Below are positions 1-34,086 of a stretch of DNA of 34,086 nucleotides, piece after piece. The stretch is taken from the NCBI GenBank assembly GCA_017430835.1, contig JAFRMD010000128.1, forward strand, positions 1-34,086, given 5' to 3'. Position 1 is the first letter of the stretch. Every line of letters starts with the position of its first letter. Below the pieces are notes generated by a model. That model had not been told where the DNA came from, searched no databases, and saw only the letters and a list, made by a program, of their open reading frames with translations. Source of the DNA: Methanosphaera sp. (GTDB lineage Archaea; Methanobacteriota; Methanobacteria; Methanobacteriales; Methanobacteriaceae). The translations under genes and the position numbers were made by a program.

Positions 1-106
1 AAAAATAGCTAATCCATCAACAATTAAAAAAGTTTCAATTGTATCTGGTGAAAGAGTAGCATATTTCAAAGGTGAATCAAAAGCTAAAAAAATACTAAAA
101 ATATAA
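1..106 (+). CDS. C-terminal end of an adhesin-like surface protein (partial)
   Basis: An open frame enters from the left edge (first full codon at base 2) and ends with TAA at 104-106. The visible tail of 34 residues is lysine-rich and aligns without gaps to the end of the next gene: I count 16 identical residues in the last 28, including the shared stretch GER-x-AY-x-KG near the end. This is therefore the end of a paralogous adhesin-like protein, arranged head-to-tail with the gene at 325-4242. Nothing can be said about its N-terminal part. The frame assignment is firm because of the paralogy; the function (cell-surface protein) is inferred from the neighbour. Confidence 0.75.
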   Translation, partial: KIANPSTIKKVSIVSGERVAYFKGESKAKKILKI

Positions 107-126
107 GATTATATAATTAATCTTAT
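103..126 (+). terminator. Hairpin terminator overlapping the stop codon of the partial adhesin gene
   Basis: ATAAGATTA (103-111) and TAATCTTAT (118-126) form a perfect 9-bp stem with a 6-nt loop. The left arm contains the TAA stop. A pyrimidine and T-rich stretch follows at 130-175. The remaining sequence up to the next gene (127-324) is AT-rich; it holds a possible TATA element (TTTATATT, 215-222) and nothing else I can identify. Confidence 0.45.
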
Positions 127-324
127 TAAACCATCTCCCCCTCCTTTTCTTTTAAACACTTTTTTTATTTTAATTAAATAATAATTATTGTTATTTCAGA
201 AAATAACATATTTTTTTATATTTTAAATAATAAAAAGTATAGTATTAGTTAAATTTTTAATAAGAACGTGATGTTAAAGAAGATTTAACGAGTAATATTT
301 TATAATTTTATGGAGTTTTTAAAT

Positions 325-3300
325 ATGATTGCTAAAAAGAAGATATTTTTAGTAAGTATGTTTATTGTAATATTATTATTGGGAGTTACTGTAGTCAGTG
401 CATCAACAAATGTTACTAAAGTAACAAAAGATGTTAATCCAACTAAAGTAATTAAAAATACTGATAATAAAGTACAAAAAACGGTTCTTACTAAAGAAAA
501 GAATAAAATAACTAAAAACAATACTAAAAAAGTAACAAAAACAGTTAAAAAAGAACAGAATAAAACAAAAACAGGTGTTTTTGAAAGTAAAACTAAAGAA
601 AAAACAAGTACAAATCTCACAAAGAACACGATTAAGAACATTAAAATGGATTATAATCTGGTAAATTTAAATTATTATTATGATTTTGAAGGTTTATACT
701 ATGGTGATTTTCCTGGGCCGGATGTTAAAATTAACATAACAAGAGATTTAACAGCAGATGATATGTGTGATTTTCCTTATGTAATTAATTCCCAATATAA
801 AAATGTGTTAATTGAAGGAAATAATCATACAATTAAGGGGATTGGAGAATTCTTAGAAATACCTAATGGTGTATCTTTAATAATAGAAAATGTAACTATA
901 ACTGGTTGTAATAGTTTTTCTACTAGATCTGGTGGTGTTTTTTATAATAATGGAGAGTTAACCATAATTAATTCTACATTCCTGAATAATAAAGCTAGAG
1001 AGTCTGGAGGAGTTATTTATAATGATAATGGAAACGTAACAGTATCTAATTCAACCTTCCAAGAAAATTCTGCAGAGTATGGTGGAGCAATATCACTAAC
1101 TGGCGGAACGGTTAAAGTTAATAATTCCACGTTCTATAACAATTCAGCAGAAATTGGAGGTGCAATCCAAATAAATGAGGGAAATGTAATAGTAGATAAT
1201 AATAGTCATTTCATAGAAAATTATTTATTGAGCGATAATGATATGGCAACGGGAGGAGCAATATCTGCTTGGGATGTAAATTCTGAATTAAATGTTACAA
1301 ACACTTCTTTCATTGGCAATCGGGGTTACTCAGGAAGTGCAATCGATTCGATTATGAATACAAATGTAAACCATTCCTTGTTTGAAAATAATACAAGTAT
1401 TTTGCAAGGAACAATATTACGTATGGGAACTAAAGGAAATTTCAAAATAGAAGATTCCGTGTTTAAAAATAACACTTCAGGAAAAGGTTCTGCAGTATGG
1501 AGTAGGGGTCCTATGACAATTTTAAACACGTCATTTGTTAATAACACAGCAGAAAATGGTACATTTTACTGTTACAATGGAACAGTTAGTCTAAAAAACT
1601 GTACCTTTGAAAATAATTCGGCAACAAATGATGGTGGAGGAATATATACAAATTACCAAACAGAATCATTCGTCATAGAAGATACCTATTTCATAAATAA
1701 TACGGCAACAATCGCTGGAGCAATATATAATAATGGTACAATAACTGTCAGAAACTCAAATTTCACAGAGAACAAAGCAACTCTTGCCGGAGCATTCTAT
1801 AATGAAAATGGAAGGTTCTATCTATATGGTAATGTTTTCTATAATAATACGCCTGAAAACTTTGCTTTAACACAACAGGATGATAATACTTGGATAAAAC
1901 TTATAAATAAGGATGGTTATCTCATCGATACAGGATATGAAGTGGATATATATAAAAATGGAATAATTGATGGGGCATCTCTAATATTGCAAGATGATTT
2001 AATACAACAATATAATGTAGTGGGAAATGGTTTTACATTAACAATAAATATTACTCAAGCTTTCAGTGCCAGTAATTTTGAAAACAATGCATACTTCTTA
2101 GAAGTACCAGAACAAATAGAAATATCTGCAGAAAATATCACTGTAGAATATGGGAACACAACCTTTGATATTCCGGTAACTTTTAGTAAAAGTCTTGAAT
2201 CAGGTGATGTAATAATAAAAATTGGAGATAAAACAATAGGAACAGTAAGTATTACTGAATTAACTGATAATATAAATGTTCCAGTTGATATTGAAGGATT
2301 TGAAATAGGAAACTATACTTTGGGTATAGAATATGTTTCAGATGGAATATTAAAAGCATCAAACAAATCAACATTATCCATTACTAAAATGTCTACCAAA
2401 ATAGAATCAAAAATAAATGATAATACTTTAAACAACGTTTCATTGGATGTTAAAGTCACTGATAATAGGGGTAACATCATTGAAAGTGGAGATGTAATCG
2501 TTTATGATGATGAAAACAAAATTATAGGAACTGGAGTAATAATTGATGGTAAAGCTAACATACCATTAAATATCACTGAAAAAGGAAACTATAATGTTAA
2601 TATCTCCTATGTTGGAAGTAAATCATACGAATCTTCAAGTAAAATAGAAACAATAGATGTGCTATCCAAAACTAACGTAAAAATTGAAGTGTTAAACAAC
2701 ACGCAATCTAATGTAACTATAGACATAACAGTTAAAGATCAAAACAATAACCTGGTAAAACAGCAAGAAGTAAAAGTAACATTACCTAATGGAACAGTTA
2801 TTGATACAAAAACTGATAGTAATGGTAAAATACAAGTAATTGATAAAACAGTTTCTGTCGGGGAAAGAAACATTACAGTAGAAGTACTAAGTGCAAATGG
2901 ATATATAGGTACAACAGAAACAGAACATTTCACAGTAATAAATAATACAACTAAACCAGAAGAGACTAAAACAACTCAAATAATAGCAGAACAGGATGGA
3001 TACACGCCGGGAGAAAACAGTATAAAGATTACATTAAATGATGAAACCGGTAATCCTATAAAGGATGCAACAGTAAAAATATTGGATTCTGATAAAAAAA
3101 TAATTTCAACGGCTAAAACAGATTCAAACGGTAATGCTAATGTAAAATTAGACACTTATGATGAAAGTTATAAAGTTACAGTATCATATGATGGAGATAA
3201 GGATTACAAAGCATCAAAGACAACATTAACAGTTAAAACCTTCAAAAAAACCGTAACAGTTAAAGTTGATCAAGTAAAAGGATTCATCGGTGAAAATATT

Positions 3301-4242
3301 AAACTGGTTGCTCATATTACCGATAAAGAGGGCAATCCAGTAAATGGTGGAAATGTAGTGTTTAAGATAAATGGTAAAACATTAAGACAAGACGGTAAAG
3401 TTGATAGCAATGAAAAATCATGGAAAATATCAGTGAAAAACGGTGTAGCAAAAGTAACTATTAAAGCAGATGCTAACTTAATAAATATGAAAATAATATC
3501 CGCTGTTTATAGCGGTTCCAAAAAATATGAAGGTGCATATTCTGATGTTGCAAAAGTTGAAATTATGAAACGTTCAGCAACATTAACAGTAACAGCAAAA
3601 CCGAACAAACAGAAACAATACAAAACAATGACATTCACAGTAAAAGTTAAGGACACCACAAAGAATCATAAAAATAAAACAATAATCTATGACAACACCA
3701 AAATAATGTTTAAGATAAATGGTAAAACTCTCAAAGACAGTAAAGGAAAAACAGTATATGCAAAAGTAAACAAAAAAGGTATAGCAACATATAAATACAA
3801 AGTACCTGCTGGAATAAGTGTAATGACTGATGATTTTAATATCAGAAACTACAACTTAACAGCTGTATTTATTGGAAAAAATTACAAATCCAATATCAAA
3901 AACTCCACAAAAATAAACTTTGAGAGAAGTCCGGTAACAATCAACTTCAAGAAAGTAAAAGTAAGCAATAAAAATAAGGTATCCATAACAGCAAACATTA
4001 AAGACTACATGAATAAGAATGTTATTGGAACAAATAAGATAGCAATCAAATTCAATGGAAAAACATATAAAAACCCAAAAACAGGAAAAACACAGTATTT
4101 CAAAGTAGAAAATGGAAAAATTAAACTTAAGAATATCATTGTGAATAAGACTATCAACATTAAAAAGGTTACAATAGTTACTGGTGAACGTCAAGCATAT
4201 CTTAAGGGACAAAACCAAACAACAAAAATAATTAAAGTATAG
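325..4242 (+). CDS. Large Asn/Thr-rich adhesin-like surface protein
   Basis: Predicted secreted protein of about 1305 residues. The start at 325 is preferred over an in-frame ATG at 310 because GGAG at 312-315 lies 9 nt upstream; the earlier ATG would overlap this ribosome binding site. Residues 1-27 form a signal peptide (lysines, a hydrophobic run, then VSAS). A low-complexity Lys/Thr stretch follows. About residues 160-510 carry repeated units of the type N-x-S/T-F-x-N-N-x-A-x-x-GGAI, typical of right-handed parallel beta-helix or polymorphic outer membrane repeats. From about 590 to the end there are Ig-like beta-sandwich repeats rich in Lys, ending in a module also present in the protein at 21241-26628. 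No enzyme motif, LPXTG motif or C-terminal membrane helix is visible. It belongs to the adhesin-like protein class of gut Methanobacteriales; ligand and anchoring mode are unknown. Confidence 0.85.
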   Translation: MIAKKKIFLVSMFIVILLLGVTVVSASTNVTKVTKDVNPTKVIKNTDNKVQKTVLTKEKNKITKNNTKKVTKTVKKEQNKTKTGVFESKTKEKTSTNLTKNTIKNIKMDYNLVNLNYYYDFEGLYYGDFPGPDVKINITRDLTADDMCDFPYVINSQYKNVLIEGNNHTIKGIGEFLEIPNGVSLIIENVTITGCNSFSTRSGGVFYNNGELTIINSTFLNNKARESGGVIYNDNGNVTVSNSTFQENSAEYGGAISLTGGTVKVNNSTFYNNSAEIGGAIQINEGNVIVDNNSHFIENYLLSDNDMATGGAISAWDVNSELNVTNTSFIGNRGYSGSAIDSIMNTNVNHSLFENNTSILQGTILRMGTKGNFKIEDSVFKNNTSGKGSAVWSRGPMTILNTSFVNNTAENGTFYCYNGTVSLKNCTFENNSATNDGGGIYTNYQTESFVIEDTYFINNTATIAGAIYNNGTITVRNSNFTENKATLAGAFYNENGRFYLYGNVFYNNTPENFALTQQDDNTWIKLINKDGYLIDTGYEVDIYKNGIIDGASLILQDDLIQQYNVVGNGFTLTINITQAFSASNFENNAYFLEVPEQIEISAENITVEYGNTTFDIPVTFSKSLESGDVIIKIGDKTIGTVSITELTDNINVPVDIEGFEIGNYTLGIEYVSDGILKASNKSTLSITKMSTKIESKINDNTLNNVSLDVKVTDNRGNIIESGDVIVYDDENKIIGTGVIIDGKANIPLNITEKGNYNVNISYVGSKSYESSSKIETIDVLSKTNVKIEVLNNTQSNVTIDITVKDQNNNLVKQQEVKVTLPNGTVIDTKTDSNGKIQVIDKTVSVGERNITVEVLSANGYIGTTETEHFTVINNTTKPEETKTTQIIAEQDGYTPGENSIKITLNDETGNPIKDATVKILDSDKKIISTAKTDSNGNANVKLDTYDESYKVTVSYDGDKDYKASKTTLTVKTFKKTVTVKVDQVKGFIGENIKLVAHITDKEGNPVNGGNVVFKINGKTLRQDGKVDSNEKSWKISVKNGVAKVTIKADANLINMKIISAVYSGSKKYEGAYSDVAKVEIMKRSATLTVTAKPNKQKQYKTMTFTVKVKDTTKNHKNKTIIYDNTKIMFKINGKTLKDSKGKTVYAKVNKKGIATYKYKVPAGISVMTDDFNIRNYNLTAVFIGKNYKSNIKNSTKINFERSPVTINFKKVKVSNKNKVSITANIKDYMNKNVIGTNKIAIKFNGKTYKNPKTGKTQYFKVENGKIKLKNIIVNKTINIKKVTIVTGERQAYLKGQNQTTKIIKV

Positions 4243-4472
4243 ACTGCTTTAATTCATACAACCTTTTTTTTTGCTTTGTTAAATTTAATTCTTTATTCTC
4301 TAATATGATATTATTTTTTTCCTGAATCTTTTTTACAATCATCATATTATTGGAAATTTACATATTTTTTCTAAAAAAATTTATTATTTAATAATTAATA
4401 CTTGAATATATCTTTTTAAAGAAATATCAACTTTTTAAAAATCCCTTATTCTACAATTAATAACTAATAATC

Positions 4473-4480
4473 TTTATATA
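4473..4480 (+). promoter_or_regulatory. TATA box of the histone gene
   Basis: TTTATATA lies about 48 bases before the histone ATG, which would place transcription start near 4505. A ribosome binding site GGAG (4515-4518) follows. This is a good match to the archaeal TATA element. The rest of 4243-4472 is AT-rich, with a T-run at about 4264-4273 that probably ends the adhesin transcript. Confidence 0.55.
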
Positions 4481-4527
4481 TCATTTTAAACAAATTATGA
4501 TATATAATATAAAAGGAGATATTTTTT

Positions 4528-4731
4528 ATGGCAGAATTACCAATTGCACCAATAAAAAGAATTATTAAAGGGGTAGGTGCACCTAGATCTAGTGATGAAG
4601 CAGCAGAAGAACTTGCAGTATTCTTGGAAGAATACGCAGAAGAAGTAGCAGTTCAAGCTGTAAAACTTGCAAAACATGCAGGTCGTAAAACTGTTACTGC
4701 TGATGATATTAAATTAGCATTATCCGAATAA
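4528..4731 (+). CDS. Archaeal histone (HMfA/HMfB family)
   Basis: A 67-residue protein that consists of a single histone fold, the usual length for archaeal histones, which dimerise and wrap DNA into extended nucleosome-like polymers. The start [20 protein letters not shown] matches the family's first helix, where the RI-I-K-x-x-GA-x-R arrangement contacts DNA. The C-terminal part has the conserved [16 protein letters not shown] segment of the last loop and helix. GGAG lies 9 nt upstream of the ATG and a TATA box further up, so it is transcribed alone. A hairpin that begins in the stop codon closes the unit. Identification is firm. Confidence 0.97.
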
Positions 4732-4748
4732 ATGATTATTAATCATTT
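4730..4748 (+). terminator. Hairpin terminator overlapping the histone stop codon
   Basis: AAATGAT (4730-4736) pairs perfectly with ATCATTT (4742-4748) around a 5-nt loop. The left arm starts inside the TAA stop (4729-4731). T-rich runs follow at about 4755-4775, which are themselves sufficient for archaeal termination. Confidence 0.45.
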
Positions 4749-4888
4749 TATAAATTTTTTTATCCTTTTTTTTTAATATACTGTTAACTATTTTTAGAGC
4801 ATGTTTTTCATTTTATTATGAAAAAATTAATTTAGAATTTTTAACAAAGCTATTATTATACTAATGACATTTAGGAATTTGATTTTTC

Positions 4889-5854
4889 ATGACTGACTAT
4901 GAATATAAACAAGAATCCGATACAGACTATGATTATGGATGTAAACCTTCCCAAAGGAATATTATTGAACATATTAATAAGGGTATTGTAAATATTGATA
5001 AGCCATCAGGACCTACTTCTCATGAAGTTGATAATTGGGTTAAGAGTATTATGCATGTAGATAAAACGGGTCATGGAGGTACACTTGATCCTAAGGTAAC
5101 GGGTGTTTTACCTGTGGCTATGAATACTGCTACAAAAAGTTTGCAATTTCTTCTATTATCACCTAAGGAATATGTATGTCTTATGAGATTACATGAACCT
5201 GTAAATGAAGAACGCATAATTCAAATTCTTGATGAATTTACCGGTAAGATTTATCAAATACCTCCTGTTAAATCAGCGGTTAAACGTGAATTAAGGGTAC
5301 GGAATATTTACGAATTAAAGCTACTTGAAATTCAGGATAATCAAGATGTGCTTTTTAGAATCACATGTGAATCAGGTACTTACATAAGAAAGTATTGTCA
5401 TGATATTGGAGAAGCATTAGGTTGTGGAGCACACATGGCAGAACTAAGACGTACAATGGCCGGTTCATTTAAAGAAGATGATACACTTACAACCTTACAG
5501 GATTTAACTGATGCTTATGTTTTCTATAATGAAGATGGTGACGAATCATATTTGCGGAAAATTATTCAACCAATGGAATATGCAACAAAATATGTTAAGA
5601 AGGTATATGTTAAAGATTCAGCTGTTGATGCAATTTGTCATGGTGCCAGTCTTGCAAGTAGTGGAATAGTAAAAATCAATAGTCAAATTCATGAAAATAA
5701 TGTTGTTGCCATTATGACCCTTAAGGATGAACTTCTTGCAATGGGACAAAGTTTATATTCTGCAGAAGACATAATAAATATGGATACTAAAATAGTAGTG
5801 AAAATACAAAAAGTATTTATACTACCAAATACATATCCTAAGATGTGGAAGTAA
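4889..5854 (+). CDS. cbf5: tRNA/rRNA pseudouridine synthase Cbf5 (TruB family with PUA domain)
   Basis: Archaeal Cbf5 is the catalytic subunit of H/ACA guide RNPs and also makes pseudouridine 55 in tRNA. The 321-residue protein shows the TruB core: KGIVNIDKPSGPTSHEVD at about 31-48, then GGTLDPKVTGVLP, where D67 is the catalytic aspartate, and the segment with FTGKIYQIPP-x-KSAVKRE-x-R. The CESGTYIRKYCHDIG segment is also family-typical. The C-terminal part (about 235-315) is a PUA RNA-binding domain with DAICHGASL. The first 20 residues are an acidic, tyrosine-rich extension. It stands alone between the histone and a non-coding stretch. Identification is firm. Confidence 0.95.
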   Translation: MTDYEYKQESDTDYDYGCKPSQRNIIEHINKGIVNIDKPSGPTSHEVDNWVKSIMHVDKTGHGGTLDPKVTGVLPVAMNTATKSLQFLLLSPKEYVCLMRLHEPVNEERIIQILDEFTGKIYQIPPVKSAVKRELRVRNIYELKLLEIQDNQDVLFRITCESGTYIRKYCHDIGEALGCGAHMAELRRTMAGSFKEDDTLTTLQDLTDAYVFYNEDGDESYLRKIIQPMEYATKYVKKVYVKDSAVDAICHGASLASSGIVKINSQIHENNVVAIMTLKDELLAMGQSLYSAEDIINMDTKIVVKIQKVFILPNTYPKMWK

Positions 5855-5939
5855 TAGCATAGGAAAAAAATAATAAAAAATATTTTTTTCAGTATGATTA
5901 TTCTTCAAATAGCACAAATCAATTTTTTTATTAACTGTA

Positions 5940-6160
5940 GAACCTTTAATATGCGTATTAAGGGCGAGGTCAATATTTAGATATTATTTGGATTTAAATA
6001 ATATTATAACATGTTTTGCATAGATTAGCTTTGGCTATGTAAAAATGATGATGAATTTTAAAAGAGAGTATGCTCTCTGTTTGACAAATATTAATCTTTT
6101 CTATAGGATAATAAAAAAAGTAGTTCTATTTGGGAAGATTTATATTGAGAGAGTAGATAT
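5940..6160 (+). other. Non-coding region with several stable hairpins upstream of tRNA-Ser
   Basis: The 355 bp between cbf5 and the tRNA have no credible gene but hold pairing elements. TTAATA/TATTAA (5946-5961) has loop TGCG and two extra G-C pairs across a bulge. TGCATAG/CTATGTA (6017-6041) has one G-U pair. AGAGAG/CTCTCT (6063-6078) has loop TATG. A second GAGAGAG (6147-6153), together with AAGATTTATATT (6135-6146), can instead pair with CTCTCT and the sequence after it (6073-6110). The local islands are more GC-rich than the surroundings. It may be a small RNA or a leader; I cannot assign a family. Confidence 0.35.
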
Positions 6161-6209
6161 TATTGTTTAAAGGAATTATATCTAAAAATAATTATAAAAT
6201 AGTAAATAT

Positions 6210-6293
6210 GCCGAGATAGTCTAGCTTGGTAAGGCGCGAGACTGGAAATCTCGTGGACACTGGTCCTCCTGGGTTCAAATCCCAGTCTCGGCG
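6210..6293 (+). tRNA. tRNA-Ser (anticodon GGA)
   Basis: The acceptor stem GCCGAGA (6210-6216) pairs with TCTCGGC (6286-6292), followed by discriminator G at 6293. The anticodon stem CGAGA/TCTCG (6237-6241 and 6249-6253) encloses the loop CTGGAAA with anticodon GGA at 6244-6246. A long class II variable arm follows, then the T arm CTGGG-TTCAAAT-CCCAG. The long arm, G73 and the GGA anticodon all point to serine. CCA is not encoded. No intron is present. Confidence 0.97.
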
Positions 6294-6381
6294 TTATAAT
6301 TATTTTAAAAATTAATATCTAAGAAATTCATTAAAAAATAACTACTTTTTTAACGATTTATTTATTATTTTTAATCACAAT

Positions 6382-6530
6382 AAAACAGTTATCTGTTTTG
6401 ACTAGATTAATTCTGAATTGATTAATTTAGATAAATAACAATTTCTTGATATTTTTAGGATAATTATAAATAATCAAAGCTTATTTTTTCTTATATAGAA
6501 ATTACTTACACACACATTAGATTAATCTAG
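6382..6530 (+). promoter_or_regulatory. Region upstream of the S13 gene with alternative base-pairing
   Basis: AAAACAG/CTGTTTT forms a perfect 7-bp hairpin at 6382-6399. Next, CTAGATTAAT (6402-6411) can pair with ATTAATTTAG (6421-6430, one G-U) or perfectly with ATTAATCTAG (6521-6530). The latter also sits in its own palindrome TAGATTAATCTA and is followed by a T6 run. A TATA-like TTATAAATA lies at 6464-6472, so a transcript from there would carry only the last element. The pairing is seen; a regulatory role for the ribosomal operon is inferred. Confidence 0.35.
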
Positions 6531-6565
6531 TTTTTTGGTAACATAAAATAAAAAGGAGAATTCAA

Positions 6566-7018
6566 ATGGCTGAACAAGAATTTAGACATATGGTTCGTAT
6601 AACTCGTAAAGACGTTGACGGAAACAAAACAATTGCATCAGCTTTAACCGAAATCAAAGGAGTAGGAAAAGCTTTTGCTATAGCTATATGTAAAGTAACA
6701 GGTTTGGATCAAGAACAACAAATAGGTTACATTGATGACGAATCTGTACAAAAAATCGAAGATGTACTTGAAAACCCTCAAGAATTTGGAATTCCTGAAT
6801 GGTTCTTAAACAGAAGAAACGATTATGAAACTGGTGAAACATCTCACTTAATCGAATCTGACTTAAACATGACATTACGTGATGACTTAAACAGAATGAA
6901 AATGATCAGAAGTTACAAAGGTAAAAGACACGAAGTTGGATTACCTGTACGTGGTCAAAGAACTAAATCTACATTCAGACACGGTTCATCTGTTGGTGTA
7001 AGCAGATCAAGAGGATAA
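6566..7018 (+). CDS. rps13: 30S ribosomal protein S13
   Basis: This 150-residue protein of the small subunit head contacts 16S rRNA and the P-site tRNA. It begins [16 protein letters not shown] and has the helix-two-turns-helix segment [18 protein letters not shown], and it ends with the conserved basic tail [14 protein letters not shown] followed by a Ser/Arg-rich end. The length matches archaeal S13/eukaryotic S18, longer than bacterial S13. GGAG at 6555-6558 supports the start. It is the first gene of the alpha-operon-like block S13-S4-S11-RpoD, the usual archaeal order. Confidence 0.97.
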
Positions 7019-7062
7019 ACGTGAAAAAACTTTTTTAAAATAATTATTAAGGAGATTTGATT

Positions 7063-7617
<555 letters not shown>

Positions 7618-7660
7618 ACACAAGATGTTTAAATTACTAGAAAAATTTACAGGTGATAAA

Positions 7661-8053
7661 ATGGCAGAAAATGATAAATGGGGTGTAGCTCACGTTTACT
7701 CATCATTTAACAACACTATTATAACCGTAACTGATATAACTGGTGCTGAAACTATTACACAATGGTCTGGTGGAAAAGTTGTTCGTTCTGACAGACAAGA
7801 ATCATCACCATTTGCAGCAATGGAAGCAGCAAATAGAGTAGCTGATGATATAAAAGAAAAAGGAATTGCCGGACTTCATATTAAAGTACGAGCTTCTGGT
7901 GGAAATGGTCCTAGAACACCTGGACCTGGTGCTCAAGCAACAATCAGAGCATTAGCAAGAGCTGGTATTAAAATTGGTAAAATTGAAGATGTAACTCCTA
8001 TACCTCACGATGGTACTGGTAGACCTGGTGGAAAAAGAGGTAGAAGAGTATAA
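7661..8053 (+). CDS. rps11: 30S ribosomal protein S11
   Basis: A 130-residue platform protein of the small subunit. The sequence has the family hallmarks [19 protein letters not shown] near the N-terminus, then [14 protein letters not shown] and the conserved [20 protein letters not shown], ending in [18 protein letters not shown]. The start at 7661 (AGGTGAT just upstream) gives the normal archaeal length. The frame is open a further 18 codons upstream and overlaps the end of rps4, but those codons are not family-like. It is followed after 21 nt by rpoD. Confidence 0.97.
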
Positions 8054-8074
8054 GTATTGTTAAAGGGTCTTATT

Positions 8075-8872
8075 ATGAATATAGAAATAAGAGAAAAGGA
8101 TGAAGAAAAAGCTGTATTTGTAGTTGAAGGTGTAGATGACACGTTTATAAATACAATCAGGAGAATATGTCTTGTAGAAATTCCTACTCTTGCAATTGAA
8201 GATGTAAACATTTTCAAAAACGATGCAAAAATGTTCGATGAAGTATTGGCTCATAGGTTAGGTTTAATACCTATTAAAACTGATTTGAAATCATATGTAT
8301 TTAAATCAGACTGTGGCTGTGATTCTCATTGTTCAAGTTGTAGTGTTTCATTTCTTTTAAAAGAAAAAGGTCCTAAAGTAGTATATTCAAAAGATTTAAA
8401 ATCAGACGACCCAGCTATCAAACCAGTTTATGATACAATACCAATCGTAGAACTACGTGAAGGCGAAGAGATAGAATTAGAAGCTATAGCAGAACTTGGT
8501 CTAGGATCAGAACATGCAAAATGGCAGGCTACAACAACCTGTGGATACAAATACTATCCAAAAATCATCATTGACAACGAAAAAGTTAATGACCTAGAAG
8601 AATATGTAGAAGAATGTCCAAGAAATGTATTGCAAATTGAGGATGATACATTAACCGTAGGAGACATTGAAAACTGTTCAACATGTAGAACTTGCCAAAG
8701 ATTATCTGAAAAAGATGATAATGCAATAACTGTTGACTTTGAAGAGGGCAAATATATATTCAATATAGAAACAGATGGATCATTAGAACCATTAGAAGTT
8801 CTTACAATAGCTTGTGACAGACTATCAGAAAAAGCAGATAATATTATAAACTTTGTTAATGAGGAGGAATAG
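8075..8872 (+). CDS. rpoD: DNA-directed RNA polymerase subunit D (Rpo3)
   Basis: Subunit D (265 residues) pairs with L to nucleate archaeal RNA polymerase assembly, like bacterial alpha and eukaryotic RPB3. The N-terminal dimerisation part has DDTFINTIRRICLVEIPTLAIEDV and HRLGLIPI. A cysteine cluster at C80, C82, C86 and C89 suggests metal binding. The inserted ferredoxin-like domain (about 170-225) has C181 followed by proline and C201, C204 and C207, enough for one [4Fe-4S] cluster, as known for some archaeal D subunits. The ATG at 8075 has AAAGGG upstream. The last codons contain the GAGGAGG that serves the next gene, so translation may be coupled. Confidence 0.96.
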   Translation: MNIEIREKDEEKAVFVVEGVDDTFINTIRRICLVEIPTLAIEDVNIFKNDAKMFDEVLAHRLGLIPIKTDLKSYVFKSDCGCDSHCSSCSVSFLLKEKGPKVVYSKDLKSDDPAIKPVYDTIPIVELREGEEIELEAIAELGLGSEHAKWQATTTCGYKYYPKIIIDNEKVNDLEEYVEECPRNVLQIEDDTLTVGDIENCSTCRTCQRLSEKDDNAITVDFEEGKYIFNIETDGSLEPLEVLTIACDRLSEKADNIINFVNEEE

Positions 8873-8877
8873 ATAAA

Positions 8878-9237
8878 ATGAAATTATCAAAAACTAACCC
8901 AAATACAATTAATTTAATAGAATCCCTCACCAAACAATCATCTGCAGAAGATGCTCCTATATGGAAAGCTGTTGCTAAAGAGCTAGGAAGAGCTAATAGA
9001 AAAAACAAAGAAGTAAATGTTTACCATATAGATAAATATTCTGATGATGATGAAACAGTACTTGTACCAACAAAAGTTTTAGGTGAAGGTAACATAACCA
9101 AAAAAGTAACTGTAGCAGCATTTAAATTCTCACAAGAAGCAGAAGCAAAAATTGTAGCTGCTGGTGGAAAATGCCTAAAAATTGATGAATTAATGGCTGA
9201 AAATCCAAAAGGATCTAATGTTAAAATCATAAAGTAG
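8878..9237 (+). CDS. rpl18e: 50S ribosomal protein L18e
   Basis: A 119-residue large-subunit protein found only in archaea and eukaryotes. It shows the L18e/L15 fold features: an N-terminal MKLSKTNPNTINLIESL, then PIWKAVAKELGRANRKNKEVNVYHI (within about 27-51), and the C-terminal VTVAAFKFSQEAEAKIVAAGGK. It begins 5 nt after rpoD, using the GAGGAGG (8861-8867) inside the rpoD end. The L18e-L13-S9-RpoN order is standard in Euryarchaeota. Confidence 0.95.
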   Translation: MKLSKTNPNTINLIESLTKQSSAEDAPIWKAVAKELGRANRKNKEVNVYHIDKYSDDDETVLVPTKVLGEGNITKKVTVAAFKFSQEAEAKIVAAGGKCLKIDELMAENPKGSNVKIIK

Positions 9238-9246
9238 GTGGATTGA

Positions 9247-9675
9247 ATGGTAACAATTATAGATGGAGAAGGATTAGTACTTGGAAGACTTGCAAGTACA
9301 GTCAGTAAAAGACTCTTAAACGGAGAAGAAATCACTATCGTTAATGCTGAAAAAATAATCATCTCTGGTAACAAAGACTATATCTATGCAAGATACAAAC
9401 AACGAGTAGACAGAGCAAGTATCTCAAACCCTAGAGATTTAGGTCCAAAATATCCAAGAAGACCAGATGATATTTTCAGAAGAACAGTCAGAGGAATGAT
9501 TCCTTACAGAAAAGCTCACGGAAGAGCAGCATATAAAAACTTAAAAGTAAATGTAGGCGTTCCAACTGAATTAGAAGGACAAGAAGTAGTAGAAATTAAA
9601 GAAGCACAACCTAAAAATATTTCCAAAAGTATGGAATTAGGTACAGTATCAAAATTGTTAGGTGCTAAATTTTAA
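9247..9675 (+). CDS. rpl13: 50S ribosomal protein L13
   Basis: A 142-residue large-subunit protein. The archaeal signature is clear: [14 protein letters not shown] at the start, [14 protein letters not shown] in the middle, then [20 protein letters not shown] and [15 protein letters not shown]. The AGGTGGA ribosome binding site overlaps the stop of rpl18e, 9 nt before the ATG, so the two are probably translationally coupled. Co-transcribed with S9. Confidence 0.97.
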
Positions 9676-9697
9676 ATAAACAACAGGTAGTGTAAAT

Positions 9698-10099
9698 ATG
9701 AGTAAAGTAGTACACACTAGTGGTAAAAGAAAAACCGCTATTGCTAGAGGTACAGTTAAAGAAGGAACTGGAAAAGTTAGAATCAACCGTAAACCAGCAG
9801 AATTATACGACCCAGAATTAGCAAGATTAAAAATATTTGAACCATTAGAATTAGCAGGAGACTTAGCAAACTCTGTAGACATTAATGTACGTGTAATTGG
9901 TGGAGGAGTAATGGGACAAGCAGAAGCTGCAAGAATGGTTATTGCTAAAGGATTAGTAGAATACTCTGGAGACATGAATCTAAAAGATAGATACGTACAA
10001 TACGACAGAACAATGTTAGTAGGGGATCCTCGAAGATCAGAATCTAAAAAATTCGGTGGACCTGGAGCAAGAGCTAGAAAACAAAAAAGTTACAGGTAA
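9698..10099 (+). CDS. rps9: 30S ribosomal protein S9
   Basis: A 133-residue small-subunit protein whose C-terminal tail reaches the P-site tRNA. It shows [26 protein letters not shown] at the start (split around 4-29), [24 protein letters not shown] in the middle, and the typical end [24 protein letters not shown], where the terminal Lys-Ser-Tyr-Arg is characteristic. AGGTAG upstream supports the start. It is 7 nt from rpoN. Confidence 0.97.
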
Positions 10100-10106
10100 A
10101 ATTTTT

Positions 10107-10274
10107 ATGTTACTCGTAAGATGTTTTTCGTGTGGAAAAGTTATTTCAGCAAGTTTTGATGAATTTAAGGAAAGAACAGAAAATGGTGAAAGTCCAAATG
10201 ATGTTCTAGATGATCTTGGAATCAAAAAATATTGTTGTAGAAGAATGTTCATATCACACGTTGATGTATGGTAA
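10107..10274 (+). CDS. rpoN: DNA-directed RNA polymerase subunit N (Rpo10)
   Basis: A 55-residue zinc-bundle protein that anchors the D/L assembly platform, homologous to eukaryotic RPB10. The zinc ligands are all visible: C6 and C9 in RCFSCGK and the adjacent pair C43 and C44 in KYCCRRM. The length is as in other archaea. The ATG at 10107 is preferred over an ORF extension that runs back into the end of rps9, because the protein then begins with the family's conserved hydrophobic residues before RCFSCG. AGGTAAAA precedes it. Confidence 0.95.
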
Positions 10275-10312
10275 TGAATATTATTAAACTAAATATGGAG
10301 CTAAAAAACTTT

Positions 10313-10377
10313 TGAGTAAAGAATACTCATTAAAAATAGGACTCCTCTCCTTTTTACCTTCAAAAGGTAATTGAGGA
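10313..10377 (+). other. Structured non-coding element between rpoN and rpoK
   Basis: The 160-bp gap is unusually large for this operon. It holds the hairpin TGAGTA/TACTCA (10313-10329, loop AAGAA) and the hairpin TTACCTT/AAGGTAA (10354-10370, 3-nt loop). The second is enclosed by an outer helix TCCTC (10343-10347)/GAGGA (10373-10377). All arms are perfect. No tRNA T-arm motif or protein start is present. It could be a leader of rpoK, a processing site or a small RNA; I cannot assign a family. Confidence 0.4.
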
Positions 10378-10434
10378 TACTTTTTAGTTAAGTTGTTGAA
10401 TAGGATATATACCAGAAAGGAGCATTTAAGAAAT

Positions 10435-10623
10435 ATGCAATCTAGAAAAGATACAAGATTTGAAAAAGCTAGATTAATTGGATCAAGAGCTTTACAAATA
10501 TCAATGGGAGCAAAACCATTAGTAGAATTTGAACCTAATGAAGATACAATTAAAATAGCATTACGCGAATATGAGGAAGGAATTCTTCCATTAGATGCAG
10601 TAGTTAAAGATGAATACAAATAA
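10435..10623 (+). CDS. rpoK: DNA-directed RNA polymerase subunit K (Rpo6)
   Basis: A 62-residue subunit homologous to bacterial omega and eukaryotic RPB6, which stabilises the clamp and the large subunit. The conserved core TRFEKARLIGSRALQISMGA is at about residues 7-26, followed by PLV-EFEP and IALREYEEGILPL. The ATG at 10435 gives the family length; GGAG at 10419-10422 is a somewhat distant 12 nt upstream. A longer reading starting at 10393 (TTG) would add 14 unconserved residues. It follows a structured spacer. Confidence 0.94.
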   Translation: MQSRKDTRFEKARLIGSRALQISMGAKPLVEFEPNEDTIKIALREYEEGILPLDAVVKDEYK

Positions 10624-10750
10624 ATTTTTTATTTATTTTTAATACCTGAGTATGAAAATTAACTTTCTTATTTATACACTTATTAATGGAAATAAAAACA
10701 GAGCCCTTTAATTGAACAACTATTTCTACATTTAAGAAGAGGTGTTTTTT

Positions 10751-11995
10751 ATGGATAGTGTAATAGAAGACGTACGATTAAGAAAAATTATAGATAGTAG
10801 AGGAAATCCAACAGTTGAAGCAGATATTTTAACTTGGAATGGATTCGGAAGAGCTGCAGCACCTAGTGGAGCAAGTACAGGAGTAAATGAAGTTGCATCA
10901 TTCCCTGAAGGTGGAGTAAACCAAGTAATAGAAGAAGTAGAAGATTTAATCTCATCTGAAATTATTGGTATGGAAGCAGAAGATTTAAGAGAAATCGATG
11001 CAGTTTTAAAAGAAATTGATGGAACAGACAACTTCTCAACAATAGGTGGAAATACAGCTGTAGCAGTATCTATGGCAACAGCAAAAGCAGCAGCATCAAG
11101 TTACAACCTTCCATTATACAAATTCTTAGGAGGAATAATGCCATTATCAATACCATTCCCTCTAGGAAATATGATTAACGGTGGAGCACATGCTGGTACA
11201 AATGCACCAGATATACAAGAATTCTTAGTAATCCCAGTAGGTGCATCTAATATTATGGAAGCAATGGAAACAAACATAAATGTTCACAGAAGAATAAAAG
11301 AAAAGATACAAGCAACAGACAGTACATTCACTGGTGGAAAAGGTGACGAAGGAGGATGGGCTCCAAACCTTACCAACGAACAAGCTTTAGAAATTCAAAC
11401 ATCTTCTTGTGAAGAAATTACAAACGAAACTGGTGTTGAAGTAAGACCTGGATTAGATGTAGCATCAAGTGAATTTTGGGATGAAAAAGAACAAAAATAC
11501 ATCTACGAAAGAGAAGGAACCAGTAGAACTGTTGAAGAACAAATTGATTACATAGCTGATTTAGTAGATACATACAAATTCTTCTATGTGGAAGACCCAA
11601 TTCAAGAAAATGACTTTGAAGCATTTGCTGAATTAACAGCTAAATCAGGTAAAGATTGTTTAATTTGTGGAGACGACCTATTTGTAACAAACCCAGAAAT
11701 ACTAGCAAAAGGTATCGAAGCAAAAGCAGCAAATTCCTTAATAATTAAACCAAATCAGATAGGTACACTTACAGATACTTACAACTCTATCCAATTAGCA
11801 AAAGCTAATAAATACGTACCTGTAGTATCTCACAGATCTGGTGAAACTACTGATGAAACAATTGCACACATAGCTGTAGCATTCAATGCACCAATTATTA
11901 AAACTGGAGCAGCAGGTGGAGAAAGAATTGCAAAACTAAATGAATTAGTCAGAATTGAAGAAGAATTACCAAATCCAAAAATGGCTGATTTATAA
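10751..11995 (+). CDS. eno: Enolase (phosphopyruvate hydratase)
   Basis: A 414-residue cytosolic enzyme that interconverts 2-phosphoglycerate and phosphoenolpyruvate in glycolysis/gluconeogenesis. The sequence has [13 protein letters not shown] at the start, [15 protein letters not shown] [23 protein letters not shown], and the magnesium-binding and catalytic segments [34 protein letters not shown] and [20 protein letters not shown]. Length is normal. The ATG at 10751 has GAGGTG upstream. Its place between rpoK and rps2 is a conserved archaeal arrangement. A TATA-like element around 10669-10676 may give it its own promoter. Confidence 0.97.
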
Positions 11996-12007
11996 CTGGA
12001 GTTTTTC

Positions 12008-12193
12008 ATGAATATTAATGTAAACTATGAAAAATGTAATGGTATAAACTGTTTAGAATGTTTAGATTTATGTCCAATGAACGTATTTACAGTAAAGGAT
12101 GATAAACTAATAGTTTATGATTTAGAAAAATGTTGCATATGTCAATTATGTCAGGAGATATGTGAACAGAAAGCCATCACATTAATTTATTAA
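12008..12193 (+). CDS. Small ferredoxin-like 4Fe-4S protein
   Basis: A 61-residue protein with two cysteine clusters. The first is C10-x4-C15-x2-C18-x3-C22-Pro and the second C42-x2-C45-x2-C48-x3-C52, with an extra C43. This fits a 2[4Fe-4S] ferredoxin of minimal length, although the first motif has four residues instead of two after the first cysteine, and the proline after the last cysteine is replaced by glutamate. GGAG is just upstream. It lies 12 nt after enolase and 49 nt before S2, so it is probably co-transcribed with core genes. The electron partner is unknown; it might support iron-sulfur enzymes or the Fe-S site of RpoD, but that is speculation. Confidence 0.85.
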
Positions 12194-12242
12194 TATCCAG
12201 AATGAATGTTTAAAAAAATTTTTTATATTAAGAGGTAATAAA

Positions 12243-12839
12243 ATGTCAGAATTATTAATACCATTAGATAAGTACCTTGCAGCAGGTTTACATATAGGTA
12301 CTCAACAAAAAACTAAAGATATGGAAAAATATATCTACAGAGTAAGAGCAGATGGTCTTCATGTATTAGATGTTAAAAGCAGTAACGATAAAATTATCAT
12401 AGCTGCAAAATTATTATCAAAATATGACCCAGATGACGTACTTGTAGTTAGTACAAGACAATATGGTCAAGCACCAGTAAAAAAATTCGGAGAAGTTACT
12501 GGATGTAAAACAATTCCTGGAAGATTTATCCCAGGTACACTTACAAATCCACAGTACAACAAATTTATTGAACCAAAATTATTACTCGTAACTGACCCAA
12601 GAAGTGATTCACAGGCTGTTGTTGAAGCAAGACAAAATGGAATTCCTGTAGTAGCATTATGTGATACAGAAAACCTTTTATCCAATGTTGATGTTGCAAT
12701 TCCTGTAAACAACAAAGGAAGAAAAGCAATAGCACTTGTTTACTGGTTACTCGCTAGACAAGTATTAAGAAACAGAGGAATCTTATCAAGTGATGAAGAA
12801 TTTGATTTAGATCCTACTGATTTCGAATTAAAAATATAA
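12243..12839 (+). CDS. rps2: 30S ribosomal protein S2
   Basis: A 198-residue small-subunit protein, of archaeal/eukaryotic SA type and length. It shows [20 protein letters not shown] near the start, then [54 protein letters not shown] and [28 protein letters not shown] precedes the ATG. It closes the core block and is followed by a strong terminator at 12853-12898. Confidence 0.97.
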
Positions 12840-12852
12840 GTAAAACTAGGAC

Positions 12853-12898
12853 AATAGAAGAAAAGTTAATTAATCTTCTATTATAATTTATCTTTTTT
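12853..12898 (+). terminator. Terminator after S2
   Basis: AATAGAAGA (12853-12861) and TCTTCTATT (12874-12882) form a perfect 9-bp stem with a 12-nt loop, followed by a T7 run at 12892-12898. A second imperfect stem, AATACT-TTTT/AAAAAGTATT (about 12900-12925), and another T7 run follow before the convergent barstar-like gene. Confidence 0.6.
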
Positions 12899-12946
12899 TA
12901 ATACTCTTTTTCTTGAAAAAGTATTTCTCTATTTTTTTGAGCATTT

Positions 12947-13201
12947 TTAGTCAATTATTTTAAATTTTAATAGTGAATTATATTCTGATGCTCTTTCAAT
13001 TGAATCTATTAAATCAGGGTCTACTTTTTGGCTATTTGTTAGTGTGATTATTGTTTTTTTGTAGAATCCTATGAGGTATTGGTATATGTCTTCATAATCT
13101 CCATTGAATACTGGTAGGTCGAATATTTCTTTTAGGTATTCATCTTGATTTTTTTCTAGTTCTGTTCCGTCTAATTCGTATTTTGTCATTTGTTTTTTCA
13201 T
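12947..13201 (-). CDS. Barstar-like protein (barnase inhibitor family)
   Basis: Reading from ATG at 13201 gives 84 residues, close to barstar's 89. The pattern matches barstar: a first strand (KYELDG), a helix, then LPVFNGDYEDIYQYL, aligning with barstar's LPEYYGENLDALWDAL, and a final strand ending KFKIID. The residue matching barstar Asp35 is kept; the one matching Asp39 is not obviously kept. An alternative GTG at 13255, overlapping the MEMO stop, would add 18 hydrophobic residues; I prefer 13201 because the domain starts there and a TATA-like sequence lies just upstream. Barstar binds and inhibits extracellular-type RNases in bacteria. No barnase-like RNase gene is in the window, so the target is unknown. 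Family call by eye. Confidence 0.65.
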   Translation of the reverse strand: MKKQMTKYELDGTELEKNQDEYLKEIFDLPVFNGDYEDIYQYLIGFYKKTIITLTNSQKVDPDLIDSIERASEYNSLLKFKIID

Positions 13202-13254
13202 CCCATAATATTTTATAACAATTGTTATATCTTTTATATTATATAAAATATTCA

Positions 13255-14082
13255 CTATTTTGAAATAACCGCAGACATATATCCCACAACACTATCATAA
13301 TCACCGGAAACATCACCACTATTGGAATATTTTAATACGTTAGAATTATTTGCATTTGACAATTTTGAATACTCAATAGCACAAATGGTTGGCCCATATC
13401 CACACATTGAAATATCATAGTCAATAATGTCTTTTACCAGTTGATTGCTATTCATATCATTAACGGAATTCATTACTTTAGTATCATAATACTTGGCTGT
13501 TTTGCTATCCTCATAGTGTGTCAAATCAGTACTGGCAATTATGACGATTTTTCGATTAAGTTTTTCACTCACGGTTTTAATACTACTTGCTAGTTTATCA
13601 CATAATTGGGGAATCTGCCGACTAATAACCAGAGGAACAATTTTAACAGGTTTTTCTCCACATATGTACTGTATAAATGGTATTTCTACTTCAATGCTGT
13701 GTTCTTTTATATGTGCAGTGTTGTCAATACAAACATTTTCATCTACTTTCAATAATTCATCAACAAATTCACTGTCCACATCAATTAATCCTAGGGGTGT
13801 TTCCCATTTATCATAGTCACAAGCATCAACGTTTGTTCCATATCCTGTATGATTTGGTCCTAAAATTACAAAAGTTTCGGGAATATTGTCTTCTAATTGC
13901 TTGAAGGTATAACATGCAGTAAGTCCAGAATAGATATATCCTGCATGTGGAGTTATGCCAGCAACAATTTCATGATGTTCTTTGTCTATAGATATTGAAT
14001 CATAATAGCTCTTTATATTTTCTTTTAATAAATCTTTATCGGATGCATAAAATAGTCCACTAACACATGGCTTCCTAATCAT
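13255..14082 (-). CDS. MEMO family protein
   Basis: A 275-residue member of the MEMO/AmmeMemoRadiSam B family, related in fold to metal-dependent dioxygenases. Conserved candidates H46 (TPHAGY), H78 (GPNHTG), H189 (DLTHYE) and C227 (MCGYGP) have the same spacing (32 and 111) as the His49, His81 and His192 of human MEMO1. In archaea the gene is commonly beside S2 and mevalonate kinase, as here, though here it is on the opposite strand to both. Its biochemical role in archaea is not established. The last base of its coding region overlaps the open frame of the barstar-like gene, so the two may be co-transcribed. Confidence 0.9.
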   Translation of the reverse strand: MIRKPCVSGLFYASDKDLLKENIKSYYDSISIDKEHHEIVAGITPHAGYIYSGLTACYTFKQLEDNIPETFVILGPNHTGYGTNVDACDYDKWETPLGLIDVDSEFVDELLKVDENVCIDNTAHIKEHSIEVEIPFIQYICGEKPVKIVPLVISRQIPQLCDKLASSIKTVSEKLNRKIVIIASTDLTHYEDSKTAKYYDTKVMNSVNDMNSNQLVKDIIDYDISMCGYGPTICAIEYSKLSNANNSNVLKYSNSGDVSGDYDSVVGYMSAVISK

Positions 14083-14143
14083 AATTAATCACTTCTAACA
14101 GTATTTATGTGTAATTAGATATAATAATTATTAGGTGGAACAT

Positions 14144-14638
14144 ATGAAAAGTGAAGTAAAAATGGACAGATTCATTAATCCGGAACCATGGACAATAGTA
14201 TCATGTAGGGATAATAATTGTAAAGATAATGCTTTAAGTATTGGATTGGTTGCAAATGTCAGTATAGAACCAGAAATTATCATGATCGCAGTGAGAAAAG
14301 AAAGGTACTCCTATCATATCATAAAGGATAGGATGGAATTTGTTTTAAACATTGCCAAAGCAACACAAAAAGATTTGATTGACTATTTTGGAACAGTTTC
14401 AGGTCGTGACGAAGACAAACTAGAAAAATATGGAACTATTGATGCGGATATTGTGGATGCTCCAATAATCGTAGATTGTCCAGTAAACTTTGAATGTAAA
14501 GTAAATGATATTGTAACACAGGGAAGCCATGATGTATTCTTTGCAAGGGTTGTAAAGGCACATTGCAGCGAAGAATATTTAAATAATGATGGCAGCATCA
14601 ACTGGAAAAAGGTTAATCCGATACATAGTTTGATATAA
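14144..14638 (+). CDS. Flavin reductase-like (flavoredoxin family) FMN-binding protein
   Basis: A 164-residue protein. The start at 14144 is chosen because AGGTGG (14133-14138) lies 5 nt upstream. The fold is indicated by ALSIGLVANVSIEPEIIMIAV, where the family's strand contacts the FMN phosphate, by YSYHIIKDRMEFVLNIAKA, and by FECKVNDIVTQGSHDVFFARVVKAHC, the typical split-barrel segment ending in a conserved G-x-H-x-x-F-x-G/A pattern. Members bind FMN and pass electrons between NAD(P)H or ferredoxin-type donors and acceptors. The specific partner is unknown. It is divergent from the MEMO gene with a 61-bp shared spacer. Confidence 0.85.
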   Translation: MKSEVKMDRFINPEPWTIVSCRDNNCKDNALSIGLVANVSIEPEIIMIAVRKERYSYHIIKDRMEFVLNIAKATQKDLIDYFGTVSGRDEDKLEKYGTIDADIVDAPIIVDCPVNFECKVNDIVTQGSHDVFFARVVKAHCSEEYLNNDGSINWKKVNPIHSLI

Positions 14639-14894
14639 AATAACATACGAACTCCATTTATCTTCATTTTTAATAATTTTGGCTAATTAAGTTTTAAATA
14701 ATCTTTATGATGTCTGCATAAATCTTTAACCATAATTGTCTAACCTGTTTTCTAATTATTTTTGCTATTTTATTATTTATCATAATTTTTCACATTCTTT
14801 ATGGAAGTATCAATTTTATTTTAAGTCATGTTTTATCATTTCATGGCTTTAATAATTTTTATTATTAATTATTTTTTAATTTTAATCCGTAATC

Positions 14895-14902
14895 TTTATA
14901 AT
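14895..14902 (+). promoter_or_regulatory. TATA box in front of the hairpin row
   Basis: TTTATAAT, preceded by AATC, fits the archaeal TATA consensus. Transcription would begin near 14925, just before the first inverted repeat. There is no annotated-size gene behind it before the mvk promoter. Confidence 0.4.
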
Positions 14903-14924
14903 AGATGATAGAAATATATATTAT

Positions 14925-15110
14925 TAACAGATTCTCTTAAGGCAATTGATTAAGGTAATCATTTATTTGTTACGTGTGTAACAGTATAAAAAGGGTTTTT
15001 TTTATACTTGAGAATCATTTTAAGGGGTATTTACCATTTTATGGTAAATAATGTATTTGAAATTAGATTAAATAATTTAGCTAAAATTTTGCTAATGGAT
15101 ATTTTTTTTA
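14925..15110 (+). ncRNA. Candidate structured small RNA
   Basis: Between a TATA box (14895-14902) and a T8 run (about 15102-15109), four consecutive perfect stems with short loops are predicted by eye, with stem lengths 6, 6, 9 and 10 bp. They could be one RNA of about 185 nt or operator-like palindromes. No match to tRNA, SRP RNA, RNase P RNA or a known riboswitch core is recognised. A 25-codon open frame lies inside it. Expression is unproven. Confidence 0.3.
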
Positions 15111-15118
15111 TATTCTAA
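15041..15118 (+). CDS. Possible 25-residue small protein
   Basis: ATG at 15041 opens a frame of 25 codons ending TAA at 15116-15118. The product would start MVNNVFEIRLNNLAK and end in a hydrophobic patch (ILLMDIFFIF), suggesting membrane contact. GGGG at 15024-15027 is 13 nt upstream, too far for a good ribosome binding site. The start codon lies in the right arm of the 10-bp inverted repeat 15028-15050, so it would be masked in the folded RNA. It may be chance in AT-rich DNA. Confidence 0.15.
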   Translation: MVNNVFEIRLNNLAKILLMDIFFIF

Positions 15119-15142
15119 GTATTATTTTTAAGCTAAACTTAA

Positions 15143-15150
15143 TTTATAAA
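15143..15150 (+). promoter_or_regulatory. TATA box of the mevalonate/isoprenoid operon
   Basis: TTTATAAA followed by AAGTTAG lies 106 bases before the mvk start. It predicts transcription from about 15175 and an 80-nt leader. No other good TATA element is seen between here and mvk. Confidence 0.45.
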
Positions 15151-15255
15151 AAGTTAGTGTATATCCTATTTTAGTTGATATTTCATTATTTTTTTTTAAT
15201 CTTAATTACTAATTTTTCTTACATAATTCCTTGACTATTTGGAGATTATAATTTA

Positions 15256-16227
15256 ATGAAAATTAAGGCTTTTGCACCTGGAAAGGTGATATTATTTGGA
15301 GAACATTCAGTTGTACATAACAAACCGGCTATTGCAGTAGCAATAAATAGGGGAGTTGATGTAGAATTAATCTCAAGAGAAGATAAAATTGTAACAATTA
15401 ATGTTCCTTTAATTGAATACAATAAAACACATCAAATGGATAATAAAAAGCTAATTTTCCAATTGGATAGTCAAAATAAAATGATTACCGACTATATTTA
15501 TGAAGTAATGAACTTATTTGAATTTGAACATGGTTTTGACTTAACAGTAGATATTAAAATGTATCTTGGAGCAGGACTTGGATCTTCTGCAGCTGTAACA
15601 GTATCATGTCTTAAAGCAATATCCTTATTTACAGGATGTGAAATGACAAAAGAGGAAATTGCAAAACAAGCAAGGGATATTGAAATTAAAATACAGGGTG
15701 CAGCCAGTCCAATTGATACATCAATGAGTACATATGGTGGAATCATATACATTGATGAAGAGTTTAATCTAGAAAGAATAGATTTCGACATGCAACTTCC
15801 ACTTATTGTATCTGATTGTAAAAAAACGGGAAACACGGGAAAACTTGTAGAATCTGTTAGACAAAAATATGTTAAATACCCCCTCATTGTAGGAAATATT
15901 TTTAATGCAATGCAGGAAGTAGCAAAAAAGGCTAAAACAGCTCTAGAAAGTGGTGACTCAGAACTAATAGGAGATTTGATGAATATTAATCAGGGATTGT
16001 TAGATTCAATTGGAGTTAACACACTGGAATTATCAGACATGGTTTACTTAACAAGAAAATATGGGGCTAAAGGATCAAAACTAACTGGAAGTGGCGGAGG
16101 CGGATGCATAATAGCATACTGCCCAGATAATATTGAAGAAATCTACACTCAGTTAAAAAATAAGTACCCTACATTTAAGTGTGAACAATCTGATGAAGGA
16201 GTACAGGCTGAAATAATTGAAAACTAG
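15256..16227 (+). CDS. mvk: Mevalonate kinase
   Basis: A 323-residue GHMP-family kinase that phosphorylates mevalonate to 5-phosphomevalonate, the first committed kinase step to archaeal lipids. Motifs in order: APGKVILFGEHSVVH (7-21, K10 and E16), the ATP-binding loop GAGLGSSAA (105-113), GAASPIDTSMSTYGG with catalytic D154, and the C-terminal KLTGSGGGGC (275-284). The length is typical of archaeal enzymes. GGAG (15241-15244) precedes the ATG. It heads the operon mvk-ipk-fni-RNase J-idsA; the next gene starts 14 nt downstream. Confidence 0.97.
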   Translation: MKIKAFAPGKVILFGEHSVVHNKPAIAVAINRGVDVELISREDKIVTINVPLIEYNKTHQMDNKKLIFQLDSQNKMITDYIYEVMNLFEFEHGFDLTVDIKMYLGAGLGSSAAVTVSCLKAISLFTGCEMTKEEIAKQARDIEIKIQGAASPIDTSMSTYGGIIYIDEEFNLERIDFDMQLPLIVSDCKKTGNTGKLVESVRQKYVKYPLIVGNIFNAMQEVAKKAKTALESGDSELIGDLMNINQGLLDSIGVNTLELSDMVYLTRKYGAKGSKLTGSGGGGCIIAYCPDNIEEIYTQLKNKYPTFKCEQSDEGVQAEIIEN

Positions 16228-16241
16228 TAAAGGTACGTATT

Positions 16242-17030
16242 ATGATAATACTAAAGCTAGGTGGAAGTGCACTTACAATAAAAGATGCAGACATACCAAC
16301 TATAGATGAAGTTAATTTAGACAGAATTGCACAGGAATTATCATCATATAATGATGACTTAGTAATAGTACATGGTGCAGGATCATACGGTCATATATAT
16401 GCTAAAAAATATGCAATAGGTGACAAAATAGCTAATGCTCAAGAAAACCTCTACAAAAAGGAAGGCTTTTGTAAAATACAAGCATCCATGCAGGTTATGA
16501 ACTATTTGCTAGTGGAAAAATTACAAGAAAAGGGGATACCTGCAATAGGAATAAAACCCTCATCATTTATTATTACAGAGAATAAAAGAATCTTATCATG
16601 TGATACAAGTGTAATTAAACGTTACCTTGATGAAGGATTTGTTCCAGTATTATATGGAGATGCAGTATTAGATTATAATGATGATATTAAATTTGCAATA
16701 ATATCTGGAGACCAGATAATAACATACATGGCCAAACAGCTTAAAGCGGATAAGGTAATTTTATCCTCAGATGTTGATGGAATATACACAGACAATCCAA
16801 AAACAAATCCTGAAGCTAAATTAATAGATATAGTAACAAAAAACACAATATTAACTTTAACAGAAAATGAAAACCAGGCTGATGTAACTGGTGGAATGGC
16901 TGGTAAAATATCAGAACTGTTAGAATTAGCAGATTATGGAATAGAATCGCTGATAATTAATGCAGAAAAAGCAGGAAACCTACAAAAAGCAGTATCTGGG
17001 GAAGAAGTTAAAGGTACCTTAATAAAATAA
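16242..17030 (+). CDS. ipk: Isopentenyl phosphate kinase
   Basis: A 262-residue amino acid kinase family enzyme that converts isopentenyl phosphate to isopentenyl diphosphate in the archaeal version of the mevalonate pathway. The N-terminus IILKLGGSALTIKD has the phosphate-binding Lys and Gly pair (K5, G7, G8) and K14. VHGAGSYGH contains H51, the histidine that distinguishes IPKs from other family members. SGDQI and SSDVDGIYTDNPK (the ATP site), and DVTGGMAGKI follow. AAAGGT lies upstream. The presence of ipk supports an archaeal decarboxylation-before-second-phosphorylation route. Confidence 0.95.
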   Translation: MIILKLGGSALTIKDADIPTIDEVNLDRIAQELSSYNDDLVIVHGAGSYGHIYAKKYAIGDKIANAQENLYKKEGFCKIQASMQVMNYLLVEKLQEKGIPAIGIKPSSFIITENKRILSCDTSVIKRYLDEGFVPVLYGDAVLDYNDDIKFAIISGDQIITYMAKQLKADKVILSSDVDGIYTDNPKTNPEAKLIDIVTKNTILTLTENENQADVTGGMAGKISELLELADYGIESLIINAEKAGNLQKAVSGEEVKGTLIK

Positions 17031-17070
17031 AGATTATCTATTCATAAAAAAGATAGGGAGGTAGAAATCT

Positions 17071-18120
17071 GTGATATCAGATAGAAAACTTCAACACATT
17101 GAAATATGTAAAAATGAAGATGTTGAACATCACAGGACAACAGGATATGAAGACATAGAATTAGTACACAGAACTTTACCAGAAGTAGACTATGATAAGA
17201 TTGATACAAGCATAGATTTATTTGGAAAAAAAATAGACACGCCCTTAATCATATCAGCAATCACTGGAGGACATGAAGTAAGTAAGGGAATAAACAGGGA
17301 ATTGGCAGTAGCAACAGAAAACAAAAACATAGCTTTGGGAGTGGGAAGTCAAAGAGCAGGAATAACTGATGAAAACTTGACAGACACATTCACAGTAGTA
17401 AGAGAATATGCTCCAAATTCATTTATCATAGGAAATATTGGAGCACCACAAGTTGAATACGCACCAAAAGCAATAGAAATGCTTGAAACCGATGCACTGG
17501 CCATACACTTAAATCCATTACAAGAAATTATCCAACCAGAAGGAGATGTAAATGCTGAAGGTTACATTAAAGACATTGAAGAAATTTGTCAAATAACCGA
17601 TTCACCAATAATAGCAAAAGAAACTGGGGCTGGAATAGATGGACGTGATGCCAAAATCCTGGAAGATATAGGAGTAGATGCAATAGACATTCAAGGAGTA
17701 GGTGGAACAAGTTGGGCAGCAGTTGAAACATATCGGGCCGAAAATCCAAAACTTGGAAATCTCTTCTGGGATTGGGGGATACCCACTGTAGTAAGTACAA
17801 TAGAAGTACTTGAGAGCACAAGCTTACCCGTTATTTCATCAGGTGGAATAAGAAATGGATTAGAAGCTGCTAAGGCAATAAGTCTTGGAGCAACATCCGT
17901 AGGTATAGCATTACCCTTTTTAAAATATGCATATGAGGGACATGAATTTATTGAAGAAAAAATTGATCAATTTACAAGAGAATTAAAAACAGCAATGTTC
18001 TTAGTAGGAGCATCAAATATAGAAGATTTGAAACAAAAAAGATTAGTTATTACTGGTAAAACTAGAGAAATATTAACAGAATTAAACATAGACACAAAAA
18101 AATATGCAAGGAGGATATAA
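17071..18120 (+). CDS. fni: Type 2 isopentenyl-diphosphate delta-isomerase
   Basis: A 349-residue FMN- and NAD(P)H-dependent enzyme that interconverts isopentenyl and dimethylallyl diphosphate. A GTG start at 17071 is supported by GGGAGGT 8 nt upstream. Conserved features are RKLQHIEIC near the start, PLIISAITGGHEVSKGINREL (split over about 70-91, FMN and substrate binding), GVGSQRAG, the HLNPLQEIIQPEGD segment, IDIQGVGGTSWAAVE and SSGGIRNGLEAAKAISLGA (FMN phosphate site). Typical of archaea. Its last codons contain the ribosome binding site of the next gene. Confidence 0.96.
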   Translation: MISDRKLQHIEICKNEDVEHHRTTGYEDIELVHRTLPEVDYDKIDTSIDLFGKKIDTPLIISAITGGHEVSKGINRELAVATENKNIALGVGSQRAGITDENLTDTFTVVREYAPNSFIIGNIGAPQVEYAPKAIEMLETDALAIHLNPLQEIIQPEGDVNAEGYIKDIEEICQITDSPIIAKETGAGIDGRDAKILEDIGVDAIDIQGVGGTSWAAVETYRAENPKLGNLFWDWGIPTVVSTIEVLESTSLPVISSGGIRNGLEAAKAISLGATSVGIALPFLKYAYEGHEFIEEKIDQFTRELKTAMFLVGASNIEDLKQKRLVITGKTREILTELNIDTKKYARRI

Positions 18121-18121
18121 T

Positions 18122-19465
18122 TTGACAATAGAAGTAATAGCAGTTGGAGGATATGAACAAATCGGAAAAAACATGACTGCAGTAAAAGTTAATGATGATG
18201 TAGTAATATTTGATATGGGAATACACTTAGATAGATTACACATTCACGAAGATACAGACATATCGAGAATGCATAGTTTGGATTTGATAGAAAGAGGAGT
18301 AATTCCAGATGACACATTAATGAGGGAAGTAGATGGTAAGGTTAGAGCCATAGTTTGTACACATGGACATCTTGACCACATCGGAGCAATAGCAAAGCTA
18401 GCACACAGATATGAAGCACCAATAATAGCAACACCATATACAATAGCACTTATAGAAAAAACAATCAAGGGTGAACGTAAATTTAAGGTAAACAATCCAC
18501 TTAAAACAGTAAATCCTGGAGAAAAGTTACAAATATCACCAAACTTAACACTAGAATTTGTAAGAACAACTCACAGTATACCACAGACCATCACAGCAGC
18601 TCTTCACACACCTGAAGGAGTTATAATATATGCAAACGACTTCAAATTTGACAATCATCAAATGGTTTCTCCACCACCTGATTATAGGAGATTTAGAGAT
18701 ATAGGTAAAAAAGGAGTTAAAGTAGCAATCATGGATACAACAAATATCAAAGAAAAACAAGAAAGTAAAACACACTCCGAAAAAATTGCAAGAGATTTAC
18801 TAAAAGATGTTCTAAAAGGCCCACTCGAAGAAAGGAAAGGATTAATAGTTACAACATTCTCAAGTCACATAGAAAGAATACAGGCAATAACAAAAATTGC
18901 CGAAAGAAGCAGAAGAAAAGTATTAATCCTTGGAAGAAGTATGGAAAGATACTGTTCAATTGCAGAAGCACTAGGAATACTAAACTTACCAAGAAATGTA
19001 AGTATATATGGAAATTCCAAATCCATAAACAAAGCATTAGCAAGAGCAAACGATAACAGAACAAAATACATGTTATTAGTAACAGGACACCAAGGTGAAC
19101 CGGATGCACTCCTACCAAGAATTGCAAACAATAAAACAAACTTTGAGATAAAACCTGGAGACAATATTGTATTTTCAGCTGCTACAATTCCAAATCCAAT
19201 AAACCTTGCTAACAGAGATTTACTTGACAGAAGAATCAAAGAAAGAGGCGCAAGAATATATAATAATGTGCATGTATCAGGACACGCAGGACCTGAAGAT
19301 TTAAGAGACTTTATAAGAATGTTGAATCCACAACATCTTATACCATCACACGGTGATTTAAGTCATTTAGCAGCATTTGTAGAATTAGCGGAAGAAGAAG
19401 GATATAAATTAGGAAATGATGTTCACATACTAAGAAATGGACAAGCACAAGTATTTAATAGGTGA
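18122..19465 (+). CDS. rnj: Ribonuclease J (archaeal beta-CASP metallo-beta-lactamase family)
   Basis: A 447-residue 5'-3' exoribonuclease of the archaeal RNase J group, acting in RNA decay and processing. The start is a TTG at 18122, chosen because AAGGAGGA (18108-18115) lies 6 nt upstream and gives MTIEVIAVGGYEQIGKNM, the family N-terminus; the in-frame ATG at 18104 overlaps this site. Zinc ligands are in HGHLDH (H81, H83, D85, H86), THSIPQT and ANDFKFD; beta-CASP motifs include TTFSSHIERIQ, GHQGEPDA, VHVSGHAGPEDLRDF and PSHGDLSHLA. It lies inside the isoprenoid operon, an arrangement with no obvious functional logic. Confidence 0.95.
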   Translation: MTIEVIAVGGYEQIGKNMTAVKVNDDVVIFDMGIHLDRLHIHEDTDISRMHSLDLIERGVIPDDTLMREVDGKVRAIVCTHGHLDHIGAIAKLAHRYEAPIIATPYTIALIEKTIKGERKFKVNNPLKTVNPGEKLQISPNLTLEFVRTTHSIPQTITAALHTPEGVIIYANDFKFDNHQMVSPPPDYRRFRDIGKKGVKVAIMDTTNIKEKQESKTHSEKIARDLLKDVLKGPLEERKGLIVTTFSSHIERIQAITKIAERSRRKVLILGRSMERYCSIAEALGILNLPRNVSIYGNSKSINKALARANDNRTKYMLLVTGHQGEPDALLPRIANNKTNFEIKPGDNIVFSAATIPNPINLANRDLLDRRIKERGARIYNNVHVSGHAGPEDLRDFIRMLNPQHLIPSHGDLSHLAAFVELAEEEGYKLGNDVHILRNGQAQVFNR

Positions 19466-19470
19466 TTATG

Positions 19471-20454
19471 ATGGATGTATATGAAATTTTAAAAGCATAC
19501 TCAAAAGATGTTGATGTAGAGATTGAAGAAGCATTAAGTACACTTGAACCTAAGGATTTAAGAGAAGCTTCAGCACACTTAATTAAAGCTGGTGGAAAAA
19601 AATTCAGACCAGCATTAACAGTATTAAGTTGTCAAGCAGTAGGCGGAGAAACAGACAAAGCACTAAAAGCAGCAGCGTCACTAGAATTGATTCACACATT
19701 CAGTCTTATACACGATGACATAATGGATAATGATGATACAAGACGTGGAATGAAAGCAGTACATAAAGTATGGGGAGAACCATTAGCAATACTTGCAGGT
19801 GATACCCTATTTGCCAAAGCATATGAAACAATCATTAAAACAGCAGATGAAAATATAGCATATGAAAGAGCAATTGATGCACTAAGAGTACTAGTGGATT
19901 CATGTATAAAAATTTGTGAAGGACAAGCATTAGACATGTCATTTGAAGACACATTTGATGTAACACAGGAACAATATATGAACATGATTTACAAAAAAAC
20001 AGGAGCACTCATAACCGGAGCAACAGCTGCAGGAGCAATTATTGGAGGAGCAACTTCAGTACAAATAGAGGCATTAAGACAATATGGAAGAAATGTTGGA
20101 TTAGCATTCCAAATTCAAGATGATTACATAGATCTTACAGGTGATGAATCAATAGGAAAACCAGTAGGAAGTGACCTTGTAGAAGGTAAAAAAACTATCA
20201 TGGTACTTTATGCACTGGAAAAAGCAAACCAGGAAGATCATGACAGATTAATTGAGTTACTAGAAACTAATGATGAAAAAATCATACCGGAAGCAATGGA
20301 TTTATTAAATAAATACGGTGCAATTCAATATGCCAGAACCGTTGCATATGATTGTGTAATTAAAGCAAAAGAATCTCTTGGATTTTTACCAGATTCAGAA
20401 GCAAAAGATGCATTAATGAAATTGGCTGATTTTGTATTCACAAGAAAAGCATAA
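19471..20454 (+). CDS. idsA: Short-chain isoprenyl diphosphate synthase (geranylgeranyl type)
   Basis: A 327-residue trans-prenyltransferase that condenses IPP with allylic diphosphates to make the C15-C20 precursors of archaeal ether lipids. GGKKFRP at 41-47, the first aspartate motif DDIMD at 82-86 and the second DDYID at 217-221 are intact. F77, five residues before the first motif, is the aromatic residue that limits product length in archaeal type I geranylgeranyl synthases, consistent with a mixed FPP/GGPP product. AGGTGA overlaps the stop of RNase J; of two adjacent ATGs, 19471 gives the better spacing (5 nt), 19468 is possible. It ends the operon. Confidence 0.95.
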   Translation: MDVYEILKAYSKDVDVEIEEALSTLEPKDLREASAHLIKAGGKKFRPALTVLSCQAVGGETDKALKAAASLELIHTFSLIHDDIMDNDDTRRGMKAVHKVWGEPLAILAGDTLFAKAYETIIKTADENIAYERAIDALRVLVDSCIKICEGQALDMSFEDTFDVTQEQYMNMIYKKTGALITGATAAGAIIGGATSVQIEALRQYGRNVGLAFQIQDDYIDLTGDESIGKPVGSDLVEGKKTIMVLYALEKANQEDHDRLIELLETNDEKIIPEAMDLLNKYGAIQYARTVAYDCVIKAKESLGFLPDSEAKDALMKLADFVFTRKA

Positions 20455-20573
20455 TCCATCTTTCCCTCATTTTTAACCTTCAATTTTTTCTAAACTTTTT
20501 TCATTTTTCAAAAAATATTTAACATTTAATATTCCATATTATTATTAATAAAAAATTTAAATGGAGAAATAAT

Positions 20574-21083
20574 ATGTTAGATAAAAAAATGGAAAAAGCA
20601 TTAAATGATCAATTAAATGCAGAAATGCAATCAGGTTACTTATACTTATCTATGGCAACTTATTTTGAAGATAATGATTTGCCAGGTTTTGGAAATTCAT
20701 TAAGAGTACATGCAGAAGAAGAATTAGAACATGCCATGAGATTTTATGATTATATTATCAGAAAAGGTGGAAGCGTAGTTTTACAAGCAATAGATACTCC
20801 AAAAAGAGAATGGAAAGATACTGTAGAAGTATATGAAGAAATTCAATCTCATGAAGAATTAGTAACTTCATTAATCCATGATTTGGTAGATTTAAGTATA
20901 GAACTTAAAGACCATGCAACCAACCAATTCTTGTTATGGTTTGTAGAAGAACAAGTTGAAGAAGAAGAACTAGCAGCAGAAGATTTAAGAAAAGTTAAAA
21001 TGGCAGTAGATGCACCACAATTATTATACTTACTGGATAAAGAATATGGTGAATTTACTGGAGAAGAAGAAGATGAAGAATAA
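20574..21083 (+). CDS. ftnA: Ferritin (FtnA-like, non-heme)
   Basis: A 169-residue four-helix-bundle protein that forms a 24-mer shell, oxidises Fe(II) and stores iron. The ferroxidase ligands match those of E. coli FtnA residue for residue: E17, E50, H53, E94, Q127 and E130. The C-terminal acidic tail (GEEEDEE) is extra. GGAG (20563-20566) lies 7 nt before the ATG. It is a single-gene unit between the isoprenoid operon and the giant surface protein. It protects against iron-driven oxygen damage and stores iron for the many Fe-S enzymes of a methanogen. Identification is firm; bacterioferritin is excluded because the sequence fits FtnA better. Confidence 0.94.
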   Translation: MLDKKMEKALNDQLNAEMQSGYLYLSMATYFEDNDLPGFGNSLRVHAEEELEHAMRFYDYIIRKGGSVVLQAIDTPKREWKDTVEVYEEIQSHEELVTSLIHDLVDLSIELKDHATNQFLLWFVEEQVEEEELAAEDLRKVKMAVDAPQLLYLLDKEYGEFTGEEEDEE

Positions 21084-21091
21084 TCTTCTTC
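21066..21091 (+). terminator. Hairpin terminator spanning the ferritin stop codon
   Basis: GAAGAAGA (21066-21073) pairs with TCTTCTTC (21084-21091). The TAA stop (21081-21083) lies in the loop. A T6 run follows at about 21097-21102. Confidence 0.5.
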
Positions 21092-21240
21092 CATAATTTT
21101 TTCTTAAAAATTTATTTAAACTCCTTATGTCTTATTTTAATAGTTCCTTTTTTATTTCCAAATAATTTAAATATTATGTTTAACAAAATAAACTCATATA
21201 ATGATTGATTAGATATAAAAGAATAAAAGGGGTTTTATCT

Positions 21241-24200
21241 TTGTTAAATCGTAAAAGAACTCTAGTATTTTTCATATTTTTGTTATTGATTTTTTCATTA
21301 ACATTTGTTTCAGCTACTGATAATCAAACAGTAACTAAGAAGCTTACTAAGAAAAGTATTTCCACTATTAATCAATCAACAAGTACTACTATTAGTAAGG
21401 TAAACAAATTGAAAAAAAATCTCAACACAACTAAAACACTTAAAAATAATCAGGAAAGTACTAATTATGTTTATGTAAAAAATAAGGGTAATTCTTCTAG
21501 TAATGGAAATGATTCATCGAATCCTACAACATTATCTAAATCGTTTGGATATGTTAAAGATGGTGGCACTATATTATTAGATGGGGAAGGTACTGTAACT
21601 ACTTACAATGTAAATGAAGCATTTTCAAGTATACCTAATACAATTAATGGATTTAACATTATTTCAAGTAACAGGACGAATGTTGTTTTGAACTTTAATT
21701 CAAATAATGTTATGAATTTTAATAGAAACTTTTCAGTTAATATTTCAAATATTGCTTTTACAAAACAATCAAGCTCAACAAATTCAATCATTGACAATAA
21801 TGCAATATTAACACTCAACAATTGTACTTTTTACAATACAACTCATACTAATGGTTTAATAAATAATAAGAACACTTTAATAATAAACAGTTCAGTTTTC
21901 ACTAATAACACTGCAACACGTCAGGGTGGGGTTGTTTATTCAGAAAATGCTAAGATAGGGATATATAATTCAACATTCAAAATTAACCGGGCAAATTATG
22001 GTGGGGTAATATCTACTTATAATAGTAACATTACTGTCAAGGATTCTTCCTTTGAAAACAATAATGCTTCTTTCGGTGGAGTTTTCTCATTGAAAGATTC
22101 ATCAGAATTATTTGTAGAAAACGGTACTTTTATAAATAATTCGGCAACTAATAATGGTGGAGTAATAAATTCATGGTACTCTTCATATTTAATTAATTCG
22201 TCAAAACTTATATCAAATTCTGCTACGATAGGTGGTGTTTCTTATAGTGTAGATAGTAGTGAAGCTAAGATAATAAATTCACTATTTGAAAACAATTGTG
22301 CAAGAATTACTGCTGGCGGAGTTTTCTCATGTACTGATAATTTAACAATTAAAAATAATGTCATATTATCTGCTGATAATCTATTAACAGCTATTGATGG
22401 TGTTTATGATTTATCAGAAAATTGGTGGTCCGTCAATAATCCTGACTTTGATACTTTAACAGGAAGTATTTTACCAACCAATTGGAGGTTAATGGATTTA
22501 GAATATGTTGATAATACAGTAACCGTATCATTGGATAAGTTAAGTGATTCTTCAATTTCAAAAAATTCATTATTTAATAGGATAGTTTCTTTTACAACAA
22601 TATTGGGTGTTGTAAATAATCAATTAATAATCAATAAAACTGTTAATTATACCTATTCCAGTAATTTGGATGATTTAACGGTTCAAATTGATAATCAATT
22701 AATGAAATTAACTGATAAAATACGGGCATATATTTATACAAAGAGTATTTCCACTAAAATAGATGATAACGTAACGATGATTATTCAATGTAATCCAGAC
22801 ATCAGAGATTTAACAATTAAAATAGATGATAATGTACTAGAAACTATTAATCCAATTAATGGTACTGCAATATTTAAGTATAACTTCAATTCTTCATGGA
22901 CAATTGGAAAACATATATTATCCATATTGTTAAAGGATAATCCAAGATATAATAACAGTGAATTTACTAGTGAGATAATAATTAATGAAAATTATAATAC
23001 TACAATATCTCTTATAACACCTCCAGTTAAAGAAGAAATACCGGAAGATGAAATAGTTATTCCATCCAGTTACGATGCTAGGCTTTTAGGACTTGTAACA
23101 AGTGTAAAAGATCAAGGAAATAGTGGAAGTTGTTGGGCATTTGCAACGCTTGGAACATTAGAATCAGCATTACTAAAAATTTATGGACAGGAATATGATT
23201 TGTCTGAAAATAGTATGAAAAATCTTCTAAAAAAGTATTCTTTAATAGGAGATAACTCAGATTCACCAAGGGGAGGAAACCATGACCTTGAACCACTTGG
23301 GTACCTTGTAGGATTTTTTGGGCCCGTAAGTGAAGTCGATGATTCATACGATGATTATAGTTTAATGTCACCTGATTTAGAAAATTTATTACAAATTCAG
23401 GATGTATACTTTATTCCATATAGAAATGATCCATTAGACAATGATCAATTAAAATTAGCTATCATGAAGTATGGAGCAGTAGCAGTATCATTTGAAGCTT
23501 ATACTGCTAGTACTAATACTTATATTAGTAATTATAATGGCATTAATCATGCAGTGGTACTGGTTGGATGGGATGATAATTACAGTAAAAATAATTTCAG
23601 AAGCAAAAATGATGGTAGAAGTCCACCGGGAGATGGAGCATTCATAATAAAAAATAGTTGGGGTACAGGTATAGGTGATGAAGGATACCAGTACATATCA
23701 TATTATGACGTATCATTAGGAGGATTAAGTTATAATAAGGATTATGTTTACATGGATTATAATTATGTATTCCCATTAAAGGAATATGAAAATTATTCAA
23801 ACATTTACCAATATGATACTATAGCAACTGACTTCATTTTCCTAACACCAGAAGCATGGGTAAGAAATATTTACACAGCAACAGAAGATGAAAGTATAGC
23901 AGCAGTAGGAACATTCTTTTATGAAGGAAATGATTATGAGGTATATGTATACGTAAATGATAAGTTATACTATTCTCAAAATGGTTCAATTACACAACCA
24001 GGGTATAGAACAATAAAACTTGACAAATATGTTCCAATTAAAAAAGGAGATACATTTAGAGTAGACTTAAAAATTAAGGCACATATAGGTGATTACACAA
24101 TATTAACAATACAAAACACAAACAATTATAAATCATTCTCTAAGGAAAACCAATCATTCATTAGTTGGGATGGAGTAAACTGGCAGGATATGTACACATA

Positions 24201-26628
24201 TAATGAAGAGTATAACCATTCGGTTGCATGTCTAAAAGTTTATACAAAGAAAACACCAAGCATATATTCAACAATTGAAGTAAATGAAAATTATATAATA
24301 AAAACACAAGTCAACAATATTACAGGTCCTTCAAAACTCTCATACGTGATAAATAATGAAATTGTCACTGATAATATGGGAAATACTCTCTATGTTGATG
24401 TAACCGAGGATGGATTATATGAAATAGAACTTCCATTTAGTCACGTAAGGTTATATGAATATAATGTTACCGTAATATTTGAAAGTGATGATTATACTAT
24501 AATAGAAAACACAACAATAATCGAGCCTAAAACAATTATCATATTATGTCCTGATTTAACATTTTATGTGGATGGACATCAGGAATTTACTGTGAAATTA
24601 GTAATTCAGGATAATGAATATGATATTAAAATAGACTCTGGAACATTACTGTTATTAAATAAGACAGACTATGTAATTAAGAAGGTAAATGTTAATGATG
24701 AAAATGTGGTATTGGAAGTAGACTTTACAGATGCTGGCGAATATAACTTAATAATTAGTTATAAAGGATCATATGTTTATACGGCTCAAGATTTGAATGT
24801 TAAATTAAATATTATTAAAAATCCAGTATATATTGAAATTACAAATATAACCAAAAAATTGTTTACTGATGAATCTTTTTCAATGGAAGGAGTATTATAT
24901 TCAAGAAATAATAAAGAAGTAGGTTATGCAACTTTAACAGTAAATATTGGTGGAAAAACATTCAACGTTACAACAGATAATGAAGGAAGGTTCAGTATAA
25001 AACAGGTTATGAATGTCAGTGGAGAATTCTTTGTAAACATATTATTTGAAGGAAGTCCAACACATAATGAATTAAAATATAATCAATCATTCATAGTTGA
25101 AAAACAGACAACTTCCTTTACTTTAGATACAACAAGTCTAAATTCTTATGTTGGAGAAGAAATTACAATTAATGGAAAATTATCTAGTGGCATTAATAAT
25201 CCGGTTAGAAATGCAAGTATAAAAATGTACTTAAATAAAGATTATTTAACCACTATTAAAACTGACGATGAAGGAAAATTCAGTTATATCTATAAATTAA
25301 ACACTACTGGAACATTCAATCTAGTTCTATACTATGAAGGAGATAAGAATTATTATAATACAAACATTTCACAGAATTTTTCATCACAAACAAGACCTAC
25401 AAAATTAACAGTTAATGATATTGGAGATAAAGTTGGATATTTAAACATTTCCCTAAAATTAACGGATGTCATAAATGGTAATCCATTAATGAATGCTAAA
25501 ATATTAATTATTACAGAAAATCAAACAGAATATTCAAATATAACTGATAAACAAGGAAATACTATAATTAAAATCTATGCAAACAGCGGTTTAAACAAAA
25601 TCATTATTAAATTCAATGGAAATAAAACATATAATGAAGCTAGTATCACAAAGAACTTTACAGTATACAAGAATAATGTAACAATTACTATTAAACAAGT
25701 GCAGGGTATTATTGGAGAAAATACTATAATAACTGCAGATATAACTGAAAGTAACCAAAAACCAATAAGCACTGGAACAGTAGAATTTAAAGTAAATGAA
25801 AAAATAGTTAAAACAAATGTAAAAAATGGTAAAGCAACTATAAATTTAACATCAAATGATTTATCAATTAAGAATTATAAAATTAAAGTAACATTCTTAG
25901 AAAATAATATATACAATAAAGCTTCATCAAATATGGTATCTGTTAATTTAATTAAAAGAAATGCAACAATATCAGTTGATGTAACACCAAAACAAGTTAA
26001 ACAGTACGCCACAATTACTATAACAGTAACATTAAAGGACACAACAAATAATCATAAAAACAATACAATAATCACTGATTTCACAAAGGTATACTTTAAA
26101 TTAAACGGCAAAATACTTAAAGATTCAAATGGAAACATCATTTATGTTAAAGTAAATAAAGATGGAATTGCAACATACAAATATAAGATACCAGCAGGAA
26201 CAATATCAACAGATAAGAATGGAAAACTGAAAAAATACAATATAACTGCAATACTTAAATCAGATTATTACAATTCAAACATTAAAAATTCAACATACTT
26301 CAATGTTGCCAAGAGTAAAACTACAATAAAAGTTAAAAAAATCACAATTAATAAGAAAAAACGCTTATCAATTAAAGCTGAAGTAAAAGACTATAAAAAC
26401 AATAACATTCTACAAAACAGCAAAATATCATTAAAAATTAATGGAAAAACATATTTGAATCCAAAAACGGGTAAAGTTAAATACTTTAGCGTTAAGAAGG
26501 GTATTATTAACTTATCAAAAATACAGTTAAATAAGAAAATAAATCCTAAATTCGTAACAATTCTATTTAAACAAACAAAATCTTACGAATCTTCAAAAGT
26601 GAAAGTAACTAAAATTGTTAAAGTCTAA
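21241..26628 (+). CDS. Giant adhesin-like surface protein with an embedded papain-like cysteine protease
   Basis: About 1795 residues. The start is a TTG at 21241, with GGGG (21229-21232) 8 nt upstream; it gives a clean signal peptide (basic LNRKR, hydrophobic core, FVSA) at 1-25. About 187-363 has beta-helix repeats (N-N-x-S-A-T-x-x-GGV). About 607-830 is a C1A (papain) peptidase with all catalytic parts: Q625 (oxyanion hole), C631 in SGSCWAFAT, H770 in INHAVVLVGWDDN and N805 in IKNSWG. About 865-1000 resembles the lectin-like domain often found after such proteases. Ig-like beta-sandwich repeats (about 1010-1570) and the C-terminal module shared with the protein at 325-4242 follow. It should act outside the cell; the substrate is unknown. 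No inhibitor-type propeptide is seen. Confidence 0.88.
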   Translation: MLNRKRTLVFFIFLLLIFSLTFVSATDNQTVTKKLTKKSISTINQSTSTTISKVNKLKKNLNTTKTLKNNQESTNYVYVKNKGNSSSNGNDSSNPTTLSKSFGYVKDGGTILLDGEGTVTTYNVNEAFSSIPNTINGFNIISSNRTNVVLNFNSNNVMNFNRNFSVNISNIAFTKQSSSTNSIIDNNAILTLNNCTFYNTTHTNGLINNKNTLIINSSVFTNNTATRQGGVVYSENAKIGIYNSTFKINRANYGGVISTYNSNITVKDSSFENNNASFGGVFSLKDSSELFVENGTFINNSATNNGGVINSWYSSYLINSSKLISNSATIGGVSYSVDSSEAKIINSLFENNCARITAGGVFSCTDNLTIKNNVILSADNLLTAIDGVYDLSENWWSVNNPDFDTLTGSILPTNWRLMDLEYVDNTVTVSLDKLSDSSISKNSLFNRIVSFTTILGVVNNQLIINKTVNYTYSSNLDDLTVQIDNQLMKLTDKIRAYIYTKSISTKIDDNVTMIIQCNPDIRDLTIKIDDNVLETINPINGTAIFKYNFNSSWTIGKHILSILLKDNPRYNNSEFTSEIIINENYNTTISLITPPVKEEIPEDEIVIPSSYDARLLGLVTSVKDQGNSGSCWAFATLGTLESALLKIYGQEYDLSENSMKNLLKKYSLIGDNSDSPRGGNHDLEPLGYLVGFFGPVSEVDDSYDDYSLMSPDLENLLQIQDVYFIPYRNDPLDNDQLKLAIMKYGAVAVSFEAYTASTNTYISNYNGINHAVVLVGWDDNYSKNNFRSKNDGRSPPGDGAFIIKNSWGTGIGDEGYQYISYYDVSLGGLSYNKDYVYMDYNYVFPLKEYENYSNIYQYDTIATDFIFLTPEAWVRNIYTATEDESIAAVGTFFYEGNDYEVYVYVNDKLYYSQNGSITQPGYRTIKLDKYVPIKKGDTFRVDLKIKAHIGDYTILTIQNTNNYKSFSKENQSFISWDGVNWQDMYTYNEEYNHSVACLKVYTKKTPSIYSTIEVNENYIIKTQVNNITGPSKLSYVINNEIVTDNMGNTLYVDVTEDGLYEIELPFSHVRLYEYNVTVIFESDDYTIIENTTIIEPKTIIILCPDLTFYVDGHQEFTVKLVIQDNEYDIKIDSGTLLLLNKTDYVIKKVNVNDENVVLEVDFTDAGEYNLIISYKGSYVYTAQDLNVKLNIIKNPVYIEITNITKKLFTDESFSMEGVLYSRNNKEVGYATLTVNIGGKTFNVTTDNEGRFSIKQVMNVSGEFFVNILFEGSPTHNELKYNQSFIVEKQTTSFTLDTTSLNSYVGEEITINGKLSSGINNPVRNASIKMYLNKDYLTTIKTDDEGKFSYIYKLNTTGTFNLVLYYEGDKNYYNTNISQNFSSQTRPTKLTVNDIGDKVGYLNISLKLTDVINGNPLMNAKILIITENQTEYSNITDKQGNTIIKIYANSGLNKIIIKFNGNKTYNEASITKNFTVYKNNVTITIKQVQGIIGENTIITADITESNQKPISTGTVEFKVNEKIVKTNVKNGKATINLTSNDLSIKNYKIKVTFLENNIYNKASSNMVSVNLIKRNATISVDVTPKQVKQYATITITVTLKDTTNNHKNNTIITDFTKVYFKLNGKILKDSNGNIIYVKVNKDGIATYKYKIPAGTISTDKNGKLKKYNITAILKSDYYNSNIKNSTYFNVAKSKTTIKVKKITINKKKRLSIKAEVKDYKNNNILQNSKISLKINGKTYLNPKTGKVKYFSVKKGIINLSKIQLNKKINPKFVTILFKQTKSYESSKVKVTKIVKV

Positions 26629-26718
26629 AAAAATTGATTTTGACAATCCTATTTTTTTCTATTTTTATGTCCTGTCATTATCAGGAAAATTTTTATCAAA
26701 TTTCTAATATATATGATA

Positions 26719-26738
26719 ATATGATTAGAAAATCATAT
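26719..26738 (+). promoter_or_regulatory. Inverted repeat near the transcription start of the CMD-flavodoxin operon
   Basis: ATATGAT (26719-26725) and ATCATAT (26732-26738) are perfect inverted arms around a 6-nt centre. A TATA-like TAATATATAT (26705-26714) lies just before, so the repeat would cover the expected start of transcription near 26735, 18 bases ahead of the ATG. This position suits a repressor operator. A short hairpin TCCTG/CAGGA (26670-26686) followed by a T-run probably ends the preceding gene. Confidence 0.35.
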
Positions 26739-26755
26739 CTTTAGAGATGTTTATA

Positions 26756-27511
26756 ATGAATTTAACAGATAAAGCTCAAGAAAATAGGGACAAGATATTT
26801 CCATATCATGAATCAGACTTAAATCTTACTGATCCCGAATTCATGGAAATATTTAACAACTTCTTATTTGATGAAGTTCAATCAAATACCCAGTTACCTG
26901 AAAGAAGTCAACTATTAATAATACTGGCGACAATAATAACAAATCAATCCTTAAAGGAATATGAAATTGCATTAGAAGCAGCAATAAATATGGGAATTAA
27001 ACCAGTAGAAATTAAGGAAGTATTATATCAAACAGCTCCATATATAGGTTTTGCAAAAATATATGACTTTTTGGATATTACAAATCAAGTATTTGACGAA
27101 AAAGGTATTGACGTACCGCTTCCCGGCCAATCTACAACAACAAGAAAGAATAGGTTGGAAAAAGGTTATGAATTGCAAACAGAATTTTTTGGAAAAGAAA
27201 TGATTGACCGTATGAAGGAATCCTCTCCAGTAAATCAGAAACATTTCAACACTTTCCTGGAAGGCTACTGTTTTGGAGATTTTTATACTCGAACAGGTTT
27301 AGATAATCAGGACAGAGAACTAATTACATTCTCTATTATTGCATCTCTTGGAGGATGTGAAAATCAACTAAGAGGACATGTTGCAGGTAACTTGTCTGTT
27401 GGAAATAATAAGCAAACACTTATTGATGCAATTACTGTATTAATGCCATTTATTGGTTTTCCAAGAACTTTAAATGCGTTAAGTATAGTTAATGAAATAT
27501 GTCCCGAATAA
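26756..27511 (+). CDS. Carboxymuconolactone decarboxylase (CMD/AhpD-like) family protein, two domains
   Basis: A 251-residue protein (start 26756; an in-frame ATG three codons earlier at 26747 is possible). Two CMD-type helical domains are visible: the first around LPERSQLLIILATIITNQSLKEYE and EIKEVLYQTAPYIGF (about 45-105), the second around DNQDRELITFSIIASLGGCENQLRGHV and LIDAITVLMPFIGFPRTLNAL (about 180-245). The peroxidatic CxxC of AhpD is absent: the first domain has no cysteine at the site and the second has a single one in LGGCENQ. This suggests another activity or a degenerate redox centre. It is 20 nt from a flavodoxin, and this pairing indicates a shared reductive role. Confidence 0.85.
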   Translation: MNLTDKAQENRDKIFPYHESDLNLTDPEFMEIFNNFLFDEVQSNTQLPERSQLLIILATIITNQSLKEYEIALEAAINMGIKPVEIKEVLYQTAPYIGFAKIYDFLDITNQVFDEKGIDVPLPGQSTTTRKNRLEKGYELQTEFFGKEMIDRMKESSPVNQKHFNTFLEGYCFGDFYTRTGLDNQDRELITFSIIASLGGCENQLRGHVAGNLSVGNNKQTLIDAITVLMPFIGFPRTLNALSIVNEICPE

Positions 27512-27531
27512 ATTAAGGAGAAAAAAAGTCT

Positions 27532-28038
27532 ATGACAAATAGTTTAGTAATATATTATTCTAGATCAGGTCAAAATTATGTAAATGGTGATATTGTAGAT
27601 TTACCACTTGGAAATACTGAAATTGCAGTAAATTATATTAAAGAATTTACAGATGCAGATTTATTTAAATTAGAAACAGTTGAAGAATATCCTATTGATT
27701 ATATGGAAACTACTGAAGTAGCACAAAGGGAATTGGATAAAAATGTAAGACCTGCACTTAAAGAAGAATTAGAAAATATTGATAATTATGACATTATTTA
27801 TATTGCATCTCCTATTTGGTGGGGAACTTTGCCAAGGGCATTTTTCACTCAATTAGAAAAACTGGATTTTTCTGGAAAAATTGTTAAAACATTAGTAACT
27901 CATGAAGGATCTGGTCTTGGAAGTACCATGAAAGATGTTAAGAAACTATGTGCAGGGGCTGACATAAGGGAAGGTCTAGCAATACATGGTTCTGAAGTAA
28001 AAGATTCAAAGAATAAAATTGAAAAATGGGTACAATAA
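27532..28038 (+). CDS. Flavodoxin family protein
   Basis: A 168-residue FMN-binding electron carrier of the flavodoxin-like family seen widely in Firmicutes and gut archaea. The N-terminal phosphate loop is YYSRSGQNYVNG (about 9-20), followed by DLPLGNTEIAV, and the FMN-flanking ASPIWWGTLPRAF and THEGSGLGS segments. Co-transcribed with the CMD protein: AAGGAG lies upstream of the ATG in a 20-nt gap. The electron donor and acceptor are unknown. Confidence 0.92.
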   Translation: MTNSLVIYYSRSGQNYVNGDIVDLPLGNTEIAVNYIKEFTDADLFKLETVEEYPIDYMETTEVAQRELDKNVRPALKEELENIDNYDIIYIASPIWWGTLPRAFFTQLEKLDFSGKIVKTLVTHEGSGLGSTMKDVKKLCAGADIREGLAIHGSEVKDSKNKIEKWVQ

Positions 28039-28099
28039 TTAGTTTTTAATGTTTAGGAATTAATTAGGGGTTGTAGAATTATATTTGAATAACACTAGG

Positions 28100-28136
28100 A
28101 TAACTTGCTATTTGAATAAGATTTTTAACAAGTTAT
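28100..28136. terminator. Inverted repeat between converging flavodoxin and methyltransferase genes
   Basis: ATAACTTG (28100-28107) and CAAGTTAT (28129-28136) form a perfect 8-bp stem with a 21-nt loop, in the middle of a 122-bp gap between convergent genes. A direct repeat ATTTGAATAA also occurs twice here (28083-28092 and 28110-28119). A two-way terminator is the simplest reading. Confidence 0.4.
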
Positions 28137-28160
28137 TTAATAATTTTCACTTTTTAATTT

Positions 28161-28769
28161 TTATTCTTCATTTAATCTAAACCTGAATACGGATAATATG
28201 GCAGGAATTCTATCATTTATCATCTCTTCACTAAAATTAATTGTTTTAATCAGTTCTAACCTAGCTTCTGTTGGTAAATAAGTTTTATATTCTATTGTTG
28301 AATAATAGAAAAAGATAATTATTTCTCTAGGATTTTTTTTATATGATTCTTCAATTCTTCTTAATACTTGACGAAATATTTTTGTTGAGAATGGATTAAA
28401 GAAATAAAAATAATTTGCTTCATCAGGATTATAGTATTCTGCCTTTGAATGAATAAAAATTATATCATCAGTATCACCATAGTTATTTAAGTTATTTCTT
28501 GCCACTTTAAGCAATCTTTCGCTATGGTCAATGCCTATAACTTTACATCCAACTTGGTTGTTAATAAAAAATTCAATTCTTCCTTTTCCACAACCATAAT
28601 CAACTAGAACATCATCTTTCTTCAACATATCTAACTTAATCAATTCTTCTAAAACAACATAAGGTGTTGGATCATATCCATAATTTTGATAATCCTCTTC
28701 AAAGTAATCAAAAATTTCAGTATAAATGTTTAATTTAGAATCCCAATTTAAATTGTAAGAATCGCGCAT
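28161..28769 (-). CDS. Class I SAM-dependent methyltransferase
   Basis: A 202-residue protein. The start ATG at 28769 is preceded by GAGG at the right distance; a TTG four codons earlier overlaps it. Motif I VDYGCGKGRIEFF (about 58-70, SAM-binding glycines), motif II IGIDHSERLLKVA, and a motif IV-like NYFYFFNPFS (in place of the common NPPY) are visible. The substrate cannot be read from the sequence; the FNPF motif and small size fit unknown small-molecule or protein methylating families. It stands alone on the minus strand, divergent from the hydrolase. Confidence 0.82.
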   Translation of the reverse strand: MRDSYNLNWDSKLNIYTEIFDYFEEDYQNYGYDPTPYVVLEELIKLDMLKKDDVLVDYGCGKGRIEFFINNQVGCKVIGIDHSERLLKVARNNLNNYGDTDDIIFIHSKAEYYNPDEANYFYFFNPFSTKIFRQVLRRIEESYKKNPREIIIFFYYSTIEYKTYLPTEARLELIKTINFSEEMINDRIPAILSVFRFRLNEE

Positions 28770-29394
28770 AATTTCCCTCAAAACTTTAATTATTGTTCAT
28801 TGTCGTATACACTTAAATTAATTCATATTTATTATTTTAAAATCTCAAATCGATGATTATAGTTTCAATTGCTATTATTATATATGATTTCTTATGATTA
28901 AGATTTTTTCATATTTTATTTTATTTCCATGATCGTATTTCTTCAATTTTTTTATAGATGATGTACATGATAAGTATCCATAATAATATTTTAATTATAT
29001 TCTTAATGTAAATTAACATTACCATTTCATATAATATAAGAATATTGATAAACTATAATAAAGATTCATCGTATATTTAATTATTCTTATGGTACGATGA
29101 AGATATATAAAGTCCAAAATATATTCAAATACAAATCATAAAAATAGACCAAATAATTTTAACCAAAAAAATTAAAAAAATATACTTAAGTAGTAAGAAA
29201 ATTTATCAAAAACATGGTATGGAAAGGGCCTATCATGTTTTTACCCAGATAATAAGACAATATTAACAAGATTTCAATAAAAATATCTGCATTCACTAAA
29301 AAAAATAATAGTAAATCATTTAAAGGAAGAAGCTAATGTAATTTACTGAAAAATAACAATATTAAACATTAAAGAATAAAATGGTGAAAGAATA
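28770..29394. other. 625-bp divergent non-coding region with two long inverted repeats
   Basis: No gene is visible. TTCATCGTA (29065-29073) and TACGATGAA (29093-29101) form a perfect 9-bp repeat with a 19-nt loop. AAAAACATG (29208-29216) and CATGTTTTT (29234-29242) form another 9-bp stem, extended inward through a G-U pair and a bulge to GG/CC with loop AAAGGG. The first half is very AT-rich. Frames around 29209-29330 read like a short degenerate coding piece but have stops and no identifiable homology, so no pseudogene is claimed. Confidence 0.5.
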
Positions 29395-30123
29395 ATGATA
29401 ACAGAATTAATATATGAAAAAGAAGATGATACGATTTATGGAAAACTATATTTAGTTGATTCAAACAGAAAACAACAACCAATCATTATTATATCTCATG
29501 GATTATCATTAAATCATACTATTATGATTCCATATGCTGAAAAACTCTACAAAAAAGGAATATCATCATACATATTTGATTTTCGTGGAGGAGGATATGA
29601 CTCAAAAAGTACAGGTGAAATCCGTGACATGACCATACAAACTGAAATGGATGACTTGAACTTTATAATTGATTCTTTAAAAAAAGAAGAATTTGTAGAT
29701 AAAAACAACATTTACCTGGCAGGCCATAGTCAGGGAGGATTAGTAAGTAATCTGGTAGCAAGTAAAAGAAATGATATTAAAAAGTTGTTCCTATTTGCAC
29801 CAGCATATGAAATCCCCGATGACATGAAAGAAAAAGATAATCCTAAAGAAAGAAACGTATTAAACCTAATGCCGGAACATTTAGGTGATAATTATATAAA
29901 TTGTGCAATAAATATTGATGTTTTTAATGAAATAATAGGATATTATGGAGAAGTAAACATATTTCATGGGATGGAAGATAAAAGAGTTCCGATTGAATAT
30001 TCAGTTAAAGCCGATAAAGTTTTAGAAAACTCTTATGTTTATGTTTACGAAGAAGGAGAACATCGTTTCAGTGATGAAATAAAAGATGATGTAGTAAATA
30101 TTATAAGTGAAAAAATAGATTAA
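29395..30123 (+). CDS. Alpha/beta hydrolase
   Basis: A 242-residue serine hydrolase of the alpha/beta fold. The oxyanion strand is IIIISHGLSLNH (about 30-41), then FDFRGGGYDS. The nucleophile is S112 in LAGHSQGG, the acid is probably D195 in HGMEDKRVP, and H223 in EEGEHRF completes the triad. This resembles the esterase/acyl-peptidase-like group with a lid of about residues 138-170. The substrate is unknown. GGTGA lies upstream. No partner gene is close (54 nt to the next, same strand). Confidence 0.9.
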   Translation: MITELIYEKEDDTIYGKLYLVDSNRKQQPIIIISHGLSLNHTIMIPYAEKLYKKGISSYIFDFRGGGYDSKSTGEIRDMTIQTEMDDLNFIIDSLKKEEFVDKNNIYLAGHSQGGLVSNLVASKRNDIKKLFLFAPAYEIPDDMKEKDNPKERNVLNLMPEHLGDNYINCAINIDVFNEIIGYYGEVNIFHGMEDKRVPIEYSVKADKVLENSYVYVYEEGEHRFSDEIKDDVVNIISEKID

Positions 30124-30204
30124 AATTTACAAAAATTTTTAAAATATAAATAACATATTATATACTAAAATTGAATATTGAATAAAAAATATGGGGAAAA
30201 TACT

Positions 30205-31026
30205 ATGGTTAATCCAAATAAAAAAGTTAAACGACCAAATGGTTTAGGAAATGTGTATAATTACAAAACAAATCCTGAAGGAAAGATTTTCACATTACCT
30301 ATTAAAACCATTTTAAAAGAAAATTACATTTACATTTTAAGATCAATCAATGAAGAAAATTATTATATAATGGAAGATGACACTTGTTTTTTCTTTAAGG
30401 AAGTACTCTATGATGATGAAGTAGTGGGATTTGCAACTTACAAGACAACACAGATTAATAAGGATACGCTTGTAATGCAATACTTCTATGTATTACCAGA
30501 ATATCGTGAAAAGGGATTACTTGAAGAGGAAATAGATGAATCAGCAGCACTATTTGAATCAAGTATCATTATAGAAAATCCTACTAGGGAAATGGTAGAA
30601 TCATTAACAAAACATAAACTTGCAAGAATCTTTGATAATCGTTTTGTAATTTCACGAATACCATTTATGGTTTCGATGCATTCACTGGAAAATGTGTTAA
30701 AAGGAACAGTCCGAGAAGAATATGATTCCGGTGATGCATTAACATATTCAAAAATGTCTCATCTCTATGATTTAGACTTATGTGCGGTTGTAGGTATTGC
30801 AAACAAGGACATAGACAACATGTATGATGAAGAAAATGTGGATGAAGAAGACATTAACAATTATAATATAATTAGCCTACCACTACGTGAAGACGTTGAA
30901 AAGTATGACTGTATAAACAAACGTCTTGAAAGTAATGAATTACAAGATGGATCATACTTCAAAATGATTAAAGAATTCCTTGATGACAATGAGGATATAA
31001 TTCAAAATTGGTTATCAATTATCTAA
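30205..31026 (+). CDS. Uncharacterised protein with a GNAT-like core
   Basis: A 273-residue protein. The start at 30205 has GGGGA about 8 nt upstream; a TTG nine codons earlier is in frame. The segment DEVVGFATYKTTQINKDTLV then MQYFYVLPEYREKGLLEEEI (about 75-115) resembles the beta-4/beta-5 strands and acetyl-CoA loop of GNAT N-acetyltransferases (V-x-P-x-Y-R-x-x-G), although the canonical Q/R-x-x-G-x-G/A glycine loop is only partly kept. The rest, including an acidic stretch (YDEENVDEEDINN), is not recognised. It lies just upstream of the macrodomain-sirtuin pair but is separated from it by two hairpins and a T-run. Function unassigned. Confidence 0.6.
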   Translation: MVNPNKKVKRPNGLGNVYNYKTNPEGKIFTLPIKTILKENYIYILRSINEENYYIMEDDTCFFFKEVLYDDEVVGFATYKTTQINKDTLVMQYFYVLPEYREKGLLEEEIDESAALFESSIIIENPTREMVESLTKHKLARIFDNRFVISRIPFMVSMHSLENVLKGTVREEYDSGDALTYSKMSHLYDLDLCAVVGIANKDIDNMYDEENVDEEDINNYNIISLPLREDVEKYDCINKRLESNELQDGSYFKMIKEFLDDNEDIIQNWLSII

Positions 31027-31047
31027 AATCAAAAACAGTTATTCTTT

Positions 31048-31086
31048 AGTAAACACGGGTTTACTTAAAGATCATAATCTTTTTTT
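31048..31086 (+). terminator. Double hairpin and T-run between GNAT-like gene and macrodomain gene
   Basis: AGTAAAC/GTTTACT (31048-31065, loop ACGG) is a perfect 7-bp hairpin. One base later AAAGAT/ATCTTT (31067-31082, loop CATA) follows, ending in the T-run 31080-31086. This looks like a terminator and separates the macrodomain-sirtuin unit from the gene before it; an attenuator is also possible. Confidence 0.55.
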
Positions 31087-31116
31087 ATCATATTATTTTA
31101 ATAGGATGAATAATTC

Positions 31117-31923
31117 ATGCAAAGAGTCGATTATCTAATAGATTATATATTAAAAGAAAACCCTGAAATAAAAGTCAACAAACAACCAGAAAGTCCACAA
31201 GAAAAATTCAATTTATATCGAAGCTTATGTAACATTAGAAAAGCACGTCCAATCAGTGATGAATATATCCACGTAGAAAACAAATATTTACAGGACATAC
31301 TTAAAAACAAGAAATGTATCCATTATGAGGATATAAAAACGATAAATCAAGAATATCCCACTAATAATGTTAAGAACGGCGATAAAATATCATTATATCA
31401 GGGAGACATCACAACAATTGAAATTGATGCAATAGTAAATGCTGCAAATTCACAGGGATTGGGTTGTTTTATTCCATGCCATAATTGTATAGATAATCAG
31501 ATAAACACTTATGCGGGAGTATCATTGCGATTGGAATGTAATGAATATATGAAAAAAATAGATTACAACCTACCCACAGGAGAGGCATTCATAACGAGAG
31601 GATATAACTTACCTGCAAGTTATGTGATTCATACTGTGGGACCAGCAATATCTGATATGGTTCACGAAAAACAAAAGGAAGAATTATCAAATTGTTACAA
31701 AAATTGTCTTGCAAAGGCACAGGAAAAAAGGATTAGAAGCATTGCTTTCTGCAGCATTTCAACAGGAGTTTTTAGATTTCCTAAAGATTTGGCATCACAG
31801 ATAGCAATTAAAACAGTGGATAGCTATTTGGAAGAAAATTATGAACATTTCGATAAAATAGTTTTTAATGTATATAGTAATGGAGATAAGGATATTTATG
31901 AAAGATTATTCCAAAAAAGTTAA
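31117..31923 (+). CDS. Zinc-type macrodomain protein (ADP-ribosylhydrolase, SirTM-associated class)
   Basis: A 268-residue protein. Residues 1-85 are an unassigned N-terminal extension; the macrodomain covers about 90-265. YQGDITTIEIDAIVNAANSQ (94-113) contains the NAAN loop that contacts ADP-ribose. GLGCFIPCHNCID (114-126) has the Cys and His residues (C117, C121, H122, C124) typical of the zinc-containing macrodomains encoded next to SirTM sirtuins. SISTGVFRFP (213-222) is the phosphate loop. Such enzymes remove ADP-ribose from proteins modified by the partner sirtuin. The gene overlaps the sirtuin by 26 nt, so the two are surely co-translated. Family call by motif; the reaction direction is known for bacterial members only. 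Confidence 0.9.
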   Translation: MQRVDYLIDYILKENPEIKVNKQPESPQEKFNLYRSLCNIRKARPISDEYIHVENKYLQDILKNKKCIHYEDIKTINQEYPTNNVKNGDKISLYQGDITTIEIDAIVNAANSQGLGCFIPCHNCIDNQINTYAGVSLRLECNEYMKKIDYNLPTGEAFITRGYNLPASYVIHTVGPAISDMVHEKQKEELSNCYKNCLAKAQEKRIRSIAFCSISTGVFRFPKDLASQIAIKTVDSYLEENYEHFDKIVFNVYSNGDKDIYERLFQKS

Positions 31924-32806
31924 GGATATTCGTAATTCCATTGATGAAGCTGATTATGTGCTCATTGGTGCAGGTGCAGGATTATCGTCTGCAGCAGGAA
32001 TAGAATATGGTGGAAAAAGGTTTGAAGAAAACTTTCAATACTATATTAAAAAGTATAACATGACTGACATGTATACCGCTGGTTTTTATCCATTTGAAAG
32101 TTTAGAAGAAAAATGGGGATACTGGGCAAAACATATTTACTTGAATAATGTAAATATGGAGGGAACTACATTATATAAAAAACTTCTAAAACTTGTTGAA
32201 GATAAGAAATACTTTGTAATAACTACTAACGTGGATGATCAGTTTATTAAATCAGGATTTTCATCACAAAAAGTTTTCGCTACTCAGGGAAGCTACAATT
32301 ACTTTCAATGCAGTAAAGGATGTCATGATATCCTATATAAAAACACAGACATAATAAATGAAATGGTTGAAAATATTGATGAAAATTTAAAAATACCCTC
32401 AGAACTTATTCCAATATGTCCAAAATGTGGAGAACCATTGGATACAAATTTACGTAAGGACAATTACTTTGTAGAGGATATGCATTGGCATAAACAGAAG
32501 GATGCTTATCAAAAATTTATTGAAGAGGCAAAAGATAATAAAACAGTATTGTTGGAGTTTGGTATTGGTTTTAACACTCCTGCCATAATAAGATTTCCAT
32601 TCGAGACAATGACTGTTAAACTTCCAAAGTGGAAATTGGTGAGATTTAATAAGGATTACCTTGAAATTGCAGTAACTTATCATAAAACACTTAAACTTGT
32701 TCCAATAGAAAATATTGATGATTATAATTTACCTAATAATTTTAAAGAAAGGTATGTTCCTATTTCAGAGGATATTAATAAGGTAATTGATGAATTGTTA
32801 AAATAA
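31898..32806 (+). CDS. SirTM-type sirtuin (likely protein ADP-ribosyltransferase)
   Basis: A 302-residue Sir2-fold NAD-dependent enzyme. The start at 31898 follows GGAG (31882-31885) and AAGGA, and gives MKDYSKK; an in-frame ATG ten codons earlier lacks a site. The NAD loop is GAGAGLSSAAGI (24-35). TTNVDDQF puts N111 and D113 in the active site. Where deacetylating sirtuins have catalytic His in H-G, this protein has Q130 in ATQGSYNYFQC, as in SirTMs of pathogens, where the Asn/Asp/Gln set supports ADP-ribosylation. Zinc cysteines are C138, C142, C174 and C177. No lipoyl-carrier GcvH-L or lipoate ligase gene is in this window, so the substrate is unknown. It overlaps the macrodomain gene. Confidence 0.9.
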   Translation: MKDYSKKVKDIRNSIDEADYVLIGAGAGLSSAAGIEYGGKRFEENFQYYIKKYNMTDMYTAGFYPFESLEEKWGYWAKHIYLNNVNMEGTTLYKKLLKLVEDKKYFVITTNVDDQFIKSGFSSQKVFATQGSYNYFQCSKGCHDILYKNTDIINEMVENIDENLKIPSELIPICPKCGEPLDTNLRKDNYFVEDMHWHKQKDAYQKFIEEAKDNKTVLLEFGIGFNTPAIIRFPFETMTVKLPKWKLVRFNKDYLEIAVTYHKTLKLVPIENIDDYNLPNNFKERYVPISEDINKVIDELLK

Positions 32807-32875
32807 TTCTTTTAAGCCATTTTTCTTTTATTATTTTTTAATTCTATTCTATTTTTAACAAATTTATACAAAAAA

Positions 32876-32884
32876 TTTTTATAA
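32876..32884 (+). promoter_or_regulatory. TATA box of the peroxidase-flavodoxin operon
   Basis: TTTTTATAA lies 37 bases before the peroxidase ATG, predicting a short leader with ribosome binding site AAGGTG (32907-32912). The peroxidase and flavodoxin thus form a unit separate from the macrodomain-sirtuin pair 114 bp upstream. Confidence 0.45.
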
Positions 32885-32920
32885 GATAATTTTAAATAAT
32901 AAAGTTAAGGTGAAAATAAA

Positions 32921-33466
32921 ATGTCAGTATATGATTATAACGTTAAAGATACAGAAGGAAATACAGTATCACTAAAAGAATATGAAGGAAAGGTATTACT
33001 TATTGTAAACAGTGCAACCCAATGTGGATTTACTCCTCAATATGATGAGCTTGCTAAAATGTATAATGAACTTAAAGATGATGGATTTATAATACTTGAT
33101 TTTCCATGTAACCAATTTGGTCAACAGGCTCCAGGTACAGGAGCGGAAATTAAGGAGGCTTGTCGTCTAAACTTTTTAGTTGAATATCCAATTTTTGAGA
33201 AAATTGATGTTAATGGTGAAAATGAAGATCCATTATACACTTACCTAAAAAATGAAACTTCATTTAATGGTTTAGATAAGGAACATGAACTTTATGAAAG
33301 AATTTCAGCCGTAGTAAGTAGTATTGATCCAGATTATGAAAATAATAATGATATAAAATGGAACTTCACCAAATTCCTAGTAGACCGTGAAGGTAACGTC
33401 GTGGAACGTTTTGAACCGACCAAGGATTTAAAAATTGTAAAAGAAAAAATTAAAGAGTTATTATAA
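32921..33466 (+). CDS. gpx: Glutathione peroxidase family protein (thioredoxin-dependent two-cysteine type)
   Basis: A 181-residue peroxidase of the thioredoxin fold, reducing hydrogen or lipid peroxides. The peroxidatic Cys is C35 in NSATQCGFTPQY; FPCNQFGQQ contains C63 and Q69, and KWNFTKF supplies W147 and N148 of the catalytic tetrad. C81 in KEACRLNF is at the position of the resolving Cys of yeast Gpx3 (C82), which points to an intramolecular disulfide reduced by thioredoxin rather than glutathione. Methanogens lack glutathione. The last base of its stop codon is the first base of the flavodoxin ATG (TAATG), so the genes are translationally coupled. Confidence 0.92.
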   Translation: MSVYDYNVKDTEGNTVSLKEYEGKVLLIVNSATQCGFTPQYDELAKMYNELKDDGFIILDFPCNQFGQQAPGTGAEIKEACRLNFLVEYPIFEKIDVNGENEDPLYTYLKNETSFNGLDKEHELYERISAVVSSIDPDYENNNDIKWNFTKFLVDREGNVVERFEPTKDLKIVKEKIKELL

Positions 33467-33870
33467 TGAAATATGCTATTAGATATTATTCTAAATCTGG
33501 AAATACTGAAAAATTAGCTCAGGTAGCTTCACAAGTACTTGATATTCCGGCTTTAGATATAACTAATCCTTTAGAAGAAGATGTTGATATTTTATTCTTT
33601 GGTTCGGGAGTTTATGGATGTGCATTGGATCCGGCAGTTATAAGTTTCTTTGATAATATTGGGGTTAAAGTTTCCTCATTAGTTAACTTTTCAACTGCTG
33701 GAATGATGGAATCTAATTATAATTTTATGAAACATATTCTTTCAGCTACTGATATTATTTTATCAGAGAAAGAATTCCATTGTCCTGGGTCTTTTGTTGG
33801 TTTAAATAAGGACAGACCTAATGATACGGATTTGGAAGAATTTAGGAAGTTTGTTGAAGATTTTTTATAA
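33466..33870 (+). CDS. Small flavodoxin
   Basis: A 134-residue FMN-type flavodoxin. The phosphate loop is YYSKSGNTEKLA (about 8-19). DILFFGSGVYGCALDPAV and FSTAGMMESN follow the pattern of the FMN isoalloxazine loops, and CPGSFVGLNKDRPN is the C-terminal flavin segment. It is shorter than the flavodoxin at 27532-28038 and not a close copy. Translation is coupled to the peroxidase, suggesting it delivers electrons to peroxide reduction, directly or through another carrier (inference). A T11 run (about 33914-33924) probably terminates it. Confidence 0.88.
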   Translation: MKYAIRYYSKSGNTEKLAQVASQVLDIPALDITNPLEEDVDILFFGSGVYGCALDPAVISFFDNIGVKVSSLVNFSTAGMMESNYNFMKHILSATDIILSEKEFHCPGSFVGLNKDRPNDTDLEEFRKFVEDFL

Positions 33871-33997
33871 TCCAACATTTATTATTTTTTTTGAATTTTA
33901 TTGTTTGAAAACATTTTTTTTTTTAAAAACTAGTTTTTTGATTAGTTACTCTAAAAAAATTAAACATATGCTGGGATAAGTAAAAAAATATAAAAAG

Positions 33998-34086
33998 TTA
34001 GGTTATTTTTTTAATGAGAACGGATGTGTTGTTTACATTACCTGTAGGCAGTACTAATCCTTCCTGATGGAATCCACGTAGGTCAA
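33998..34086 (-). CDS. C-terminal end of an unidentified protein (partial)
   Basis: A minus-strand frame enters from the right edge and reads 28 sense codons to TAA at 33998-34000. The visible tail runs DLRGFHQEGLVLPTG, then NVNNTSVLIKKIT. It is markedly less AT-rich than the spacer next to it and has mixed residue composition, so I take it as coding rather than RNA. I do not recognise the family. It converges on the flavodoxin gene; the 127-bp gap holds T-runs only. Confidence 0.45.
   Translation of the reverse strand, partial: DLRGFHQEGLVLPTGNVNNTSVLIKKIT

Follow-up and report, generated by a model that had tools for sequence, protein, structure and literature searches.

What does a sirtuin paired with a macrodomain act on in a methanogen, and under what control would such a pair stand? 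The question is raised by two overlapping genes, which have the same orientation and lie where the preliminary description had placed them, in the 34,086-nucleotide stretch of Methanosphaera sp. DNA analysed here (contig JAFRMD010000128.1 of assembly GCA_017430835.1; hereafter the window). Their counterparts in Staphylococcus and Streptococcus are encoded with GcvH-L and a lipoate ligase, and it had been proposed that the archaeal pair may modify another protein. All window features described below are on the plus strand.

The first gene of the pair (31117..31923) encodes a 268-residue protein that, by profile and PDB matches and by its motifs, is a Zn-Macro, predicted to act as a zinc-dependent MacroD-type hydrolase of ADP-ribosyl-Asp/Glu and so to serve as the eraser. 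The NCBIfam profile NF003163 matched residues 2-267 with 323.9 bits (cut-off 272), and PDB entry 5kiv matched with an E value of 1.5e-64. The NAAN motif occupies residues 108-111 and CFIPCHNC residues 117-124; the latter holds a Cx4HxC zinc loop (31465..31488) formed by C117, H122 and C124, with an additional Cys at position 121. The earlier assignment of a macrodomain with a zinc site and NAAN was thus confirmed. Its N-terminal 85 or so residues (31117..31371) had been called unexplained, a claim that fails: by sequence, they correspond to the known three-helix bundle of the family. The alignment to NF003163 begins at residue 2 and those to 5kiv, 8rsl and 8rsi at residue 3, and the N-terminus is thereby covered at full length. 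This bundle is described in PMC11490716 as present at the N-terminus of all Zn-Macros, and its deletion as causing loss of zinc. The same paper reports zinc-dependent hydrolysis of Asp/Glu-ADP-ribose for Zn-Macro homologues and places the Zn-Macros of archaea and fungi as sister groups.

The second gene (31898..32806, 302 aa, with alternative starts at 31880 and 31868) was assigned from its open reading frame, its PDB match and its residues as a SirTM, a class M sirtuin that would act as the mono-ADP-ribosyltransferase, or writer. Numbered from the ATG at 31898, its motifs are TTN-V-D (N111 and D113), Q130 within TQG, R186, and GIGFNTP at 222-228; the three active-site residues N111, D113 and Q130 are encoded within 32228..32287. 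SpySirTM of S. pyogenes (PDB 5a3a) aligned to residues 10-262 with an E value of 1.2e-53, and a Gln of 5a3a faces Q130. We took the 5a3a residue as the published Gln137 of SpySirTM. The features of SirTM given in PMC4518038 include Asn118, Gln137, Arg192 and GVGx[NT]TP. In the window protein, N111, D113 and R186 are the equivalents of Asn118, Asp120 and Arg192, Q130 stands in place of the catalytic His, the last motif is present with Ile replacing Val, and a Zn macrodomain is linked through the gene overlap. The motifs and the Gln opposite Gln bear out the earlier reading of N111, D113 and Q130.

The start of the sirtuin is not settled among three positions. The ATG at 31898 gives the 302-residue form and a 26-bp overlap with the Zn-Macro gene, and it fits the numbering of the preliminary description; many relatives are 301-304 aa long and align from residue 1 of this form. 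The ATG at 31880 gives a 44-bp overlap and fits the two database proteins identical to the window sirtuin, both of 308 aa, and the longest open reading frame begins at 31868 with an overlap of 56 bp. Regardless of the start, the profile and structure comparisons called for earlier returned SirTM and Zn-Macro with every family residue tested present. By every sequence feature tested, the window pair is a member of the SirTM/Zn-Macro kind and, taken alone, it is a new member of a kind already known.

The distribution and order of the two genes were examined in 138 family-level genomes reached via the Methanosphaera contig L001. The sirtuin was present in 75 of these and a Zn-Macro above the cut-off in 73, and since relatives share descent, these co-occurrence counts and the element counts given below are not independent. 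With the sirtuin in 75 of 138 genomes, the pair in the window is therefore not due to chance. A search at the phylum level covered 151 genomes, and all 76 of its Zn-Macro matches (E <= 1e-60) fell in genomes from the family search. A co-oriented Zn-Macro gene lies directly 5' of SirTM in 40 of 42 loci of a first set (the window, L001 and L036-L075) and in all 9 loci of a second set that hold SirTM, or 49 of 51 archaeal loci with the window included. Two loci depart from this order: L044, with its Zn-Macro on a separate contig, and L071.

Most loci of the Methanosphaera type have a hydrolase, a GNAT gene, Zn-Macro, SirTM, sometimes an efflux gene, and then a peroxidase and a flavodoxin. By profile scan and comparison with relatives' loci, the corresponding window genes encode an alpha/beta hydrolase (29395..30123), a GNAT-like protein (30178..31026), a glutathione-peroxidase-like protein (32921..33466) and a flavodoxin-like protein whose match is under the curated cut-offs (33466..33870). 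The GNAT-like gene is retained in relatives without the pair, where peroxidase and flavodoxin genes come immediately next in L111 and L114, and a flavodoxin gene in L113, L115 and L116; another pair-less locus, L112, has different genes after GNAT. Because the row is retained in pair-less loci, none of the four (GNAT, hydrolase, peroxidase or flavodoxin) was accepted as a dedicated partner; these neighbours form a backbone that accommodates the two genes as a unit. In other parts of the family, genes for HxlR and PNPOx (PF01243) proteins adjoin the pair in several distinct arrangements, and NAMPT follows SirTM in three loci.

In a SirTM tree of 33 rows, in which the Firmicutes with the extended operon are represented by one Aerococcus row, the window sirtuin groups with those of G122, G126, G118 and L001 (99/97). 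The fork joining the archaeal main copies to Niallia was left unstarred (89/68), and the placement of long rows is unsure. A phage collection gave two matches, one of which was a full-length match of 37% in a 5.5-kb Staphylococcus phage record. The idea that the archaeal pair came from a phage or plasmid was rejected, with these two phage rows and no archaeal plasmid among the plasmid matches listed for the sirtuin (15 of 34 records).

Upstream of the Zn-Macro gene in relatives we found by eye the sequence GTWAC-N6-GTWAC, usually ahead of an AT-rich, TATA-like stretch. Over the 900,461 bases of the window and 61 loci, 74 pairs of the half element were spaced by 6 bases, none by 5 and four by 7. 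The exact element occurred in 30 of 43 Zn-Macro upstream regions versus 3 of 542 regions upstream of other genes, the former count being descriptive because it was in these very regions that the element had first been noticed; 9 of 52 Zn-Macro genes, preceded by under 40 bp of intergenic sequence, were excluded, and 57 upstream regions of HxlR, PNPOx and DUF169 genes were counted apart from the 542. Dinucleotide shuffles of the 43 regions gave a mean of 0.005 and a maximum of 1. When the Zn-Macros were clustered at 70% protein identity, the element was found for at least one member in 8 of 13 clusters and for most members in 7. It was not found in exact form in 13 of the 43 regions; the close relatives L037 and L038 are without it, and L039 and L040 have it at a spacing of 7. 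Across 12 genomes there was no genome-wide excess (139 sites versus 227 for the reversed control), and the element is therefore a special site rather than a common one. In G124, where SirTM lies apart from its Zn-Macro, the element stands at the start of SirTM itself. It is also carried by plasmid pNP174 of Methanosphaera sp. ISO3-F5, a gene set that was not used for its discovery.

The window Zn-Macro gene has no exact element. At the position of the relatives' element, 31038..31064, there is a candidate degenerate operator, GTTATTCTTTAGTAAA, which overlaps a perfect dyad, GTAAACACGGGTTTAC; each has two mismatches to GTWACN6GTWAC. A window operator judged by the number of such matches was rejected as not significant (45 matches versus 42.9 expected). 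The perfect dyad at the homologous place is only suggestive of an operator function for this site.

The same element also precedes genes for HxlR regulators, PNPOx flavoproteins and an operon for an ACGX peptide and a radical-SAM protein in the archaeal relatives. It lies upstream of 17 of 19 PNPOx genes that are distant from the pair and were not used for discovery, except that the G040 site among them had been seen in the earlier 12-genome scan. These 19 were drawn from 22 matches at E <= 1e-40 away from the fetched loci, with G081, G012 and G137 excluded; the two genes without the element are in G066 and G107. Three of the 19 come from genomes that have no SirTM, namely G043 and G103, which have the element, and G107. 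Loci of the ACGX-type radical-SAM gene were obtained for 30 of 35 places. All 23 with 900 bp of upstream sequence have the element, including G040, the locus that led us there; the other seven had at most 226 bp upstream and no element. ACGX peptides were present in 22 of the 30 loci.

G040 contains nine sites, three of which flank two HxlR genes and the ACGX operon and two of which are at its Zn-Macro and PNPOx genes. This operon encodes an ACGSD-repeat peptide, a radical-SAM/SPASM protein that matches TIGR04340 with 574 bits (cut-off 400), a quinone-reductase-like protein below its NCBIfam cut-off, and a PNPOx/4Fe-4S protein. SirTM is present in 30 of 33 genomes with the ACGX radical SAM versus 45 of 105 others (Fisher p 6e-7, kinship not corrected), and it is absent from 5 of 36 genomes with a close PNPOx. 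In 26 of the 75 SirTM genomes, both the ACGX radical SAM and a close PNPOx were missing, and therefore neither ACGX nor PNPOx is a universal target. No HxlR, PNPOx or ACGX gene was found among the scanned open reading frames of the window.

Bacterial loci were examined on plasmids, where 6 of 34 matched records were opened (five of the minimal type and one extended). The row on a plasmid of Roseburia sp. 831b reads HxlR, GTTACAAAAAGGTAAC (the element), acgA (the ACGX peptide), acgM (the radical SAM), a nitroreductase, PNPOx/4Fe-4S, Zn-Macro and SirTM, and its HxlR protein matches PF01638 with 109.5 bits. Subdoligranulum has an ACG-repeat peptide, a radical SAM, a nitroreductase-like protein and PNPOx/4Fe-4S followed by SirTM and Zn-Macro, with this last pair of genes in the opposite order; its locus includes an Rrf2 gene and lacks the element. 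PNPOx and Rrf2 genes are near the pair in Enterococcus casseliflavus and Treponema saccharophilum, and in Niallia there are an Rrf2 gene, identified by Pfam, and, judged by eye, genes for a reductase of the flavodoxin type and for a protein that binds NAD(P). In all, a PNPOx_N protein is beside the pair in 4 of the 5 opened minimal-type loci, and the element is in only 1 of the 5, the other four having an Rrf2 gene nearby.

We propose that the pair is a two-gene writer/eraser switch that is part of a redox regulon under a shared element, and that its target is among the members of that regulon; we put the probability of this reading at roughly 0.6. SirTM would attach one ADP-ribose from NAD to a protein, as its conserved catalytic residues and published homologues suggest, and Zn-Macro would take ADP-ribose off Asp or Glu, as the Methanobrevibacter oralis homologue does on a model substrate. 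In relatives, the pair would be transcribed from a promoter in which the element stands ahead of the TATA-like stretch. An HxlR-type repressor may bind the element, and thiol or redox stress would release the pair together with the HxlR, PNPOx and ACGX units. The ADP-ribosylated protein would itself be a regulon member, the first candidates being the PNPOx proteins and the Cys-rich ACGX peptide. In the lineage of the window, the element may have diverged into a symmetric form, or its control may be weaker or lost. The element and the Roseburia row would narrow the "other protein" of the preliminary description to a testable short list, PNPOx flavoproteins and the ACGX peptide, and they suggest a redox trigger for the pair. 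The link by regulation and gene row to the PNPOx/ACGX redox set looks like the new part of these results; it is seen in relatives and is unproved for the window.

A serious alternative, although one that we rather doubt, is that this is an ordinary minimal pair whose substrate is specific to the lineage and has nothing to do with ACGX or PNPOx. The element would then be an HxlR box on independent stress genes and uninformative about the substrate. The 26 SirTM genomes with neither partner would be expected under this explanation, and so would the coming or going of the pair as a unit in an otherwise retained row and the differing neighbourhoods of the other bacterial minimal-type pairs. It accounts less well for the Roseburia and Subdoligranulum rows, which unite ACGX, PNPOx/4Fe-4S, Zn-Macro and SirTM, or for the shared element, which links the units from separate archaeal places.

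Within the proposed regulon, a narrower and more speculative version, which we consider unlikely as it stands, names the ACGX peptide as the substrate. In lineages without lipoate, this ribosomal peptide would have replaced lipoyl-GcvH-L as a thiol-rich redox carrier matured by the radical SAM; it would work with PNPOx/4Fe-4S proteins and quinone reductases or nitroreductases, be ADP-ribosylated by SirTM on the acidic residue after the repeat, and be freed by Zn-Macro. Most archaeal ACGX repeats are indeed followed by an acidic residue (ACGSD, ACGSE). To our knowledge, no link of the ACGX radical-SAM system to ADP-ribosylation is known, and we found no papers on ACGX radical-SAM proteins, or on macrodomain, sirtuin and radical SAM together, in the open-licence PMC literature. 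If the peptide is the substrate, the minimal pair would be the movable switch of a second redox system, one built on a peptide and common to archaea and Clostridia. A link to the pair would also give the little-studied ACGX radical-SAM system its first functional context.

Could the substrate still be a lipoyl protein, or another carrier domain? Among the scanned open reading frames of the window, there was no GcvH-L or LplA, beside the pair or elsewhere, and the scanned flanking genes belong to other families, in line with the earlier statement that lipoylation genes are missing nearby. The window pair is thus outside the GcvH-L extended operon. In the 138 relatives, no lipoate ligase scored above the TIGR00545 cut-off (16 weak matches), which is not a strong test of absence because the control passed in only 3 of 14 well-known genomes; LipA (TIGR00510) was likewise not found above the cut-off (80 weak matches), with the control passing in 10 of 14. 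PF01597 (GCV_H) matched in 38 of 138 relatives at E <= 0.001 and above its cut-off in 20. Its best single match was 24.9 bits (27.4 with neighbours in one frame), and 37 of the 38 matches sit in frames of 465-609 aa. One match was opened for each of PF01597 and TIGR00545; the first was a carboxylase that carries a biotin domain, the second a biotin ligase. On these searches, with TIGR00545 as the ligase model, we rejected the lipoyl route. Since relatives show no sign of GcvH-L, it is probably not the substrate, a conclusion well supported for the family and extended by inference to the window, and the earlier suggestion of another target is probably right. The residues noted at the outset mark the SirTM/Zn-Macro family, as had been said, but do not mark the GcvH-L reaction.

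Another carrier-domain substrate would be the biotin domain of pyruvate/oxaloacetate carboxylase, which by PF01597 comes closest to GcvH among the proteins of these genomes. It is found by PF01597, and the known SirTM substrate is a lipoyl domain (PMC4518038), but the weak PF01597 matches occur in genomes with and without SirTM, and we saw no neighbourhood or shared promoter element linking the carboxylase to the pair, which makes this explanation very improbable. That the sirtuin is degenerate, inactive or a plain deacylase is scarcely credible, for although some relatives have degenerate tandem copies, the window copy retains N111, D113, Q130, R186 and GxGxNTP, and its weak Pfam SIR2 match (27 bits) is expected for class M.

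Among known systems, the closest is the minimal operon of Methanobrevibacter oralis, whose Zn-Macro (MorMacro) was solved as 8RSI-8RSK (PMC11490716, JBC 2024). It belongs to the same methanogen family and shares with the window the two-gene minimal operon, the zinc loop, the N-terminal bundle and NAAN, whereas genus and sequence differ. The observation of a methanogen pair without GcvH-L thus holds, but it had already been published for M. oralis. According to that paper, MorMacro leaves GcvH-L modified but demodifies PARP1 E988Q, the tested Zn-Macros of pairs and fusions do not demodify GcvH-L, and what the minimal SirTM/Zn-Macro pairs act on is left as an open question. The terms HxlR, pyridoxamine, radical SAM, promoter and ACGX do not occur in its main text, nor do the first four in the main text of PMC4518038 (Mol Cell 2015).

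Two further systems resemble parts of the proposed regulon. MsvR of methanogens is a redox-linked archaeal repressor with sites near BRE/TATA (PMC3729527); it was rejected as regulator of the element because its published site is TTCGTAN4TACGAA as against GTWACN6GTWAC. The ACGX system (TIGR04340; acgA/acgM) is matched in G040 by the radical SAM and in relatives by the upstream ACGX-repeat peptides, with none of it seen in the window. The extended operon of Staphylococcus and Streptococcus (GcvH-L, LplA2, OYE and LLM; PMC4518038), which we also saw in Aerococcus tenax, has SirTM and Zn-Macro with redox flavoproteins nearby, as here. It differs from the archaeal pair, with which no GcvH-L or lipoate ligase was found, and where the extended operon has OYE, LLM and GcvH-L, the relatives of the window have PNPOx, quinone-reductase-like and ACGX genes.

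The zinc loop of the window Zn-Macro contains an additional Cys, encoded at 31477-31479, which precedes the zinc-binding His. Of the 51 Zn-Macros whose loop is complete, 11 share this extra residue, the window protein included; in those without it, the position before the His is occupied by Leu, Met, Gln, Gly or Asn. A Zn-Macro-like gene with the loop CRDPNHMC was also observed at G121:C17:48248-49012 (locus L119), and the search of that genome for SirTM returned no match. Elsewhere in the window, positions 21205-26628 encode an adhesin-like repeat protein of 1807 amino acids. Its stretch QGNSGSCWAF, recognised by eye, looks like that of a papain-type cysteine peptidase.

SirTM and Zn-Macro lie on separate contigs in genome G124 (L044 and L118), where the element GTTACCATTTTGTAAC is located at the start of SirTM itself. 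The 1,767,403-bp contig C1 of G123 retains the GNAT gene, and no SirTM was present among the matches listed for this genome; its PNPOx match is split over two frames. Two SirTM loci were observed in G019, one of the Methanosphaera type with the same layout as the G126 locus and the other of a different lineage. G019 is probably a mixed assembly.

The ACGX cassette occurs on an archaeal plasmid as well, pNP174 of Methanosphaera sp. ISO3-F5 (L226), where BREX genes adjoin it. The plasmid cassette is accompanied by the element, an HxlR gene and a PNPOx/4Fe-4S-like protein, and its radical SAM gene is annotated in two pieces.

A divergent SirTM that overlaps a TMEM175-type gene was observed at L071 (G048:C16). 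The surrounding stretch contains four HxlR-type genes and PNPOx genes, and no Zn-Macro adjoins this SirTM at the locus. At L047, L048, L056 and L058, a second SirTM copy stands in tandem with an intact one. These second copies have lost the catalytic Gln, with SNGD replacing TQGS, and are missing both the GAGAG and the GxGxNTP loops. They are apparently pseudo-enzymes retained next to the intact copy.

A nicotinamide phosphoribosyltransferase gene lies immediately 3' of SirTM at L047, L048 and L052, and follows tandem SirTM copies in two of the three; the Pfam run covered the L048 gene only. Its placement beside SirTM is consistent with recycling of the released nicotinamide.
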